From: Mycobacterium sp. 050128
GTDB lineage: Bacteria; Actinomycetota; Actinomycetes; Mycobacteriales; Mycobacteriaceae
DNA: 64,000 nt
Assembly (NCBI RefSeq): GCF_036409155.1
Contig: NZ_JAZGLW010000001.1
Span: 2,170,001-2,234,000, forward strand
Direction of reading: 5' to 3'
Shown: one piece after another, positions 1 through 64,000 of the stretch
Layout: every line of letters starts with the position of its first letter
How positions within the stretch are numbered: the first letter of the stretch is position 1
Translations under genes and position numbers: made by a program
The notes under the pieces: generated by a model
Database searches by the model: none
What the model was told of the DNA's origin: nothing
The model's input: only the letters and a program-made list of their open reading frames with translations

Positions 1-131
1 CCAACTACCCGATGATCACGCACACGCATGCTTTGGCCGGGCTCGACGAACTCGGGCTGGACGACGAGGCTCGCCGCGACTTTCTGCACGGCAATGCCGC
101 ACGCGTATTCAAACTGGAGGCAATCAGGTGA
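1..131 (+). CDS. amidohydrolase family protein, C-terminal fragment
   Basis: The window opens inside a gene. Reading from base 3 gives about 42 codons ending in TGA at 129-131. The fragment contains DELGLDDEARRDFLHGNAAR followed by VFKL, the usual last helix of the amidohydrolase-2 (TIM-barrel metal hydrolase) family, where a conserved Asn-Ala-Ala-Arg sits close to the C-terminus. The catalytic part lies outside the window, so substrate and metal ligands cannot be judged. The stop codon overlaps the GTG start of the next gene by 4 bp, so the two are probably translationally coupled. Confidence 0.6.
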   Translation, partial: NYPMITHTHALAGLDELGLDDEARRDFLHGNAARVFKLEAIR

Positions 132-1678
132 ACGGTGCGCAGGCTCTGATCAACACCCTGGTCGACGGCGGCGTGGACGTGTGCTTCGCCAATCCCGGCA
201 CCTCGGAGATGCACTTCGTGGCCGCGCTGGACACCGTTCCCCAAATGCGGGGCGTGCTAGCGCTTTTCGAGGGTGTCGCCACGGGCGCAGCCGATGGCTA
301 CGCCCGCATCGCCGATCGGCCGGCGGCAGTGTTGTTGCATCTGGGGCCAGGATTGGGCAACGGCCTGGCCAACCTGCACAACGCGCGCCGGGCGCATGTG
401 CCGATGGTGGTCGTCGTCGGAGACCACGCCACCTATCACAAAAAGTACGACGCCCCACTGGAATCCGATATCGACGCGCTCGCGGGCACTGTCTCGGGAT
501 GGGTGCGCCGCACGGCTACCGCCGCCGACGTGGCGCTCGACGCCGCCGAGGCGATCGCGGCGAGCCGGGCCCGCTCGCTGATCTCCACGCTGATCCTGCC
601 CGCCGACGTGTCCTGGTCGGATGGCGCCCAGCCCGCCGCAGCACCGCCCGCGCGGCCGGCGAGTGCGGACCCCCTGCTGGCGCCCGAGGTCGCGGAGGTC
701 CTGCGATCGGGAGAACCGGCGGTGATCATGGTGGGCGGTGACGCGACCCGCGGCCCCGGGCTGGCCGCCGCCGCGCGGATCGCGGAGGCAACCGGGGCCC
801 GTTGGCTCTGCGAGACCTTTCCGACGCGCCTGGAACGCGGCGCCGGCGTTCCCGCCGTCGAGCGGTTGGCGTATTTCGCCGAGGCCGCCGCGGCCCAACT
901 GGACGGCGCCAAGCATCTGATCCTGGCCGGTGCCAAATCTCCGGTGTCGTTCTTCGCCTACCCGAACATGCCCAGCGACCTGGTACCGGCGGGTTGTGAG
1001 GTGCACGTGCTCGCCGATTACCTCGGTGCGGCCGACGCGCTGATCGCACTGGCCGACGAGATCGCGCCCGGCACGGTTGCGCCCCTGGCCGCCGCGTCGC
1101 GCCCGCAGCTGCCGACCGGCGCGTTGACCTCGGCGTCGGCGGCCGAAGTGATCGGCGCGCTGTTGCCCGAACGGACGATCGTCGTCGACGAGTCGAATAC
1201 CTCGGGCCTGCTGCTGGCGCAGGCCACCGCCGGGGCACCGGCGCATGATTGGCTGACGCTGACCGGTGGGGCGATCGGCTACGGCATCCCCACCGCGGTC
1301 GGTGCGGCGGTGGCCGCCCCGGACCGGCCGGTGCTCTGCCTGGAATCCGACGGGTCGGCGATGTACACGATTGCCGGGCTGTGGACGCAGGCGCGTGAGA
1401 ACCTCAACGTGACCACCGTGCTGTACGACAACAGCGCCTACGACATCTTGCGGATTGAGCTGCAGCGCGTCGGTGCCGGGTCCGCCCCCGGTCCCAAGGC
1501 GCTGGATCTGCTTGATTTATCGCGTCCTACAATGGATTTCGTCAAGATCTCCGAAGGTATGGGGGTACCGGCCCGCCGGGTGAGCACCGCCGAGGAGTTC
1601 GCCGATGCGCTGCGCGAAGGCTTCGCCGAACCCGGGCCGCATCTGATCGACGCGGTGGTGCCTTCGATTACGGGCTGA
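128..1678 (+). CDS. ilvX: acetolactate synthase-like TPP enzyme IlvX
   Basis: A 516-residue thiamine-diphosphate enzyme with the domain order of the acetolactate synthase/benzoylformate decarboxylase superfamily. The N-terminal pyrimidine-binding domain has a candidate cofactor-activating Glu in FEGVATGAADGYARI (near residue 48). The C-terminal pyrophosphate-binding domain has SDGSAMYTIAGLW followed by an Asn-containing stretch, the GDGxxN-type Mg/TPP motif. Length and position next to fadD17 match M. tuberculosis Rv3509c (ilvX, about 515 aa). The GTG start overlaps the upstream stop by 4 bp. It is probably not the main branched-chain amino-acid synthase, because no regulatory-subunit gene is adjacent. 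The true substrate is unknown; a 2-oxoacid or acyl-CoA decarboxylase is the alternative. Confidence 0.82.
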   Translation: MNGAQALINTLVDGGVDVCFANPGTSEMHFVAALDTVPQMRGVLALFEGVATGAADGYARIADRPAAVLLHLGPGLGNGLANLHNARRAHVPMVVVVGDHATYHKKYDAPLESDIDALAGTVSGWVRRTATAADVALDAAEAIAASRARSLISTLILPADVSWSDGAQPAAAPPARPASADPLLAPEVAEVLRSGEPAVIMVGGDATRGPGLAAAARIAEATGARWLCETFPTRLERGAGVPAVERLAYFAEAAAAQLDGAKHLILAGAKSPVSFFAYPNMPSDLVPAGCEVHVLADYLGAADALIALADEIAPGTVAPLAAASRPQLPTGALTSASAAEVIGALLPERTIVVDESNTSGLLLAQATAGAPAHDWLTLTGGAIGYGIPTAVGAAVAAPDRPVLCLESDGSAMYTIAGLWTQARENLNVTTVLYDNSAYDILRIELQRVGAGSAPGPKALDLLDLSRPTMDFVKISEGMGVPARRVSTAEEFADALREGFAEPGPHLIDAVVPSITG

Positions 1679-1712
1679 GGCAACCCGATTCGGCCCTTGG
1701 AGTTCGATATCG

Positions 1713-2459
1713 TCAATAGCGGGCCAGCACGGGAAGCCGGCTGACGAGCCAGTCCGTCACCGTATTGACCACCTCGACACCGGTTTCAAAGCCGCCATCG
1801 TGGACTTCGGCTGCCAATGCCACGCCCCATTCCCCCGAAGGCGTGGGCAGGATCCCGAATTGCCGCACCAGGTAATCGCCATCGGTTCCGGGACCCCAAC
1901 CACCTTTGGCCGCAGAGCCATTGGCGGCCAGGCCCCATCGGTGATCGGGTGTGAGGTCGGTCATCAGCTCGATCACCTCAGTCGCGTCGGGGACCGACGG
2001 CAACTCCGCGGCGAATCGGGCTTGCCGCCGCAGCGTCCACTGCGTCTGGCCAAATGCGGTGAAACCGCGCCGAACTCGCCGCGATTCGACCACCGTCGCG
2101 GTGTCGCTACCCTCGGCGACAACGCCCTGTACCTTGCGGGCCGCGTCCGCCGGTTCGCCCAGCAGCGACCACAACTGTTCGGAAGCGCGGTTGTCGGATT
2201 CGGTGATGGCCTTGACCGCCAGCTCGCGGGCGTTGAGCCAATCGCTACGCAACGCCGCGATCGCCAGCGGCACTTTGATTGTCGACCAGGCCACGCCCGA
2301 CCACCATCTGCCCAGTGAATAGGTCCGGTCCGGACGCGCGATCGCCACACCAATGTTGGCCGGCACCACGTCGCAAAGCTGCTCAAAACTCGCTTCCAGC
2401 GCGAGCTCCAGGGGCCGGGACGTCATAGGGCTATCGGGGTATCGGCCATACCCGATCAT
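1713..2459 (-). CDS. class A beta-lactamase-fold serine hydrolase, no visible signal peptide
   Basis: A 248-residue protein carrying the three class A beta-lactamase/penicillin-recognising motifs in order: Ser-x-x-Lys as STIK (residues 59-62), Ser-Asp-Asn as SDN (88-90) and Lys-Gly-Gly (185-187). There is no hydrophobic N-terminal signal, which is unusual for a family that normally acts outside the membrane. The ATG at 2459 lies inside fadD17 (29 bp overlap) and has a GAAGG about 11 bases upstream. The ATG at 2426 would remove the overlap but has no clear ribosome site. It is the last gene of the leftward fadE26-fadE27-fadD17 run and may be co-transcribed. Function could be peptidase, esterase or beta-lactam hydrolysis; sequence alone does not decide. 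Confidence 0.68.
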   Translation of the reverse strand: MIGYGRYPDSPMTSRPLELALEASFEQLCDVVPANIGVAIARPDRTYSLGRWWSGVAWSTIKVPLAIAALRSDWLNARELAVKAITESDNRASEQLWSLLGEPADAARKVQGVVAEGSDTATVVESRRVRRGFTAFGQTQWTLRRQARFAAELPSVPDATEVIELMTDLTPDHRWGLAANGSAAKGGWGPGTDGDYLVRQFGILPTPSGEWGVALAAEVHDGGFETGVEVVNTVTDWLVSRLPVLARY

Positions 2460-3957
2460 GACAGTCGATACCTTCGGCCGCCAACTGGCGTTTGAGCACC
2501 TTGAATGTGACCGTCCGCGGCAGCTCCGCGCTGATCCGGACGTACGACGGCCACTGTTTGGGCCCCAGGTCGGGCTGCTCGGCCAGGAACGCCCGAAATT
2601 TCTCGGTGTCGAACTCGCTACCCTGCGCCAGCACCAAAGCGGCCATCACCTGATCACCGACCACCGGATCGGGGATCGCGTACACGGCGACCTCGGCCGC
2701 GTCGGGGTATCGCAGCAGTACCCGCTCGATCGGTGCTGCGCCGAGGTTCTCGCCGTCGACCCGCATCCAATCACCAAGGCGCCCAGCGAAGTACGCGAAT
2801 CCGTCCTCATCGCGATAGGCGAGATCACCACTGTGGTAGATCCCGCCGGCCATTCGTTCGGCCTCGGCGGCAGGGTCGTTGTAGTAACCCTCGAATCGGC
2901 CTGGCCCGCTGGTGTTTACCAGTTCGCCGACGACTCCCGGCGGGCAGGACCTGCCGGTCTCGGGGTCGACGATGTCTAGCCCCTCGGTCAGCGGCCCCAA
3001 TGCGCCCGTCGGCGTATCGGGGGTGCGGGCGATCGCGACTCCACCTTCGGTCGAGCCGAACCCGTCCTGCACCTTGCAGCCGAATCTGCGTGCGAACCGT
3101 TCGATGTCAGTGGGCACTCCCTCGTTGCCGTACACCGCCCGCAGCGGGTTGTCCGCGTCGTCGGGTTGCTCCGGCTGGGCCAGCACGTAGGACAGCGGCT
3201 TGCCCACGTAGTTGGCGTAGGTCGCGCCGTAGCGGCGCACGTCGACCATGAAGTTCGATGCAGAGAACTTGCGCCGCAACGCCATTGAGCCCCGGCACGC
3301 CGCGGCCACCGCCCAGCCGACCAGAACCGCGTTGGAATGAAACAGCGGCATCGACACATAGCAGACGTCGTCACGGCCGAGGTCGAACCGGTGTGCCATC
3401 GTCGTTCCGGCGATCGCGACCTTGCCGTGGCTGCACTTCACCGCTTTCGGTTCACCGCTGGTTCCCGAGGTGAAGATCAGCATGAAAAGGTCTTCGGCCG
3501 ACGCTGATTGGAAACTCAACTCGGCATCACGATGTGCGTCGACTTCGGCGACCCACTGCGCAGAATCCACGTTCAGGTGATCGATGTCATCCAGTGTCGC
3601 AGCAGATTTCGAGTCGGCTAGGACCAGCTGGCAGTCGGCCCGGCTGATATCGCGTGCCAGTGCCTCGCCGCGACGCACCGAGTTGAGACCGACCGGCACA
3701 ATCCCCGACATCCCGGCCGCCGTCAACATCGCCGAGAAGAACGGTGTGTTCTCCAGCAGTACGCCGACGTGCGGCGGCCTGTTCGGGTCGAGCCGCTCGC
3801 GCAGCGTCGCCACGATCGCGGCACCGTGTCGCAGGTGATCGCGCCAGCTGGTGAACGACTCCTCGAAGTAGATCCCCCGGTCGTCGATCTCAGCCAGCGG
3901 CTCCAGCAGCTTGGTAACCGTCGGGTCGGCCGGAATCACCGCAGTCAATGCGCCCAC
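2431..3957 (-). CDS. fadD17: steroid side-chain acyl-CoA synthetase FadD17
   Basis: A 508-residue ANL-superfamily adenylating enzyme. It contains the AMP-binding P-loop FTSGTSGEPKAVKCSHGK, then the GDLAYRDEDGFAYFAGR segment and a WMRVDGENL hinge region. Length and order behind fadE26 and fadE27 match M. tuberculosis FadD17 (Rv3506). Members of this group activate steroid side-chain carboxylates with ATP and CoA before beta-oxidation. Seventy-four bases separate it from fadE27, and all three genes read leftward from a promoter carrying a KstR box at 6411-6424, so steroid-inducible expression is likely. Assignment to this locus is secure; exact side-chain length preference is not visible. Confidence 0.9.
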   Translation of the reverse strand: MGALTAVIPADPTVTKLLEPLAEIDDRGIYFEESFTSWRDHLRHGAAIVATLRERLDPNRPPHVGVLLENTPFFSAMLTAAGMSGIVPVGLNSVRRGEALARDISRADCQLVLADSKSAATLDDIDHLNVDSAQWVAEVDAHRDAELSFQSASAEDLFMLIFTSGTSGEPKAVKCSHGKVAIAGTTMAHRFDLGRDDVCYVSMPLFHSNAVLVGWAVAAACRGSMALRRKFSASNFMVDVRRYGATYANYVGKPLSYVLAQPEQPDDADNPLRAVYGNEGVPTDIERFARRFGCKVQDGFGSTEGGVAIARTPDTPTGALGPLTEGLDIVDPETGRSCPPGVVGELVNTSGPGRFEGYYNDPAAEAERMAGGIYHSGDLAYRDEDGFAYFAGRLGDWMRVDGENLGAAPIERVLLRYPDAAEVAVYAIPDPVVGDQVMAALVLAQGSEFDTEKFRAFLAEQPDLGPKQWPSYVRISAELPRTVTFKVLKRQLAAEGIDCHDRVWPIPR

Positions 3958-4031
3958 TCCCCCCTCGCCGCTCCGCGGCTGGGGGTGCCCTCACCTCGGT
4001 CGTTCATACGAACCGCATCGTCGCCGGGCTG

Positions 4032-5129
4032 CTAGGCAGGAGTTTCCGCCAGCTCGCGACCGATCCGGCGCAGCTGCCCGGTGGCGCCGCCCAACGCGAA
4101 CTCGGCCTCTTTGGCGGCCAGGAAGTAGCGGTGCGCCGGGTGATCGGTGTCGACGCCCACGCCACCGTGCACGTGCACGATGGTGTGCGCGACGCGGTGT
4201 CCGGCGTCGGCGGCCCAGAACGCCGCGCTGGCCACGTCGATCTCGGCGGGGATGTCCTCGGAGACCTTCCACGCCGCTTGGGTGAGCGTCAACCGCAGCC
4301 CCTTGACGTCGATGTAGCCGTCGGCCAGTCGCTGTGACACCGCTTGGAAGCTGCCGATCGGACGGTCGAATTGCTCACGCTCGCGGGCGTATTCGGCCGT
4401 CATCTGCAAACCGCGATCGAGCACCCCGAGCTGATACGCGCTGCGGCCCAGGGTTCCCAGCGTGCCGAGCCAGGCGACGACTTCGCTTCCGCCGACCTTC
4501 CGGGCCCCGTCCACCGCTACGCCGTCGAGCGCGAGATGCCCGACACTGTTCTTCCCGGTGGTCGCCAGCGTGGTCACCTTGACGCCGTGGTCTTCGGAGC
4601 TGACCAGGAAAACGGCTGTGCCGGAATCGGTTTCGGCGGGAACCAGGAAGGCATCCGCGACGGGGCCAAAGAAGACCTGCGTGCGCGTCCCGGTCAGTTG
4701 GTAGCCGTCGCCCGCGCGGGTGGCCTGCACGGGGCCCTCGCCCATCTCGCCGTCCAGGGCCACCGTCAGGATCTTCTCGCCTTTGACGGCCGGGACTCCC
4801 CAGGTCTGCTGCAGCTCCTGGGAGCCGAAGCGCGCCAGCACTCCGGCGCCCAGCATCACCGATTCCAGGTACGGCACGGCGGCCAGCTGGCGGCCCAGCG
4901 CAACCAGGATCGCGACCTGTTCGAGCGCGCCGAAACCGTCGCCGCCCAGCGCTGACGCCGACGCGCTGGTGAGGATGTCGGCCTCGATCAACTTCTGCCA
5001 CAGGCCGCGGTCGAACCGTTGCTCGAGCCCGTCGAGCTCGCGCTGGTGCTCCGGTGTGCACACCGAGCCCACGATCGTGTCGACCAGGCCCCCGAGGTCA
5101 GCCGCCGCTTCGGTTGTCGTGAAATCCAT
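4032..5129 (-). CDS. fadE27: acyl-CoA dehydrogenase FadE27 (ChsE5-type subunit)
   Basis: A 365-residue acyl-CoA dehydrogenase-fold protein, shorter than the canonical length of about 390. It shows REREQFDRPIGSFQAVSQRL in the C-terminal helical domain, the flavin/CoA-binding signature region, and a degenerate middle domain. In M. tuberculosis the FadE26-FadE27 pair (ChsE4-ChsE5) forms an alpha2beta2 heterotetramer that dehydrogenates the CoA thioester of the cholesterol side chain, with the two chains sharing FAD and catalytic sites. It lies 33 bp downstream of fadE26 and upstream of fadD17 in the same orientation, consistent with equal-ratio expression. Confidence 0.9.
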   Translation of the reverse strand: MDFTTTEAAADLGGLVDTIVGSVCTPEHQRELDGLEQRFDRGLWQKLIEADILTSASASALGGDGFGALEQVAILVALGRQLAAVPYLESVMLGAGVLARFGSQELQQTWGVPAVKGEKILTVALDGEMGEGPVQATRAGDGYQLTGTRTQVFFGPVADAFLVPAETDSGTAVFLVSSEDHGVKVTTLATTGKNSVGHLALDGVAVDGARKVGGSEVVAWLGTLGTLGRSAYQLGVLDRGLQMTAEYAREREQFDRPIGSFQAVSQRLADGYIDVKGLRLTLTQAAWKVSEDIPAEIDVASAAFWAADAGHRVAHTIVHVHGGVGVDTDHPAHRYFLAAKEAEFALGGATGQLRRIGRELAETPA

Positions 5130-5162
5130 TCCGATGCCGTCCTTCTCGATGCTCAGCGGTAC

Positions 5163-6341
5163 TTAGCGGTTTCGAGGCAGGCCGAGAGCGACCATGCCGA
5201 TGATGTCGCGCTGCACCTCGTTGGTGCCGCCGCCGAAGGTGAGGATCAGGCACGCGCGGTGCATCCGCTCGACCCGGCCGCGCAACAGCGCACCCGGCGA
5301 ATCCTGGCGCACGGTTGCCGCGGTGCCCAGCACCTCCATCAGCAGCCGGTAGGCCTCGGTGGCCAGCTCGGTGCCGTACACCTTCGCCGCCGACGCGTCC
5401 GCGGGGCCCAGTGCTTCGCCCTCCGCAGAAGCCAGTTCCCAGTTGATCAGCTTGAGCACCTCGGCCTTGGCATGCACCCGCGCCAGGTTCAGCTGGACCC
5501 ACTCGGAGTCGATCAGCCTGGCCCCGCCGTCGTCCTTCGTGTTTTGTGCCCACTCGCGAACCTCGCGCAGGGCCAGGAAGATCGGTTGCGGCGACACCAG
5601 GGCGACCCGCTCGTGGTTGAGCTGGTTGGTCACCAGCTTCCAGCCGCCGTTCTCCTCGCCAACCAGGTTGGTCACCGGGACGCGCACGTCCGAGTAATAG
5701 GTGGCGCTGGTGTCCACCCCGGCCATCGTGTGCACGGGAGTCCAGGAGAAGCCCTCGGCGGTCGTCGGCACCACCAGCATCGAAATGCCGCGGTGCTTCT
5801 TGGCCTCGGGGTTGGTGCGCACCGCCAGCCAGACCCAGTCGGCGTAGGCGATCAGGCTGGTCCACATCTTCTGGCCGTTGATGACGTAGTCATCGCCGTC
5901 GCGGACCGCCGTGGTGCGCAGGTTCGCCAGGTCGGTACCGGCGCCGGGCTCGGAGTAACCGATCGAGAAGTGCAGTTCACCGGCGGCGATCTTGGGCAGG
6001 AAGAACTTCTTCTGCTCCTCGGTGCCGAACGCCATGATCGTGGGCGCCACGCTGTTGATGGTCAGGAACGGCACCGGCACGCCCGCGATCGCGGCCTCGT
6101 CGGTGAAGATCAGCGAGTCCATCGGGGACCGGTCCTGGCCGCCGTATTCCTTGGGCCAGTTCAGGGTGAGCCACCCGTCCTTGCCCATCTGCGCAACGGT
6201 GTCGCGATACGCGTTGCCCGTTCCGACCTCGCCCTGGGTTGAGTGCAGCGCCTCGCGGCGCTCCGGCGTCATGAGCGTGGTGAAGTACGACCGCAGCTCG
6301 CGACGCAGCTCCTCCTGTTCAGGGGTGTAACTGATGCGCAT
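5163..6341 (-). CDS. fadE26: acyl-CoA dehydrogenase FadE26 (ChsE4-type subunit)
   Basis: A 392-residue acyl-CoA dehydrogenase. It has the FAD-binding signature IGYSEPGAGTDLANL, the adjacent VINGQKMWTS strand, and the C-terminal FGGGTNEVQRDIIGMVALGL, which is the standard second family signature. It is the first gene of the leftward steroid side-chain operon fadE26-fadE27-fadD17. In M. tuberculosis it is the ChsE4 chain of the heterotetrameric dehydrogenase starting beta-oxidation of 3-oxo-cholest-4-en-26-oyl-CoA. The ATG start (6341) lies about 70 bp from a consensus KstR box, so KstR derepression by sterol metabolites is the likely control. Confidence 0.92.
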   Translation of the reverse strand: MRISYTPEQEELRRELRSYFTTLMTPERREALHSTQGEVGTGNAYRDTVAQMGKDGWLTLNWPKEYGGQDRSPMDSLIFTDEAAIAGVPVPFLTINSVAPTIMAFGTEEQKKFFLPKIAAGELHFSIGYSEPGAGTDLANLRTTAVRDGDDYVINGQKMWTSLIAYADWVWLAVRTNPEAKKHRGISMLVVPTTAEGFSWTPVHTMAGVDTSATYYSDVRVPVTNLVGEENGGWKLVTNQLNHERVALVSPQPIFLALREVREWAQNTKDDGGARLIDSEWVQLNLARVHAKAEVLKLINWELASAEGEALGPADASAAKVYGTELATEAYRLLMEVLGTAATVRQDSPGALLRGRVERMHRACLILTFGGGTNEVQRDIIGMVALGLPRNR

Positions 6342-6410
6342 TCCAGCCGTCCTTTGGTTAAACGTGACAAGCGGCTATTCGACCAACGGCTACCCGTTCG
6401 TCTTCCCGGT

Positions 6411-6424
6411 TGTAACACGTTCTA
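6411..6424. promoter_or_regulatory. KstR operator, perfect consensus, in fadE26/fdxD divergent promoter
   Basis: The 14 bases TGTAACACGTTCTA fit the published KstR consensus TNNAACNNGTTNNA at every defined position. The site lies in the 190-bp divergent spacer between fadE26 (leftward) and fdxD (rightward), so one repressor site could control both. KstR itself is not encoded in the window. Confidence 0.85.
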
Positions 6425-6531
6425 GTCTGGGAATCCAGCGACCGTTTCCTCAGACGCACGTGAGCCCTATGGTGGAGCTACATTCTGATGGGACATAGGA
6501 CGAGATCCGGGCCAGCTTCAAGGAGGATGCC

Positions 6532-6723
6532 GTGCGGGTGATCGTGGATCGTGACCGGTGCGAAGGCAACGCGGTGTGCTTGGGAATCGCACCAGATATC
6601 TTCGACCTCGACGATGAGGACTACGCCGTCGTGAAGCTTGATCCGATTCCGTCCGACCAAGAAAATCTCGCCGAGCAGGCGATCGCCGAGTGCCCGCGCG
6701 CGGCGTTGCTGCGCGAAGACTAG
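6532..6723 (+). CDS. fdxD: [3Fe-4S]-type ferredoxin FdxD
   Basis: A 63-residue ferredoxin. It has RDRCEGNAVCLG near the N-terminus and AECPRAAL near the C-terminus, so the cluster is held by three cysteines; the residue in the second-cysteine position of the first motif is Gly/Asn, as in P450-partner [3Fe-4S] ferredoxins. A strong AGGAGG ribosome site precedes the GTG start. It corresponds to Rv3503c (fdxD), and the KstR site upstream places it in the sterol regulon. It probably passes electrons to a steroid cytochrome P450 or oxygenase encoded elsewhere. Confidence 0.88.
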   Translation: MRVIVDRDRCEGNAVCLGIAPDIFDLDDEDYAVVKLDPIPSDQENLAEQAIAECPRAALLRED

Positions 6724-6758
6724 CGGCGAGGGACCCCGAAACTAGAGGTATTCATAAA

Positions 6759-7673
6759 TTGACTAGCAGCACGAACGCGACCGATCTATCCGGGAAGGTC
6801 GCGGTGGTGACCGGTGCGGCCGCAGGACTTGGGCGCGCCGAAGCGCTTGGTCTGGCCCGCCTTGGCGCCACCGTCGTCGTCAACGACATCGCCGCCGCCC
6901 TCGATGCCTCGGACGTGATCGACGAGATCAGTGCCGCCGGTTCCAAGGCCGTCGCGGTGGCCGGTGACATCAGCCAGCGCTCCACGGCCGACGAACTGGT
7001 GTCCTGTGCCGACGGTCTGGGCGGACTCGACATCGTGGTCAACAATGCCGGCATCACCCGCGACCGGATGCTGTTCAACATGTCCGATGAGGAATGGGAC
7101 CAGGTCATCGCGGTTCATCTGCGTGGGCACTTCCTGCTCACCCGCAATGCCGCGACCTACTGGCGGAGTCGGGCCAAGGACGCCGGCGGATCGATCTTCG
7201 GCCGGATCGTCAACACCGCATCCGAGGCCGGACTGGTGGGGCCGGTCGGGCAGGCCAACTACGGTGCCGCCAAGGCCGGCATCATCTCGCTCACCCTGAC
7301 CGCCGCACGGGCGCTGGGCCGCTACGGTGTGTGCGCCAACGCGATCTGCCCACGTGCGCGCACGGCGATGACGGCCGACGTGTTCGGCAGCGCACCAGAT
7401 ATAGAGGAGGGCGGCGTCGACCCGCTGTCGCCCGAGCACGTGGTGAACCTGGTGCAGTTCCTGTCGTCTCCCGCAGCCGCTGAGGTGAACGGCCAGGTGT
7501 TCATTGTTTACGGACCGCAAGTGACATTGGTCTCAGCTCCGACGGCGGAGCACCGATTCACCGCGGACGGCGCCGCATGGGACTCGGCCGAACTCACCAG
7601 CACATTGCGCGACTACTTTGCTGGTCGGGATCCAGAACGTAACTTTTCCGCGACCGCGTTAATGGAACAATAG
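6759..7673 (+). CDS. short-chain dehydrogenase, Hsd4A/Rv3502c type
   Basis: A 304-residue SDR. The Rossmann glycine motif TGAAAGLGRAEALGL comes first, followed by NNAGITRDRMLFNMSDEEW and the catalytic Tyr-x-x-x-Lys as YGAAKAGI. The reading frame extends upstream into fdxD, but TTG at 6759 has AGAGGT nine bases upstream and fits family length, so I chose it. The orthologous position (Rv3502c) belongs to the KstR regulon. In fast-growing mycobacteria the Hsd4A protein acts on 17-hydroxysteroids and on 3-hydroxyacyl-CoA side-chain intermediates, so a beta-oxidation role is the best inference. A 236-bp gap separates it from the mce4 genes. Confidence 0.85.
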   Translation: MTSSTNATDLSGKVAVVTGAAAGLGRAEALGLARLGATVVVNDIAAALDASDVIDEISAAGSKAVAVAGDISQRSTADELVSCADGLGGLDIVVNNAGITRDRMLFNMSDEEWDQVIAVHLRGHFLLTRNAATYWRSRAKDAGGSIFGRIVNTASEAGLVGPVGQANYGAAKAGIISLTLTAARALGRYGVCANAICPRARTAMTADVFGSAPDIEEGGVDPLSPEHVVNLVQFLSSPAAAEVNGQVFIVYGPQVTLVSAPTAEHRFTADGAAWDSAELTSTLRDYFAGRDPERNFSATALMEQ

Positions 7674-7709
7674 CGACGCAAAGCTGTTTCTCGGGGCGAA
7701 ATCAGCTAG

Positions 7710-7723
7710 TAGAACGTGTGTCA
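7710..7723. promoter_or_regulatory. near-consensus KstR operator upstream of mce4
   Basis: TAGAACGTGTGTCA matches TNNAACNNGTTNNA at all defined bases except one (GTG instead of GTT). It lies in the 236-bp spacer between the Hsd4A-type gene and yrbE4A, about 190 bp before the yrbE4A start. Confidence 0.5.
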
Positions 7724-7776
7724 GATTAGCAATAGCTTAAAGCCGCTGACCAGGACAAATTAACGGTTTAGACAGA

Positions 7777-7790
7777 GATAACCTGTTCAT
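7777..7790. promoter_or_regulatory. weak second KstR-like core upstream of mce4
   Basis: The intact core AACCTGTT (7780-7787) sits in the mce4 leader, but both outer bases of the KstR consensus are wrong (G and T). It may be an auxiliary half-affinity site or chance. An AT-rich stretch with GAGTTAATATGAT (about 7811-7823), which could serve as the -10 region, follows. Confidence 0.3.
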
Positions 7791-7909
7791 TGACAGCGTG
7801 AACTTTCTCTGAGTTAATATGATCCGGCTCACACGGAGTCGGCTGCGACGAAAGACCACGCAAGGCGAAGGACAGGCTTCGCCGTGAGCAGCAAAGGGGG
7901 GCTACCGGG

Positions 7910-8674
7910 TTGATCGAACAGCTTGCGGTTCCCGCCCGTGCTGTCGGCGGGTTTTTCGAGATGATGATCGATACGGCCCGTGCCTGTTTCCGACGACCGT
8001 TTCAAGGCCGTGAATTCCTGGATCAGACGTGGATGATCGCACGCGTGTCGTTGGTCCCGACCCTGTTGGTGTCGATCCCGTTCACCGTCCTGGTCGCATT
8101 CACCCTCAATATCTTGCTCCGTGAAATCGGCGCGGCCGATTTGTCCGGCGCCGGAACGGCGTTCGGCACCATCACCCAGTTAGGCCCGGTGGTGACCGTG
8201 CTCGTCGTCGCCGGGGCGGGCGCCACCGCGATCTGTGCCGACCTCGGTGCGCGCACCATCCGCGAAGAAATCGACGCGATGCGGGTGCTCGGCATCGACC
8301 CGATCCACCGGCTGGTGGTGCCCCGCGTTCTGGCGTCTACCGTTGTCGCACTGTTGCTTAACGGTTTGGTGTGCGCGATCGGTTTGTCCGGTGGGTACGT
8401 TTTCTCCGTGTTTCTTCAGGGGGTGAATCCGGGCGCGTTCATCAACGGGTTGACCGTGTTGACCGGACTGCGCGAGTTGGTGCTCGCCGAAGTCAAGGCT
8501 CTGTTGTTCGGTGTGATGGCCGGACTCGTCGGCTGCTACCGCGGCCTCACCGTGAAGGGCGGGCCGAAGGGCGTCGGCAACGCGGTCAACGAAACCGTCG
8601 TCTACGCGTTCATTTGTCTGTTCGTCATCAACGTCGTGATGACGGCCATCGGCGTGCGGTTCTCGACGAAGTGA
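7910..8674 (+). CDS. yrbE4A: Mce4 permease subunit YrbE4A
   Basis: A 254-residue polytopic membrane protein of the MlaE/YrbE permease family, with about five to six hydrophobic segments and the conserved cytoplasmic loop REEIDAMRVLGIDPIHRLVV that contacts the ATPase in this transporter class. The TTG start is preceded by AAAGGGGGG at good spacing. With YrbE4B it forms the inner-membrane channel of the Mce4 sterol importer, powered by the MceG/Mkl ATPase encoded elsewhere. It is the first gene of the mce4 transcription unit. Confidence 0.93.
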   Translation: MIEQLAVPARAVGGFFEMMIDTARACFRRPFQGREFLDQTWMIARVSLVPTLLVSIPFTVLVAFTLNILLREIGAADLSGAGTAFGTITQLGPVVTVLVVAGAGATAICADLGARTIREEIDAMRVLGIDPIHRLVVPRVLASTVVALLLNGLVCAIGLSGGYVFSVFLQGVNPGAFINGLTVLTGLRELVLAEVKALLFGVMAGLVGCYRGLTVKGGPKGVGNAVNETVVYAFICLFVINVVMTAIGVRFSTK

Positions 8675-8681
8675 TCACGCG

Positions 8682-9524
8682 ATGAGCTACGACTTCACTT
8701 ACCGGTTCCGCAATATCGCGGCGCGGCTGCAAGGCCCGGTCGACGACTTCGGCGAGCAGGCGCTGTTCTACGGCCAAACCGTGCGCTATGTCCCCAATGC
8801 GCTGACCCGGTACCGCAAGGAGACGATCCGGCTGATCGCGGAGATGACGCTCGGGGCCGGCGCCCTGGTGATGATCGGCGGCACGGTCGGCGTGGCGGCG
8901 TTCCTGACGCTGGCCTCCGGCGGTGTCATCGCCGTCCAGGGTTACTCGTCGCTGGGCAACATCGGTATCGAGGCACTGACCGGCTTCCTGTCGGCGTTTC
9001 TGAACGTCCGCGTGGTCGCGCCGGTCATTGCCGGTATCGCGCTGGCGGCCACGATCGGTGCCGGTGCCACCGCCCAACTGGGCGCCATGCGGGTGTCAGA
9101 AGAGATCGACGCCGTCGAATGCATGGCGGTGCACTCGGTGTCCTACCTGGTGTCGACGCGGCTGATCGCCGGCCTGGTCGCGATCGTCCCGCTGTATTCG
9201 CTGTCGGTGCTCGCCGCGTTCTTCGCCGCGCGCTTCACCACGGTATACATCAATGGGCAGTCGGCCGGTCTCTATGACCACTACTTCAATACGTTCCTCA
9301 TCCCGTCGGACCTCCTGTGGTCGTTCCTGCAGGCCATCGTGATGTCCATCGCGGTGATGTTGGTCCATACCTATTACGGCTACAACGCCAGCGGTGGGCC
9401 GGTAGGCGTGGGCATCGCGGTCGGTCAGGCGGTGCGAACCTCCCTGATCGTCGTCGTCGTCATTACTTTGTTCATCTCGCTAGCCGTTTACGGCGCGTCC
9501 GGTAACTTCAACCTCTCGGGTTAA
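8682..9524 (+). CDS. yrbE4B: Mce4 permease subunit YrbE4B
   Basis: A 280-residue partner of YrbE4A with the same fold. An N-terminal cytoplasmic segment is followed by hydrophobic helices and the loop RVSEEIDAVECMAVHSVSYL, which aligns with the YrbE4A coupling loop. It starts at ATG, 7 bp after the yrbE4A stop. The YrbE pair is predicted to make a heterodimeric permease at the base of the Mce4A-F assembly. Confidence 0.93.
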   Translation: MSYDFTYRFRNIAARLQGPVDDFGEQALFYGQTVRYVPNALTRYRKETIRLIAEMTLGAGALVMIGGTVGVAAFLTLASGGVIAVQGYSSLGNIGIEALTGFLSAFLNVRVVAPVIAGIALAATIGAGATAQLGAMRVSEEIDAVECMAVHSVSYLVSTRLIAGLVAIVPLYSLSVLAAFFAARFTTVYINGQSAGLYDHYFNTFLIPSDLLWSFLQAIVMSIAVMLVHTYYGYNASGGPVGVGIAVGQAVRTSLIVVVVITLFISLAVYGASGNFNLSG

Positions 9525-9540
9525 GGGGACCGCTTAAAAC

Positions 9541-10743
9541 ATGGCAGACACCGGATCGCGACGCACAACTGTTCGGCTGGCAGCGGCGCTGCTGGCCAGT
9601 TTGTTGGTGGCGTTTGCGACGCTGACGTACCTCTCGTACACAGCGGCTTTCGCCTCCGTCGACACGGTCACGGTCGCGGCACCCCGGGCGGGGCTGGTGA
9701 TGGACAAGGGTGCCAAGGTCAAGTACCGCGGCGTCCAGATCGGCAAGGTCACTGACATCAGCTACGGGGCCGAGCAGGCACGCCTGACCCTGGCAATCAA
9801 CAGCGACGACATGCATTTCATCCCCTCCAACGCGCCGGTGCATATCTCGGGAAATACGATCTTCGGCGCAAAGTCAGTGGAATTCGTTGTGCCCCAGGCT
9901 CCTTCGCCGACCTCGCTGCGTCCCAATGCACACGTCGAGGCCTCCGCGGTGCAGCTGGAAGTCAACACGCTGTTTCAGTCGCTGATGGATCTGCTGCATA
10001 AGGTCGACCCGGTGGAATTGAACGGGACGCTCAGCGCCTTCGCCGAAGGTTTGCGTGGTCATGGTGACGACTTCGGTGCGCTGCTGTCGGGCTTGAATAC
10101 CCTGACGCAGCAAACGAATCCGAAGTTGCCCGCGCTGCAGGAGGACTTCCGCAAGGCCGCGATCGTCACAGGCGTGTACGCCGACGCCGCCCCGGACCTG
10201 AACACCATCTTCGACAACCTGCCCACCATCAACAGGACAGTCGTCGACCAGCAGAAGAACCTCAACGACACCCTGTTGGCCACGATCGGCCTGTCCAACA
10301 ACGCCTATGAGACGTTGGAACCGGCCGAGAAGGACCTCATCGACGCGATCAACCGGCTGCGGGCCCCACTCAAGGTGGCCGCCGACTACTCACCCGAATT
10401 CGGCTGCCTGTTCGCGGGTATCGATCGGGGCCTCAAGGAGTTCGGCCCAATTCTGGGTGTCCGCAAGGCAGGCCTGTTCACCTCGTCGAGCTTCGTCCTG
10501 GGCGCGCCGGCCTACACGTATCCGGAGTCCCTGCCGATCGTCAACGCCTCCGGCGGACCCAACTGCCGTGGGCTGCCGAACATTCCGAACAAGCAGAACG
10601 GCGGATCGTGGTATCGCGCGCCGTTCCTGGTCACCGACAACGCCAACATCCCGTACGAGCCGTTTACCGAACTGCAGTTCGACGCGCCCTCGACGCTGCA
10701 GTTCTTGTTCCACGGCTCCTTCGCGGAACGGGACGACTTCTGA
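9541..10743 (+). CDS. mce4A: Mce4A, substrate-binding subunit of the sterol importer
   Basis: A 400-residue protein, the same length as M. tuberculosis Mce4A. One N-terminal membrane segment (about residues 13-36) is followed by the MCE/MlaD beta-barrel domain (about 40-120, containing VKYRGVQIGKVTDI) and a long helical domain. The outward part assembles with Mce4B-F into a hydrophobic tunnel across the periplasm. A ribosome site AAGGGG precedes the ATG. The last bases overlap the start of mce4B. Confidence 0.94.
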   Translation: MADTGSRRTTVRLAAALLASLLVAFATLTYLSYTAAFASVDTVTVAAPRAGLVMDKGAKVKYRGVQIGKVTDISYGAEQARLTLAINSDDMHFIPSNAPVHISGNTIFGAKSVEFVVPQAPSPTSLRPNAHVEASAVQLEVNTLFQSLMDLLHKVDPVELNGTLSAFAEGLRGHGDDFGALLSGLNTLTQQTNPKLPALQEDFRKAAIVTGVYADAAPDLNTIFDNLPTINRTVVDQQKNLNDTLLATIGLSNNAYETLEPAEKDLIDAINRLRAPLKVAADYSPEFGCLFAGIDRGLKEFGPILGVRKAGLFTSSSFVLGAPAYTYPESLPIVNASGGPNCRGLPNIPNKQNGGSWYRAPFLVTDNANIPYEPFTELQFDAPSTLQFLFHGSFAERDDF

Positions 10744-11798
10744 TGGCGGGTTCGGAAATGCCGTCGCACCGGTCGATGGTGATCAAGGTCAGCATCTTCA
10801 CGGTGGTGATGCTGCTGGTCGCCGCGGGCTTGGTGGTGGTCTTCGGCGACTTCCGATTCGGCGACGAAAGCACCTATCACGCAACGTTTATCGACGCGTC
10901 TCGACTGAAGGCCGGCCAAAAGGTTCGCATTTCCGGTGTGCCCGTCGGTTCGGTGAACGGCGTCAAACTCAACCCGGACAACACCGTTGACGTCGCATTC
11001 GGCATCGACAGCCGCTACACGGTGTACTCGTCGACGCGCGCGGTGATCCGCTACGAAAACCTGGTGGGCGACCGCTTCCTCGAGATCACGTCGGGTCCGG
11101 GGGAGCTGCGCAAGCTGGCGCCGGGTGGCACGATCAACGCCCAACACACCCAGCCCGCACTGGATTTGGACGCGCTGCTGGGTGGACTGCGGCCGGTACT
11201 CAAGGGTTTGGACGCCGACAAGGTCAACACGATCAGCGGCGCCGTCATCGAGTTGTTGCAGGGCCAGGGTGGAGCGTTGTCGAATGTGCTGGCCGACACC
11301 AGCGCTTTCTCCACGGCGCTGGGCCAGCGCGACCAACTCATCGGCGACACGATCACCAACCTGAACCAGGTGCTGGGCACCATCGATCAAAAGAGCGCGC
11401 AATTCTCGACCAGCGTCGACCAGCTGCAGCAATTGATCAGTGGCCTGGCCAAGAACAAGGACTCGATCGCCGGAGCCATTCCGCCGCTTGCGTCGACTAC
11501 GACGGATCTCACTGAGCTGCTGAAGAATTCACGCCGGCCGCTGCAAGGAATCCTGGAGAACACCCGGCCGTTGGCCACCGAGATCGACAACCGCAAGGCC
11601 GAAGTCGACAACGACGTCGAGCAACTGGGTGAGGACTATCTGCGCCTGGCCGCACTCGGTGCCTATGGCTCGTTCTTCAACATCTACTTCTGCTCCGTGA
11701 CGATCAAGATCAACGGACCGGCCGGTAGCGACATCCGCCTGCCCCTTGGTGGCCAGGTGGATCCCAGCCAAGGGAGGTGCGCTTTTGTCAAGCAATGA
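10743..11798 (+). CDS. mce4B: Mce4B
   Basis: A 351-residue Mce family subunit. The frame is open further upstream, but the ATG at 10743 overlaps the mce4A stop by one base and yields the family pattern MAGSEMPSHRS, then a membrane helix (about residues 13-35) and an MCE domain with KVRISGVPVGSVNGVKL. The C-terminal half is helical with many Asn/Gln/Leu repeats typical of the tunnel-forming region. Confidence 0.92.
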   Translation: MAGSEMPSHRSMVIKVSIFTVVMLLVAAGLVVVFGDFRFGDESTYHATFIDASRLKAGQKVRISGVPVGSVNGVKLNPDNTVDVAFGIDSRYTVYSSTRAVIRYENLVGDRFLEITSGPGELRKLAPGGTINAQHTQPALDLDALLGGLRPVLKGLDADKVNTISGAVIELLQGQGGALSNVLADTSAFSTALGQRDQLIGDTITNLNQVLGTIDQKSAQFSTSVDQLQQLISGLAKNKDSIAGAIPPLASTTTDLTELLKNSRRPLQGILENTRPLATEIDNRKAEVDNDVEQLGEDYLRLAALGAYGSFFNIYFCSVTIKINGPAGSDIRLPLGGQVDPSQGRCAFVKQ

Positions 11799-12849
11799 CA
11801 AGCGCGAACGCGACCCGTTGCGCACCGGGGTCTTCGGTGTGGTGCTGGTCCTGTGCGTGGTGTTGCTCGCATTCGGCTACGCCAACCTGCCGTTCTGGCC
11901 GCAGGGCCGCGTCTACGACGCTTACTTCAGCGACGCCGGCGGCATCTCGCCCGGCAACTCCGTATACGTGTCGGGCTTCAAGGTGGGCAAGGTGCAGGCG
12001 GTCGGGCTGGCCGGCGACAGCGCGAAGGTGACGTTCTCCATCGATCGCCACGTCGCGGTCGGTGACCAGTCACTGGCCGCGATCCGCACCGACACGATCC
12101 TGGGCGAGCGTTCGATTGCGGTGACTCCCGCCGGCCACGGCAAGGCGACCACGATTCCGCGCAGCCGCACGACGACGCCGTACACGCTGGCCGGTGCCCT
12201 CGAGGATCTGGGTCAGAATGCGAACAACCTGAACAAGCCGCAGTTCGAACAGGCGTTGAACGTTCTCACCGATACGCTGCACGGCGCCACCCCGCAACTG
12301 CGCGGCGCCCTGGATGGGGTGACATCGTTGTCCCGCACTCTGAACCGCCGGGACGAAGCGCTGCAAAGCCTGCTGGCACATGCGAAGTCGGTGACAGCGG
12401 TGTTGTCCGACCGGGCCAACCAGGTCAACAAGTTGGTCGACGACGGCAACGAATTGTTCGCCGCGCTCGATGAGCGCCGCGCCGCACTTGGGCAATTGAT
12501 CTCGGGCATCAACGACGTCTCCACCCAGATTTCCGGCTTCGTTGCCGACAACCGGAAAGAGTTCGGCCCCGCCTTGAGCAAGCTCAACGACGTACTGAGC
12601 AACCTCAACGAGCGTCGCGACTACATCACCGAGGCTCTCAAGCGGTTGCCCACCTACGCGACCGAGCTCGGCGAGGTCGTTGGCTCCGGGCCAGGGTTCA
12701 ACGTCAACGTCTACGGCGTCATCCCGGCGCCGCTGCTGGCCACGATGTTCGACTTCTTCTACCAGCCGGGCAAGCTGCCGGCCAGCCTCTCCGACTATCT
12801 GCGCGGATTGATCCAGGAACGCTGGACCATCCGCCCGAAGTCGCCATGA
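11785..12849 (+). CDS. mce4C: Mce4C
   Basis: A 354-residue Mce family subunit. I chose the TTG at 11785 because AGGGAGGTG ends about six bases before it; the upstream in-frame codons overlap the mce4B C-terminus. That start makes a 14-bp overlap with mce4B. The protein has an N-terminal membrane helix, an MCE domain (GGISPGNSVYVSGFKVGKV) and a helical C-terminal domain with the motif NLNERRDYITEALKRLP shared by Mce C subunits. Confidence 0.9.
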   Translation: MSSNDKRERDPLRTGVFGVVLVLCVVLLAFGYANLPFWPQGRVYDAYFSDAGGISPGNSVYVSGFKVGKVQAVGLAGDSAKVTFSIDRHVAVGDQSLAAIRTDTILGERSIAVTPAGHGKATTIPRSRTTTPYTLAGALEDLGQNANNLNKPQFEQALNVLTDTLHGATPQLRGALDGVTSLSRTLNRRDEALQSLLAHAKSVTAVLSDRANQVNKLVDDGNELFAALDERRAALGQLISGINDVSTQISGFVADNRKEFGPALSKLNDVLSNLNERRDYITEALKRLPTYATELGEVVGSGPGFNVNVYGVIPAPLLATMFDFFYQPGKLPASLSDYLRGLIQERWTIRPKSP

Positions 12850-12865
12850 TGGCGGGATTGTCCTC

Positions 12866-14293
12866 ATGAGGAGGATTGCCGGCAGCCGCGGGCTGCGCTA
12901 CACCACCATCATCGCGCTGGTCGCGGCGCTGGTGGGTGGCGTGTATGTGCTTACATCGCGGGCGAATAACCGGACCATCACCGGTTACTTCACGTCCGCG
13001 GTCGGCCTTTATCCCGGCGATCAGGTGCGTGTCCTCGGTGTCCCGATCGGCAAGATCGATTCGATCGAACCGCGGCCGTCCGATGTGAAAATCACGATGA
13101 CGGTGCCCAAGGACGTCAAGATCCCGAAGGACGCCAAGGCTGTCATCATGTCGCCGAACCTGGTGGCGGCGAGGTTTATTCAGCTCGCCCCGGCCTACAC
13201 CGGCGGGGCGGTGCTGCCCGATGGCGCCAGCATCGATCTGTCTCGCACCGCGGTGCCGGTGGAATGGGACGAGGTCAAGGAAGCGCTGACCCAACTGGCG
13301 GTTTCGCTGGGTCCGACGGCCGGATCCATGCAGGGGCCGTTGGGTACGGCGATCAACCAGGCCGCGGATACGTTCGACGGCAACGGCCAATCGTTCCACA
13401 GCGCTCTGCAGGAGCTTTCGCAAATCGCTGGGCGACTGGGGGATTCGCGCGGCGACATCTTCGGCACCATCAAGAACCTGCAGGTTCTGGTCAATGCATT
13501 GTCGGCCAGTAACGAACAGATCGTGCAGTTCGCCGGAAACGTGGCCTCGGTATCGCAGGTCCTTGCCGACAGCTCGCGTCACCTGGACAACACGCTGGGC
13601 AATCTCAACCAGGCACTCACGGATATTCGGGGATTCCTGCACCAAAATAACTCGACGTTGATCGATACGGTCAACCAGCTCAATGATTTCAGCAAGACGT
13701 TGAGCGACCAGAGCGACAACATCGAACAGGTGCTGCACGTCGCCGGTCCCGGTATCGCCAACTTCTACAACATCTATGACCCGGCACAGGGCACGCTGAA
13801 CGGTCTGTTGTCGATCCCGGAGTTCGCCAACCCGGTGCAGTTCATCTGCGGCGGTTCCTTCGAAACGGCTGGCGGGCCAAGGGCGCCCGACTACTACCGG
13901 CGTGCCGAGCTGTGCCGTGAGCGGCTGGGGCCGGTGCTGCGCCGGCTGGCGGTGAATTACCCGCCGGTCATGTTCCACCCGCTCAACACGATCACCGCCT
14001 ACAAGGGTCAGATCATCTATGACACCCCGGCCACCGAAGCCAAAGCGCAGACACCGATTCCGCAGCTGACCTGGATACCGGCGCAAGGTGTTCCGCCGCC
14101 GGCGGTCCAGAATCCGGCCGATTTGCAAGCCCTGCTGGTGCCGACGGCCCCGCAGGCCGGACCGGTGCCGGGTCCGTCCGGCGCGCCCGCTCCTGCCCCC
14201 GGTCCCGCCCCGGGATCCGCGTTCGGCCCCCTGCCGGGGCCTGCGCCGGGCCCCTCCGCCGGGCTGCAAAACGCTCCAGGCGGCGGCGGATGA
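12866..14293 (+). CDS. mce4D: Mce4D
   Basis: A 475-residue Mce family subunit, slightly longer than the H37Rv protein as I recall it (about 451). It has an N-terminal helix, an MCE domain (YPGDQVRVLGVPIGKID) and helical repeats, then a Pro/Ala-rich tail of about 70 residues (PAPAPGPAPG pattern) reaching the stop. The tail accounts for the extra length. It lies 16 bp behind mce4C and overlaps mce4E by 4 bp (ATGA). Confidence 0.92.
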   Translation: MRRIAGSRGLRYTTIIALVAALVGGVYVLTSRANNRTITGYFTSAVGLYPGDQVRVLGVPIGKIDSIEPRPSDVKITMTVPKDVKIPKDAKAVIMSPNLVAARFIQLAPAYTGGAVLPDGASIDLSRTAVPVEWDEVKEALTQLAVSLGPTAGSMQGPLGTAINQAADTFDGNGQSFHSALQELSQIAGRLGDSRGDIFGTIKNLQVLVNALSASNEQIVQFAGNVASVSQVLADSSRHLDNTLGNLNQALTDIRGFLHQNNSTLIDTVNQLNDFSKTLSDQSDNIEQVLHVAGPGIANFYNIYDPAQGTLNGLLSIPEFANPVQFICGGSFETAGGPRAPDYYRRAELCRERLGPVLRRLAVNYPPVMFHPLNTITAYKGQIIYDTPATEAKAQTPIPQLTWIPAQGVPPPAVQNPADLQALLVPTAPQAGPVPGPSGAPAPAPGPAPGSAFGPLPGPAPGPSAGLQNAPGGGG

Positions 14294-15447
14294 AACGAAT
14301 CATGTTGCGCGGCAGTGCATTAGCGGCGGGCAGTGTGCTGCTCGCCGGCTGCCAGTTCGGCGGGCTGAACTCGCTGTCGATGCCGGGCACCGCGGGTCAC
14401 GGCAGCGGCGCATTCTCGATCACTGTCGAAATGCCCGACGTCGCGACATTGCCGCAGAACTCACCGGTCATGGTCGACGATGTCACGGTCGGTAGTGTGG
14501 CCGGTATCGCTGCCGAGCAGCGTCCCGACGGATCCTTTTATGCCGCAGTGAAATTAGCGCTGGACCGCAATGTCGTGTTGCCCGCGAACTCCACCGCCAC
14601 CGTCGCGCAGACGTCGTTGCTGGGTTCGCTGCACATCGATCTCGCCGCGCCCAAGGGCAAGCCGGCGACCGGCAGGCTCGTCGACGGTTCCAAGATCTCG
14701 GAGTCCAACACCGGCCGGTTCCCCACCACCGAAGAGGTTTTCTCGGCCCTCGGTGTCGTGGTCAACAAGGGCAATCTCGGTGCGTTGGAAGAGATCACCG
14801 ATGAGACGTACCAAGCGGTGGCGGGACGGCAGAACCAGTTCGTCGACCTGGTGCCCAGGCTGGCTGAATTGACGTCGGGGCTCAACCGGCAGGTCGGTGA
14901 CATCATCGATGCGGTCGACGGTTTGAACCGGTTTTCCGCGACGCTCGCGCGCGATAAGGACAACCTGGGCCGGGCGCTGGACACGCTGCCTGAGGCGCTG
15001 AAGGTGCTCAACAAGAATCGCGAACACATCATCGAGGCCTTCGCTTCGCTGAAGAAATTGGCGACGGTCACCTCACACGTGCTGTCAAAGACGAAGACCG
15101 ACTTCGCCGAAGATCTCAAAGGCCTTTATTCGGTCGTGAAGGCGCTCAACGACAACCGGAAGAATTTGGTCACGTCGCTGCAGATATTGCTGACGTTCCC
15201 GTTCCCCAACTACGGCATCAAGCAAGCCGTACGTGGCGACTACCTCAACGTGTTCACCACGTTCGACCTCACTTTGCGCCGGCTCGGCGAAACGTTCTTC
15301 ACCACGTCGTATGCGCTTGACCCGAACATGATGCACATGAGCGAGATCGTCAACCCGCCCGACTTCTTGACCGGCGAACTGGCAAACCTGTCCGGACAGG
15401 CCGCCGACCCGTTCAAGATTCCGCCCGGCACGGCTTCGGGACAGTAG
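14290..15447 (+). CDS. mce4E: Mce4E lipoprotein (LprN)
   Basis: A 385-residue Mce family lipoprotein. The signal peptide ends in the lipobox VLLAGC, with Cys at about residue 20, so the mature protein is predicted to be lipid-anchored, unlike the other Mce subunits. An MCE domain (LPQNSPVMVDDVTVGSVAGI) and helical region follow. The start overlaps the mce4D stop by 4 bp. It is known as lprN in M. tuberculosis. Confidence 0.93.
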   Translation: MKRIMLRGSALAAGSVLLAGCQFGGLNSLSMPGTAGHGSGAFSITVEMPDVATLPQNSPVMVDDVTVGSVAGIAAEQRPDGSFYAAVKLALDRNVVLPANSTATVAQTSLLGSLHIDLAAPKGKPATGRLVDGSKISESNTGRFPTTEEVFSALGVVVNKGNLGALEEITDETYQAVAGRQNQFVDLVPRLAELTSGLNRQVGDIIDAVDGLNRFSATLARDKDNLGRALDTLPEALKVLNKNREHIIEAFASLKKLATVTSHVLSKTKTDFAEDLKGLYSVVKALNDNRKNLVTSLQILLTFPFPNYGIKQAVRGDYLNVFTTFDLTLRRLGETFFTTSYALDPNMMHMSEIVNPPDFLTGELANLSGQAADPFKIPPGTASGQ

Positions 15448-15457
15448 GGGCGGCGCA

Positions 15458-17146
15458 ATGATTGACAAACTCACCAGGATTCAGCTCTGGGTATTCGCGG
15501 TGATCACCGTGATCACGCTGACCATCATGGCGATCTTCTACCTCCGCCTGCCCGCGACGTTCGGCATCGGGACCTATGTGGCGAGTGCCGACTTCGTCGC
15601 CGGTGGCGGCCTGTACAAGAATGCCAACGTCACCTATCGCGGCGTCGCTGTCGGCAGGGTGGACTCGGTGGCGCTGAACCCGAAGGGCGTCACCGCGGAA
15701 ATGCGGCTGAACAGCGGCACTCCGATTCCGTCGAATGTCATCGCCACCGTGAAGAGCGTGTCCGCCGTCGGTGAGCAGTACATCGACCTGGTGCCACCGA
15801 AAGATCCGGCATCGAGCAAGTTGCACAACGGTTCTCGGATCGATCAGGCCAACACCCGGATCGGTCAGGACGTCGCCGATCTGTTGAAGCGGGCTGAGGC
15901 GCTGGTCAACAGCCTCGGTGACACCAAGTTGCGGGAGTTGCTGCACGAGACGTTCCAGGCGGCCAACGGTTCGGGTCCAGAGCTGGCCCGGTTGCTCGAA
16001 TCGGCCCGGTTGCTGGTGGACGAGGCCAACGCCGACTATCCGCAAGTCTCGCAGCTGATCGATCAGGCGGGCCCGTTCCTGGAATCTCAGATCCGCGCCG
16101 GCGCTGACATCAAGTCGCTGGCAGATGGGTTGGCGCGGTTCACTTCCGAGGTGCAACGGGCCGACCCGCAGCTGCGTTCGACATTGGCCAACGCTCCGGG
16201 CGCGGCCGACGAGGCCAGCACGGCGTTCTCCGGCATCCGCCCCAGTTTCCCGGCGCTGGCCGCCAACCTGGCGAACCTAGGCCGGGTCGGCGTGATCTAT
16301 CACAAGTCGATCGAGCAACTCTTGGTGGTTCTGCCGGCGCTGTTCGCCGCGATCATCACGATGGCGGGCGGCCCGCCTCTGGACGAGGGCGGCAAGCTGG
16401 ACTTCAAGCTCGACTTGAACGACCCGCCGCCGTGCGCTGTCGGGTTCTTGCCGCCGCCGCTGATGCGCACGCCCGCCGACGAGACGGTGCGCGAGCTGCC
16501 CCGAGACATGTACTGCAAGGTCGCTCAGAACGACCCGAGCACCGTGCGTGGGGCGCGTAACTATCCGTGCCAGGAGTTCCCGGGCAAACGGGCACCGACG
16601 ATTCAGCTGTGTCGCGACCCGAGGGGTTATGTGCCGATCGGGCGTAACCCATGGCGCGGTCCGCCGGTTCCGTACAACACGCCGCAGACAAACGGGCTGA
16701 ACACGTTGCCGCCCAACAAGTTCCCTTACATTCCGCCCGAGGCTGAGCCGGATCCGGGTACTCCTATCGTCGGTCCGCCCCCGCCGGGGGTGGTGCCCGG
16801 GCCGGGGCCGCTGCCCAACCATCAGCCCGCCTTTGATCCGCCGCCGCCCAACGACAGGCCGCCGCCACCGGGCAACCCGTCGTGGATGCCGCCGGGCGTC
16901 CCCCCGGTACCGCCGATACTCCCGTATCCGAAGTGGCTGCCGCCGCCATCACCCCCGCAGGCCATGGGTCCGCCGGTTGCGCCGAGTCTGCCGTCGCAGG
17001 CCAGCGGCCCCGCGTACACCACCTATGACGAGTCCACCGGCGCGTTCAGGGACCCGGCGGGAGGCACTGGTATCTTCGCGGCCGGCGCGAATACGTCCAG
17101 CGCCGAGAATTGGGTGGACCTCATGCTTGATCCAAGGCCGATGTAA
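15458..17146 (+). CDS. mce4F: Mce4F
   Basis: A 562-residue Mce family subunit, close to the H37Rv length. It has an N-terminal helix, an MCE domain (NANVTYRGVAVGRVDSVAL), helical repeats, and a long Pro/Gly-rich C-terminal region from about residue 410 (PPPPGVVPGPGPLPNHQP) that probably projects towards the outer layers of the envelope. It begins 10 bp after mce4E and ends directly against the mam4A start. Confidence 0.93.
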   Translation: MIDKLTRIQLWVFAVITVITLTIMAIFYLRLPATFGIGTYVASADFVAGGGLYKNANVTYRGVAVGRVDSVALNPKGVTAEMRLNSGTPIPSNVIATVKSVSAVGEQYIDLVPPKDPASSKLHNGSRIDQANTRIGQDVADLLKRAEALVNSLGDTKLRELLHETFQAANGSGPELARLLESARLLVDEANADYPQVSQLIDQAGPFLESQIRAGADIKSLADGLARFTSEVQRADPQLRSTLANAPGAADEASTAFSGIRPSFPALAANLANLGRVGVIYHKSIEQLLVVLPALFAAIITMAGGPPLDEGGKLDFKLDLNDPPPCAVGFLPPPLMRTPADETVRELPRDMYCKVAQNDPSTVRGARNYPCQEFPGKRAPTIQLCRDPRGYVPIGRNPWRGPPVPYNTPQTNGLNTLPPNKFPYIPPEAEPDPGTPIVGPPPPGVVPGPGPLPNHQPAFDPPPPNDRPPPPGNPSWMPPGVPPVPPILPYPKWLPPPSPPQAMGPPVAPSLPSQASGPAYTTYDESTGAFRDPAGGTGIFAAGANTSSAENWVDLMLDPRPM

Positions 17147-17860
17147 GTGACATCTGCAACCAGCGGCGAACAATCCACGGCGGCACCGCGTGCCCGTCGC
17201 CGGGCATCGCGCGCGGCTGGCCCGGCGAAGAGCGAGTCGAGCACCGCGACCGAGGTGGCGCTCGAGGCTCCCGCCGCACCGAAGAAGCAACAGGTCAAAC
17301 GCGTCAAGACCCTCAAGACGCTCAAGCCGCCACCGCGGCGGCGGCCGAATGGGCGCATGGTTGGCTGGATTTCGTTCGCCGCCGCGTTGCTGGCGCTTGG
17401 CGGGCTGGCCGCATGCTTGACCGCGCTGGTTATTTCGCAACGCCACGCCGAAGCCGCGCAGGCCCGTGATCAGCGTTTCGTCGACACCGCCACGCAGACG
17501 GTGCAAAACATGTTCAGCTACAAGCAGGACAACATCGACGACAGCGTGAACCGTTTCTACAACGGCACCAGCGGCCCGCTGCGCGGCATGTTGGGCGCCA
17601 ACAACAACATTGAAAACCTCAAGGCGCTGTTCCGTTCCACCAACGCGACCTCCGAGGCGGTGATCAACGGCGCGGCTCTGGAAGGCATTGACACGGTTAC
17701 GGATAACGCCTCGGTGCTGGTATCCGTCCGGGTAACGGTGGCCGACATCGACGGAGTCCACAAGCCATCCATGCCCTACCGACTGCGAGTCGTCGTGCAC
17801 GAGGACGAGCAGGGGCACATGACGGGTTACGACCTGAAGTACCCCGACGGGGGCAACTGA
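17147..17860 (+). CDS. mam4A: Mce-associated membrane protein Mam4A
   Basis: A 237-residue protein starting with GTG. The N-terminal about 70 residues are Arg/Lys-rich and disordered (KTLKTLKPPPRRRP), then comes one membrane helix (about 75-97) and an extracytoplasmic alpha+beta domain. This is the Mce-associated membrane protein layout, and the position matches Rv3493c. Family members help stabilise Mce transporters. It ends with a 1-bp overlap onto mam4B. Confidence 0.85.
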   Translation: MTSATSGEQSTAAPRARRRASRAAGPAKSESSTATEVALEAPAAPKKQQVKRVKTLKTLKPPPRRRPNGRMVGWISFAAALLALGGLAACLTALVISQRHAEAAQARDQRFVDTATQTVQNMFSYKQDNIDDSVNRFYNGTSGPLRGMLGANNNIENLKALFRSTNATSEAVINGAALEGIDTVTDNASVLVSVRVTVADIDGVHKPSMPYRLRVVVHEDEQGHMTGYDLKYPDGGN

Positions 17861-18351
17861 TGCGTTGGCGGCGTTGGCTGGTCGCCACCGCGGGATACCT
17901 CGCGGTCGTGGGCGTGGTCGGGTTGTCCGCCGCGGCCGGCTGGTTCTACTGGGAACGGGTGGAGATCCGCGGCGAGCAGACGGCCCGAGCGGTGCTACCG
18001 CAGCTGGCCGCCAAAGAGGTGCCCGCGGTCTTCGCATACGACTACCAGACCGTTGAACGCAGTCTCGCCGATGCGTATCCGATGCTGACGCCCGACTATC
18101 GCCAGGAATTCCAGAAGAGTGCCAACACGCAGATCATTCCCGAGGCCAAGAAGCGCGAGGTGGTCGTCCAGGCGAATGTTGTTGGCGTTGGGGTGATGTC
18201 CGCCAAGCGGGATTCCGCGTCGGTGATGGTGTACATGAACCGCACCGTGACCGACAAGACACGGCAACCGCTTTACGACGGCAGCCGATTACGGGTGGAC
18301 TTCAAGCGGATCGGCAATAAATGGCTGATCAACTACATCACGCCGATCTAA
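17860..18351 (+). CDS. mam4B: Mce-associated membrane protein Mam4B
   Basis: A 163-residue protein with one N-terminal membrane helix (about residues 7-28) and the same type of extracytoplasmic domain as Mam4A. The ATG overlaps the mam4A TGA. It is the last gene of the mce4 unit and corresponds to Rv3492c. It ends 10 bp from the convergent stop of the next gene, leaving no room for a separate terminator. Confidence 0.85.
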   Translation: MRWRRWLVATAGYLAVVGVVGLSAAAGWFYWERVEIRGEQTARAVLPQLAAKEVPAVFAYDYQTVERSLADAYPMLTPDYRQEFQKSANTQIIPEAKKREVVVQANVVGVGVMSAKRDSASVMVYMNRTVTDKTRQPLYDGSRLRVDFKRIGNKWLINYITPI

Positions 18352-18361
18352 GCCGATCTGC

Positions 18362-18940
18362 TCAGAAGCACATCGCAAATTCGTTGCAGCGCATGGGGTA
18401 ACGCTGGATCGGGCTGGGCGGCGGCCCGGTCATCTGCAGCGAGAACGGCGTCTTTTTCATCGCCGGTTCCATGCCGCAGACGGCACCGTGCATCGTGGTG
18501 TGTGTGCCGCTCATCGATTCGTCACTGAAGGCCCAGGTTTCGGTGGAGGGTGCCGTGCCGCCGCCCGGACATGAGACACCATCTGCCTTGTCGACTCCGA
18601 AAGTCCACAGCATGCTGGACATCCGGGCCCGGCCGCTGAAGTTCTGCAGTTTGTCGGCAGCGCTGATCTTCTCGTCAGTGGCGCTCACGATATTCAGCGC
18701 GCATTGCATCGCGAAAATGATCGGGTCGGAATAGTCGTTCATGTTGCGGGTTCCGGAGGGCTGATCGCACAGGGCCGTGATGGTCCAGGTGACCCCCGAT
18801 ACGCCGGCTTCGTTGTAGCTGTATTGGCCGTCTGCCGGTGGGCCGAGCGCGTGTGCCGGAATACCGGAGTCCAGCGCGATTCCGATTGCCACTGCTGAGA
18901 AGACGCCGGCTCCCGCGGCCAGCGCGCGACGCATCCTCAC
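18362..18940 (-). CDS. secreted protein of unknown function, Rv3491 type
   Basis: About 192 residues from the GTG at 18940. A signal peptide (MRRALAAGAGVFSAVAIGIA then IPAHA) is followed by a mature domain with six or more cysteines, suggesting disulfide bonding outside the membrane. The frame is open to 19075, but that would run into otsA and bury the signal peptide. AAGGGAGGG lies five bases before the GTG at 18940; the ATG at 18934 is the alternative. It matches Rv3491 in position and size. I recognise no catalytic motif. Confidence 0.7.
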   Translation of the reverse strand: MRMRRALAAGAGVFSAVAIGIALDSGIPAHALGPPADGQYSYNEAGVSGVTWTITALCDQPSGTRNMNDYSDPIIFAMQCALNIVSATDEKISAADKLQNFSGRARMSSMLWTFGVDKADGVSCPGGGTAPSTETWAFSDESMSGTHTTMHGAVCGMEPAMKKTPFSLQMTGPPPSPIQRYPMRCNEFAMCF

Positions 18941-19017
18941 AGTGCCCTCCCTTCCGGCCCTCCCGTTACGCTGCATCGAGTAAAACAGCGTTTCGGCGCC
19001 AACACCATGGGTCGCCG

Positions 19018-20499
19018 CTATTTGGTATTCGGCGGATGCGCCTCGGCGAGCGCATCGAGAAATGATCGTGCCCAACGGTCCACGTCATGAGCGAGTACCT
19101 GGCGCCGCAACGATCGCATCCGCCGGCGGCCCTCCTCAGCGGGCTGGTTGAGCGCCGCCTCGATCGTGTCCTTGACACCCTCCAGGTCGTGCGGGTTGAC
19201 CAGATAGGCCTGCCGCAATTCGGCTGCAGCGCCGGTGAATTCGGACAGAACCAGTGCACCGCCGAGATCGCTGCGGCAGGCGACGTACTCCTTGGCTACC
19301 AGGTTCATACCGTCCCGGAGCGGAGTGACCAGCATGACATCGCTGGCCACGAAGAACGCGATGAGTTCGTCGCGGGGAACCGAGCGATGGATGTAATGCA
19401 CCACCGGATGCCCGACTTCGGCGTATTCGCCGTTGATGTGGCCGACTTGGCGTTCGATGTCGTTGCGCAGAATCTGGTAGCTCTCCACGCGTTCGCGGCT
19501 CGGCGTGGCCAGCTGGACCAGCACCGTGTCGTCACGCTTGATGCGTCCCTCGGCGAGCAACTCGGAAAAGGCCTTCAACCGAACGTCGATGCCCTTGGTG
19601 TAGTCGAGCCGGTCAACCCCGAGCAGGATCTTGCGCGGGTTGCCCAACTCCGCGCGAATCTCCTTGGCGTGGCGCCGGATATCGCGGTGCCGGGCTACCT
19701 GGTCAAGAGCGCCCGAGTCGATGGAGATGGGAAAGGCGCCCACCCGGACGGTGCGAGATTCCAGCTGCACCTCGCCGAACCGCGACCGCACGCCGACGGC
19801 GCCGCGCGAGGTGTTGGCGCCGACCAGTTGCCGGGATAGGAACAGGAAATTCTGTGCGCCACCGACCAGATGGAATCCGACGAGGTCGGCACCCAGCAAG
19901 CCTTCGATGATCTCGGTGCGCCACGGCAACTGCATGAACAGCTCGACCGGTGGGAACGGGATGTGCAGGAAGAAACCGATGGTCAGGTCCGGGCGCAGGG
20001 TGCGCAGCATCTTCGGGACCAGCTGCAGTTGGTAGTCCTGGACCCACACCGTCGCGCCCTTTGCGGCGGCGCGGGAGGTGGCTTCGGCGAAGCGCTGGTT
20101 GACCTCGACGTAGCGGTCCCACCATTCGCGGTGGTAGATCGGCTTGACGATGACGTCGTGGTACAGCGGCCACAGCGTCGCGTTGGAGAATCCCTCGTAG
20201 TAGTGGGCGACGTCGTCCGAGGAGAGGCGTACCGGGTAGAGCTGCAGCTCGTCTTGGGCTACCGGCTCGTCATCGACGTCGACTTCCTCGTCGACGACGC
20301 CGGGCCACCCGACCCACGCCCCGCTGCGCTTGCGCAGTAGCGGCTCCAGGGCCGTGACCAAGCCGCCGGGGCTGCGTTTCCAGGTTGTGGTGCCGTCAGG
20401 AAGCCGTTCCAAATCGACCGGCAGCCGATTGGCGACCACCACAAAGTCGGAATTCCCGAAATGTGAAGGGGTCGAGCGCTGGCTTCGCCGGGGAGCCAT
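19018..20499 (-). CDS. otsA: trehalose-6-phosphate synthase OtsA
   Basis: A 493-residue GT20 glycosyltransferase making trehalose-6-phosphate from a nucleotide-glucose and glucose-6-phosphate. Signatures visible: [33 protein letters not shown] (sugar-nucleotide region) and [16 protein letters not shown] near the C-terminus. The N-terminal [17 protein letters not shown] is the glucose-6-phosphate loop. Length and place match Rv3490. The start codon abuts the stop of the 54-codon gene upstream, so the two are almost certainly one transcript. Confidence 0.94.
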
Positions 20500-20664
20500 T
20501 TATGCGTCGAGTTTCGCCGGTCCAATACCGAGCATGGACAAGAAAACGCGGCACTCGTCAGCGTCGTTCGCGTACGCGGCGACGACACGCCTGGCCTGGT
20601 TAGCGGTGCTGTCGGCCAACGGCTCGACATCGCCGATTTCGCCAGGGTCAGATTTGGTAGGCAT
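20500..20664 (-). CDS. 54-residue conserved small protein upstream of otsA (Rv3489 type)
   Basis: A short frame read leftward from ATG (20664) to TAA (20500-20502). It encodes MPTKSDPGEIGDVEPLADST, then NQARRVVAAYANDADECRVF and a tail ending GPAKLDA. It ends exactly one base before the OtsA start. Size and position match the small gene Rv3489 of M. tuberculosis, which supports coding. No signal peptide, membrane segment or known motif is visible. Possible roles are a translation leader for otsA or a small regulator of the enzyme; neither is shown. Confidence 0.7.
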   Translation of the reverse strand: MPTKSDPGEIGDVEPLADSTANQARRVVAAYANDADECRVFLSMLGIGPAKLDA

Positions 20665-21259
20665 AGGACAACTCTATGCGACGTCGATATCGGCCCGCAG
20701 CCGTCTGGCGCGGTCCAGGGCCGGGCCGCCCGCGGGAGCGGGTTTGCCCGTACCGCGCCCCGGGTCGAAACCCTCGCGCGGCCATTTGTTCATGCAAAGA
20801 ACTGCAGTCGTTAACAAATGCCGAATTTTCGTCGGGGCGAGATGCGGTCGCGGGGGTCGTGCCCAAGCGCCGAGCAAAGGCGCCGATTTAAATCGGAAGA
20901 TTCGCATTCGGCGGATTCCGGGTGATGATTGCGCGGGGTGTCCTGGCGAACGTTTGCGGCGGCTCGGGCGCCGGCGATCCGGGTGGGATCCGCGCCGGTC
21001 CCCATTGACGGTCGGGTAACGCCTGTAGGGGGTCGCGTTCGGCACGATCACTGGTGCGACGTGGAAAGACGCGCCCAGACGGTGGTGCCGATGGTTCGTT
21101 TCGCGGTAGCCTGCTTACGGCCGCAGCTGTCTGTCTACTGACTGATGTCCAGTTGTTCAAAGGCAAACCAGGATGTCATCGCGACGAAGGCATTATCCTA
21201 AGCCGCAGTGCGCCGCGTTTTGGCGTTGCGTTGACGTCTAAGACTTCGGGAGAAGAACA
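20665..21259. other. 595-bp gene-free divergent spacer with a 14-bp palindrome
   Basis: No convincing gene lies here. It separates the leftward small gene/otsA pair from the rightward DivIVA-domain gene. The perfect palindrome CCGATTTAAATCGG lies at 20883-20896, an AT-rich centre in GC-rich DNA that could be an operator. The last 80 bases contain TTGACGTCTAAG and a GGGAGAAG ribosome site for the gene at 21260. Confidence 0.5.
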
Positions 21260-22222
21260 ATGGCTCTCACGCCGGCCGATGTTCACAATGTCGCGTTCTC
21301 CAGGGCGCGCATTGGAAAACGTGGCTACAGCGAGCAAGAAGTAGACCTGTTCATCGACCTGGTTGAGCAAGAGCTGATCCGCCACATCGAAGAGGACGCC
21401 GAGCTACGTCACCGCAACGCCGAGCTGCGCAACCGGGATGGGGGGCTCAAGAAGCGGGAAGCCGAGCTGGCCCAGCGGGAAGCCATGCTGCACGAGCACG
21501 AGTCCGAGGTCCGCCGCCAAGAACTGGAAATCCGCAAGCACGGAGAACAAATTCGCCACCAGGAGTCCCAACTCGCCCACCGGGCAACGCCGCTTCCCCA
21601 GCAGGTCGCCCAGCTTCGCTATCGGGAAGCCCAGGTTGCGCAGCGCGAGGCGCAATTCGCCCAGCACGAGGCGGAAGTCGCGCAGCACGAGGCGCAGCTC
21701 GCCCAGCGGGAATCCGAACTTCGCCGCCGGGAAGCCGAGCTCAACCAGTGGGATTCGGAGCTTCGCCAGCAGGAAGCCGAGCTCGAGCAGCACGAAGCAC
21801 GGCTTGCCGAGCGGGAATCGGAGATCGAACAGCACGAAGCCGAGCTGCACCATCTGCTGGAGCAGCCCCAGGCGGTCGCCTCGGGTGCAGAGCCTGGCGC
21901 CGGCCAGATGGCGCGCCAGCAATTGCGAGCGGTACCGCCGGTCGCCGTCAACGGGGCCGGGCGCCTCGAGGAGACGCGTGCGGTCGCGGCGGTGCACGGA
22001 CGCCATGACATGGAGCGGATGGCGATCCGGGCGGTCACCGACACGCTCGGCAACACGCTGACCGAGACGGTGCACGAGCGGACCCGCCGCGAGGGCGCCG
22101 TGGCCACCGACCAGGCGACCGAACTCGATCAGTTGAAGCAAGAGAACGCTGAGCTGGCCCGCTCGCTGGGCTTGCTCAAATCCGCCGCCGCCCTCCTGGC
22201 GGCCGCACTCGACCAGCCGTAA
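21260..22222 (+). CDS. DivIVA-domain protein with a long perfect heptad repeat
   Basis: A 320-residue protein. Residues 1-40 match the DivIVA/Wag31 N-terminal membrane-curvature domain ([11 protein letters not shown], then [15 protein letters not shown]). Residues 43-196 are 22 uninterrupted heptads ending in Leu, Val, Ile or Phe, for example [21 protein letters not shown]. Residues 200-320 form a less regular region with a final short coiled segment. Polar-growth and septum proteins of this family recruit cell-wall enzymes to curved membrane. It is not Wag31 itself, whose genomic setting is different. It is monocistronic, with ATG and GGGAGAAG. Confidence 0.75.
21386..21847 (+). repeat. 22 in-frame 21-bp (7-residue) repeats
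   Basis: These bases encode heptads 43-49 to 190-196 of the DivIVA-domain protein without any phase break. The consensus is roughly x-Q-x-E-A-x-L with Glu/Gln/Arg/His around a single hydrophobic residue per heptad. The DNA repeat unit is diverged, with codons such as GAGGCG and CAGCAC recurring. Confidence 0.85.
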
Positions 22223-22326
22223 CTCGGCTGGCCGCAGCTCGGCCGGTGACGACCAACCCGGCGCGGAGCTGCTTACATACTCGCCGTAATGTGTAACTGC
22301 ATTCAACGACGAACGAGGTGGGCGCA

Positions 22327-23262
22327 ATGACAGTCTCCGAGCACGCCGACGCCGCTGCGTCCAACTCCAGCGCCAACGAGCTGGTGGCCTACGAGACCCT
22401 CGACGATGGCCGCATCGCGCGAATCTGGCTCAACCGGCCCGAGGCCCACAACGCGCAGAGCCGTGGCCTGCTGGTCCAGCTCGACGAGGCGTTCGGCCGC
22501 GCGGAGGCCGATGACACCGTGCGCGTGGTGATCCTGGCGGCGCGCGGCAGGAACTTCTCCGCCGGCCACGACTTGGGCTCCGAGCAGGCACTGGCCGAGC
22601 GCGCACCCGGGCCCGGGCAGCACCCGAGCTTCCGGTCTCGCGGGGCCACGCTCGAGCCGATCATGGAGAAGCTGTACCACCAGGAGTGGCACTATTTCTT
22701 CGAAAACACTTGCCGTTGGCGTGATTTGCGCAAGATCACCATTGCCCAGGTACAGGGCAACGCCATCTCGGCGGGCCTGATGCTGATCTGGGCGTGCGAT
22801 CTGATCGTCGCGGCCGACAACGCGAAGTTCAGCGACGTCGTTGCCGTGCGGCTTGGCATGCCGGGTGTCGAATATTATGCACACCCTTGGGAATTCGGAC
22901 CGCGTAAGGCCAAAGAGCTGCTGCTGACCGGTGATTCGATTGACGCCGATGAAGCGCACCGACTGGGTATGGTTTCCAAGGTCTTCCCGGTCGACGAATT
23001 ATCGGAAAAGACACTGGAATTCGCGCGGCGTATCGCCGAGCGGCCCACGATGGCGTCGCTGCTGATCAAGGATTCGGTTAACGCCGCCTCCGACGCGATG
23101 GGCTATACCGAGGCGCTGCGCCACGCGTTCCACGTCCATCTGCTGGGCCACGCGCACTGGGCTGCGTTCAACGAGAACAGGTGGCCGGTCGGCCAGCCGC
23201 CGCACGTCGAGGATTGGCGTGACGCGAAGCCGACGAAGCTCGCTCGCCGCGACCAGCCGTAG
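22327..23262 (+). CDS. enoyl-CoA hydratase/isomerase (crotonase) family protein
   Basis: A 311-residue crotonase-superfamily enzyme. Oxyanion-hole segments are visible at GRNFSAGHDLGSE and at GNAISAGLMLIWACDLIVAA. It is longer than a typical EchA (about 260) because of an insertion between these (residues about 95-130) and a C-terminal extension. The frame allows a GTG nine bases earlier; I chose the ATG at 22327, which has GAGGTGGG eight bases upstream. Substrate is unknown; the neighbouring oxidoreductase genes suggest acyl-CoA or steroid-CoA metabolism. Confidence 0.82.
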   Translation: MTVSEHADAAASNSSANELVAYETLDDGRIARIWLNRPEAHNAQSRGLLVQLDEAFGRAEADDTVRVVILAARGRNFSAGHDLGSEQALAERAPGPGQHPSFRSRGATLEPIMEKLYHQEWHYFFENTCRWRDLRKITIAQVQGNAISAGLMLIWACDLIVAADNAKFSDVVAVRLGMPGVEYYAHPWEFGPRKAKELLLTGDSIDADEAHRLGMVSKVFPVDELSEKTLEFARRIAERPTMASLLIKDSVNAASDAMGYTEALRHAFHVHLLGHAHWAAFNENRWPVGQPPHVEDWRDAKPTKLARRDQP

Positions 23263-23368
23263 TGGCCGGCGCCCCAGTCGGGGCGATAGTCGATCGGGCA
23301 CATCGGTGTTCCGCCTAACGAGACCCGGGGTAGCGATATTCGCCGCGGGTGCTGCATGCTTCTATAGC

Positions 23369-23382
23369 TAGAACCTGTTCCA
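23369..23382. promoter_or_regulatory. KstR-type operator, perfect consensus, upstream of SDR pair
   Basis: TAGAACCTGTTCCA fits TNNAACNNGTTNNA at all eight defined positions. It lies 17 bp before the GTG start of the SDR at 23399, overlapping where the promoter or transcript start should be. The spacing suits repression. Confidence 0.6.
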
Positions 23383-23398
23383 GTTTGAGAGGGCACTC

Positions 23399-24244
23399 GT
23401 GCAGCTATCTTTCGAAGACCGGACGTATGTGATCACCGGTGGCGGCAGTGGAATCGGTAAGGGCGTTGCCGCCGGGCTGGCCGCGGCCGGGGCTTCGGTC
23501 ATGATCGTCGGCCGCAATGCCGACCGTTTGGCGGGCGCCGTCGAGGAGGTCCAGGCGCTGGCAGACAGCGCCGGTAACGGCGGTGCGATCCGTTACGAGC
23601 CGGCCGACGTCACCGACGAGGACGAGGTGACCCGCGCGGTGGACGCCGCGACGGCCTGGCACGGCCGGCTCGACGGCGCGGTGCACTGCGCGGGTGGCTC
23701 GCTGACCATCGGGCCGATCACCCACACCGACTCGGAGGCATGGCGAAACACCGTCGACCTCAACGTCAACGGCACCATGTACGTGCTCAAGCACGTGTGC
23801 CGTGAATTGGTGCGGGGCGGCGGCGGCTCGTTCGTCGGAATCTCGTCGATCGCGGCCAGCAACACCCACCGATGGTTCGGACCCTACGGCGTCACCAAGT
23901 CGGCGATCGACCACATGATGATGTTGGCCGCCGACGAACTCGGGCCGTCCTGGGTGCGGGTCAACAGCATCCGCCCGGGCCTGATTCGCACGGATCTTGT
24001 TGATGCCAGCGTCATTCAGTCCCCGGAGATCAGCGGCGACTACGCGTTGTGCACGCCGTTGCCCCGGGTGGGCGAGGTCGAGGACGTCGCCAACCTGGCC
24101 TTGTTCTTGCTCAGCGACGCGGCGAACTGGATTACCGGACAGTGCATCAACGTCGACGGCGGCCACATCCTGCGCCGCGGCCCGGACTACTCCTCGATGA
24201 TGGTGCAGATGTTCGGCGAGGATGCGCTGCGCGGAGTGGTCTAG
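23399..24244 (+). CDS. short-chain dehydrogenase/reductase (Rv3485c type)
   Basis: A 281-residue SDR. The NAD(P) motif TGGGSGIGKGVAAGLAAAG is at residues about 12-30, with the active site Tyr-x-x-x-Lys as PYGVTKSAIDHM and downstream GQCINVDGGH typical of classical SDRs. GAGAGGG precedes the GTG start. The next gene, also an SDR, starts 9 bp later, so the two form an operon, here behind a KstR-type box. Position between otsA and cpsA matches Rv3485c. The substrate is not evident; sterol or fatty acyl derivatives are an inference from the operator. Confidence 0.85.
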   Translation: MQLSFEDRTYVITGGGSGIGKGVAAGLAAAGASVMIVGRNADRLAGAVEEVQALADSAGNGGAIRYEPADVTDEDEVTRAVDAATAWHGRLDGAVHCAGGSLTIGPITHTDSEAWRNTVDLNVNGTMYVLKHVCRELVRGGGGSFVGISSIAASNTHRWFGPYGVTKSAIDHMMMLAADELGPSWVRVNSIRPGLIRTDLVDASVIQSPEISGDYALCTPLPRVGEVEDVANLALFLLSDAANWITGQCINVDGGHILRRGPDYSSMMVQMFGEDALRGVV

Positions 24245-24253
24245 GAGAAGCAG

Positions 24254-25045
24254 ATGAACAGGCTCGAGAGCAAGCGGATCCTGGTGACGGGCGCCGGATC
24301 GGGGATCGGCCAGGCCACCGCGTTGCGGTTGCTCAGCGAGGGCGCCAGCGTTGTGGCCGCCGACATTTCGGCCGACGGTCTCAGCAACACCCAGGCCGGC
24401 GCGCAGGGGGCAGGGACAGCGCAGCGGCTCACCACCATCCCGATCGATGTCGGTAATGAGGACTCGGTCATCGACGGCGTGCGCTTGACGGTCGAGAAAC
24501 TCGGCGGCTTGGATTCGCTGGTCAACGCGGCGGGCATCCTGCGGGCCTGGCACACCCACCAGACCACCCTGGACCAGTGGAATCAGATCATCGCCGTCAA
24601 CCTGACCGGCACCTTCCTCGTGGTCCGCGAAGCGCTGCCGGCACTACTGGCGAATTCGCGCAGCGCGATCGTGAACTTCAGCTCGACATCGGCGTCGTTC
24701 GCCCACCCCTACATGGCGGCCTACGCCGCGAGCAAGGGCGGAATCCAGGCCTTCACCCATGCCTTGGCACTCGAATATGCGAAGGACGGTCTGCGTGCGG
24801 CGTGCGTCGCGCCGGGCAGCATCAAGTCCGGAATCACCGATGCCACCGGCGGATACATCCCGAAAGACGCCGATTGGTCGCTGTTCCCCCGGCTGATGCC
24901 GATCCTGCCGACCACGACGGAATCCAGCGGCGCGGGGATGGCAGGACCTGAGGCGGTGGCCGGCGTGATCGCGATGCTGGTGTCCGACGACGGAGCTTGG
25001 ATCACGGGCACTGAAATTCGGATGGACGGCGGCACGCACGCCTGA
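24254..25045 (+). CDS. short-chain dehydrogenase/reductase, second of pair
   Basis: A 263-residue classical SDR with TGAGSGIGQATALRLLSEGA at the N-terminus, SSTSASFAHPYMAAYAASKG (catalytic Ser, Tyr and Lys) and GTEIRMDGGTHA at the end. It starts 9 bp after the preceding SDR with a GGAGAAG ribosome site. The two SDRs are clearly different sequences, not a recent duplication. It ends 19 bp from the convergent cpsA stop. Confidence 0.85.
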   Translation: MNRLESKRILVTGAGSGIGQATALRLLSEGASVVAADISADGLSNTQAGAQGAGTAQRLTTIPIDVGNEDSVIDGVRLTVEKLGGLDSLVNAAGILRAWHTHQTTLDQWNQIIAVNLTGTFLVVREALPALLANSRSAIVNFSSTSASFAHPYMAAYAASKGGIQAFTHALALEYAKDGLRAACVAPGSIKSGITDATGGYIPKDADWSLFPRLMPILPTTTESSGAGMAGPEAVAGVIAMLVSDDGAWITGTEIRMDGGTHA

Positions 25046-25064
25046 GACGGGCCTGCGATCGCCG

Positions 25065-26642
25065 CTAGTTAACGCAGGGCACGCCGCCCCCGTCGATCGG
25101 CTTGCCCCGATCGGGTGTCGGGTAGGTGCTGGTGCCGTAGCCGTAATTCCAGCTGCTCTTGCTCGACGTCGTGGTGGACGAGGACGAGGACGAGGACGAG
25201 TACGAATCGTCCATCGATTCGTCCGGCGTCGGCATCGTAAAGCTGGTATCCACAGTCACCCGGACGTGCCCGGGTTCGAGGCTGGCGTCGGGCTGCTTGG
25301 GGGCGTCCAGGCTGAGCAGGTTCGCGAGGTTCTGCGCATCGACCTCGGCGCCGGCGCCGTACTGGATGGACGTCTTGCTCGGGTCGAACCAGTTGCGGTC
25401 GCGGACCGTGCCCGCGGTGTAGCCGTACTTCTTCAGCGCGCGCGACACCTGGCTGGCGAGACCGCTTGTGCTGCTGGCGTTGACCACGTCGACGACGGTC
25501 GACGGATTGGGTTTGGCGGCCGTCGTCGGGGACGAGCTTGTCGAGATGTCGCCGCCGATCGCCGAGGCGACCTCGGCCTTGATCGCGACCGGGTCGACGA
25601 TGTTCACGTCCTGGCCGCCGATGTTGTCGTACCGGACCACCGGCAGCGTCCGGAATACCACCTGGTTCGCCGCTGCGCTGCCGGCGATTTCGCCGATGCG
25701 GCGGAACATGTCCTCGTCCCAGCCGGCCGACAGCACGACGTCTTTGCGTGCCACGGCCATCAGGCTCTTCATCTTGTCCAGGTTGGTGAAGGTGCCGGAA
25801 TCCTGAAGCTCTCGCATGACCGACGAAATGAAGGCTTGCTGGCGGTGGGTACGGTCCAGGTCGCCGTTGTCCAGGCCATGGCGTTGCCGGACGAAGGCCA
25901 GCGCCTCGGAGGCATCCAGCCGTTGCGGCCCGGCGGGGAAGTCGGCGCCGGAGTAGGAGTCGTAGACGGCGTGGTTGAGGCAGACGTTCACGCCGCCCAA
26001 GCTTTGCGCCAGGTCGTAGAAGCCCGCCAGGTTGACCTCGGCGAAGTAGTCGATTGGAACCCCGGTCAGGTTGCGGACCGCGCGCAATGTCGCTGCCCGG
26101 GCGGCTTCGCGGCCCTTGGTCTCCAGCTCTTTCTGGCTCACACCCTGGTTGGCCAGCTTTTGAGCGACGTACTGCTTGGTGAGGCCGTAGGCCTCCTTGA
26201 TCTTGATGTGGTTGTACCCGGGCACGCCGTTGAACGGCACCCAGTCGTCGCGGGGGATCGAGAAGGCGACCACTTTATTGTCGGAGCTGACGTGCACGAG
26301 GATCAGCGTGTTGGTGTTGTAACCGCCGTCATCTGAATCGCCCGCGTGCAGCTGCTTGAGGATCGAATTGGGCAGGTCGTTGCCGTCTTGGTCTTTGCGC
26401 GAGTCCAGACCGATCAGCAGGATGTTCATGTTGTCACCGCTGGATCGCGGATCGTCGGGACTCAGCGCCTGCGAAACGGTGATGCCGCCCAGCGCCCCGT
26501 GCGCCACGTAGTAGCCGGCGCCGGTCATCAGCACCGCCGCGGTGGACACCAGTGTCATGAACGCCCGCGTCACCCCTCTGCGTAGCGGTGAGGGTTGACG
26601 AACTGCTCGATGGCGGCGATGTGCTCCGCCGGAACGTGCCAT
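25065..26642 (-). CDS. cpsA: LytR-CpsA-Psr family cell-wall ligase CpsA
   Basis: A 525-residue protein. A cytoplasmic N-terminus is followed by one membrane helix (about residues 28-50), an LCP catalytic domain with NMNILLIGLDSRKDQDGNDL and IPRDDWVPFNGVPGYNHIKI, and FVRQRHGLDNGDLDRTHRQQ, which carries the Arg/Asp residues that bind the lipid pyrophosphate. A LytR_C domain follows (about 375-465) and then a Ser-rich tail. LCP enzymes attach arabinogalactan or other glycopolymers to peptidoglycan. Size and position match Rv3484, implicated in wall assembly and in resisting host LC3-associated phagocytosis. Confidence 0.9.
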   Translation of the reverse strand: MARSGGAHRRHRAVRQPSPLRRGVTRAFMTLVSTAAVLMTGAGYYVAHGALGGITVSQALSPDDPRSSGDNMNILLIGLDSRKDQDGNDLPNSILKQLHAGDSDDGGYNTNTLILVHVSSDNKVVAFSIPRDDWVPFNGVPGYNHIKIKEAYGLTKQYVAQKLANQGVSQKELETKGREAARAATLRAVRNLTGVPIDYFAEVNLAGFYDLAQSLGGVNVCLNHAVYDSYSGADFPAGPQRLDASEALAFVRQRHGLDNGDLDRTHRQQAFISSVMRELQDSGTFTNLDKMKSLMAVARKDVVLSAGWDEDMFRRIGEIAGSAAANQVVFRTLPVVRYDNIGGQDVNIVDPVAIKAEVASAIGGDISTSSSPTTAAKPNPSTVVDVVNASSTSGLASQVSRALKKYGYTAGTVRDRNWFDPSKTSIQYGAGAEVDAQNLANLLSLDAPKQPDASLEPGHVRVTVDTSFTMPTPDESMDDSYSSSSSSSSTTTSSKSSWNYGYGTSTYPTPDRGKPIDGGGVPCVN

Positions 26643-26908
26643 CAGAAACCTTGACCCTTCACCCGGACACCACTGGACACCGCATCAGCGGTTTGCGGTG
26701 ATAAGGGGAAAAGCATGAGGTCAAGTATGCGGTAGCTGGCTGTGAAGCCCCCAATTTTTGACCACTCCCAGCGGCTCACTGTGGTGCTTCTCACGCTGGC
26801 GAAACGCCCGAATCGCCGTCTGCGATCTTCGCGCTACCAGCAGGTTTTGGCTAGGATGCCCCGAGCTTAGGGTCCGCAACCGTCGCGGACCGGTCTCAGG
26901 AGGAGAAC

Positions 26909-27559
26909 ATGGCCGACGAGATCGATTCCGACTCGTCATCGGACGGAGACCGACACCCGGGCAATCTCGATGCCCAGGCGCCGCAACGCGGCCTACGGCA
27001 GGGCTGGCAGAGGGTCCCACCGGGTCTTCGGACGGTAATACCCCTGACTCTGTTGGTGTCCGTCGTGATCGTCGGCTTTTACAACTGGGTGCGGCCTTCA
27101 CGGGACGATTGGTCGCATCTGCCGGACCGACTTATCTGCCAGATGCAGTCGGTGACCAGACCGCCGCCCGCGCTCGTCGTGGACTCCGTCGGGGTCACCC
27201 ATCCCCGGGCCGACGTCCTGCAGCTCGTGGTGCACTTCGCCCAACCACTGCCGGCGGCGCCGAGCTACCAATTGACCTACCGCGTCGCCAACAACGGCAC
27301 CCCGTTCGCCGTGCTGACCCAGCGGCCGGGCAGCGACGACTTGGCGATCAGCAACATCCGATCCGACGGTGCCGACATCAGTACGGATCTTGGCACGCAC
27401 GCCAGAAGGACGGCACCCGACACCGTCGAGATGACGCTGAACCTAACGAAATTCGGTATCCAGAAGGACTTCGTGAGCCCTGCGCTCACGGTTTCGTCTC
27501 AGCTCGACGCGCGGCGCGGCGAACCGATGGCCTATGCGTTGCAGGTTTGCCACGGATAA
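26909..27559 (+). CDS. membrane-anchored protein of unknown function (Rv3483c type)
   Basis: A 216-residue protein. An acidic, disordered N-terminus is followed by one membrane helix (about residues 42-60, VIPLTLLVSVVIVGFYNWV) and an extracytoplasmic domain of about 150 residues rich in beta strands. A strong AGGAGGAGAAC precedes the ATG. The place next to cpsA matches Rv3483c (about 220 aa). I recognise no enzyme motif. Divergent transcription from cpsA over a 266-bp spacer would allow shared control in the envelope. Confidence 0.75.
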   Translation: MADEIDSDSSSDGDRHPGNLDAQAPQRGLRQGWQRVPPGLRTVIPLTLLVSVVIVGFYNWVRPSRDDWSHLPDRLICQMQSVTRPPPALVVDSVGVTHPRADVLQLVVHFAQPLPAAPSYQLTYRVANNGTPFAVLTQRPGSDDLAISNIRSDGADISTDLGTHARRTAPDTVEMTLNLTKFGIQKDFVSPALTVSSQLDARRGEPMAYALQVCHG

Positions 27560-27581
27560 CGAAAGCTGTTGTGGCCCAAAG

Positions 27582-27824
27582 TTAGCGAACTTTTTCGAGG
27601 TCCTCGCCCGAATGGTAGAACACCCGGATATTCGACCCGGTGACTATCTCTGCGAGGTATACGCCGAGCGGTTCGACTTCGTAGTAAAAGTGAACGTAGC
27701 CATGCTTATCCAAAGCGGTGGCACAGGTCAGGCCCGGCGCCCCGCACCGTTGCTTGGTGGGCAACGCGAGTACACCGATTACCAGCATGACGATGATTCC
27801 GATCAAGACTGGGGCTTTGTTCAC
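27582..27824 (-). CDS. small membrane protein, 80 residues
   Basis: Read leftward from GTG at 27824: one N-terminal hydrophobic helix (KAPVLIGIIVMLVIGVLALP), then a short domain with two cysteines (QRCGAPGLTC) that could pair. The frame is open to 28013 but the extra part overlaps the divergent transporter gene, and only the GTG has a GAGG ribosome site seven bases upstream. Family and function unknown. Confidence 0.6.
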   Translation of the reverse strand: MNKAPVLIGIIVMLVIGVLALPTKQRCGAPGLTCATALDKHGYVHFYYEVEPLGVYLAEIVTGSNIRVFYHSGEDLEKVR

Positions 27825-27909
27825 GGTGTGCCTCGTTTGCACGGAATACGTCACCGATGGAGTGTAAGCGCAACATCGCCTGATGCCGGGGAAGTAGGGT
27901 CTGTCAGCT

Positions 27910-29061
27910 ATGACGAGTGCAACGTCTGACAACCCATCGTCGTCGCATGCCCGGGTCGAGGTGCTCGGCAATATCGGCCCCAACTGGTTTGCCTCGGTAA
28001 TGGGAACGGGCATTGTTGCTATCGGTGGTGCGACGCTGCCGTTTCACGTGGTGGGTCTGCGCACGTTCGCGGAGGCGGTGTGGGTCATCGCCGCGGTCTT
28101 GCTGGTGGCGCTGATTGTCTTGGTGGGTAGTCATTGGCTGCGTCACCCCACGGTGGCGCGCGGTCACGCTCGCAATCCGCAGATGGCCCATTTCTACGGC
28201 GCCGCGCCGATGGCGCTGATGACCGTCGGCGGGGGAGCGCTGGTGGTCGGCAGGGACCTGATCGGCGCGCGCGTCGCCGTCGACCTGGACTGGGTGCTGT
28301 GGACCGCGGGAACCCTCGGCGGTCTGTTCACGGCGGTCAGCATCCCGTTTCTGATGTTCACCCAGCACGACGTCGAACCCGATGCCGCCTTCGGCGGCTG
28401 GCTGATGCCCGTGGTTCCGCCCATGGTGACCGCGGCGATGGGTGCGATGCTGTTGCCGCACATCGCCGCGGGCACCGGCCGTCAGACCATGCTCTATTTC
28501 TGTTACGCGATGTTCGGGTTGTCGTTGCTGGCCTCTTTCAACATCATCGCGATGATCTGGAGCCGACTGGTGCTGTATGGCACCTCGGGCACCGCGCGAG
28601 TGCCGACGCTGTGGATCGTGTTGGGTCCGCTTGGTCAATCCATCACGGCCGCAGGACTTCTCGGGACGGCCGCGTTGCACGGCTCCATCGACCACGACGT
28701 GGCCGAGGACCTGAACGCGTTCGCGATCCTGTATGGGGTTCCGGTGTGGGGCTTCGCGGTGTTGTGGATCGCGCTGGCCACCGCGCTCACCGTGCGCACC
28801 CTGCGCCGCGGGATGCCGTTCGCCCTGACGTGGTGGAGCCTGACGTTCCCGGTCGGCACCTTCGTGACCGGGACTTCGCAGCTTGCCGCGCACACGCATC
28901 TGCCGGCCTTCAAGGTGGCCGCGGCGATCGCCTACGCCGGTCTGCTCTTCACCTGGTTGTTGGTGGCGGTCCGCACCGCTCGGGGCAGTCTGCGTGGCAA
29001 TCTGCTCAAGCTGCCGCCGAGTAGTGCTCCGATCAAGGCCCACAAGGAGCAGGTGTCCTGA
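27910..29061 (+). CDS. TDT/SLAC1-family transporter (TehA/Mae1-like)
   Basis: A 383-residue integral membrane protein with about ten hydrophobic segments. The opening NIGPNWFASVMGTGIVAIGG is the hallmark of the tellurite-resistance/dicarboxylate (TDT) family that includes TehA, Mae1 and plant SLAC1 anion channels. The family moves malate, sulfite or other small anions; the sequence alone does not pick one. No orthologue is recalled at this spot in M. tuberculosis, so it begins the accessory-looking block. It diverges from the small membrane gene over 85 bp. Confidence 0.82.
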   Translation: MTSATSDNPSSSHARVEVLGNIGPNWFASVMGTGIVAIGGATLPFHVVGLRTFAEAVWVIAAVLLVALIVLVGSHWLRHPTVARGHARNPQMAHFYGAAPMALMTVGGGALVVGRDLIGARVAVDLDWVLWTAGTLGGLFTAVSIPFLMFTQHDVEPDAAFGGWLMPVVPPMVTAAMGAMLLPHIAAGTGRQTMLYFCYAMFGLSLLASFNIIAMIWSRLVLYGTSGTARVPTLWIVLGPLGQSITAAGLLGTAALHGSIDHDVAEDLNAFAILYGVPVWGFAVLWIALATALTVRTLRRGMPFALTWWSLTFPVGTFVTGTSQLAAHTHLPAFKVAAAIAYAGLLFTWLLVAVRTARGSLRGNLLKLPPSSAPIKAHKEQVS

Positions 29062-29234
29062 GGGCTAAGCCGAACACCGATCAGCGGCAGCGCGATTCGC
29101 ACGATGCCACGCTGAACAAGTATTAGGTAGCAGCGCGGGTGAAGCTTGCGAGTGTTGCCGGCAAACGCTGACGTGCGGTAAATACTTGGCTTGCAACGTA
29201 TCGCGCATTTGCTGACGACGCGTGACCGCGCACC

Positions 29235-29262
29235 GTTTTGAGACACCGGTCCGGGTGGGTAG
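29235..29262 (+). promoter_or_regulatory. possible SigF-type promoter
   Basis: GTTT (29235-29238) and GGGTAG (29257-29262) are separated by 18 bases, near the edge of the mycobacterial SigF pattern GTTT-N14-18-GGGTA. It would place the transcript start about 20-25 bases before the ATG at 29292. There are alternative readings of the GGGTGGGTAG run. Confidence 0.35.
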
Positions 29263-29291
29263 GCAACGTTGAATTCGCTCGGGGAGTGAAC

Positions 29292-29540
29292 ATGTCGGAT
29301 CCGCGGGTACCGGCAGCGTCAGCGTCAGAGGACCCAAGGCCCGAACAGGATATGGAACGGAGGATACGGATGCGCGCTGAAGAAGGCGACGAATCAGTCA
29401 ACGATTACGCCCGCAAAGGCAAGCAAACGCACGATCGCATTAAGCAAGCACGGCGATCGGGAGGCCCGGTGGGGCGGATCGCACAGCGGCTCGCCAAGTT
29501 CTTTCGCGGCGAACACGATTCCCCAGGCGGCAACGACTGA
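29292..29540 (+). CDS. small charged protein, 82 residues
   Basis: A short, highly charged, probably disordered protein with no cysteine and no membrane segment. It is rich in Arg, Lys, Glu and Asp (MERRIRMRAEEGDESVNDYA) with a basic C-terminal third (RIAQRLAKFFRGE). The in-frame open region runs upstream to 29238, but the ATG at 29292 follows GGGGAGTG and is the better start. It lies 24 bp before the hydrolase gene and may be co-transcribed. A possible SigF-type promoter upstream would make it a stress protein. No family recognised. Confidence 0.55.
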   Translation: MSDPRVPAASASEDPRPEQDMERRIRMRAEEGDESVNDYARKGKQTHDRIKQARRSGGPVGRIAQRLAKFFRGEHDSPGGND

Positions 29541-29564
29541 TCGGGGTGGTCTTACGATCTCCTG

Positions 29565-30440
29565 ATGACGACGGCGCCTGAACAGTTCTCCACCTCAGGG
29601 ATAGGCGGCGTTCGTATCGTCGCCGATCGCCAGGGCGAGCCGCTTTCCCGGGCCGTGGTGTTCTTGCACGGCGGCGGACAGACCCGTCGCTCCTGGGGCC
29701 GCGCGGCTGCCGCGGTCGCCAAGCGCGGCTGGCAAGCCGTCACGATCGATTTGCGGGGCCACGGCGAGTCCGACTGGTCCAGCGAAGGCGACTACCGCGT
29801 CGTCAGCTTTGCCGCCGACGTCCAAGAGGTGCTGCGGGGGCTGCCGCCGAAACCCGTATTGGTGGGCGCCTCGCTGGGCGGGTTCACCTCGATGCTGCTG
29901 GCCGGGGAGATCTCGCCCGGCATCGCCAGCGCCATCGTTCTCGTCGACATCGTGCCCAACATGGAGCAGTCCGGGGCGAATCGCATTCACAACTTCATGG
30001 CCGACCGGGTGGAATCCGGGTTCGCCTCATTGGAAGAAGTCGCCGACGCGATCGCCGAATACAACCCGCACCGGCCAAGGCCGACGGACCTCGAGGGGCT
30101 GACCACCAATCTGCGCCGCCGCGGGGATCGTTGGTATTGGCATTGGGATCCCCAATTCATCAGTGGCACTGCGGCTTTCCCGCCATTCGAGGTAACCGAT
30201 GCCGATCGCATGCACGCCGCCGTCGAGGCGATCCTGCGCAGTGGTGTGCCCATGCTGCTGGTTCGTGGCCAAGTGAGCGATCTGGTCAGCCAGGAGCGCG
30301 CCGACGAATTTCTCGCCCGCTTTCCCGAGGTCGAGTTCACCGATGTGCACGGTGCGGGGCACATGGTCGCCGGCGACCGCAACGACGTTTTCGCCGGAGC
30401 TGTCCTGGATTTCCTGTCCCGCCACGTTGACGTCGGATAA
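29565..30440 (+). CDS. alpha/beta-hydrolase, bromoperoxidase/esterase type
   Basis: A 291-residue alpha/beta-hydrolase. The oxyanion segment is FLHGGGQTRRSW, the nucleophile elbow is VGASLGGFTS (Ser in Gly-x-Ser-x-Gly), and the catalytic His is in VHGAGHMVAGDRND; an Asp probably lies in the RGQVSDLVS loop. There is no signal peptide, so it is cytoplasmic. It resembles the non-haem peroxidase (Bpo)/epoxide-hydrolase group. Substrate unknown. Confidence 0.82.
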   Translation: MTTAPEQFSTSGIGGVRIVADRQGEPLSRAVVFLHGGGQTRRSWGRAAAAVAKRGWQAVTIDLRGHGESDWSSEGDYRVVSFAADVQEVLRGLPPKPVLVGASLGGFTSMLLAGEISPGIASAIVLVDIVPNMEQSGANRIHNFMADRVESGFASLEEVADAIAEYNPHRPRPTDLEGLTTNLRRRGDRWYWHWDPQFISGTAAFPPFEVTDADRMHAAVEAILRSGVPMLLVRGQVSDLVSQERADEFLARFPEVEFTDVHGAGHMVAGDRNDVFAGAVLDFLSRHVDVG

Positions 30441-30564
30441 CGTCCGGCCATTTGCCAGCCGCACCTGGGCCATTGCGAGCGACCCCGTCGGCGTCCTCGC
30501 GGCTCTGACCAGGAGCAAGCCGTATCGGGCTGGTAGCATCCTGGCCCGACAAGAGGAGAGCGGC

Positions 30565-31209
30565 GTGGCTATAGCGCGGTTGCGGGGGTTGGGTTTGTTC
30601 GCTGCCATGATGGTGGCGGCGACGGTGTTTGCGAATAAGGCTGCGGCAGAGGAGCCGCCGATGCCGGGTGTGCAGCTTGAGGACGAAAGCAGCAGGTGCA
30701 CAGCGGGTTTCGCCGCGCAAGGCAATGACGGCAGCTATTACTTGCTGACCAGCGGCCACTGCGACGCGCACGACGGTTCGGTATGGACCTATGGCCCGAG
30801 CATCCCGCTGGGGGCGATCACCGTCAGCGAGAAAGAGGGCGACAAGCGCGACGCCGCCATCATCCGCCTCAACCCCGCTGTGGGCGTGCCAACCGGTGGT
30901 GTCGGTGGACTAACTATCCGAGATGTGTTGAGCAGCAACGAACTTAAGGTAGGTACACCGTTCTGCAAGTTGGGTGCGGTCACCGGAGAGACCTGCGGAA
31001 CCATCACCGCGATCAACGGCGATGTGGTCGAAGCCGGCGTGTACAGCCTGGGTGGCGACAGCGGTAGTCCCGGCTACGTGAAGAACGACGATGGGACCGT
31101 AAGTGCGGTGGGTATCTTGATGTCCTCGCCGGAGGGGGACGACAACACCACCTACTTCACCCTCGTGCAGCCGCTGTTGGGCAAGTGGGGAATCCGCATT
31201 CTGCCCTGA
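30565..31209 (+). CDS. secreted chymotrypsin-like (S1) serine protease
   Basis: A 214-residue protein from GTG (30565), which follows AAGAGGAGAG. The signal peptide is MAIARLRGLGLFAAMMVAAT ending near the Ala-rich AAAEE. The catalytic triad is visible: His in SGHCDAH, Asp in GDKRDAAIIRL and Ser in GGDSGSPGY. Four cysteines could form two disulfides. It resembles the Rv1815-type secreted proteases of mycobacteria. The upstream in-frame extension to 30343 overlaps the previous gene and lacks a ribosome site. Confidence 0.85.
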   Translation: MAIARLRGLGLFAAMMVAATVFANKAAAEEPPMPGVQLEDESSRCTAGFAAQGNDGSYYLLTSGHCDAHDGSVWTYGPSIPLGAITVSEKEGDKRDAAIIRLNPAVGVPTGGVGGLTIRDVLSSNELKVGTPFCKLGAVTGETCGTITAINGDVVEAGVYSLGGDSGSPGYVKNDDGTVSAVGILMSSPEGDDNTTYFTLVQPLLGKWGIRILP

Positions 31210-31353
31210 CGAGTCCCGGGTTTCGGCGCGCTCGGTATGGGGTACTAGCCGCTCCGGCATCTTGAATACGGACCCGCGCCGCCCGGTAGGGTCCCTGGGT
31301 GTTGACAGAGGCAACGTGGGGTTAGCGGCACCAGCAACACAAGGGAGTGGTCG

Positions 31354-31818
31354 GTGAAACGTGAGATCGTGATCGGCGCGGCCGGCGTCGCCATGGTGGT
31401 CGCAAGCTGTGTCGGCTGTTCGAGCAACAAGTCCAACACCGGCGCATCGGGCACGGCGGCAGCACCGGCCGGCCCCCAGGTCATCGTGGACGGCCAGAAG
31501 CAGAACGTCTCTGGCCAGGTCACGTGCACGCCGGCCGGCGACAACATCAACATCGGCATCGGTGACGCTTCCGCCGGCGTGGGCGCGGTCATCAGCAACG
31601 CCAACCCGCCCATCGTCCATGCGGTCGGGTTGGGCAACGTCAACGGCATCGCGTTCGGCTATTCCGATGCCGCGCCGAACCAGGCCAGCAATGCCGGGGC
31701 CGCGGTGGACGGCAAGTACTACGCGATCAAGGGCACTGCAACCGGTACCGATATGACCAATCCGGAACAGCCGCAGACGCTAACCAAGCCTTTTGAGATG
31801 GACGTGACCTGCCCGTAG
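31354..31818 (+). CDS. LpqH-family (19-kDa antigen-like) lipoprotein
   Basis: A 154-residue lipoprotein. The signal peptide MKREIVIGAAGVAMVVASCV ends in a lipobox with the modified Cys in VGCSSNKSN. The mature part matches the 19-kDa antigen pattern: VIVDGQKQNVSGQVTC near the start, GLGNVNGIAFGYSDA in the middle and a final cysteine in FEMDVTCP that probably pairs with the first. GTG start. It may be the local LpqH or a paralogue; without a search I leave the symbol blank. LpqH proteins are surface-exposed TLR2 ligands. Confidence 0.8.
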   Translation: MKREIVIGAAGVAMVVASCVGCSSNKSNTGASGTAAAPAGPQVIVDGQKQNVSGQVTCTPAGDNINIGIGDASAGVGAVISNANPPIVHAVGLGNVNGIAFGYSDAAPNQASNAGAAVDGKYYAIKGTATGTDMTNPEQPQTLTKPFEMDVTCP

Positions 31819-31871
31819 CGCGGGCCAACGAGACATCGTCGGGGCCGAAGGGGCCCAGAGGGGACGCAGCT

Positions 31872-32807
31872 ATGTCGAAAAAGCGTGTCAGCGCGGTGGC
31901 GCTCGCGGCGGGACTCAGCATCTCCGCATTGAACCCGGGATTCGCGAGTGCCTTCCCACTCGACCCACCGCCGTGCCCGAATGGCAGCTGCCAGGGTGGG
32001 CCCGGCGGACCCGGCGGACCGCGTAGCCCGCAGGCGCCGGAAACCACCGCCCCGCCGGCTACCACCGCGGCGCCCGCGACCACTGCCGCGCCCGCGACTA
32101 CGGCTGCTCCGCAGACCACCGCTGCGCCGCAGACCACTGCCGCGCCGCAGACCACTGAGCAGCCGAGTCCGCAGACCACCGCGCCGCAAACCACCCCGAG
32201 CACGACCGCACCGGCCACGCAGACCACGAGCCCGCCGGCCAGCCAAACGACCACGCCGGCCCAACAGACCACGACTGCGCCGACCAGCCAAACCACGACG
32301 CCCGCCGAACAGACCACTACGGCGCCGAGCGCTCAAACCACGACGCCGGCGGGCAGCCAAACCACCTCGCCGTCCGGACAGCGACCCACTCGGACCGTGG
32401 TGGCCCCGAGCACCCAACCGCCGCACGAGCCGTATCAGCCGCGCGGCACCTACCTGACGGCCTCCGCCGAGATCGGCGGACCGATGGACTCATCTGTCGG
32501 CTTCAGCGTCGTCGGCCATGGGGCACCGCCGCCACCGCCGCCGCGGGGCTGGGGCTGGAACGACGGCCCGCCTCCGGGTCACCCGCCACCACACTGGTAC
32601 GGCCCGCCGCCTGCGGGTGGCTGGGACGGCCCACCGCCTCCTGGTGGCTGGAACCGTCCGTGGGTCGGGCCGCCGCGTGATGTGGTGTATGCGCGCAGCA
32701 ACTTCTCGCCGTTTGCCTACAACACCTTTACCGTCGTACCGGTCTTCAACTGGCAGTTCGGCGGTTGGGGTTACTGGTTCTTCGGTGTGTGGGTCCCGCT
32801 TTACTAA
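31872..32807 (+). CDS. secreted Thr/Pro-rich mucin-like protein
   Basis: A 311-residue protein. The signal peptide MSKKRVSAVALAAGLSISAL has a likely cleavage after GFASA. Residues 58-165 are Thr/Pro/Ala/Gln repeats (AAPQTTAAPQTT), a substrate pattern for mycobacterial O-mannosylation. Residues 215-265 are Pro/Gly/Trp-rich (PPPPGGWNRPW). The C-terminus NWQFGGWGYWFFGVWVPLY is very aromatic and looks like an envelope-binding end. GAGGGG precedes the ATG. It is probably a surface glycoprotein. A 7-bp stem spans its stop codon and could weakly terminate. Confidence 0.75.
   Translation: MSKKRVSAVALAAGLSISALNPGFASAFPLDPPPCPNGSCQGGPGGPGGPRSPQAPETTAPPATTAAPATTAAPATTAAPQTTAAPQTTAAPQTTEQPSPQTTAPQTTPSTTAPATQTTSPPASQTTTPAQQTTTAPTSQTTTPAEQTTTAPSAQTTTPAGSQTTSPSGQRPTRTVVAPSTQPPHEPYQPRGTYLTASAEIGGPMDSSVGFSVVGHGAPPPPPPRGWGWNDGPPPGHPPPHWYGPPPAGGWDGPPPPGGWNRPWVGPPRDVVYARSNFSPFAYNTFTVVPVFNWQFGGWGYWFFGVWVPLY
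32043..32366 (+). repeat. Thr/Pro-coding tandem repeats
   Basis: Low-complexity, in-frame units of roughly 15-18 bp encode AAPQTT, AAPATT and QTTTPA blocks. Three nearly identical 18-bp copies (AAPQTT) lie together at about 32106-32159. Such arrays vary in length between strains. Confidence 0.8.
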
Positions 32808-32826
32808 GCACACCGAAAACCCTTAG

Positions 32827-33597
32827 TTGGAGCGACGATTCGCCAGGCTGGGCCGCGATGGCGGCCTGGTCACCGTCGAGCTGATCAACTCCAAGCCGCT
32901 CAACATCTTGGGTAGCGCGGCCATCGACGAACTGACCCGGGCGTTCCGGGCCATCAGCCACGACAGCGACGTCAGGGTCGTGGTGCTGCGCGGGGCGGGC
33001 GAGCAGGCGTTCATCGGTGGCGCCGACATCAACGAGATGGTCGAGCTGGATCGGTCCACCGGCGAGATTTTCATCCGTCGGCTCGCGGGCTTGTGCGAGG
33101 CGATTCGCGAATGCCCGGTGCCGGTCATCGCCCGACTCGCGGGCTGGTGTCTCGGCGGCGGCCTGGAAGTCGCGATCTGCTGCGATCTGCGGATCGCGGC
33201 GCCGGGGGCCAAATTCGGCATGCCGGAAGTGGCCGTCGGCATCCCCTCCGTCATCCATTCGGCCTTGCTGCCCGCGCTGATCGGGGCCTCGCATGCGGGC
33301 TGGTTGTTGCTGACCGGCGAGACGATCGACGCCGCGACGGCGCTCGGGTGGGGACTCGTCCACGAGGTGGTCGCCGCCGACGAGCTCGACCACCGCATCG
33401 CCGAACTCACCACGAAACTCAGCGGGTTCGGCACATCCGCGGTCCGTCAGCAAAAGCGCCTGCTCAACAAATGGTTCGAGATGACCCTCCACGGGGCGAT
33501 CGAAGACAGCGTCGAGCAGTTCGGTATGGCCTTTCTGACAGGGGAGCCGCAGCAGCACATGCGGGCGTTCCTCTCCCGCAAGCGCGACAAGAGCTAG
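32827..33597 (+). CDS. enoyl-CoA hydratase/isomerase family protein
   Basis: A 256-residue crotonase. The first oxyanion loop is AGEQAFIGGADINEM and the second is LAGWCLGGGLEVAICCDLRI. Typical active-site Glu positions are filled in GMPEVAVGIPSVIHSALLPA. A stop codon lies directly before the TTG at 32827, so the start cannot be further upstream; the TTG has no good ribosome site, which hints at leaderless or coupled translation. It is only 19 bp behind the mucin-like gene. Substrate unknown. Confidence 0.8.
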   Translation: MERRFARLGRDGGLVTVELINSKPLNILGSAAIDELTRAFRAISHDSDVRVVVLRGAGEQAFIGGADINEMVELDRSTGEIFIRRLAGLCEAIRECPVPVIARLAGWCLGGGLEVAICCDLRIAAPGAKFGMPEVAVGIPSVIHSALLPALIGASHAGWLLLTGETIDAATALGWGLVHEVVAADELDHRIAELTTKLSGFGTSAVRQQKRLLNKWFEMTLHGAIEDSVEQFGMAFLTGEPQQHMRAFLSRKRDKS

Positions 33598-33660
33598 TCC
33601 TGCCGTTCGCTGAACGCGAGCGTCGCGGTCAGGGTTGTTGCGTATCGCGCAGCGGAAAAA

Positions 33661-33679
33661 TAAGGTAAGCCTAAGCTTA
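33661..33679. promoter_or_regulatory. likely IdeR/DtxR iron box
   Basis: TAAGGTAAGCCTAAGCTTA matches 15 of 19 positions of the IdeR consensus TTAGGTTAGSCTAACCTAA, including the central AGSCTAA. It lies 42 bp upstream of the diflavin reductase start and downstream of the crotonase stop, where a promoter is needed. Confidence 0.7.
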
Positions 33680-33720
33680 CAAGGAGTGGGTATCACGCGC
33701 GACGACAATGGGAGCGATTC

Positions 33721-35358
33721 ATGACTTCTCAACCAGAGTTCTCGCTCGTTGTCGGCTACGGCAGTGACATGGGCAATGCCGAAGACGCCGCCATGACGTT
33801 CGCCGAAGCGGTCGAGGAGTCGCTGGGCCTCAGCGCCAGCGCCGTCGAATTGAACCAGGTCGAGCCGGCCGACCTGCAATCGGCGACCCACTTCGTCGTC
33901 GTGTGCTCGACGTGGGGCGAGGGCGAGTTTCCGGACAACGCCTCCTTGTTCTGGGAGGCGATCAGCGCCGAGGGCGCCGGGCGGCTGGATCATGTGCGGT
34001 TCGCGGTACTTGCCCTCGGTGACACCGGATACGAGCAGTTCTGCAACGCCGGGCGGCTCCTCGATGAGCGACTGGAAGCCCTGGGCGGAATCCGTCTGAT
34101 GGACCGCGTCGACGTCGACGGCGTCTATGTGCAGGAGGCTGAGGCGTGGACCAACGATCTCGTCAAGCTGCTGTTGGCCGGTCGCACCGATCCTGTGCCC
34201 GCGGTTGCCGTTGGCGCGCCGGAGCCTCGCCCGTCCGACAGCGTTGAACAATTACGGCGCGATCGCAGCCATCCGCTGTTCGACGCGCGCGTCGTGGTCA
34301 ACCGACTGCTCACCACTGCCGAGTCCGACAAAGAGGTCCGGCATTACGAGGTCGACCTTTCCGGTTCCGGAATCGATTACACCGCCGGCGATTCCATTGC
34401 AGTCCATGCCAGCAATGATCCGATCCTTGTTGCAGCGATCCTGAGCGAGTTAGGCGTGGGTGCCGACCACGCCGTCATCGGCTACGACGAGCGGCTCGGC
34501 GAGCTGCTCACCGAGCACCTCGAGATACGGACACCGTCGCGATCGCTGCAGACGTTGGTCGCCGCCCGCACACGCGACGCCGCCGCCAGCGAGCTGGATA
34601 CCGAAGCCGTTGCGGGGCAGGGCTCTTGGTGGTACGGCAAGGACGTGCTCGACCTGATCCGGCTGGGCGAGCTGACTGTCGACGAGGTCGTCGACACCCT
34701 GCGTCTCCTCCAGCCGCGCGACTACTCGATCGCGTCGAGCCCGCTGGTACATCCCGACCACGTGCACCTCACAGTGGCGACGGTTCGTTACACGGTCGGC
34801 GATCGCCGGCATGGCGGCGTCGCCTCGACGTTCCTGGCGGACCGCGGTGACACCGTACGCGTACACCTGCGACCCAACCACTCCTTCCGTTTGCCTGCGG
34901 CCGACGTGCCCATCATCATGATCGGCCCGGGCACCGGCATCGCGCCGTTCCGTGGTTTCCTGCAAGAGCGACAAGCTCTCGGCGCGTCCGGGCGATCATG
35001 GCTGTTCTTCGGAGACCGGCGGCGTCACTGCGACTTCCTCTACGACGACGAGCTGGCTGCCTTCCTCCGGTCGGGCACGCTGACCCGACTCGACTTGGCA
35101 TTCTCTCGCGATGGGGTGGCCGGCGAATCGAAACAGTATGTCCGGCAACGTATGTGGGAGAATGCAGCGGACATCTTCGGCTGGTTGCAGGACGGTGCGT
35201 ATGTCTATGTGTGCGGCGACGCCGAGCGAATGGCCAAGGACGTCGACGAGGCACTACGTGGAATTGTGGGCAGCTGCGGCGGGATGGGCGACGGCGCCGC
35301 ACACGCCTACGTCAACGACCTCATGAAGAACCATCGCTACCTGCGCGATGTCTACTGA
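33721..35358 (+). CDS. NADPH-dependent diflavin reductase (CysJ/P450-reductase-like)
   Basis: A 545-residue protein with three domains in order. The first is a flavodoxin FMN domain (residues about 8-150, with CSTWGEGEFPDNASLFWEA). The second is an FAD domain with the Arg-x-Tyr-Ser motif as RDYSIASSP (about 335). The third is an NADPH domain with IMIGPGTGIAPFRGFLQER and the CysJ-type ending HRYLRDVY. No haem domain and no sulfite-reductase beta gene lie beside it, so the electron acceptor is unknown. The iron box upstream suggests induction under iron starvation and a role such as ferric-siderophore or haem reduction; that part is inference. Confidence 0.85.
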   Translation: MTSQPEFSLVVGYGSDMGNAEDAAMTFAEAVEESLGLSASAVELNQVEPADLQSATHFVVVCSTWGEGEFPDNASLFWEAISAEGAGRLDHVRFAVLALGDTGYEQFCNAGRLLDERLEALGGIRLMDRVDVDGVYVQEAEAWTNDLVKLLLAGRTDPVPAVAVGAPEPRPSDSVEQLRRDRSHPLFDARVVVNRLLTTAESDKEVRHYEVDLSGSGIDYTAGDSIAVHASNDPILVAAILSELGVGADHAVIGYDERLGELLTEHLEIRTPSRSLQTLVAARTRDAAASELDTEAVAGQGSWWYGKDVLDLIRLGELTVDEVVDTLRLLQPRDYSIASSPLVHPDHVHLTVATVRYTVGDRRHGGVASTFLADRGDTVRVHLRPNHSFRLPAADVPIIMIGPGTGIAPFRGFLQERQALGASGRSWLFFGDRRRHCDFLYDDELAAFLRSGTLTRLDLAFSRDGVAGESKQYVRQRMWENAADIFGWLQDGAYVYVCGDAERMAKDVDEALRGIVGSCGGMGDGAAHAYVNDLMKNHRYLRDVY

Positions 35359-35393
35359 CTAGCTGTCGCTTGACCATCGGTATGCGGGGGTGC

Positions 35394-36875
35394 TTATGGC
35401 GCGACGACGCGTAGCGGCAGCAGGAGCCGAAACCGTGCCCCTCCGTCGTTGGACAGGCAGGTCAGCTCGCCGTGGTGAGCACGCGCCAGTGCGCGCGCGA
35501 TGGGCAGGCCGAGCCCGGCGCCACCGTGGTCCCGGTTGCGCGAAGAGTCAAGTCGGACAAGGCGGTCGAAGATTCGTTCGCGGTCAGCGTCCGGGATTCC
35601 CGGTCCCGAGTCGGTGACCGTCAGCTCGGCACAGCGCAATCCCGAATGATTGGCCTCGCGCACATCGAGCACGATGTGGCCGCCGGCCGGGGTGTGCCGG
35701 CGGGCGTTGTCGACGAGATTCGACACGATCTGGGTGACTCGGGTGCGGTCGGCGTGAATGGGCGCGATGGGGTCACCGGTACGGCTCACGGTGAGATCGG
35801 GGGAGAGCACGGCCGCTCGTTCACGTTCGGCTTCGGCGATTGCGACGAGGTCGGTGTCGGCGAGCTCCAGGATCAGGCCGGCGTCGATGCGACTCAGGTC
35901 GAGCATGTCGGCGACCAGCCGACCGGCCCGCCGGGATTCGGTGAGTAATAGTGTCGCGCGGCGGTATTGGCTGTTGGCTGGCGCGTCGTCTTCCTCTTGC
36001 ACGGTGGCCCCCAAGATCTGCTCGGCGGTGGCCCGGATACCGGTGATCGGAGTGCGCAGTTCATGGGCCGCATCGGCCAAGAACTGGCGGGTGCGCTGTT
36101 CGGAAGCTTCCAACGCGTCCAGCATGCCGTCGAAAGCTGCTGCGGCTCGGCCTAATTCGGTGTTCGCACGGTCTGGCAACAGTCGCCGCCCGCGATCGCC
36201 GGTAGTGATGGATCGGGCGAGGGTGGTGAGCCGGTCCAGCGGCCGCAGGGCGGTGCGGGTGACGACGATCAGCAAGATACCGGCCACCACAAGAGTGATC
36301 ACGCCGCCGGCGATCATCACTTCACGCAAGCGCCGAATCAGCGCGGTGGTTTGGGTGGTGTCCGCTACCAGGATCACTCGCCCGCCCGACGCCAACGGGT
36401 GCACCACGACCGTCGCTGTGGCGTCCGGCGGTGGTCCGGGCGGTGGGAAGGGGAAGACCGCGCCCGGATGCGGTGCAGGACCCCATCCGGGCGGCGGTGG
36501 TGGAAGTTGCCAGCCCGGTGGTGGCGGTGGCAGCGGAGGAGGGACAGTGGGCCCGTCGACCGTGTCGGGCGAGATGGTGGGGTCCCCGTAGCTGCTTCCG
36601 TCCGCGGCCACCAGCAAGACGCGGATCCCGCCGCCGCCGAGCTGCGCCACCAGCTGGTCGGGCGGGGTGTTGCCGGCGGCCAGCGCATCGGCGCGCGCAG
36701 CGGTGGCCATCAGCCGGTCATGCAGATCACGATGGGCCTGGATGCCCAGCAGCGCGTCAATCGTCACACCCAGCACCACCAGGAGCACCGTGAGCACGCC
36801 GAGGACAAGCACGGCAACCCGTCGGCGCAACGACGGGGTCGGGGTCCGCGATACCGGCGCGGAGTCGTCGTTCAT
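35394..36875 (-). CDS. sensor histidine kinase with a proline-rich extracytoplasmic loop
   Basis: A 493-residue sensor kinase. Membrane helices lie at about residues 19-43 and 187-206. The loop between them contains a Pro-rich stretch (about 102-150) with PPPPPPGWQLPPPPPGWGP. A HAMP segment follows, then the DHp box FLADAAHELRTPITGIRA with the phospho-accepting His, the N box SNLVDNARRHTP, and the G boxes VTDSGPGIPD and GAGLGLPIA. The open frame runs further upstream, but the ATG at 36875 overlaps the response-regulator stop by 4 bp and is the natural start. TrcS-like overall; no orthology claimed. Confidence 0.88.
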   Translation of the reverse strand: MNDDSAPVSRTPTPSLRRRVAVLVLGVLTVLLVVLGVTIDALLGIQAHRDLHDRLMATAARADALAAGNTPPDQLVAQLGGGGIRVLLVAADGSSYGDPTISPDTVDGPTVPPPLPPPPPGWQLPPPPPGWGPAPHPGAVFPFPPPGPPPDATATVVVHPLASGGRVILVADTTQTTALIRRLREVMIAGGVITLVVAGILLIVVTRTALRPLDRLTTLARSITTGDRGRRLLPDRANTELGRAAAAFDGMLDALEASEQRTRQFLADAAHELRTPITGIRATAEQILGATVQEEDDAPANSQYRRATLLLTESRRAGRLVADMLDLSRIDAGLILELADTDLVAIAEAERERAAVLSPDLTVSRTGDPIAPIHADRTRVTQIVSNLVDNARRHTPAGGHIVLDVREANHSGLRCAELTVTDSGPGIPDADRERIFDRLVRLDSSRNRDHGGAGLGLPIARALARAHHGELTCLSNDGGARFRLLLPLRVVAP

Positions 36876-37606
36876 GGCCGCGCTGGTTGCAGGCGATAAC
36901 CGATGCCGCGCACGGTATGCAGGATGCGCGGTCCGTGGGCTTCCAATTTCCGGCGCAACCCGCTGATGTGAACATGCACCAGGTTTGCGTCGTAAGCGTC
37001 GTAGCCCCACAGCGCGGTCAGGATCTGCCCGGTGCTGACGATGCGCCCCCGTTGCTCCACCAGGAAGCCAAGCAGCCGGAGTTCGGTGCCGGTGAGATCC
37101 ATCGCGGTTCCCGCACGCGTGGCCACCGCCGCGTCGAGGTCCAACGTCAGGTCGCCACACTGGACGACCGCCGGAAGGCGGCCCCGTCGGCGTAGCACGG
37201 CGCCCACCCGGGAGATCAACTCGGCCAGCTCGAAGGGTTTGACGACATAGTCGTCCGCGCCGCCGTCGAGACCGCGCAACCGGTCGGGCAGTCCGTCGCG
37301 CGCGGTGAGCAACACGATCCCGGCGTGGCCCCAATCGCGGATGACGTCGATCAACGTGAAGCCGTCGCGTCCCGGCATCATCACGTCCAGCACCACTAGG
37401 TCTGGCCGAAAGCCGTCGAGCACGTCCTCCAGCTCTGCGCCATCGGGCCGCATCGCGGTGAAATACCCGGCGTCGGTCAACGCCTCGCTGACCATTTCGC
37501 GGATTGCCTCCGAGTCCTCGACGACCAGTACTCGCGCCGCGGCGGTGCCGGAGCGGGGTCTACCAGCCGGCCGCGGCGCTCGACCGGAGTCGAAGCGATG
37601 GCTCAT
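36872..37606 (-). CDS. OmpR-family response regulator
   Basis: A 244-residue regulator. The receiver domain (about residues 25-140) has acidic pair VVEDSE, phospho-Asp in LVVLDVMMPGRDG, conserved Thr in LLTARD and Lys in VKPFE. A winged-helix DNA-binding domain (about 150-240) ends HTVRGIGYRLQP. The ATG at 37606 lies just after GAAGAG; the longer frame to 37708 has no better site. Its stop overlaps the kinase start by 4 bp, so the pair is translationally coupled. It faces divergently towards two proline-rich protein genes. Confidence 0.88.
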   Translation of the reverse strand: MSHRFDSGRAPRPAGRPRSGTAAARVLVVEDSEAIREMVSEALTDAGYFTAMRPDGAELEDVLDGFRPDLVVLDVMMPGRDGFTLIDVIRDWGHAGIVLLTARDGLPDRLRGLDGGADDYVVKPFELAELISRVGAVLRRRGRLPAVVQCGDLTLDLDAAVATRAGTAMDLTGTELRLLGFLVEQRGRIVSTGQILTALWGYDAYDANLVHVHISGLRRKLEAHGPRILHTVRGIGYRLQPARP

Positions 37607-37622
37607 CTCTTCATTCTCAACA

Positions 37623-37635
37623 GGTTTCTGAAACC
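37623..37635. promoter_or_regulatory. inverted repeat in two-component/proline-rich divergent promoter
   Basis: GGTTTCTGAAACC is a 6-bp inverted repeat with a 1-bp centre, 17 bp upstream of the response-regulator start. It is a candidate operator in the 130-bp divergent spacer. OmpR-type regulators usually prefer direct repeats, so another repressor is possible. Confidence 0.35.
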
Positions 37636-37736
37636 AACATGAAGAAATCACGCCTCGGGTCGATGTCTTCAGGTTCGGGCCAGATTCGCTTCCTAGCGTC
37701 GCCGGCATCGCAGCAGTTCACACATTTGGAGGACAC

Positions 37737-38228
37737 ATGGTTGACGAGCAACCACCACGGACCAGACCTGATGAGGCGAGCGGGGAATTCCAGCGGGCGC
37801 CGATCGCGGTCCCTGCCGATCAGTTGAGCCCGCCGGGTGGGCCGGCCTTCGTGCGGCGGCACCCCGTCGGCGTCGCGGTCGGAGTCGGCGCGACCGGGTT
37901 CATTTTCGGCGCGATACTGACGGCCCTGTTCCTGCCGATTCTCTTGGCGGGCCCGATGTCGCCAGGGCCGTTTCCCATGCCGGCGCCACCGCCGTGCGGC
38001 TTCGCGCCGGGCGGGTGCGGTGCTCCCATGCCACCGCCGCAAGGATGGGCCGGCCCGGCCGGTGGTTGGGGAGCGCCGGCCCCGCTGCCCAGACCGGCCC
38101 TCGCGCCGCCGCCGCCGGGGCAGCTGCCGCCACCACCCCCCGGAGCCTGGAATCCCGAACCATCGCCGGGTGCGCACCAACCGGCTCTTGGTGGGCCGCC
38201 GCCCCCGCCATCCGGCCAGGGCCGTTGA
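37737..38228 (+). CDS. membrane protein with proline-rich exterior tail
   Basis: A 163-residue protein. A short cytoplasmic N-terminus is followed by one membrane helix (about residues 45-71, GVAVGVGATGFIFGAILTAL) and a Pro/Gly/Ala-rich tail that contains PPPPGQLPPPPPGAWNPEPSPG split across residues about 122-145. That tail motif closely matches the sensor-kinase loop encoded next door. GGAGGA lies five bases before the ATG. It is divergent from the two-component genes and 107 bp before the second proline-rich gene. Function unknown; a target or co-sensor of the kinase is the best guess. Confidence 0.72.
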   Translation: MVDEQPPRTRPDEASGEFQRAPIAVPADQLSPPGGPAFVRRHPVGVAVGVGATGFIFGAILTALFLPILLAGPMSPGPFPMPAPPPCGFAPGGCGAPMPPPQGWAGPAGGWGAPAPLPRPALAPPPPGQLPPPPPGAWNPEPSPGAHQPALGGPPPPPSGQGR

Positions 38229-38335
38229 CGCCATGCGCACTTTGGCGGTCTCGTCTGCGGGCGCCGCCGGCACGACCGCCGCCACAGGGCGCGCATTGCG
38301 GGAATCAACCGACGAACAGATATGAGAGGTCGAGG

Positions 38336-38590
38336 ATGAAGATAAGGAACTTAATCGCTGGCTCGCTATTAGCGGGTGCTCTCGGTATCGCCGCGACGGG
38401 CATCGGTGGCGCGGTGGCCGGAGCGGATCCCTTCCCGCAACCGCCGGGCCCTGGTCAACCTGGACCGCCGCCGCCCGGGCCGGGTGGGCCATTCGGTCCC
38501 CCGGGGCCGGGTGGGCCGATTGGGGGTCCGCCTCCCGGCGCTCCGTTTGGACCGCCGCCGCCCGGAGCGCCGCGACCGCCGGGCATCTGA
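38336..38590 (+). CDS. small secreted Pro/Gly-rich protein, 84 residues
   Basis: The signal peptide MKIRNLIAGSLLAGALGIAA ends near AGADPFP; the mature part of about 54 residues is almost only Pro, Gly and Phe (GGPFGPPGPGGPIGGPPPGA). It is exported and unstructured. It lies downstream of the proline-rich membrane gene in the same direction, ahead of a strong hairpin. The longer frame upstream of 38336 lacks a ribosome site, whereas GAGG precedes this ATG. Confidence 0.68.
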   Translation: MKIRNLIAGSLLAGALGIAATGIGGAVAGADPFPQPPGPGQPGPPPPGPGGPFGPPGPGGPIGGPPPGAPFGPPPPGAPRPPGI

Positions 38591-38599
38591 TTACACGAC

Positions 38600-38630
38600 G
38601 GCCGCCTCGGTCGCCGGGATCGAGGCGGCC
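38600..38630 (+). terminator. strong hairpin terminator after the proline-rich genes
   Basis: GGCCGCCTCG (38600-38609) pairs perfectly with CGAGGCGGCC (38621-38630) around an 11-base loop. There is no U tract, as usual for mycobacteria. It closes the rightward proline-rich pair, 10 bp after the stop codon, and separates it from the convergent leftward group. Confidence 0.65.
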
Positions 38631-38687
38631 ACCGCCCGCGCGCAACGAGTAAATCCTTTGGAAGCTAACAGCTTTAACGAAGCTAGC

Positions 38688-39191
38688 TCAATGTCTCTGG
38701 GCTGCAAAATAATCCAGGCACACGGTAGTGCCGTCGGGGTCAGTGCTGATGGTGCAGTGGTCTGCCAAGGCGTGCATCAACATGATGCCGCGAGAAGCGC
38801 GAGGGTCGTGGGGTTGGCGCGACGAGCGCCGATGCCAACTGCCACGATCGCTGACGCACACCCTGATCGTCTGCGCCGCAGGGTCATAACCGGCCTGAAG
38901 TCGCATGGTGCCGACGGCGTCCCGAGCGTGGTAGGCGTGTTCGACGCAGTTGGCGAGTGCTTCGTTGACGCCGAGAATGACGTCCCCGCTGACCTCTGGT
39001 GACGCCTGCGGAAGCTCCCGGAGCCAGCTTTGGAGCGTACGGCGTAACGTGCACGCGGTCACGGCGTCGGCCGCACCCGTACAACTCAACTGCGCCGGCT
39101 CGGCGGAAACTGCGGGGTCCTCAACGCTCATAAGCCATCGCATACCCCGTCGATTCTGGAAAAAACCAGGGCCGCGCATCGCTTCCGCCAC
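38688..39191 (-). CDS. RsbW-like anti-sigma/ATP-binding regulatory protein
   Basis: Up to 167 residues. It has a GHKL ATPase fold of the anti-sigma kinase type: N box VNEALANCVEHAYHARD, G1 box VSDRGSW and G2 region ASRGIMLMHALADHCTIST. The start is uncertain: GTG at 39191, ATG at 39143 and ATG at 39131 are all in frame with weak ribosome sites. Such proteins bind sigma factors or phosphorylate STAS anti-anti-sigma partners. No sigma factor or STAS gene is adjacent. It lies downstream of a stand-alone receiver protein in the same direction. Confidence 0.75.
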   Translation of the reverse strand: MAEAMRGPGFFQNRRGMRWLMSVEDPAVSAEPAQLSCTGAADAVTACTLRRTLQSWLRELPQASPEVSGDVILGVNEALANCVEHAYHARDAVGTMRLQAGYDPAAQTIRVCVSDRGSWHRRSSRQPHDPRASRGIMLMHALADHCTISTDPDGTTVCLDYFAAQRH

Positions 39192-39230
39192 AGATCCATA
39201 GCCGCGCCGAGACCTGCGCGAATCGCAAGG

Positions 39231-39671
39231 TCAGCGCCGTGGGGGCAGCCGCACGACCTGGACGAAGAAGTCGTCGATTTTTCTGATGGCGGCCAGGTAA
39301 CGGTCGAGGTCGACCGGCTTGGTGACGTAGGCATTCGCATGCAGGTTGTAGCTACGCAAGATGTCCTCTTGGAGCGACGATGTGGTGAGCACTACGACCG
39401 GGATGTCCTGCAGGTCGGGGTCTGATTTGACGGTCTGCAAGATGTGGCGGCCGTCAAACTTCGGCAGATTGAGATCCAGCAAGATGAGATCGGGTCGTGG
39501 TGCGTCGCAGAATTCCCCACGGCGGTAGAGGAAGTCCAATCCCTCGGCGCCGTCACGGGCGACATGGAGCTTGTTGGCGATCTTGTGGTGCTCGAACGCT
39601 TCTCGCGTGATCAGTTCATCGCCGGGGTCATCTTCGACGAGCAGTACATCTATCGGGTAAGGCGCTGTCAT
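39231..39671 (-). CDS. single-domain response regulator (CheY/Rcp1-like)
   Basis: A 146-residue stand-alone receiver. The acidic pocket is LLVEDDPGD, the phospho-Asp is in LILLDLNLPKFDGR, the conserved Thr/Ser is in VLTTSS and the Lys is in YVTKPVDLD. There is no output domain; the pattern is closest to the Rcp1 type that partners phytochrome-like or PAS kinases in trans. AAGGTGG precedes the start. No kinase is adjacent. A SigF-like promoter (39729-39754) lies upstream, linking it to stress control. Confidence 0.85.
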   Translation of the reverse strand: MTAPYPIDVLLVEDDPGDELITREAFEHHKIANKLHVARDGAEGLDFLYRRGEFCDAPRPDLILLDLNLPKFDGRHILQTVKSDPDLQDIPVVVLTTSSLQEDILRSYNLHANAYVTKPVDLDRYLAAIRKIDDFFVQVVRLPPRR

Positions 39672-39728
39672 CGGGGGGATCCACCTTTCGGGCGGGCGAC
39701 GCTCATAGAGCGCTTCTTGAAAAGTGGT

Positions 39729-39754
39729 TTACCCCTTGATAATATCCATTAATC
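39729..39754 (-). promoter_or_regulatory. SigF-like promoter for the CheY-like gene
   Basis: On the minus strand GATT (39754-39751) and GGGTAA (39734-39729) are separated by 16 bases, close to the mycobacterial SigF pattern GTTT-N14-18-GGGTA with one mismatch in the -35. The predicted leader is about 50 bases. Confidence 0.45.
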
Positions 39755-39786
39755 CGACTGTGACGCTTTGCTCACGAGTCGCTAAT

Positions 39787-40236
39787 CTATTGGCCTACAA
39801 TGGCATCCATTGGTGGACCATCGCCGTGCCCGATATTGCGATGAGCCAGGCTGGTCGCGAGTGCCCTACCGCCCTGGACGGTCCCGACAATGTCCACAGC
39901 ATCATTGACAGTGAAATGTGAAGTGACAGTCAGGATTTTGCCGTCGTTGCCGGTGATTACGGTGGTATCCGGGGTGAGCAAATAGGTCTGGGTGTACCCG
40001 CTGGCGCTTCGCGCGGTTACCGAATCCGCCGACACCGCGATCAGGACTCCCTCCTGACTCACCGGGACCGACGCGGGTGGTGTTGCGGCCGTCACATGGC
40101 CGGGTGCCGTTGGCTTTTCGGTGTCGACCGTAAGTGCGGCGAAGCTCACAGCGCACAAAATGGAGACGGGAGCAGCGCCACACGCGACAACTCGGAGCCG
40201 CCTGCCCGGTCTCGTCAGTCGGTGCTTGGCGGCCAC
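39787..40236 (-). CDS. exported DUF5666-like protein
   Basis: A 149-residue protein from GTG at 40236, chosen because GAAGGA lies six bases upstream. An N-terminal basic region and hydrophobic helix (VVACGAAPVSILCAVSFAAL) give membrane anchoring or export. The rest is a small beta domain with repeated Val/Thr strands and ITGNDGKILTV followed by NDAVDIVGTVQGGRA, which resembles DUF5666-type OB-like repeats. It has a SigF-like promoter. Function unknown. Confidence 0.65.
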   Translation of the reverse strand: MAAKHRLTRPGRRLRVVACGAAPVSILCAVSFAALTVDTEKPTAPGHVTAATPPASVPVSQEGVLIAVSADSVTARSASGYTQTYLLTPDTTVITGNDGKILTVTSHFTVNDAVDIVGTVQGGRALATSLAHRNIGHGDGPPMDAIVGQ

Positions 40237-40309
40237 GAACAATCCTTCTTTCCGCGGTGCGGCGCCGATGGTCATCGGCTCGACCCAGTCAGATGCGTTG
40301 AATGTGGAA

Positions 40310-40335
40310 TTACCCGACGCGCCGTGCGGGTAAAC
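40310..40335 (-). promoter_or_regulatory. SigF-like promoter for the DUF5666-like gene
   Basis: On the minus strand GTTT (40335-40332), 16 bases, then GGGTAA (40315-40310). This is a full match to the SigF pattern GTTT-N14-18-GGGTA. The transcript would start about 65 bases before the GTG at 40236. Confidence 0.55.
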
Positions 40336-40378
40336 CCGGCCAGGGCTCGTGGTCAGATCGCCAAACGCGCGAATAGGG

Positions 40379-40693
40379 TCAGTTCGCGTTGAGGGTCGGG
40401 CAATCCTCATAGCGAGCCGCATCGATGTATGCGTCGGCGCGCTCGGCGGCCGCATCGTTAGCCAACCCGGTCAGGTCGTAATTGTTCGCCCTTTCCGCGG
40501 TGCTGACGATCTGACGTCGTGACCGCCCCTGTGCCAGTGCTGCGCATATCGTCTTTTCCGTCTGATTTCTGTGGTTCGGCCAGTCGGGCGAGAAGGTCAC
40601 CTGATCGGCGCTTGCCGTGGCGATCGCGCCCGGCAGCGCGCCAATTCCAACGAGCGGAATCATCAGCGACATTTGGCACAACAATTTCTTCAT
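40379..40693 (-). CDS. secreted DUF732 protein
   Basis: A 104-residue secreted protein. The signal peptide MKKLLCQMSLMIPLVGIGAL ends near TASAD, followed by a four-helix DUF732-type domain with two cysteines (TICAALAQGRSRRQI and YEDCPTLN) that probably bond. DUF732 proteins are abundant and uncharacterised in mycobacteria. It is the first of a leftward series, but each of the next genes seems to have its own promoter. Confidence 0.75.
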   Translation of the reverse strand: MKKLLCQMSLMIPLVGIGALPGAIATASADQVTFSPDWPNHRNQTEKTICAALAQGRSRRQIVSTAERANNYDLTGLANDAAAERADAYIDAARYEDCPTLNAN

Positions 40694-40847
40694 GACCGCC
40701 GAACGTAGGCGCGTTTACCGAGAATTTACTGTGTTGTCACTGTGTGGACTTCCATCTTCCCGGGTAGCTGAACGCAGTCCCGTCTAAGAGTCGATCACCA
40801 TTTGCCGACATTGGGTTGATGGGTTGTCGCACTTGGCCTTTGAATGG

Positions 40848-41564
40848 CTAGGCGCGGGCGAGCAGCGCTGAATATTGATTCTCGAGTACCTTGGCTGGGC
40901 CCGTGCGCCACGTTCCCGCCAAGGACTGCGAGAGGGCGTCGGGAAATATCTCGTCCTCGTCGTTTTCCAGCCCGTCGAAGATCCCTTGCGCTACCGATTG
41001 CGGTGAGGCTTTGGGTATTTCGAGGCCTCGTGTCATATCGGTATCCACCGGGCCGGTGAGTACGGCATGCACGCGGATCCCCTGTGGCGCCAAGGTGAAA
41101 CGCAGCGACTGCGTCAGTGAGAACGCCGCGGCCTTGGACACGGAGTACGCCGGGATGATCGGTAATGGCGCCAGGGCGTTGAGCGAAAGGTTGTTGACGA
41201 TCGAGCCGCCGTGGCGTGCCAGGAGAGGCAGGTACGCGTTGATTACCGCGTAGGTGCCGAAAAGGTTTACGGCCAAGTGTTGTTCAAGTGCGGATCGGTC
41301 GCTCAGGTCGTCGTACAGCGCCACACCCGCGTTATTGATCAGGATATCGACGGCATCCACTTGTGTGACCGACTGCCGTATCTGCGCCGGTTCGGTGATG
41401 TCCAGCGCTAGTGGTGTGACACGAGAGTCAAAGTTGGCCAACGGCTTTCGTGATCCGACGTATACCCGACTGGCGCCCCGGTCCAGGGCTTCGTCGACGA
41501 GGGCGCGTCCGATACCGCGGTTGCCCCCGGTAATCAGCACCGCTTTGTCCGAGATGGTGACCAT
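40848..41564 (-). CDS. short-chain dehydrogenase/reductase
   Basis: A 238-residue SDR. TGGNRGIGRALVDEALDRGA is the cofactor motif, followed by NNAGVALYDDLS and the Tyr-x-x-x-Lys active site as YSVSKAAAFSL; DMTRGLEIPKASPQSVAQ follows. The open frame extends far upstream to 42146, but AAAGGAG sits ten bases before the ATG at 41564 and the protein begins there with the Rossmann strand. Substrate unknown. A 251-bp spacer separates it from the divergent DUF732 membrane gene. Confidence 0.85.
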   Translation of the reverse strand: MVTISDKAVLITGGNRGIGRALVDEALDRGASRVYVGSRKPLANFDSRVTPLALDITEPAQIRQSVTQVDAVDILINNAGVALYDDLSDRSALEQHLAVNLFGTYAVINAYLPLLARHGGSIVNNLSLNALAPLPIIPAYSVSKAAAFSLTQSLRFTLAPQGIRVHAVLTGPVDTDMTRGLEIPKASPQSVAQGIFDGLENDEDEIFPDALSQSLAGTWRTGPAKVLENQYSALLARA

Positions 41565-41815
41565 GATCGTGAACTCCTTTGTTGCTGCTGGCAGTGAGTG
41601 GGCGCCCCCGGTGTCGGTGTGGATCCATCCGTCGGGAGATGTCCGTATGTGTTCCGATACCTGGACGCGTGACGATTCATCGGTCGGCTGGTCAACGGTC
41701 GGGAACGTTGGAGCCGCGAGGGGACGACGGACATCGCGCGTCGGCGCCTTACCGCGTTGCGCACGGTGTCGGCCCGGACTTGTCACAACGTCGTGACGCT
41801 CGCAAACTGGTTGAT

Positions 41816-42604
41816 ATGCGCGACCGCGAGACCATCGAGTCAGAATTACGGCGGATCGCTGCGCAGGGCGCCCAGCCCTCATCCCGAGAGGCCGACGAGC
41901 TGCTCGACGAGCTGCTGGCCCATAGCGCCGGGATCCCGTCCCCCGCCCCGGTTGCGGGGGAGTTCGACTACATCCCGGACGCCTGGTTGCGCGAGACCCC
42001 TCGCGAGACCAAAACCGAAAAAGCGCCACCGCGCCGACGCAAGGGCGCGGTGCGCCGCTTTGGCCTTGTCGCAGCGCTGCCGCTATCTCTGGTAGCCCTG
42101 GTCGCCGCGGTGGTGGTGATGCTTGCGTTGCGCCACCACGATTCATCGGCGCAGTCGGTGGAAGCGCAACCGACGGAAGCCTCGCCGTCGGCCCCGCCGC
42201 CCCAGCCGGTCGCGCCCAAAGCGCCCGGGCCGCGGGCTGACGTCGTCGACATGGCGTTCATCGAGGCGTTGAAGCATGAAGGCGTACCGGTTCCCAGCCA
42301 GGAATACGTGGTGGCCCAGGGGCACGCGGTCTGCGATTTCCTAGCGCGCCAACGCAATTTCGCGGATGCGGTCGGATTCGTGCAGCGATCTTCGATATGG
42401 GACGCCAACCAAAGCGCCGATGTCACCGCGGGCGCGATCATCTCGTACTGCCCGCAGTCTCGGCCTTCGATGGCAGACGAGGTGCAGCCGGCCTACCAGA
42501 ACACTCTCTCGGATCTGCAGGCCATCGAAGGAAAGCTGCAGGGCATTCAGGACGATCTACACGGCATTGCGGGTGGTCTGGAAAACCTCCCGGGCCATCC
42601 GTAA
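41816..42604 (+). CDS. membrane-anchored DUF732 protein
   Basis: A 262-residue protein. The cytoplasmic N-terminus is about 85 residues (acidic then Arg/Lys-rich), followed by one membrane helix (LVAALPLSLVALVAAVVVML), a Pro/Ala linker and an exterior domain with two cysteines (GHAVCDFLARQ and ISYCPQSRPSM) fitting DUF732. The C-terminus has a short Leu/Ile-Gln coiled segment. I used the ATG at 41816; a TTG at 41811 is out of frame and the upstream frame is not coding-like. It ends 20 bp before the tRNA gene. Confidence 0.7.
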   Translation: MRDRETIESELRRIAAQGAQPSSREADELLDELLAHSAGIPSPAPVAGEFDYIPDAWLRETPRETKTEKAPPRRRKGAVRRFGLVAALPLSLVALVAAVVVMLALRHHDSSAQSVEAQPTEASPSAPPPQPVAPKAPGPRADVVDMAFIEALKHEGVPVPSQEYVVAQGHAVCDFLARQRNFADAVGFVQRSSIWDANQSADVTAGAIISYCPQSRPSMADEVQPAYQNTLSDLQAIEGKLQGIQDDLHGIAGGLENLPGHP

Positions 42605-42623
42605 ACCGGATCACCCAGCGCGG

Positions 42624-42695
42624 AGCCTCCTGTCAGGATTGAACTGACGACCTTTCGCTTACAAGGCGAGTGCTCTACCACTGAGCTAAGGAGGC
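42624..42695 (-). tRNA. tRNA-Thr (anticodon TGT)
   Basis: The reverse strand gives a 72-nt cloverleaf. Acceptor GCCTCCT pairs with AGGAGGC, the D arm is GCTCAGTGGTAGAGC, and the anticodon loop CTTGTAA gives TGT, which reads ACA (Thr). The T arm is GTCAGTTCAATCCTGAC. The first base pair of the anticodon stem is a C-A mismatch. CCA is not encoded. A tRNA-Thr next to the Rv0756c-phoP block is also what I recall in M. tuberculosis. Confidence 0.95.
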
Positions 42696-42723
42696 CGGGT
42701 AAATCGGCTGCAAGCTTAGCCGT

Positions 42724-43449
42724 TCAGGAGTCGCTCTCGATGATCCGCTGGGAGGGCACCGGACGCGACACCGTGCGGCGCCCGGGTCGCCGGCCCGGCA
42801 GCGGGATCCGATCGGCGATGTTGCTCAGCGGGTTGACGACCATGGTGAGCGCGTTGACGGCGTCCTGCAGCGTGGCGATGGCCGGCTCGAGCGCCTCCAT
42901 GCCGGGAGTCAATCGCGCGAGCGTGTCTGCGACGTCGGCAAGCTGGTCCAGCGGACCGTGTTTGGCCGTCAGTTTGTCGATCAGCCCGCCGTCGGACAGC
43001 AGGCGGTCCGCCAGCCCATCCTCGGACAGCACCCGTTCGATCAGCCCGTCCTCGGACAGCAGCTGATCGGCCAGCCCGCCCGGCTGCAGCGCCCGGTGCA
43101 GGCCGCCGCCCTCCGCGGTCAGCCGATCGACCAGGCCGCCGTCCGACATCAGCAGGTCGACCACGCCGCCCGGACGCAAGAGCCGGTCGAGCGGCCCGTC
43201 GGCCGCCATTGCGCGTCCCAGCGGTGCGTCGTCGTCCATCATCCTGGCCAGCCGATTGGCACGGTTGATCGCGTCGTCGAGCCCCAACATCGAGGTCACC
43301 GCGTTGGTGCGGGTTTGCCCGCTCTCGCCGAGTGATCGCTTCGCCACCCCGACGGCCGCGGTGGCAAGGTTCAGGCTCGCCTCGGCAGCCGCAAGGCCGA
43401 CCCGGGCGGGCGCGGTCGCGGCGAACACCATGCTCCTGGCGAGATCCAT
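42724..43449 (-). CDS. decapeptide-repeat protein (Rv0756c type)
   Basis: A 241-residue protein with an Ala-rich amphipathic N-terminal region (residues 1-70), ten tandem 10-residue units (76-175) of the type LADRLLSEDG, then a helical region and an Arg/Pro-rich tail. There is no signal peptide or cysteine. Position beside phoP in divergent orientation matches Rv0756c, whose function is unknown. A shared 157-bp divergent promoter region with the PhoP site suggests co-regulation. Confidence 0.75.
   Translation of the reverse strand: MDLARSMVFAATAPARVGLAAAEASLNLATAAVGVAKRSLGESGQTRTNAVTSMLGLDDAINRANRLARMMDDDAPLGRAMAADGPLDRLLRPGGVVDLLMSDGGLVDRLTAEGGGLHRALQPGGLADQLLSEDGLIERVLSEDGLADRLLSDGGLIDKLTAKHGPLDQLADVADTLARLTPGMEALEPAIATLQDAVNALTMVVNPLSNIADRIPLPGRRPGRRTVSRPVPSQRIIESDS
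42925..43224 (-). repeat. ten tandem 30-bp in-frame repeats
   Basis: Encodes ten consecutive decapeptides such as PLDRLLRPGG, LVDRLTAEGG, LADQLLSEDG and LIERVLSEDG. Positions 1, 2 and 4-6 are mostly hydrophobic or charged in a fixed pattern and position 10 is usually Gly. The register is unbroken over 300 bp. Confidence 0.85.
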
Positions 43450-43539
43450 GGTCCGAGTCTATGCACGACGCGCCCTCGAAAACCGGGTACTGGTCCAAGC
43501 TGACGCGACGATTCCTGGCAGACTACTAGCAGAAGCTTG

Positions 43540-43566
43540 TCACCGAGCTCACAGGAATCACACAAT
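43540..43566. promoter_or_regulatory. direct-repeat PhoP binding site in the phoP promoter
   Basis: TCAC occurs at 43540, 43549 and 43558, an exact 9-bp period (TCACCGAGC, TCACAGGAA, TCACACAAT). M. tuberculosis PhoP autoregulates through three 9-bp direct repeats in its own promoter, so this looks like the counterpart. The last repeat ends 40 bp before the phoP start. Confidence 0.65.
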
Positions 43567-43606
43567 CATTACAGAGGCAACGTTCAGCTTAGGACGGAAC
43601 AACCAG

Positions 43607-44326
43607 ATGACAGCGGCACCTCAAGGCGACACCAAACCGGAAGCGCGCATCCTCGTCGTTGACGACGAGGTCAACATCGTCGAGCTGCTCTCCGTGAGTC
43701 TTAAGTTCCAGGGGTTCGAGGTTTCCACCGCGACCAACGGAGCCCAGGCCCTGGACCGCGCACGTGAAGCGCGCCCCGACGCGGTGATCCTCGACGTGAT
43801 GATGCCCGGCATGGACGGCTTTGGTGTGCTGCGCCGGCTGCGGGCCGACGGAATCGATGCCCCGGCGTTGTTCCTGACCGCGCGCGACTCCCTGCAGGAC
43901 AAGATCGCGGGTCTGACGCTGGGTGGCGACGACTACGTGACCAAGCCGTTCAGTTTGGAGGAGGTCGTTGCCCGGTTGCGGGTCATCTTGCGGCGCGCCG
44001 GCAAGGGTGGCGCCGAAACCCACAATGCCCGACTGACTTTCGCCGACATCGAGCTCGACGAAGAAACGCACGAAGTGTGGAAGGCCGGCGAACCGGTGTC
44101 ATTGTCGCCCACCGAATTCACGCTGCTGCGTTACTTCGTAATCAATGCGGGCACGGTGCTGAGCAAGCCGAAAATCCTTGACCACGTTTGGCGTTACGAC
44201 TTTGGCGGCGACGTCAATGTCGTCGAGTCCTATGTGTCGTATCTGCGCCGAAAGATCGATACTGGGGAGAAGCGGCTGCTGCACACCCTGCGCGGGGTGG
44301 GCTACGTTCTTCGGGAGCCGCGCTGA
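43607..44326 (+). CDS. phoP: response regulator PhoP
   Basis: A 239-residue OmpR-family regulator. The receiver domain has VVDDEVNIVELLSVSLKFQG, the phospho-Asp in VILDVMMPGMDGFG and LTARDSLQDKIAGL; the winged-helix domain has NVVESYVSYLRRKIDTGEK. It is nearly identical to M. tuberculosis PhoP, which controls acyltrehalose and sulfolipid synthesis, ESX-1 secretion and pH response. The ATG at 43607 gives a protein slightly shorter at the N-terminus than the H37Rv 247-aa form; upstream codons stay open but lack a good ribosome site. A direct-repeat autoregulatory site precedes it. Confidence 0.96.
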   Translation: MTAAPQGDTKPEARILVVDDEVNIVELLSVSLKFQGFEVSTATNGAQALDRAREARPDAVILDVMMPGMDGFGVLRRLRADGIDAPALFLTARDSLQDKIAGLTLGGDDYVTKPFSLEEVVARLRVILRRAGKGGAETHNARLTFADIELDEETHEVWKAGEPVSLSPTEFTLLRYFVINAGTVLSKPKILDHVWRYDFGGDVNVVESYVSYLRRKIDTGEKRLLHTLRGVGYVLREPR

Positions 44327-44358
44327 GTACGCGCTTAGCCATTCGGGGAAAGTAGCAA

Positions 44359-45813
44359 TTGGTGGCGAAGAAGACGGAAACGGCCACACAGGTTCGCCGG
44401 GGACTGCCCCTCCGGGTGGGCCTGGTCGCGGCAACCCTGGTCTTGGTGGCGTGCGGGCTGGCGGCCTCGGGTGTCATGGTCACGTCGATCCTGCGGCACA
44501 GTCTGGTCAGCCGGATCGACACCACGCTGCTCGAGGCCTCGCGGGGCTGGGCGCTGGCCCCGCGGCGGCAACTGACGGCGTCCTCCTACGAAGGCCCGGA
44601 CCCGGGCCGGCCCCCGTCGAAGTACTACGTGCGTGGCGTCGGCACCGACGGCAAACCGTTTACGGCCATCAATGACCGCAACGCCGAACCGGCCCTGCCG
44701 CCCGACAACGACGTGGGCCCCAATCCGACGACGCTGCCCTCGGTCAACGGCTCCGATATTCAGTGGCGAGCGGTATCGGTGCGCGGGCCCAACGGCCTGA
44801 CGACCGTCGCGATCGACCTGTCCGATGTCCAGCACACCGTGCGCTCCCTGGTGTGGCTGCAGTTCGGCATCGGGGTCGCGGTGCTGGTGGTGGTCGGCAT
44901 CGCCGGATTCGCGGTGGTGCACCGCAGCCTGCGCCCGCTGCTCGAGGTCGAACAAACCGCCGCCGCGATCGCCGCGGGCCAACTGGATCGCCGTGTCCCG
45001 GAACGTGATCCGCGCACCGAGGTGGGCCGACTTTCGTTGGCGCTCAACGGAATGCTCACCCAGATTCAGCAAGCGGTGGCTTCCTCCGAGTCCTCGGCCG
45101 AGACGGCACGCGGCTCGGAGGACCGGATGCGACGATTCATCACCGACGCCAGTCACGAACTACGGACCCCGCTCACCACGATTCGCGGATTCGCCGAACT
45201 GTATCGCCAGGGCGCGGCCCGCGACGTATCGATGTTGTTGTCGCGCATCGAAAGCGAAGCAAGCCGGATGGGCCTGCTGGTCGACGACCTGCTGCTGCTG
45301 GCGCGCCTGGACGTGCAGCGACCGCTGGAACACCATCGCGTCGACCTGCTGGCGCTGGCCAGTGACGCCGTGCACGATGTGCAGGCGATCGACCCGAAGC
45401 GCAAGGTGACGATGGAAATCCTCGACGGTCCCGGCACCCCGGAGGTGCTCGGTGACGAGCCCCGGATCCGCCAGGTGCTGAGCAACCTGGTGGCCAACGC
45501 GCTGCAGCACACCCCGACAAGTGCCGACGTCATTGTGCGGGTTGGAACCCACGGCGACGACGCCGTGATCGAGGTGGCCGATCGGGGGCCCGGCATGAGC
45601 CAGCAGGATGCGTCGCGGGTGTTCGAGCGGTTCTATCGCACCGACTCGTCGCGCGCGCGGGCCAGCGGCGGTACCGGCCTGGGGCTGTCCATCGTCGACT
45701 CGCTGGTCCACGCGCACGGAGGCAAGGTCACTGTCCAAACGGCGCCCGGTGAGGGATGTTGCTTCCGCGTCACCCTGCCGCGCGTCAGCGACGTACCGGC
45801 CCAGGTGGGCTAG
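44359..45813 (+). CDS. phoR: sensor histidine kinase PhoR
   Basis: A 484-residue sensor kinase, 32 bp behind phoP. Membrane helices lie at about residues 20-43 and 168-192, flanking a sensor domain of about 120 residues. HAMP follows, then the DHp box TDASHELRTPLTTIRGFAEL, the N box SNLVANALQHTP, and the ATP-lid motifs VADRGPGMS and GTGLGLSIV. It starts at TTG (44359) or the adjacent in-frame GTG (44362) after GGGGAAAG. It phosphorylates PhoP. Confidence 0.95.
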   Translation: MVAKKTETATQVRRGLPLRVGLVAATLVLVACGLAASGVMVTSILRHSLVSRIDTTLLEASRGWALAPRRQLTASSYEGPDPGRPPSKYYVRGVGTDGKPFTAINDRNAEPALPPDNDVGPNPTTLPSVNGSDIQWRAVSVRGPNGLTTVAIDLSDVQHTVRSLVWLQFGIGVAVLVVVGIAGFAVVHRSLRPLLEVEQTAAAIAAGQLDRRVPERDPRTEVGRLSLALNGMLTQIQQAVASSESSAETARGSEDRMRRFITDASHELRTPLTTIRGFAELYRQGAARDVSMLLSRIESEASRMGLLVDDLLLLARLDVQRPLEHHRVDLLALASDAVHDVQAIDPKRKVTMEILDGPGTPEVLGDEPRIRQVLSNLVANALQHTPTSADVIVRVGTHGDDAVIEVADRGPGMSQQDASRVFERFYRTDSSRARASGGTGLGLSIVDSLVHAHGGKVTVQTAPGEGCCFRVTLPRVSDVPAQVG

Positions 45814-45815
45814 GC

Positions 45816-46220
45816 CTAGGCCAGCTGCTCGAGCGCCGCCTTGATCCTGGCCTGCGCCTGATCGAGCGACTCCGGAGACGGATTGCGGTCGACGTTGGCG
45901 AAGCCGAAGTCGCTGAGGCTGCGGGTGGGAAAGACGTGAACATGCAGATGCGGCACTTCCAGCCCCGCAATGATCAGCCCGGCACGTTCGGCCCGGAAGG
46001 CCTTGCACACCGCCTTGCCGATCAGCTGGCTCACCGACATCACACGCGCGAACGCGGGACTGTCGACGTCCTGCCATTGATCGATCTCGGCGCGCGGCAC
46101 CACCAGCGTGTGCCCCTGGGTCATCGGCTCAATCGTCAGGAATGCGACGACGTCGTCATCCTCATAGACGAATCGGCCGGGTAGTTCACGGTTGATGATC
46201 TTGGTGAAGATCGACGCCAT
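45816..46220 (-). CDS. HIT-family nucleotide hydrolase/transferase (Rv0759c type)
   Basis: A 134-residue histidine-triad protein. The active-site triad is HLHVHVFP near residue 97, with the family N-terminal [21 protein letters not shown] take the ATG at 46220 as start because the upstream MLGA codons are absent from the family. HIT proteins hydrolyse AMP conjugates or nucleotide phosphoramidates. It ends 2 bp from the phoR stop (convergent). Matches Rv0759c. Confidence 0.88.
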
Positions 46221-46258
46221 GGCCCCCAGCATAGGTTCGACGATCCGACGCCGTTGCG

Positions 46259-46678
46259 TCAGTCCTGCTGGCCGAACTCCATCACGTCGAGGTTCCAGTA
46301 GCCGCGCATGTTGGTGATCAGCCCCGCCTCGTTGACCTTGTAGGTGAACACGCCGCGCACCTTGCTGGTCATGCCGCCCTCAAACTTGCTCTGCAGCACC
46401 AGAATATGAGCGATCTCGTCGGGCGAGCTGGACGGGAACGTTTCCTCGCAGGTAATGGTCAGCTGGTTCTGCGCGATGTTGTTGTCGAAGAACTCGCCGA
46501 CGGCGGCCTTGCCGCGCACACCGGTGCCGTCGGGGTTGGTGACCGACTTGCCGATCGGGTCCTCGATGACCACATCGTCGGTCATCAGCGCCAGCCAGCC
46601 GTCGCGGTCTTTGCCTTGGGCGCAGCGCCACGACGACTGCGACGCGGTCAAGGCCGGGGATTGGGTGGTTTGGGTCAT
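46259..46678 (-). CDS. ketosteroid-isomerase-fold protein (Rv0760c type)
   Basis: A 139-residue NTF2/SnoaL-fold protein starting at ATG 46678 after AGGAGAG. It contains [20 protein letters not shown] and [14 protein letters not shown]. The size equals that of Rv0760c, a structurally known cone-shaped protein that binds steroids but has not shown clear isomerase activity. It lies downstream of the flavoenzyme and adhB genes in the same direction, so a role with their ketone or steroid substrates is plausible. Confidence 0.85.
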
Positions 46679-46695
46679 CGCTATCTCTCCTGTCG

Positions 46696-48750
46696 TTAGA
46701 TCGCGCACGCGGCGCGTGCGCCCTCTTCGGTTGCCTTACGAATAAGCCCCAGACCGCTGCAATCGCCGGCAGCATGCACGTCGGCGCCGGGCAGGGCGGC
46801 CGTCACGCTGTCGAACAGTGCGGTGTCGGGTTCGACGGATCCGGCGATCACAACGCTGTCGGCGGGCAGTTCCCGAGTCGCCCCACCGACAGGCGTAAAC
46901 ATCACACCCTGAGTCGTGATGCGGTGGACGGCCGCGCGGATGTGCACGGTGACACCCAACCGGTCGAGTCGATCCATGTGTTCGGTCTTGCGCTTGTTAC
47001 CCACTTCCGGCGCGATGTCCTTGCCGGACTCGAGGATTGACACCAGCCGGCCCCGGCTGGCCAGGAACTCGGCGAGCTCCAGGGCGACCAGGTCTCCGCC
47101 GATGACGACGACCCGCCGGCCCACCGGCATCCAGGCGCGGGTGGCAAGCCGGACGGCGGCCGGGCGCACCAGCCGCTGCCGCCAACCCGCCAGCAGCGAG
47201 GCGCCCAGCCGTTGCCAGGCCGGATCGGTGGCGTCAGCGTGGCCGCCGAGCAACTCACGCAATCCCGGCCCGGTATGCACGTGCGGCAGGTCGGCTCCCG
47301 GAATCGCCGGCACCGCGACGTGGCCGCCGGTGGCCACCACCACGGCGTCAGGCGCATGCGCGACGACATCGTCGGCCGAAACTGCATGGCCCAGATGCAC
47401 TTTGGCGTTGGTAAGCCTGATCTCGTCGCGCAGATATCGCAGGAACGGCTGGTTCTCGGGGTGCAGTACGGACGCCCAGCGCAGCGCGCCGCCGAGTTGG
47501 CCGGCGCGTTCGAAAAGCGTGACGCGGTGGCCGCGTTCGGCGGCGACCCGGGCGGCCTCCAAACCTGCCGGCCCACCACCGATCACCACGACGCGCTTGG
47601 CGCGACCGGCGCGTGGCGCGGACAGTTCGCGTTCCTTGCCGGTGCGGGGGTTGACGGCGCAGTCGACCGAGAAGCGCTGTTCCATTGCGTCGATACAGTT
47701 TTCGCACGAGATGCATTTGCGGACGCGGTGCCAATGACCGGTTCGCAGTTTGCGGGGCAGGTCGGGGTCGGCAAGCAGTGGGCGCCCCATCGCGATGAAG
47801 TCCGCGCGTCCGCCGGCGAGGATCTGCTCGGCACGGAGGGGGTCGTGGATCCGGCCGACGGCGATCACCGGCACATCGACCACCTGCTTGACGGCCGCGG
47901 CGGCGCCGACGTTGAGCGCGTCGCCGTCGTCGGCGGCGTTGACCATGCCGGTGACGAGCCGGTCGATCACCCCGCCGCTGACGTGGAAGGCGTTGACGCC
48001 GGCGGCGACGAGTTCGGGTGCCATTCGGGCGGTTTCGTAGATCGGCCGCCCTCCGGCGACCCGCTCGTAACCGGAGATGCGCAGCGTGATCGGCAGCGCA
48101 TCGCCCACCTCGGACCGAATGGCTGCCAGCGTCTCCAGCACCACCTGCAGCCGACCCCGTGCCGAGTCGCCCCGATAGTCGTCGGTTCGACGATTACGTT
48201 GTGGTGCAAGGAAAGAACCCAGCAGCATGTAGCCGTGTGCGGCGTGCAGTTCGATGCCGTCGTAGCCGGCCTCGGCGGCGCGGCGCACCGCCGCCTTGAA
48301 CAAGTCGAAGATCTCGCCGAGTTGTCGCTTGCTGATCTCGCTGGACGGACGGCCGGTGAGATACGACGGGATCACCGACGGCCCCAACGATTCGACACCG
48401 AAGATCTCCGGACCCAGCCCGTCGGGCCCGGCGTGCACGATCTGCGGCTGGATCTTGGCGCCGTGTTCGTGCACGACGTCCACCAGTGCCCGATGGGCGC
48501 CCACCGCAGCGTCGGTGCCCAGATGCAAGCCACCGGGAGTCTCGGGATGGTGATGGTCGATCCCGGTGGCGCCCAATGTGATCAACCCGACCCCGCCGCG
48601 GGCACGCGCGGCGAAGTAGTCGCGGGTGCGCTCCGACGGCAGCCCGTCGCCGGTGCCGTACATCGTCTCCATCGGAGACATGACGACCCGGTTGCGCACC
48701 GTCATGGCGCCGATTCGCCCCGGCGCCAAGAGGTGCGGAAAGCTGGTCAC
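46696..48750 (-). CDS. 2,4-dienoyl-CoA reductase-like FMN/Fe-S/FAD oxidoreductase
   Basis: A 684-residue enzyme of the FadH/old-yellow-enzyme fusion family. The FMN TIM barrel (residues about 1-340) has HAAHGYMLLGSFLAPQRNRR. A four-cysteine cluster motif CISCENCIDAMEQRFSVDC suits one [4Fe-4S]. The FAD/NAD(P) half contains VVIGGGPAGLEAARVAAERG and VVIGGDLVALELAEFLASRG. The family reduces activated C=C bonds, for example in dienoyl-CoA, enoates or steroids. It lies 15 bp after adhB and 17 bp before the ketosteroid-isomerase-fold gene. I recall no equivalent between Rv0760c and Rv0761c in H37Rv, so it looks like an insertion. Confidence 0.88.
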   Translation of the reverse strand: MTSFPHLLAPGRIGAMTVRNRVVMSPMETMYGTGDGLPSERTRDYFAARARGGVGLITLGATGIDHHHPETPGGLHLGTDAAVGAHRALVDVVHEHGAKIQPQIVHAGPDGLGPEIFGVESLGPSVIPSYLTGRPSSEISKRQLGEIFDLFKAAVRRAAEAGYDGIELHAAHGYMLLGSFLAPQRNRRTDDYRGDSARGRLQVVLETLAAIRSEVGDALPITLRISGYERVAGGRPIYETARMAPELVAAGVNAFHVSGGVIDRLVTGMVNAADDGDALNVGAAAAVKQVVDVPVIAVGRIHDPLRAEQILAGGRADFIAMGRPLLADPDLPRKLRTGHWHRVRKCISCENCIDAMEQRFSVDCAVNPRTGKERELSAPRAGRAKRVVVIGGGPAGLEAARVAAERGHRVTLFERAGQLGGALRWASVLHPENQPFLRYLRDEIRLTNAKVHLGHAVSADDVVAHAPDAVVVATGGHVAVPAIPGADLPHVHTGPGLRELLGGHADATDPAWQRLGASLLAGWRQRLVRPAAVRLATRAWMPVGRRVVVIGGDLVALELAEFLASRGRLVSILESGKDIAPEVGNKRKTEHMDRLDRLGVTVHIRAAVHRITTQGVMFTPVGGATRELPADSVVIAGSVEPDTALFDSVTAALPGADVHAAGDCSGLGLIRKATEEGARAACAI

Positions 48751-48765
48751 CCAGGACCGGTCGGA

Positions 48766-49893
48766 TTACCGGTCGGCGTCGGTGTACCGGATGACGCCGC
48801 GAATGTTCTTGCCGTCCAGCATGTCCTGGTAGCCCTCGTTGATCTGCTCGAGGCGGTACTGAGTGGTGACCATGTCGTCCAGGTTGAGCTTGCCGGCCTT
48901 GTACATCGACAGCAGCTGCGGGATGTCGTACTGCGGGTTACCGCCGCCGAAGATGGTGCCCTGCAGGTTCTTCTGCATCAGGGTCAGCATCGCCAAGTTC
49001 AGGTTCACGTTGTTGTCCAGCAGGCTGCCGATGGCGGTCAGCACGCAGGTGCCGCCCTTCTGGGTGATGTTCAGGTAGTTGTCGATGTCGGCGCCGTGCA
49101 GCTCGCCGACCGTGACGATTACCTTGTGAGCCATCAGGCCGTAGGTGACCTCGGCCATGCCCATCAGCGCGGCGTTGATGTCCGGGTAGACGTGGGTGGC
49201 ACCGAACTTCAGTGCCTGATCGCGCTTCCATTCCACCGGGTCGATCGCGAAGATGTAGCGCGCGCCGGCGTTTACCGCACCTTGCAGCGCGGCCATGCCG
49301 ACACCGCCGACGCCGACGATCGCGACGTCCTGCCCCGGGCGGATGTCGGCGGTGCGAACCGCCGAGCCGTAGCCGGTGGTGACGCCACAACCGACCAGGG
49401 CGGCCACCTCGAACGGCACCGACGGATCGATCTTCACCACCGAGGCGCGGTGCACGACCATGTACGGCGAGAAGGTGCCCAGCAGCGTCATCGGGAAGAC
49501 GTTCTGGCCGCGGGCCTGGATGCGGAAGGTGCCGTCACTGACCGCCTCACCGCCGAGCAGGCCGGCGCCCAAGTCGCACAGGTTGCGCATGCCGGACTGG
49601 CAGGTCGGACACTGCCCACAGGATGGGATGAACGACAGCACCACGTGGTCGCCCGGGGCGATGTCCTCCACGCCGGGGCCGACTTCGGTGACGATGCCCG
49701 CACCCTCGTGGCCGCCGAGAACCGGGAAGCCCGCCATCGGGATGCCTCCGGTAACTAGATGATGATCCGAATGGCACATTCCGGCCGCTTCCATCTGGAT
49801 CTTGACCTCGTGCGCTTTCGGGTCGCCGATCTCAATTTCCTCGATGGTCCACGGCTGGTTGAATTCCCAGATCAGTGCGCCTTTTGTCTTCAT
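48766..49893 (-). CDS. adhB: zinc alcohol dehydrogenase AdhB, MDR type
   Basis: A 375-residue medium-chain dehydrogenase. Catalytic zinc ligands lie in GMCHSDHHL and GGHEGAG; the structural zinc four-Cys loop is CGQCPTCQSGMRNLC; the NAD motif is VGVGGVGMAALQGAVNAGA. It fits the NDMA-dependent alcohol dehydrogenase subgroup and matches Rv0761c. GGAGGTC precedes the ATG. A near-perfect KstR-type box lies about 70 bp upstream. It probably oxidises a long-chain or terpenoid/steroid alcohol. Confidence 0.9.
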   Translation of the reverse strand: MKTKGALIWEFNQPWTIEEIEIGDPKAHEVKIQMEAAGMCHSDHHLVTGGIPMAGFPVLGGHEGAGIVTEVGPGVEDIAPGDHVVLSFIPSCGQCPTCQSGMRNLCDLGAGLLGGEAVSDGTFRIQARGQNVFPMTLLGTFSPYMVVHRASVVKIDPSVPFEVAALVGCGVTTGYGSAVRTADIRPGQDVAIVGVGGVGMAALQGAVNAGARYIFAIDPVEWKRDQALKFGATHVYPDINAALMGMAEVTYGLMAHKVIVTVGELHGADIDNYLNITQKGGTCVLTAIGSLLDNNVNLNLAMLTLMQKNLQGTIFGGGNPQYDIPQLLSMYKAGKLNLDDMVTTQYRLEQINEGYQDMLDGKNIRGVIRYTDADR

Positions 49894-49963
49894 GAAGGAC
49901 CTCCACTAACGTGCCCTGACCCGAGTGCCGGTGAAAGGGGCCGGCCGGGGCCGGATGGCAATT

Positions 49964-49977
49964 TAGAACGTGTTCTC
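49964..49977. promoter_or_regulatory. KstR-type operator upstream of adhB
   Basis: TAGAACGTGTTCTC matches TNNAACNNGTTNNA except for the last base. The inner AGAAC-GT-GTTCT is a perfect 5-bp inverted repeat. It sits in the 153-bp spacer between the next leftward gene and adhB, where the adhB promoter should be. Confidence 0.5.
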
Positions 49978-50046
49978 ATTCGCAGACCATTATGACGTGC
50001 ATCACCGGGCTGTAAACAAGCGGGGGACCACCAACCGGTCGGGAGG

Positions 50047-50601
50047 TCACCAGATGGGAACAGGAGCCTGGCCGAGCGGGTAGTAACCGGGCAGCTTCTC
50101 GCCGGCCATGCTGCGCTCGATGCGCTTCTGCATCCCTTCGCTCAGGTCGCCGGATTCGATCAGCTTGCCGAACATGTACGCGACGTGACCGAAGTCGAAG
50201 AAGTCACGCTGCCACTCGATAAGCCCTTCGGCGTTCAGGCGGAACCAGCTGCCGCCGATGCCGTAGATCTCGTCCCGGGTGCCGTCGGTCTTGTTCACGA
50301 TCTGCTTCCAGAAGCCGACGATCTCGCCCTGCTTCTCGTCGATGAGCACCTTCTGGTACTCGTAGACCCAGTTCTCCAGGCCCTCCATCTCCAGGCCGAG
50401 TGCGACATCGCGGATCTCGTCGACGCCCACGCACATCACGTCTTCCTTCGGGCCGATGTTCCAGCCGTAGGTCGCGTCCTTGGTGTAGAAGTCGGCCAAC
50501 GGCTTCCAGTCGCCGGCCTTTTCGCAGTCCTTGTTGGTCTGCAGCCAGCGCTCGACCCATGCCTCGAGATCTGCGCGCGAGTGTGACGCTTGTGATGTCA
50601 T
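50047..50601 (-). CDS. SnoaL/NTF2-like protein (Rv0762c type)
   Basis: A 184-residue protein with the cone-like NTF2/SnoaL profile (DLEAWVERWLQTNKDCEKAG, then GDWKPLADFYTKDATYGWNI). It has no membrane segment. It starts 3 bp after the ferredoxin gene and matches Rv0762c (about 181 aa), the last gene of the cyp51 operon. Function unknown; NTF2-like folds bind hydrophobic small molecules, which suits a sterol-oxidation operon. Confidence 0.82.
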   Translation of the reverse strand: MTSQASHSRADLEAWVERWLQTNKDCEKAGDWKPLADFYTKDATYGWNIGPKEDVMCVGVDEIRDVALGLEMEGLENWVYEYQKVLIDEKQGEIVGFWKQIVNKTDGTRDEIYGIGGSWFRLNAEGLIEWQRDFFDFGHVAYMFGKLIESGDLSEGMQKRIERSMAGEKLPGYYPLGQAPVPIW

Positions 50602-50604
50602 GGA

Positions 50605-50820
<216 letters not shown>

Positions 50821-52173
50821 CTAGGCGGTGCGCTTGCGGTAACGGGCCTTGGCGGGCCGGGCCAGCTGGACGACCATCTTGGAGTGGTCGTTATGGTAGC
50901 TGTCGGCCGGCTGTGCCATCTCAAACTCGTACTCGCGCAACAGGACCGAGAAGATCGCCTTGATCTGCATCTGGGCGAACGCCGCGCCCACGCAGCGGTG
51001 CCGCCCGGCGCCGAACGGAATCCACGTCCACCGGTTGACGATGTCGGCCTGCTCGGGCTTGTTGTAGCGGTCGGGCTTGAACGCGTCCGGATCGGGGAAG
51101 TCCTCGGGAATCCGGTTGCTGATCGCGGGGGACGCGGCGACGAAGTCGCCCTTGTGGATCGGGAAACCTTCGACCTCGAATTCGCCTTGAGCCACCCGCA
51201 TCAGGATGATCAGCGGCGGGTGCAGCCGCAGGGTCTCCTTGACCACATTGTCCAGCTTCGGAATCGACCGCAGCGCATGGAAACTCACTTCTTGACCGTC
51301 GGCGTAGAGCTCGTCGAGCTCGGTCAGCACCTCGGCGTAGGCGTCGGGATGGCGGATCAGCTCGATCAAGGTCCACGCCGAGGTCCCCGAGCTGGTGTGG
51401 TGCCCGGCGAACATCAGCGAGATGAACATGCCGGTGACCTCGTCGGCCGAGAAGCGCAGGTTGCCCTCTTCGTCGCGGATCGACACCAGCACGTCGAGCA
51501 TGTCGCGGTCGCTTTTGTCCTTGGGCGGGTTCGCGATCCGCTGATCCATGATTTCCTGCACCAGTGCAACGAGTTTCACCCGCGCCTCATCGCGTAGCCG
51601 GAAGCTCTCGATCGGCAGGTACGGGTCGACGTAGCACAGCGGATCGGTGCCGCGCTCCAATTGGTGGTAGTACTCGGCGAACCGGTGGTCGAGCTGCTCA
51701 CGGAACTTCAGCCCGATCAGGCAGGCGGTCGAGGTGTAGATGGTCAGCTCGGCGAAGAAGTCGAGCAGCTCGATCTCGCCCTCGTCGCCCCAGTTGGCGA
51801 TCATCTTCTTGACTTCGCCCTCGATCGTGGCGGCGTGCCCCTTCATCTGCTCGCCGCGCAGCGCGGAGTTGTGCAGCATCTCCTTGCGTCGCTCCGGGCT
51901 GGCGTCGAACACCACGCCCTTGCCGAAGATCGGCGTCATGAACGGGTAGGCCTCGGCCTGGTCGAGATCCTCGTCGGCGGACCGGAAGAAGAACTCGTTG
52001 GCGCTCGCACCGGACAGCAGGATCACGTGCTTGTCGACCAGCTGGAACCAGCCGACGTCACCGCACTCCTCGCGGACGCGCTTCATCAAACCGATTGGGT
52101 CGGTACGGAATTCCTCAAGATGGCCGTGCTCTTCTGCGCCGCCGGAAACCCGGGGCACGATGGCGGTGGTCAT
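50821..52173 (-). CDS. cyp51: sterol 14-alpha-demethylase CYP51
   Basis: A 450-residue P450. The I-helix FAGHHTSSGTSAWT, the ExxR motif KETLRLHPP and the haem loop PFGAGRHRCVGAAFA are all intact. The N-terminus MTTAIVPRVSGGAEEHGHL parallels the H37Rv protein (451 aa). The start is ATG at 52173, not the GTG at 52188. Immediate neighbours are an SDR and its ferredoxin. It demethylates lanosterol-type sterols in vitro; the natural mycobacterial substrate is not settled. Confidence 0.96.
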   Translation of the reverse strand: MTTAIVPRVSGGAEEHGHLEEFRTDPIGLMKRVREECGDVGWFQLVDKHVILLSGASANEFFFRSADEDLDQAEAYPFMTPIFGKGVVFDASPERRKEMLHNSALRGEQMKGHAATIEGEVKKMIANWGDEGEIELLDFFAELTIYTSTACLIGLKFREQLDHRFAEYYHQLERGTDPLCYVDPYLPIESFRLRDEARVKLVALVQEIMDQRIANPPKDKSDRDMLDVLVSIRDEEGNLRFSADEVTGMFISLMFAGHHTSSGTSAWTLIELIRHPDAYAEVLTELDELYADGQEVSFHALRSIPKLDNVVKETLRLHPPLIILMRVAQGEFEVEGFPIHKGDFVAASPAISNRIPEDFPDPDAFKPDRYNKPEQADIVNRWTWIPFGAGRHRCVGAAFAQMQIKAIFSVLLREYEFEMAQPADSYHNDHSKMVVQLARPAKARYRKRTA

Positions 52174-52227
52174 ATGCTCACTCCTCACCGGCGCGCGTGG
52201 CGCGCGCCGAATCGTCGTATCGCGAAG

Positions 52228-53052
52228 TCATGACGGCATCCCCTCTTCGCCCAGTGCGAGTTTCTGTCGGTCTTTGTTGTTGGCCAACGGGGCTTCGGGT
52301 TGAAGCTCCATGCTTGCGATGAATCCACCACGCGGTGTCTCGGCGACGAACGTGATGGCCCGTCCGAGGTCTGCCGCGCGCAGGAAGTAGTCGTGGCGGG
52401 CCTGGCCCCACTTGGCCCAGTCCTCCAGCGCGGGGCCGATCTTGTCGGCCGGGAGGCTCCATCCCATCGACGTCTTGGTCGGGCCCGGGTGCACGATCGA
52501 GGCGCGCACACCGGTGCCCTCGAGCTCCATCTGGAAGTTGGTGACCATGGCGACCAGTGCCGCCTTGGCCGCGCCGTAGGCGCCCATGTGCGGTCGCTGG
52601 CGCAGCGCCACATCGGAACCCACGAAGATGAGATCGCCGCGCTGCCGTTCGAGCATGCCCGGCAGCACGGCTGAGGCCAACCGGAAGGCGCCGACGAGGT
52701 GGATCTGCAGCTGCGACTCGAACTCGTCGCCTGCGATCTCGGCGAGCTTGCCGAAGTAGGTGTCGCCCGCGCCGGCGACCAGCACCTCGATGTCACCCAG
52801 CGCGTCGACCGATTGTGCGACAAAGGTTTTCACCGAGTTTGGGTCGGTGACATCAAGGTGGAATCCGACCGCCTCGCCGCCGTCGGCGTTGATCTTGCCG
52901 ACGATGTCGTCGAGCTTCTCGACCCGGCGGGCACCCAGCGCGACCGGGAAGCCGTGCGCGGCGAGTTCGATCGCGGTGGCCTCTCCGATACCGGAGGAGG
53001 CGCCGGCCACGATCACCGGCCGACGTTCGGGAAGGGGGCCAAAGCGAGGCAT
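52228..53052 (-). CDS. short-chain dehydrogenase/reductase (Rv0765c type)
   Basis: A 274-residue SDR with VAGASSGIGEATAIELAAHG, YGAAKAALVAM (Tyr-x-x-x-Lys) and a C-terminal extension. It sits between cyp123 (1-bp overlap) and cyp51 (54-bp gap) and matches Rv0765c. It likely oxidises or reduces a hydroxyl or keto group of the same sterol-like substrate as the P450s. Confidence 0.88.
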   Translation of the reverse strand: MPRFGPLPERRPVIVAGASSGIGEATAIELAAHGFPVALGARRVEKLDDIVGKINADGGEAVGFHLDVTDPNSVKTFVAQSVDALGDIEVLVAGAGDTYFGKLAEIAGDEFESQLQIHLVGAFRLASAVLPGMLERQRGDLIFVGSDVALRQRPHMGAYGAAKAALVAMVTNFQMELEGTGVRASIVHPGPTKTSMGWSLPADKIGPALEDWAKWGQARHDYFLRAADLGRAITFVAETPRGGFIASMELQPEAPLANNKDRQKLALGEEGMPS

Positions 53053-54284
53053 CAGCGGATCTCCACGGTGATGGGTAGGTGAGCGAATCCGCGGACATTG
53101 CTGGAGTGGACGCGGACAGCGTTGGCCTCGTCGACTTGATATCCGCGGATTCGCTTGAACAACTCGGTGAGCGCTACGCGCGCTTCCATCCGGGCCAGGT
53201 GGGCGCCCAGGCAGAAGTGCGCGCCGCTACCGAAACTCATGAGCTTGGAGCCGATTTCACGTCCGATCAGGTAATCGTCGGGCTTGTCGAACACCCGCTC
53301 GTCGCGATGGGCTGAACCGGGCAGCAGCAGAACTACGTCCCCCTCGGGGATCGTGGTGTCGTAGAGGGTGAGCTCGCCCGCCACGGTACGGGCGAGGATC
53401 TGGCTGGACGTGTCGTAGCGCAGAGTCTCCTCGACCCACGGCGTCACCAGGTCGGCGTCGTCGTAGACTCCTGCCAGCTGGTCGGGGTTCTTGTATCCCC
53501 AAAACGCGGCGTTGGCAAGCAATTTGGTGGTGGTCTCGTTTCCGGCGATCACCATCAGGAACATGAAACCGAGCACTTCGTCGTCGGTGAGCCGGTCGCC
53601 GTCGATCTCCGCTTCCAGCAGCGCGGTGGTCAGATCGTCGGTCGGCTTGGTGCGCCGCTCGGCGACCATCTGCTGGTAGTAGACGATCAGGTTGATCGAC
53701 GCCTCGACGGCCTCCGGCGGCACGTCGGTGACGCCCTCGTCGCGGTGCATCACGCCGTCGGCCCAGGCCCGGATCTGCACGCGGTCGGCTTCGGGTACGC
53801 CCATCAGCTCCGAGATCACATCCATCGGCAGCTTGCCCGCGAACTCGTCGACGAAATCGACAGTGGTGCCACCGGATGCTGAAGATGCCGCCGCCTCCAG
53901 CATCGTGTCGAGGTGCTTGACCGCGATTTCGGTGACCCGCGGTTCGAGTTCGCGAATGCGGCGCGGCGTGAAGCCCTTCGACACCAGCGTGCGCAGCCGT
54001 AGGTGGGCGGGATCGTCCATCGCGAGGAAGCTCATCGTCTTGCTGGCATGCGGGCCGCGCGAGGCCGGGTCCAGCGAGACGCCGTACTTGTTGGAAAGCG
54101 TTGTGCTGTTGCGGAATCCCTGCAGCACATCCTGATGCCGCGACAGTGCCCAGAACTTCAGTTCCTCGTTGCGGTACAGCGGCGCTTCGTCGCGCAGCCG
54201 CTTGTAGTACGGATACGGATCTTCGTGGAAGTCGTAGTCGTAGGGATCGAGGACCAACTCGTGGTCTCCAACATGGACGGTCAT
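53052..54284 (-). CDS. cyp123: cytochrome P450 CYP123
   Basis: A 410-residue P450. I-helix VIAGNETTTKLLANAAF, ExxR as VEETLRYD and haem loop FGSGAHFCLGAHLARME are intact. It matches Rv0766c (CYP123). The start codon directly follows the tetR stop, so tetR-cyp123-SDR-cyp51-ferredoxin-SnoaL is one tightly packed leftward operon. Substrate unknown. Confidence 0.92.
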   Translation of the reverse strand: MTVHVGDHELVLDPYDYDFHEDPYPYYKRLRDEAPLYRNEELKFWALSRHQDVLQGFRNSTTLSNKYGVSLDPASRGPHASKTMSFLAMDDPAHLRLRTLVSKGFTPRRIRELEPRVTEIAVKHLDTMLEAAASSASGGTTVDFVDEFAGKLPMDVISELMGVPEADRVQIRAWADGVMHRDEGVTDVPPEAVEASINLIVYYQQMVAERRTKPTDDLTTALLEAEIDGDRLTDDEVLGFMFLMVIAGNETTTKLLANAAFWGYKNPDQLAGVYDDADLVTPWVEETLRYDTSSQILARTVAGELTLYDTTIPEGDVVLLLPGSAHRDERVFDKPDDYLIGREIGSKLMSFGSGAHFCLGAHLARMEARVALTELFKRIRGYQVDEANAVRVHSSNVRGFAHLPITVEIR

Positions 54285-54920
54285 TTAAGTCCTTGTCTCC
54301 TGGCTCGTCTTCCCGGCGCCGGGCAGGATCAGACTGACTACATAGGCCAACCGGTCGGCGATCTGGTGATAGGTGAACTGGCCACTGGCGGCTTGTACCA
54401 GTGCGCCGAAGAACGTCATCTCGAGCGCGGACACCGTGCTGGCGTCGGCGCCGGGCCCGATGGCCGTCGCAATGCGACGGTGGATCTCCGCACCGATGCG
54501 GTCGCGCGCGGCGCCCACCGCGGGATCGGCGCCCCCGCCGAGTAGCGCGATGGTGCACGCCGCGCCGACCTCGGGTTCGTCGGCGACCACCAACGCCAGA
54601 TGGCGCAACACCTTGTCCACCCGAACCGGCATGGGGTCGTTGACGTCCGTAAAGAACGGGACCTGTTGCACCAGGTCCAGATACACCTCGGCGATCAAGT
54701 GGTTTTTCGACGAGAAGTAGGTGTAAGCAGTGGCCGGAGCGACCTTGGCCCGGGCCGCGACGGCGCGCACCGTCAGGTCGGCGTACGACTTCTCGCGCAG
54801 GGTTTCGATGCCGGCCGCAAGCACCTTGCGGAAGGTCTCCTCTTGGCGGCGATTGCGCGGCGCCTGACCGGTTGACTGCTCGGCCTGGGCTGTGGCCGTA
54901 ACCAGGGCATCGCTGGACAC
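54285..54920 (-). CDS. TetR-family regulator (Rv0767c type)
   Basis: A 211-residue regulator. The N-terminal helix-turn-helix reads LTVRAVAARAKVAPATAYTY, followed by FSSKNHLIAEVYLDLVQQ, and then an all-helical ligand-binding domain. The GTG start at 54920 lies inside an inverted repeat TGGACA-CA-TGTCCA, so the protein probably represses its own operon. Leads the cyp123-cyp51 operon and faces aldA divergently. Matches Rv0767c. Confidence 0.9.
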   Translation of the reverse strand: MSSDALVTATAQAEQSTGQAPRNRRQEETFRKVLAAGIETLREKSYADLTVRAVAARAKVAPATAYTYFSSKNHLIAEVYLDLVQQVPFFTDVNDPMPVRVDKVLRHLALVVADEPEVGAACTIALLGGGADPAVGAARDRIGAEIHRRIATAIGPGADASTVSALEMTFFGALVQAASGQFTYHQIADRLAYVVSLILPGAGKTSQETRT

Positions 54921-54927
54921 ATGTCCA
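54914..54927. promoter_or_regulatory. operator copy 1: TGGACA-N2-TGTCCA over the tetR start
   Basis: TGGACACATGTCCA has 6-bp arms around CA. It covers the tetR GTG start codon (54918-54920). A further half site GGACA lies at 54935-54939. Confidence 0.6.
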
Positions 54928-55071
54928 AGCTATCGGACAGAAGGCACGCGAAGCAAGCCTGCCGATTAAATACGCTGCTCAATGAGTATTTATGCTGCGG
55001 AGGACGCCGGTTTCGAGATCGGCTCTTGCACCGCCGATGGCCCGACGGCTATGGTGCCATGGGAGATTATC

Positions 55072-55083
55072 GGACAACTGTCC
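55072..55083. promoter_or_regulatory. operator copy 2: GGACA-N2-TGTCC upstream of aldA
   Basis: GGACAACTGTCC repeats the core of the site at 54914-54927, 60 bp before the aldA start. Two copies of the same motif at opposite ends of the spacer point to one regulator for both directions. Confidence 0.6.
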
Positions 55084-55143
55084 ATTCGAATGGGCGTATC
55101 GATTTCGTCCCTTGGAATTGCCATGCATAGACGGGAGCGAGAG

Positions 55144-56610
55144 ATGGCCTTGTTGGCCGACGGCGTCAGTGAACTCTTCATCGACGGCAAGATGTCGCCC
55201 GGCGCTGCCGGTACCTTCCCCACGATCAATCCGGCGACGGAGGAAGTGCTGGGAGTCGCGGCCGACGCCGACGCCGACGATATGAGCCGCGCGATCGATG
55301 CCGCGCGCCGCGCCTTCGACGAGACGGACTGGTCACGCAACACCGAACTGCGGGTGCGGTGTGTGCGCCAGCTGCGCGAGGCGATGCTGCAGCATCTCGA
55401 AGAGCTGCGCGACATGACCATCGCCGAGGTCGGCGCGCCCCGGATGCTCACCGGGATCGCTCAGCTCGAAGTCCCGGTCAACGACCTGGCGTTCGCGGCC
55501 GATACCGCCGAATCCTACGAGTACAACCAGGATCTCGGCGAGGCCAAGCCGATGGGTATCCCCACCCGGCGCACCATCGCCCGTGAGGCCGTCGGTGTCG
55601 TCGGTGCCATCACGCCGTGGAACTTTCCTCACCAGATCAACCTCGCCAAGATCGGGCCGGCCCTGGCGGCCGGCAACACCGTCGTCCTGAAGCCGGCTCC
55701 TGACACTCCCTGGTGTGCCGCCGTGCTGGGCGAGCTGATCGCCGAGCACACCGACTTTCCTCCCGGTGTGATCAACATCGTCACCTCCAGTGACCACAGT
55801 GTGGGTGCCATGTTGTCCAAAGACCCTCGGGTGGACATGGTTTCGTTCACCGGATCGACGGCCACCGGCCGCGCCGTGATGGCCGACGGCGCCGCGACCA
55901 TCAAGAGGGTCTTCCTCGAACTGGGCGGCAAGTCGGCGTTCATCGTCCTCGACGACGCCGACCTGGCCGGCGCGGTGGGCGTGGCGGGCTTCTCGGTGTG
56001 CATGCACGCCGGGCAGGGCTGCGCGATCACCACCCGGCTGGTGGTACCGCGGGCCAAGTACGACGAAGCCGTCTCCATCGCGGCGGCGACGATGGGCGGC
56101 ATCAAGGCCGGCGATCCCACCGACCCCGGAACCATCTGCGGCCCAGTGATTTCCGCGCGCCAGCGCGATCGGATCCAGGGCTACCTCGACTCGGCGATCG
56201 CCGAGGGCGGGACGTTCGCCTGCGGAGGCGGCCGGCCGGCCGACCGCGAGGTCGGTTTCTTCATCGAGCCCACCCTGATCGCCGGACTGGGCAACGACGC
56301 ACGCGTCGCACGCGAGGAGATCTTTGGACCGGTCCTGACGGTGATACCGCACGACGGCGACGACGACGCCGTGCGCATCGCCAACGACTCGGCATACGGG
56401 TTGTCGGGCACCGTGTTCGGCACCGACCCGGAGCGGGCCGCCCGGGCCGCCGCGCGGGTGCGCGCCGGAACCATCAATGTCAATGGCGGCGTGTGGTATT
56501 CGGCGGATGCCCCGTTCGGTGGGTACAAGCAATCCGGAAACGGCCGCGAGATGGGCCTGGCCGGGTTCGAGGAGTACTTGGAAACCAAGACCATTGCGAC
56601 AGCGGTTTAA
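55144..56610 (+). CDS. aldA: aldehyde dehydrogenase AldA
   Basis: A 488-residue NAD-dependent aldehyde dehydrogenase. The Rossmann region has GAITPWNFPHQINLAKIGPA, the catalytic Glu is in ELGGKSAFIVLDDADL and the catalytic Cys is in HAGQGCAITTRLVV. Although the frame is open back to 54982, the ATG at 55144 follows GGGAGCGAGAG and gives the Rv0768 length (489). It is first gene of a rightward operon with an SDR, a hydroxyisobutyrate-dehydrogenase-like gene and a decarboxylase-like gene. Confidence 0.92.
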   Translation: MALLADGVSELFIDGKMSPGAAGTFPTINPATEEVLGVAADADADDMSRAIDAARRAFDETDWSRNTELRVRCVRQLREAMLQHLEELRDMTIAEVGAPRMLTGIAQLEVPVNDLAFAADTAESYEYNQDLGEAKPMGIPTRRTIAREAVGVVGAITPWNFPHQINLAKIGPALAAGNTVVLKPAPDTPWCAAVLGELIAEHTDFPPGVINIVTSSDHSVGAMLSKDPRVDMVSFTGSTATGRAVMADGAATIKRVFLELGGKSAFIVLDDADLAGAVGVAGFSVCMHAGQGCAITTRLVVPRAKYDEAVSIAAATMGGIKAGDPTDPGTICGPVISARQRDRIQGYLDSAIAEGGTFACGGGRPADREVGFFIEPTLIAGLGNDARVAREEIFGPVLTVIPHDGDDDAVRIANDSAYGLSGTVFGTDPERAARAAARVRAGTINVNGGVWYSADAPFGGYKQSGNGREMGLAGFEEYLETKTIATAV

Positions 56611-56629
56611 CCAGAGGAGCTTGAAGCAC

Positions 56630-57379
56630 ATGCGATTTGAAAACAAGGTCGCCATCGTCACCGGGTCGGGCGGTGGTATCGGCCAGGCGTATGTCGAGGC
56701 GCTGGCCCGTGAGGGAGCGGCCGTGGTCGTTGCGGATATCAACGTGGCGGGTGCCGAGAAGGTGGCCGACGGGATTGTGGGTGAGGGCGGTACCGCGCTT
56801 GCCCTGCAAGTCGATGTGTCGGATCCGGCGTCGGCCAAGGAGATGGCCGACCGCACGCTGGCCGAGTTCGGCGGTATCGACTACCTGGTGAACAACGCGG
56901 CGATCTTCGGCGGCATGAAGCTCGACTTCCTGATCACCGTCGACCCGGAATACTACAAGAAGTTCATGAGCGTGAACCTCGACGGTGCGCTGTGGTGCAC
57001 CCGCGCGGTGTACAAGAAGATGGCCAAACGTGGCGGCGGAGCAATCGTCAACCAGTCGTCCACCGCAGCCTGGCTGTACTCGAACTTCTACGGGTTGGCC
57101 AAGGTCGGGATCAACGGGCTCACCCAGCAACTGGCCACCGAACTCGGGGGTCAGAACATTCGGATCAACGCCATTGCGCCGGGCCCGATCGATACCGAGG
57201 CCAACCGGTCCACCACGCCGCAGGAGATGGTCGCCGACATCGTCAAGGGAATTCCCTTGTCGCGCATGGGACAGCCCGAGGACCTCGTCGGCATGTGCCT
57301 GTTCCTGCTGTCCGACGAGGCGTCCTGGATCACCGGGCAGATCTTCAACGTCGACGGCGGACAGATCTTCCGGTCATGA
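56630..57379 (+). CDS. short-chain dehydrogenase/reductase (Rv0769 type)
   Basis: A 249-residue SDR starting at ATG 56630 after AGAGGAG. TGSGGGIGQAYVEALAREGA binds cofactor, Tyr-x-x-x-Lys is in FYGLAKVGINGL and the end GQIFNVDGGQIFRS is typical. It lies 19 bp after aldA and overlaps the next gene by 4 bp (ATGA). Matches Rv0769 (248 aa). Confidence 0.9.
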   Translation: MRFENKVAIVTGSGGGIGQAYVEALAREGAAVVVADINVAGAEKVADGIVGEGGTALALQVDVSDPASAKEMADRTLAEFGGIDYLVNNAAIFGGMKLDFLITVDPEYYKKFMSVNLDGALWCTRAVYKKMAKRGGGAIVNQSSTAAWLYSNFYGLAKVGINGLTQQLATELGGQNIRINAIAPGPIDTEANRSTTPQEMVADIVKGIPLSRMGQPEDLVGMCLFLLSDEASWITGQIFNVDGGQIFRS

Positions 57380-58233
57380 CCGAACATGTGAAGCTCGGGT
57401 ACATCGGGTTGGGCAATATGGGCGCCCCGATGGCCACGAAGATGACCGAATGGCCGGGCGGGGTAACGGTTTACGACATTCGCAGCGAGGCGATGACGCC
57501 GCTGATCGAAAAGGGCGCCGGCATCGCCGACAGCGTCGCCGACGTTGCTGTCGCCGACATCGTCCACATCACCGTGCTCAACGACGACCAGGTGCGTGAG
57601 GTCGTGGCGGAGTTGGCCGCACACGCCAAGCCCGGCACCGTCATTGCGATCCACTCGACGATCAGCGACACCACCGCCGTCGAGCTGGCGGCCGAGCTCA
57701 AACCGCACGGCATCCATGTTGTCGACGCGCCCGTCAGCGGCGGGGCCGCCGCGGCGGCCAAGGGCGAACTCGCCACGATGGTGGGCGCCGAGCGCGAGGT
57801 GTACGAGCGGATCAAGCCGGCATTCAAGCACTGGGCGGCTGTCGTCATCCACGCCGGCGATCCCGGTGCGGGCACCCGAATGAAGCTGGCGCGCAACATG
57901 TTGACGTTCACCTCGTACGTCGCGGCGTGCGAGGCGATGAAACTCGCCGAGGCGGCAGGCCTGGATCTGCAGGCACTGGGCCGGGTGGTGCGCCACACCG
58001 ACGCACTCACCAGCGGGCCGGGAGCGATCATGGTGCGCGAAGACATGAAAGACCTTGAGCCGGGCAACTTCCTGTACGAGCCTTTCCTGCACACCCGCGG
58101 GCTCGGTGAGAAGGACCTGAGCCTGGCGCTCGCCCTGGGCGAGGCCGTATCGGTTGACCTGCCGCTTGCTCAACTGGCGTACCAGCGCCTGGCCGCCGGC
58201 CTTGGGGTACCGCACACAGAGAAAGAGGCGTAA
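57376..58233 (+). CDS. beta-hydroxyacid dehydrogenase (HIBADH family, Rv0770 type)
   Basis: A 285-residue 3-hydroxyisobutyrate dehydrogenase-family protein. NAD motif GYIGLGNMGAPMATKM, substrate loop DAPVSGGAAAAAKGEL, catalytic Lys in GAGTRMKLARNML. ATG start overlaps the SDR stop by 4 bp. The combination with AldA suggests degradation of a branched or hydroxylated acid. Matches Rv0770 (about 295 aa). Confidence 0.9.
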   Translation: MTEHVKLGYIGLGNMGAPMATKMTEWPGGVTVYDIRSEAMTPLIEKGAGIADSVADVAVADIVHITVLNDDQVREVVAELAAHAKPGTVIAIHSTISDTTAVELAAELKPHGIHVVDAPVSGGAAAAAKGELATMVGAEREVYERIKPAFKHWAAVVIHAGDPGAGTRMKLARNMLTFTSYVAACEAMKLAEAAGLDLQALGRVVRHTDALTSGPGAIMVREDMKDLEPGNFLYEPFLHTRGLGEKDLSLALALGEAVSVDLPLAQLAYQRLAAGLGVPHTEKEA

Positions 58234-58670
58234 TGGACGAGCTGCGCAGCAAGGGCCTCGAAAAAATGAACGAGGTCTACGGCTGGGAGATGCCCAACAT
58301 CGAGGGCGACCCGTACTTCGACCTGACCGTCGACCATCTCTTCGGCAGCATCTGGACGCGGCCGGGGTTGTCGATGCGCGACAAGCGCCTGATGACGCTG
58401 ACGGCGGTCACCGCGATCGGGAACCGCGACCTGGCCGAGATCCAGATCAACGCAGCACTTCTCAACGGCGAACTCAGCGAGACCGAGCTGAAGGAGATGG
58501 CTGTCTTCCTCACTCACTATCTCGGGTTCCCGCTGGGATCGGCACTCAACGGCGCCGTCGATGCCGTCGTGGCCAAGCGCAAGAAGGCCGCGGCCAAGGG
58601 CGCCGGCGAGGACAAGAAGGCCAATGTCGAGGGTGCGCTGAAGATGCACTCGGGAAAGAACGACGGCTAG
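58233..58670 (+). CDS. carboxymuconolactone decarboxylase-family protein (Rv0771 type)
   Basis: A 145-residue all-helical protein matching the gamma-carboxymuconolactone decarboxylase family (SMRDKRLMTLTAVTAIGNRD). It contains no cysteine at all, so it cannot be an AhpD-type CxxC peroxidase and is more likely the decarboxylase branch or a structural relative. Start overlaps the preceding stop by 1 bp (TAATG). Last gene of the aldA operon, ending 25 bp from a convergent stop. Confidence 0.86.
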   Translation: MDELRSKGLEKMNEVYGWEMPNIEGDPYFDLTVDHLFGSIWTRPGLSMRDKRLMTLTAVTAIGNRDLAEIQINAALLNGELSETELKEMAVFLTHYLGFPLGSALNGAVDAVVAKRKKAAAKGAGEDKKANVEGALKMHSGKNDG

Positions 58671-58695
58671 GACTGCTCGCCGTCTGAATCCGCGG

Positions 58696-59781
58696 TCAGT
58701 AGGGCTGGCCGCCTTCGGGCATCACGTAATCCGAGGGCGCTCCGAAGACACCGTTGATCGTGGTGCCGCCATTGATCATTCCCGCGGCCATGTCCAGCAT
58801 GCTCTGGGGGAAGCCGAGACTCGGCTTGGTCAGCTTGTCGAGCCGGGCCAGTTCCTCGGCGGACAGGTGCACGTCGACCGCGCGGACGTTGTCGTCGAGC
58901 TGTGCGAGCCGGCGTGCCCCGATGATGATCGACGAGACCGCGGTCTGTGCATGCACCCACGCCAGCGCCACGGCGGCAACGTTCGTCTGGTGCGCTTTGG
59001 CGATGACCTCGAGTTCGTCGATGACCGCGTAGGTCCGCTCGGTGAGCGAGCTCGCGACCAGCGCGCCACGATCGGCGTTGTGCTGACCGGCATTTCGTCG
59101 GGTGTACTTGCCGCTGAGTACACCGCTCTTCAGCGGCGACCACGGTGTGATGCCGAGGCCGAATTCGCTGGCCATCGGAACCAGCTCCCGCTCGACGGTG
59201 CGTTCGAGCAGCGAGTACTCGATCTGCAGGCCGATGAAGGACGACCAGCCGCGGAACCGGGCGATCAGGTTGGCCTCGACGATCTTCCACGCCGGGGTGT
59301 CCGACACGCCGATGTAGCGAACCTTGCCGGCCGTAACGAGGTCGTCGAGAGCCGCCATCGTCTCCTCGATCGGAGTGTTCTTGTCCCACATGTGCAGCCA
59401 GTACAGGTCGATGTAGTCGGTTTGCAGCCGCCGCAAAGAGTTCTCGCAGGCGCTGATCAGCGATTTGCGGCCCGCGCCACCACCATTGGGGTCACCCGGG
59501 TACAGATTGCCGCTGAACTTCGTCGCGATCACCAGGCGATCGCGCCGCGCTGCGTGGCGTCCGACGTGGTCGCCGATGATCTTTTCGGAGTGGCTGCGGG
59601 TGTAGAAGTTGGCGGTGTCGATGAAGTTGCCGCCGAGCTCGGTGTAGCGATCGATGATCTGCTGCGACTCTTCCACGCTGGTGCCCCAGCCGAGGTCTTC
59701 GCCGAACGTCATCGCGCCCAGGCACAGGGGGCTGACGCGCAGGCCGGACCGTCCCAGTGTCACGTATTGATCCAGAGGCAT
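58696..59781 (-). CDS. aldo/keto reductase
   Basis: A 361-residue aldo/keto reductase. The catalytic tetrad is visible as Asp and Tyr in FIDTANFYTRSHSEK, Lys in VIATKFSGN and His in LYWLHMWD; the cofactor end VSSIIIGARRLAQLDDNVRA is present. I chose the ATG at 59781 over the GTG at 59790 because CAGGAG is then nine bases upstream. It is divergent from a MarR gene, with repeated GTTC half sites between. It is not found at this position in H37Rv as I recall it. Confidence 0.9.
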   Translation of the reverse strand: MPLDQYVTLGRSGLRVSPLCLGAMTFGEDLGWGTSVEESQQIIDRYTELGGNFIDTANFYTRSHSEKIIGDHVGRHAARRDRLVIATKFSGNLYPGDPNGGGAGRKSLISACENSLRRLQTDYIDLYWLHMWDKNTPIEETMAALDDLVTAGKVRYIGVSDTPAWKIVEANLIARFRGWSSFIGLQIEYSLLERTVERELVPMASEFGLGITPWSPLKSGVLSGKYTRRNAGQHNADRGALVASSLTERTYAVIDELEVIAKAHQTNVAAVALAWVHAQTAVSSIIIGARRLAQLDDNVRAVDVHLSAEELARLDKLTKPSLGFPQSMLDMAAGMINGGTTINGVFGAPSDYVMPEGGQPY

Positions 59782-59802
59782 GATGGCCACTCCTGGTAGA
59801 TT

Positions 59803-59848
59803 GTTCGGATATGAGGTTGTTCATTACTAAACTAGTTCGCTGCTGAAC
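59803..59848. promoter_or_regulatory. candidate MarR operator with 16-bp-spaced GTTC half sites
   Basis: GTTC occurs at 59803, 59819 and 59835, exactly 16 bp apart, and GAAC at 59845 makes an inverted pair with the last one (GTTC-GCTGCT-GAAC). The 81-bp divergent spacer between the aldo/keto reductase and MarR genes contains all of them. Confidence 0.45.
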
Positions 59849-59862
59849 GATCTGGCAAGTCG

Positions 59863-60270
59863 ATGTCTGCGGTTGATGCGGCCAAGATCTGGTCACTGAA
59901 CTATCGGGTACTGCTCTCGGTCATATCGTGCGCCGAGGCCGACATCTGCGCGCTGGGGCTCGAGTCCAAAGAGCTGTTCCTGCTCGCCGAGATCGACGAG
60001 CATCCCTACCCGGCCGAGTTGGCCGCGGCGTTGAGCATGCCCAAGGCGACGGTGACGTTGTATCTGAAGCGACTCGAAGCCGCCGGCTTCGTGCGCCGCG
60101 AGATCGACCCGGCGGATTTGCGCCGCCATCGGTTGCAGCCGACCCCGGCCGGGCGCCAAGCTGCCGCGAATGGGCTGGCGCTGCTGTCCGCCGAGTTCGA
60201 CAAGCGCCTTGGACGTCTGACGGCAGCGCAGCAAAAGGACCTCAAGAACCTGCTCGAGAAGATCCTGTAA
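59863..60270 (+). CDS. MarR-family transcriptional regulator
   Basis: A 135-residue winged-helix regulator. The recognition region reads LAAALSMPKATVTLYLKRLE and the wing AGFVRREIDPADLRRHRLQ (with the typical Asp-x-Arg). ATG at 59863 with weak ribosome site. Divergent from the aldo/keto reductase gene over an 81-bp spacer, so it probably controls that gene and itself in response to a small ligand. purD follows 25 bp downstream. Confidence 0.87.
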   Translation: MSAVDAAKIWSLNYRVLLSVISCAEADICALGLESKELFLLAEIDEHPYPAELAAALSMPKATVTLYLKRLEAAGFVRREIDPADLRRHRLQPTPAGRQAAANGLALLSAEFDKRLGRLTAAQQKDLKNLLEKIL

Positions 60271-60295
60271 CGCCGTGCCGCTAGTCTGACCTGTC

Positions 60296-61564
60296 GTGCG
60301 CGTTCTGGTGATCGGCTCCGGTGCCCGGGAACATGCCCTGCTGCTGGCTCTCAGTAGAGATCCGCAGGTCACGGGGCTAGCCATTGCTCCCGGCAACGCC
60401 GGCACCGGCAGGTTGGCCGAGCAACACGACGTCGACATCACCTCCGGCGCGGGCGTCGTCGCGCTGGCCCGCGAGGTCCGGGCCGACCTTGTCGTCATCG
60501 GCCCCGAAGTCCCGTTGGTGCTCGGGGTCGCCGATGCCGTACGCGCCGCGGGTATCGCGTGCTTCGGGCCCGGCAAGGACGCCGCTCGCATCGAGGGATC
60601 CAAGGCCTTCGCCAAGGAGGTCATGGCGGCCGCCGGGGTGCCGACCGCTTCGAGCGAAATCGTGGACAATCCGGCGCATTTGGATGCGGCCCTCGGTCGC
60701 TTCGGGCCGCCGGCGGGTGAGCCGGCCTGGGTGGTCAAGGACGATTCCCTGGCGGCCGGTAAGGGCGTCGTAGTCACGCCTGATCGCGACGCCGCCCGCG
60801 CCCATGGCGCGAGCTTGCTCGAGTCCGGTCATCCCGTGTTGCTGGAGTCCTTCCTCGACGGGCCCGAGGTTTCGTTGTTCTGTGTGGTCGACGGCGAGAC
60901 GGTGGTGCCGCTGCTGCCGGCACAGGATTTCAAGCGGGTGGGCAACGGTGACGCGGGCCCGAACACCGGTGGCATGGGCGCCTACGCGCCGTTGCCGTGG
61001 CTGCCCGCCGATGTGTGCCGCGACATCGTCAGCGGGATCGTCGAACCCGTTGCCGCCGAGATGGTTCGGCGTGGGTGCCCATTCTCTGGATTGCTCTATG
61101 TAGGCCTCGCGATCACCGCGAAGGGGCCCGCGGTGGTCGAATTCAATTGCCGCTTCGGCGATCCGGAGACCCAAGCCGTGCTGGCCCTGCTGGAGTCTCC
61201 GCTCGGACAGCTACTGCACGCCGCCAGTACCGGCGCGCTGGCCGGCTTCGGCGAGTTGCGCTGGCGAGACGGTGCGGCCGTGACCGTGGTGCTGGCCGCC
61301 GAAAACTATCCCGGGCGCCCGCGGGTCGGCGACGTCATCGCCGGATCCGAAGCCGACGGCGTGCTCCACGCCGGGACAGCGCGGCGCGACGACGGCGCGA
61401 TCGTCTCGTCGGGCGGACGCGTGCTGTCCGTGGTGGGCACCGGCGCCGATCTGACCGGTGCGCGGGCGCACGCGTACCGGATTCTCGACTCAATTCGGCT
61501 GCCGGGCAGCCACTTCCGCACTGATATCGGATTGTTGGCCCAAGAAGGAAAAATCCACGTTTAG
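60296..61564 (+). CDS. purD: phosphoribosylamine-glycine ligase PurD
   Basis: A 422-residue ATP-grasp enzyme, the same length as M. tuberculosis Pur[15 protein letters not shown] starts the N-domain, [20 protein letters not shown] precedes the ATP-grasp core, and [10 protein letters not shown] with [12 protein letters not shown] complete it. It makes glycinamide ribonucleotide in purine synthesis. GTG start. Its tail overlaps the convergent ggt gene by 4 bp. Confidence 0.96.
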
Positions 61565-63144
61565 AACGCCGCTGCCTGCCCGTCCCGGCGCGGATCGCTG
61601 GCGGCGAGATACCCGTCGTCGAGGCGCCAGATCGCCTGGCAGCTGCCGAATGCGTTGTAGTCGTCCACGGTGAGCAAGTCGTGCCCGCGCCGGCGCAGCT
61701 CGTCGAGCGTCGACGGTGGGAAGCCCTGCTCGCAGCTGACCTGCATGCCCTGCACCCAGCGGAACCGCGGGCCGTCGCAGGCCGCTTGCGGATTCTGGCC
61801 GTAGTCGGCGATGCGGACCAACACCTGCACGTGGCCCTGGGGTTGCATCGGACCGCCCATCACCCCGAAGCTCATCACCGGGGCGCCGTCCTTGGTGACA
61901 AAGCCCGGAATGATCGTCTGGTAAGGCCGCTTGTTCGGCCCGACTTGGTTCGGATGTCCTTGATTCGCAACGAAACCCGCTCCGCGGTTCTGCAGTGAGA
62001 TTCCCGTGCCCGGCACCACCACGCCGGAGCCGAACCCCAGGTAGTTCGACTGGATCATCGACACCATCACGCCCGATGCGTCGGCCGCGGTGAGATAGAC
62101 GGTGCCCCCCGCCGGGGTGCCCGCCGATGCGGGTTTGGCCCGATTGCGGTCGATCAGCGCGGCCCGCTGCTTCAGGTACTCGGTGTCCAGCAGGTCCTCG
62201 GGGCGCACCGCCATGTGGTCGATATCGGAGACGTAGGCTTGCGCGTCGGCGAAGGCCAGCTTGAGCGCTTCTATTTGCAGGTGCACGCTGTCCGCGGAAT
62301 CCACTGGCAGCGAGGACATCTCGAAGTACTGAAGGATTCCCAGCGCGATCAACGCCACGATGCCTTGGCCGTTGGGCGGTATCTCGTGGACGGTGTAGCC
62401 GCGGTACGTTCCGCTGACCGTGCCCACCCAATCCGCCCGGTGGGCGGCGAGATCGCTGGCCCGCAATGCACCCCCGTTCGCCGTCGCGTGCGCTTCGAGT
62501 TGGGCCGCCAGGTTGCCGCGATAGAACGCCTCCCCGTTGGTGGCGGCGATCTTTTCGAGAGTGGCAGCGTGCTCGGGAAGCCGTACGCGCTCGCCGGGTT
62601 TCGGTGCCCGCCCGTCGGGCATAAACGCCGCGGCGAAGCCCGGCTGCGATTCGAACAGCGGCACCTGTGCGGCCCATTGCTCCGCGATCGTGGGTGAGAC
62701 CGGAAAGCCGTTGCGGCCGTAGGAGATCGCCGGCTCGAAGAGGCGCTCGAAGGGGAGTCTGCCGAACTTGGTGTGCAACTCGACCCAAGCCGACACCGCT
62801 CCCGGCACGGTCACCGAATTCCAGCCCACCAGGGGAACACCGTTGCCGCCGAAGTACTCCGGTGTCCACGCCGCCGGCGAGCGGCCGGAAGCGTTCAGTC
62901 CGTGTAGCCGCTCGCCGTCCCAGACGATGGCGAAGGCATCCGAGCCGATGCCGTTGGACACCGGCTCCACCACGGTCAGCGCGATCGCGGTGGCAACGGC
63001 CGCGTCGGCGGCAGTGCCGCCCTCGGCGAGCATCCGAAGACCCGCTTGGGCGGCAAGCGGTTGCGAGGTGCACACGACGTTCCCTCCCAGAACGGGCTTG
63101 CGTGGCCAGGCGTATGGGAGGTTCCAGTCGAACGGCGTGCTCAC
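61561..63144 (-). CDS. ggtA: gamma-glutamyltranspeptidase-like Ntn hydrolase (GgtA)
   Basis: A 527-residue Ggt-family protein. The self-cleavage region with the probable catalytic Thr is [19 protein letters not shown] (about residues 340-358), followed by [17 protein letters not shown] and [16 protein letters not shown]. No signal peptide is visible, so it appears cytoplasmic, unlike many bacterial Ggt enzymes. Matches Rv0773c (ggtA, about 512 aa). It could cleave glutathione-like or other gamma-glutamyl compounds, or be a cephalosporin-acylase-like hydrolase. Confidence 0.88.
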
Positions 63145-63223
63145 CCACGCGAGCGTAACGCCACGGGGAATTTCGGAGCGATATTGCAGCGTGCGGTAAC
63201 GCTCGCGACCGAAGGCGGGCGTC

Positions 63224-64000
63224 CTACCCCGTCAGTAGCGGTGCCAGCCAGGTCAGTTCGGCCGGCAGCTGCGAGCTCCAGAACGCGGGGTTGTGCCCGC
63301 CGGGCGAGAAACCGCCCGCGGGCGGATTCGGCAGCTGGGCGATGAACTGCTTGGTCGCGTCGTAGAACGGATCACTGTCGCCGCAGTCGATCCGGATCGG
63401 AATGGAAGCCAGCGCGGGCATTCCGAACACCGAATTCGCCGCGAAGTCGTCGGGACCGTCGAAAGCGCCGGGCGCGGCCGCACCGGAGGACATCCACAGC
63501 GCCGGGCTCACCGCGCAGATCGCCGCGGTGCGCGCGGGGCCGAGCCGGCCGCCGAGCAGCAGTGCGCCGTAGCCACCCATCGACCAGCCCAGGAATGCCA
63601 CCCGCGAGGTGTCCAGCCGCTGGCTGTCCAGCATCGGAATCAGCTCGCTCAGCACCATCGCACCGGAGTCTTCGCCCGACGACCGCTTGTGCCAATAGCC
63701 GCCGCCACCGTCGACGGCGACGACCGCGAACGGCGGTAGCCCCGCATTGACGGCCTGGGCCAGACCCTGCTCGACACCGCCGGCCATCACCGTGGCCGCG
63801 TCACTGCCCTTGCCGTGCAGCGCGATAACCGGACGCAGTGCCTTGGTCTGTCCCGGTGGCCGGGCGATCGCCCAGTTGGTCGATATCCCGCCACGCGCCG
63901 CGGAGGTGAAAGCACCCGTTGTCATCGTCGGCGCCGGGTCCCCGGGAGGAGCCGGTTCCAGCGGCGCGGTCGGCGGTGCCAACGGAACCTGCGTGCTGGC
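63224..64000 (-). CDS. secreted esterase/mycolyltransferase-fold hydrolase, 5' end cut by the window
   Basis: The frame is still open at base 64000, so the N-terminus lies beyond the window. At least 259 residues are visible. The alpha/beta-hydrolase core has FLGWSMGGYGALLLG with the Ser nucleophile, an Asp in DCGDSDPFYD and His in PGGHNPAFW. The Pro-rich beginning (PPTAPLEPAPPGDPAP) suggests it follows a signal peptide. It matches Rv0774c, an esterase. Convergent neighbour is ggtA's upstream side; the spacer is 79 bp. Confidence 0.82.
   Translation of the reverse strand, partial: ASTQVPLAPPTAPLEPAPPGDPAPTMTTGAFTSAARGGISTNWAIARPPGQTKALRPVIALHGKGSDAATVMAGGVEQGLAQAVNAGLPPFAVVAVDGGGGYWHKRSSGEDSGAMVLSELIPMLDSQRLDTSRVAFLGWSMGGYGALLLGGRLGPARTAAICAVSPALWMSSGAAAPGAFDGPDDFAANSVFGMPALASIPIRIDCGDSDPFYDATKQFIAQLPNPPAGGFSPGGHNPAFWSSQLPAELTWLAPLLTG

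What the first reader, a model, noticed from the sequence alone, without database searches (positions are those of the whole stretch)
35394..38590. Two-component system and neighbouring proteins share a proline motif
The exterior loop of the histidine kinase contains PPPPPPGWQLPPPPPGWGP. The single-pass membrane protein encoded divergently 130 bp from the regulator contains PPPPGQLPPPPPGAWNP in its own exterior tail. A third gene encodes a secreted Pro/Gly-rich protein of 84 residues, and a strong hairpin closes the unit. Seen directly: motif match, layout, overlaps, terminator. Inference: the kinase loop and the tails bind the same partner (a cell-wall polymer or a WW/SH3-like protein), and the tail proteins are targets or co-sensors. 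I know no described mycobacterial system with this arrangement.
Basis: partly seen in the sequence, partly recalled or inferred. Interest (0 to 1): 0.8.

Follow-up and report, generated by a model that had tools for sequence, protein, structure and literature searches.

The report
Two-component switch for proline-rich surface proteins
A mycobacterial sensor-and-switch pair sits beside, and probably turns on, small proline-rich proteins that stick out of the cell, and the sensor itself carries a similar proline-rich loop; the pairing is kept in many related bacteria and resembles a system already known from tuberculosis research.

Summary
In detail: at 35394-38590 lie an OmpR-type kinase with a Pro-rich exterior loop, its regulator, and two divergent genes for predicted exported Pro-rich proteins. 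The letters shared by loop and tail are chance-level (P=0.21 when Pro runs are kept) and do not co-vary across species. The genetic link is not chance. Of 79 orthologous loci with enough upstream sequence, 53 carry a single-TM, Pro-rich-tail gene behind a conserved operator, an 11-bp direct repeat (CTTCAGGTTCG-CTTCARNTTCG). Operator sites also precede tail and secreted genes that have moved (14 of 40 sites away from the regulator; 8 of 20 fetched distal stretches). In the own genome the only site within 3 mismatches is in this spacer, and 0 of 15 other kinase loci have such a gene. Outside the genus, 12 of 14 fetched loci keep the layout. Best reading: an autoregulated two-component system whose targets are mainly exported Pro-rich proteins. 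It is a paralogue of TcrXY, published in M. tuberculosis as an acid sensor activating two small Pro-rich proteins; the likely TcrXY orthologue lies elsewhere in this genome. Shown: anatomy, conservation, operator. Inferred: binding, direction of control, signal. The loop's role is open.

The parts
35394..36875 (-). Sensor histidine kinase, 493 aa: TM1, small exterior sensor, TM2, HAMP, HisKA (His271), HATPase_c
   Evidence: AlphaFold2 model
36426..36581 (-). Pro-rich exterior loop of the kinase (residues 99-150, 26 Pro of 52), between sensor strands in the model; hypervariable in relatives
36872..37606 (-). OmpR-family response regulator, 244 aa (receiver + winged helix), overlaps the kinase start by 4 bp
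37623..37644 (-). Operator-like direct repeat facing the regulator gene (CTTCATGTTGGTTTCAGAAACC)
   Evidence: PWM score 15.0
37667..37699 (+). Operator facing the tail gene: CTTCAGGTTCG GGCCAGATTCG CTTCCTAGCGT, 11-bp steps; its first 22 bp are the only site in the own genome within 3 mismatches of CTTCAGGTTCGCTTCAGATTCG
   Evidence: PWM score 16.8
37694..37699 (+). TAGCGT, a possible -10 element (inferred from position and sequence only)
   Evidence: inference
37737..38228 (+). Tail protein, 163 aa: N-part, one glycine-rich TM (about 37866-37949), 91-residue Pro-rich exterior tail
38336..38590 (+). Small Pro/Gly-rich protein, 84 aa, signal-peptide-like start (MKIRNLIAGSLLAGALG...)
   Evidence: relatives
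38600..38630 (+). Hairpin after the third gene, 13-bp stem, no T-run; terminator role inferred

Best explanation
This is an autoregulated OmpR-type two-component system, a paralogue of TcrXY, whose main targets are exported proline-rich proteins. An envelope signal (unknown; acid or redox stress by analogy with TcrXY) reaches the kinase through a small exterior alpha/beta sensor from which a disordered Pro-rich loop projects. The phosphorylated regulator binds 11-bp direct repeats (CTTCAGGTTCG x2-3) in the divergent spacer, switches on the tail and secreted genes on one side, and feeds back on its own operon on the other. The tail proteins, one membrane helix plus a Pro-rich exterior tail, then line or span the envelope. 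Shown here: the anatomy, the conserved linkage, and the operator with its placement. Inferred: binding by this regulator, activation rather than repression, the signal, and the job of the proteins.
For: Domains. Of 79 unique orthologous loci with the regulator and at least 700 bp upstream, 53 have an operator and, behind a site, a TM/Pro-rich-tail gene; 8 more have an operator and a PPE gene (PPE confirmed by Pfam for the three of them tested). Operator hits of score 15 or more: 141 in 1.18 Mb, against a mean of 0.45 (max 3) for 60 column-permuted matrices and 4 for the reversed one. Site-to-start distance clusters at 18-19 bp (16 of 55) and 43-49 bp (24 of 55). Of 40 sites of score 15 or more away from the regulator's spacer, none used to build the matrix, 14 precede a Pro-rich exported gene (e.g. 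L040, L060, L061, L063, L070, L075, L103). Of 20 distal stretches fetched before looking at what lay downstream, 8 have a Pro-rich exported gene behind the site. Genomes with the operator pattern: 70 of 248, of which 63 also have the kinase at E<=1e-60, against 92 of 248 overall. Outside the genus: 12 of 14 fetched loci have an adjacent Pro-rich exported gene, 13 of 14 an operator-like site. The paralogous TcrX of M. tuberculosis binds promoters of, and activates, two small Pro-rich proteins (PMC10883919).
Against: No binding or expression data. The matrix was built from 26 of these spacers, so hits there are circular. 14 of 79 loci have an operator but no product of the sought kinds behind it near the regulator (8 of these have a tail-like gene elsewhere in the stretch), and 4 have neither. 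Of the 40 sites away from the spacer, 25 precede no recognised product and one a PE gene; 12 of 20 distal stretches show no Pro-rich product. Some sites precede other genes: PPE, PE, MIP (aquaporin family), MFS, a peroxiredoxin (Pfam). The window's own sites are degenerate (16.8 and 15.0, against up to 39.9 elsewhere); one site as strong (16.0) lies near another kinase of the genome (L222). Genome co-occurrence is not corrected for relatedness.
Confidence: 0.75

Rival explanations
1. Mimicry: the kinase loop and the tails bind, or are modified by, the same envelope partner (wall polymer, mannosyltransferase, protease, prolyl isomerase), so the kinase measures how much partner the Pro-rich proteins leave free and adjusts their supply.
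For: Loop and tails are both Pro-rich in 66 of 82 readable loci; 11 have a Pro-poor loop and no Pro-rich tail, in two clades. The model puts the loop as a low-confidence insert between sensor strands. Pro-rich C-terminal peptides of both M. tuberculosis analogues are listed with hexoses (PMC7287972, one table passage).
Against: No co-variation of loop and tail composition after removing relatedness (partial Mantel r=-0.108, P=0.92); the letter match is chance-level. Three loci have a Pro-poor loop with tails kept (L044 M. gastri, L045 M. persicum, L100 Pseudonocardiales), though another M. persicum entry has a long loop (P0055), so assembly collapse is possible. Only 3 independent contrasts exist, too few for a test.
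Confidence: 0.2
2. The tail protein is a membrane accessory regulator of the kinase (feedback brake or co-sensor acting through its TM helix), in addition to being a target.
For: Recurrent glycine-rich TM pattern (RRHPVGVAVGxGxxGLxxGA) in the tails; adjacent divergent gene kept outside the genus.
Against: No partner motif was sought in the kinase TMs; tail genes can be remote from the kinase (L175) or replaced by PPE genes.
Confidence: 0.25
3. The operator belongs to a different regulator, and neighbourhood with this pair is secondary.
For: No binding data; some sites precede unrelated genes; 7 of 70 operator genomes lack a kinase hit at E<=1e-60, although one of the 7 (G238, L191) has the regulator and a tail gene.
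Against: A site of score 11 or more faces the regulator gene in 33 of 79 loci, as for autoregulation; in the own genome the only near-consensus site is in this spacer; 14 of 15 other kinase loci have no site of score 12 or more and one (L222) has a single site.
Confidence: 0.1
4. No functional link: Pro-rich tracts are GC-driven low-complexity drift, and neighbours are kept by chance.
For: Loop letters are hypervariable, and loop length differs between entries named as one species.
Against: Position, operator, spacing and TM pattern recur, also outside the genus, while the tracts drift; operator sites are found with relocated genes.
Confidence: 0.05

Closest known systems
TcrXY of Mycobacterium tuberculosis with its targets Rv3706c (TarA) and Rv3705A (TarB); Stupar et al. 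2024, PMC10883919
   Same: Autoregulated pair whose regulon includes two small Pro-rich proteins; kinase relatives in M. basiliense and M. simulans are named 'TcrY' by their sources.
   Different: In this genome the kinase beside the best LpqH-family gene (the tcrXY-lpqH layout, recalled) is another one (C1:1758113-1759138, 39% identical to the window kinase over residues 156-489), with no Pro-rich loop of this kind (at most 9 Pro in 40 residues against 23) and no TM/Pro-rich-tail gene within its 7-kb stretch; the regulators are 41.5% identical. Target genes here sit in cis with a direct-repeat operator; the paper reports a 7-bp mirror repeat at tcrXY and no such motif at the Pro-rich targets.
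OmpR/PhoB-family two-component systems in general (PrrA, PhoP, MtrA are among the best solved relatives of the regulator)
   Same: Domains; direct-repeat operator layout; solved relatives.
   Different: Below the curated cut-off of each of the best 25 NCBIfam models listed for kinase and regulator; Pro-rich sensor insert and Pro-rich targets.
PE/PPE genes as alternative neighbours
   Same: In 7 loci of the Mycolicibacter clade and in L134 (G230) a PPE gene lies behind the operator; in L107 and L110 a PE gene lies in that place (Pfam for L058, L076, L134 and L107).
   Different: The window has a Pro-rich tail gene in this place.

Membership tests
OmpR-family two-component system | Kinase with HAMP, HisKA and HATPase_c over Pfam cut-offs | tested here: met
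OmpR-family two-component system | Regulator with receiver and Trans_reg_C domains, operon-like layout | tested here: met
   4-bp overlap
OmpR-family two-component system | Direct-repeat operator at 10-11 bp spacing near the regulated promoter | tested here: met
   by sequence only; binding not testable
TcrXY (orthologue) | Pair lies next to the LpqH-family gene | tested here: not met
   The kinase directly beside the best PF05481 gene is another locus; window kinase 39% and regulator 41.5% identical to that pair. The layout in M. tuberculosis is recalled and no M. tuberculosis sequence was at hand; another PF05481 gene does lie about 3.6 kb from the window kinase
TcrXY (orthologue) | Controls small Pro-rich exported proteins | tested here: inconclusive
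   Operator and linkage say yes; no expression data
TcrXY (orthologue) | Acid-responsive autoregulation | not testable with these tools
   needs experiment
TarA/TarB small Pro-rich proteins | Sequence homology of the tail or secreted protein to Rv3706c/Rv3705A | tested here: inconclusive
   Search with the M. gastri tail: 12 hits, none named M. tuberculosis; full Rv sequences not at hand; the window's own tail and secreted protein were not searched this way
TarA/TarB small Pro-rich proteins | Exported, Pro-rich C-terminal tail | tested here: inconclusive
   Export of the window proteins is predicted from hydropathy and composition only; TarA/TarB C-terminal peptides are listed with hexoses in PMC7287972

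The most novel reading that the evidence does not exclude
A sensor kinase carries in its ectodomain a sample of the very kind of disordered Pro-rich polymer that its regulon exports, and uses it as a probe for how that polymer is bound, modified or confined in the mycobacterial envelope: homeostatic control of a surface coat by mimicry, where bulk Pro-rich character and not a sequence motif is what is read.
Probability: 0.2. Interest if true: 0.8.

Novelty: new variant of a known kind. Interest (0 to 1): 0.6.

Why it matters
It gives a concrete operator motif and a simple cis module for control of exported Pro-rich proteins in mycobacteria and sister genera, where the published TcrXY work found regulation of such proteins but no target motif. 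It turns uncharacterised small Pro-rich genes into a predicted regulon, and makes the role of the kinase's Pro-rich loop testable by deletion.

Tried and rejected
Rejected: the exact loop/tail motif as evidence; letter-level co-evolution (taken one residue at a time, W correlates with Spearman 0.46, P=0.001, and A with 0.32, P=0.03, both without correction for relatedness or for the 7 residues tried); orthology with TcrXY; low-complexity chance as the whole story. Literature: searches found 0 papers, one paper on ECF sigma factors (listing only), two, ten, thirty-seven (8 listed), five; beyond PMC10883919 (abstract, passages, sections 6 and 12) and one passage of PMC7287972 I saw listings only. 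I claim no more about absence from print than these searches.

Rows dropped before counts: 2 duplicate loci (L135, L138) of 100; loci without the regulator (98 to 82) or with under 700 bp upstream (82 to 79); for the loop/tail table L139 and L140 too, and kinases whose loop could not be read (110 to 82; tail labels of the other-genus rows were set by hand; L107, L110, L131 and L134 are not among the 82). For the distal sites 20 stretches were fetched, covering 22 of 33 sites. The 14 loci outside the genus come from 26 genomes with a match, taken mostly where the match was full-length, with slightly laxer TM/Pro criteria and a site score of 12. The Pro count of other kinases read 0 in 7 of 15 loci because the kinase pattern was not found, so that comparison rests on 8.
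Full report
What is there. The window (G000:C1:2170001-2234000) holds at 35394-38590 an OmpR-type pair and two divergent genes. The kinase has Pfam HAMP, HisKA and HATPase_c; the regulator has a receiver and a Trans_reg_C domain; the two small proteins match no Pfam or NCBIfam family above cut-off. In the AlphaFold2 model (56-sequence alignment, mean pLDDT 79.6, pTM 0.44, so only local features are trusted) the exterior part is the end of a long helix, a short helix, strands 84-89, 95-97 and 108-110, a Pro-rich stretch without structure and in part of low confidence, strands 154-160 and 166-172, then the TM2 helix.

The loop. In 11 aligned orthologues the flanks of the loop are conserved (..RALLVTADGxTYGD.. 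and ..DATATVVVHPL..RVILVADTT..), while the loop varies in length and letters but stays Pro-rich. Over the named loci most loops are Pro-rich; in two clades, Mycolicibacter and the M. palauense/xanthum type, it is short and Pro-poor. Loop lengths differ between entries named M. avium, M. intracellulare, M. colombiense or M. kansasii, assembly effects not excluded. The 8-letter match to the tail is not more than expected once Pro runs are kept (P=0.21).

The neighbours are conserved. Kinase relatives at E<=1e-60 occur in 92 of 248 same-genus genomes. Of these, 53 have an operator (score 15 or more within 1.3 kb) and a TM/Pro-rich-tail gene behind a site; 8 have an operator and a PPE gene; 14 have an operator but no such product behind it near the regulator; 4 have neither (L078, L088, L110, L131). 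Among the 14, eight have a tail-like gene elsewhere in the stretch (L040, L042, L049, L063, L068, L070, L097, L103). In L040, L063, L070 and L103, and more weakly L097, it lies on the kinase's 3' side behind its own operator site. Tail TMs share a glycine-rich pattern, RRHPVGVAVGxGxxGLxxGA or near it. The third gene has clear relatives (MKIKQLIAGSLLAGALG...ADPPPPPP) beside the tail or at the kinase's 3' end. In the family search 33 of 251 genomes have a kinase at E<=1e-70, 26 of them outside the genus. Of 14 loci fetched from these 26, 12 have an adjacent Pro-rich exported gene (in L207 one of the secreted kind) and 13 an operator-like site of score 12 or more. Controls: 1 of 615 window ORFs fits the TM/Pro-rich-tail criteria, and 0 of 15 other kinase loci of the own genome has such an ORF.

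The operator. A matrix from 26 spacers with CTTCAGGTT..CTTCA gives 141 hits of score 15 or more in 1.18 Mb, against a mean of 0.45 and a maximum of 3 for 60 column-permuted matrices and 4 for the reversed one. Hits in the source spacers are circular; hits at relocated and distal genes are not. Sites lie 18-19 bp (16 of 55) or 43-49 bp (24 of 55) before the tail start; a site of score 11 or more faces the regulator in 33 of 79 loci. Of 40 sites away from the regulator's spacer, 14 precede a Pro-rich exported gene, one a PE gene, and 25 nothing that my criteria recognise. In the window the sites are 37667-37688 (16.8) and 37623-37644 (15.0); in the whole own genome only the first lies within 3 mismatches of CTTCAGGTTCGCTTCAGATTCG, though one site of score 16.0 by the matrix lies near another kinase (L222). 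Across 248 genomes the operator pattern occurs in 70, 63 of which have the kinase (Fisher P=4e-28, not corrected for relatedness; 2 hits for the backward pattern); 54 of 87 sites lie within 3 kb of the kinase on the same contig. Of the other 33 sites, 22 were covered by 20 fetched stretches. Eight stretches show a Pro-rich exported gene behind the site, including a remote tail copy (L175) and, in four, small secreted Pro/Gly-rich proteins with the site 18-19 bp before the start (L172, L179, L183, L189). Three of the 8 (L185, L186, L191) look like parts of main loci on split contigs. The other 12 show other or unclear products, among them MFS transporters and a peroxiredoxin.

Which known system. 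Sources name orthologues in M. basiliense and M. simulans 'TcrY'. But in this genome the best LpqH-family gene lies directly beside another kinase, which is the recalled tcrXY-lpqH layout; that pair is 39% (kinase, residues 156-489) and 41.5% (regulator) identical to the window's. The window system is therefore read as a paralogue. The M. tuberculosis TcrXY paper (abstract, passages, sections 6 and 12 read) reports an autoregulated acid-sensing pair whose regulator binds the promoters of, and activates, two small Pro-rich proteins, and no shared motif at those promoters. A glycoproteomics table lists hexoses on Pro-rich C-terminal peptides of both (one passage read). This is the nearest known biology and the reason for calling the find a variant of a known kind.

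How it works. Best supported: autoregulation plus control of exported Pro-rich proteins through the direct repeats. Not supported at letter level: one specific ligand shared by loop and tails (Mantel r=0.048, P=0.26; partial on regulator distance r=-0.108, P=0.92; n=48). Still open: a generic link, since loop and tail agree as Pro-rich or not in 77 of 82 loci, but only 3 independent contrasts exist, so it cannot be tested here.

Verdict. A real, conserved module with an operator not reported in the papers seen, and a probable regulon. Signal, binding and the loop's task remain to be shown by experiment.

Noticed in passing
window 31354-31818 (+): LpqH-family (PF05481) lipoprotein-like gene about 3.6 kb from the kinase, one of 8 PF05481 matches in the genome.
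   Followed up: partly
window 31872-32807 (+): Predicted secreted protein with Thr/Pro repeats and a stretch PPPPPPRGWGWNDGPPPGHPPPHWYGPPP resembling the kinase loop.
   Followed up: no
L036 5892-6025 (M. ahvazicum): Counterpart of window 36496-38138 is missing (about the first quarter of the kinase, the regulator, most of the tail gene), with 134 bp of other sequence in its place; both ends lie in Pro-rich tracts and the secreted gene is kept. Assembly error not excluded.
   Followed up: partly
L041, L080, L083, L087, L092, L093, L095, L096, L101, L102, L108, L109, L113: In 13 of 80 named loci the contig ends in or within about 100 bp of the readable kinase match, mostly just at the Pro-rich loop: the loop DNA seems to break short-read assemblies.
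   Followed up: no
L056, L058, L064, L069, L076, L077, L082, L134: A PPE gene sits behind the operator in place of the Pro-rich tail; in L107 and L110 a PE gene lies there, and in L037 and L097 an operator-like site precedes a PE gene (Pfam for L058, L076, L134, L107, L037).
   Followed up: partly
L172, L179, L183, L189: Small secreted Pro/Gly-rich proteins (MKTSLRLAATTLALTAGLG...QWCPGDFWDPGWG... and near forms) with the operator 18-19 bp before the start, far from the kinase.
   Followed up: partly
L187 about 1490-2205 (G179): Operator-pattern site 52 bp before a peroxiredoxin gene (AhpC-TSA) in a genome without a kinase hit at E<=1e-60; may be chance.
   Followed up: no
L065 4021, L079 2515, L173 1589: Operator-like site before a Lys/Ala-repeat gene with a weak, below cut-off DnaJ-domain match (L173 tested); target status unclear. 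L104 and L114: site before a MIP (aquaporin family) gene (Pfam for L104).
   Followed up: no
window 44791-45780 (+): A second sensor kinase about 8 kb away (37% identical), with at most 8 Pro in 40 residues before its HisKA domain.
   Followed up: no
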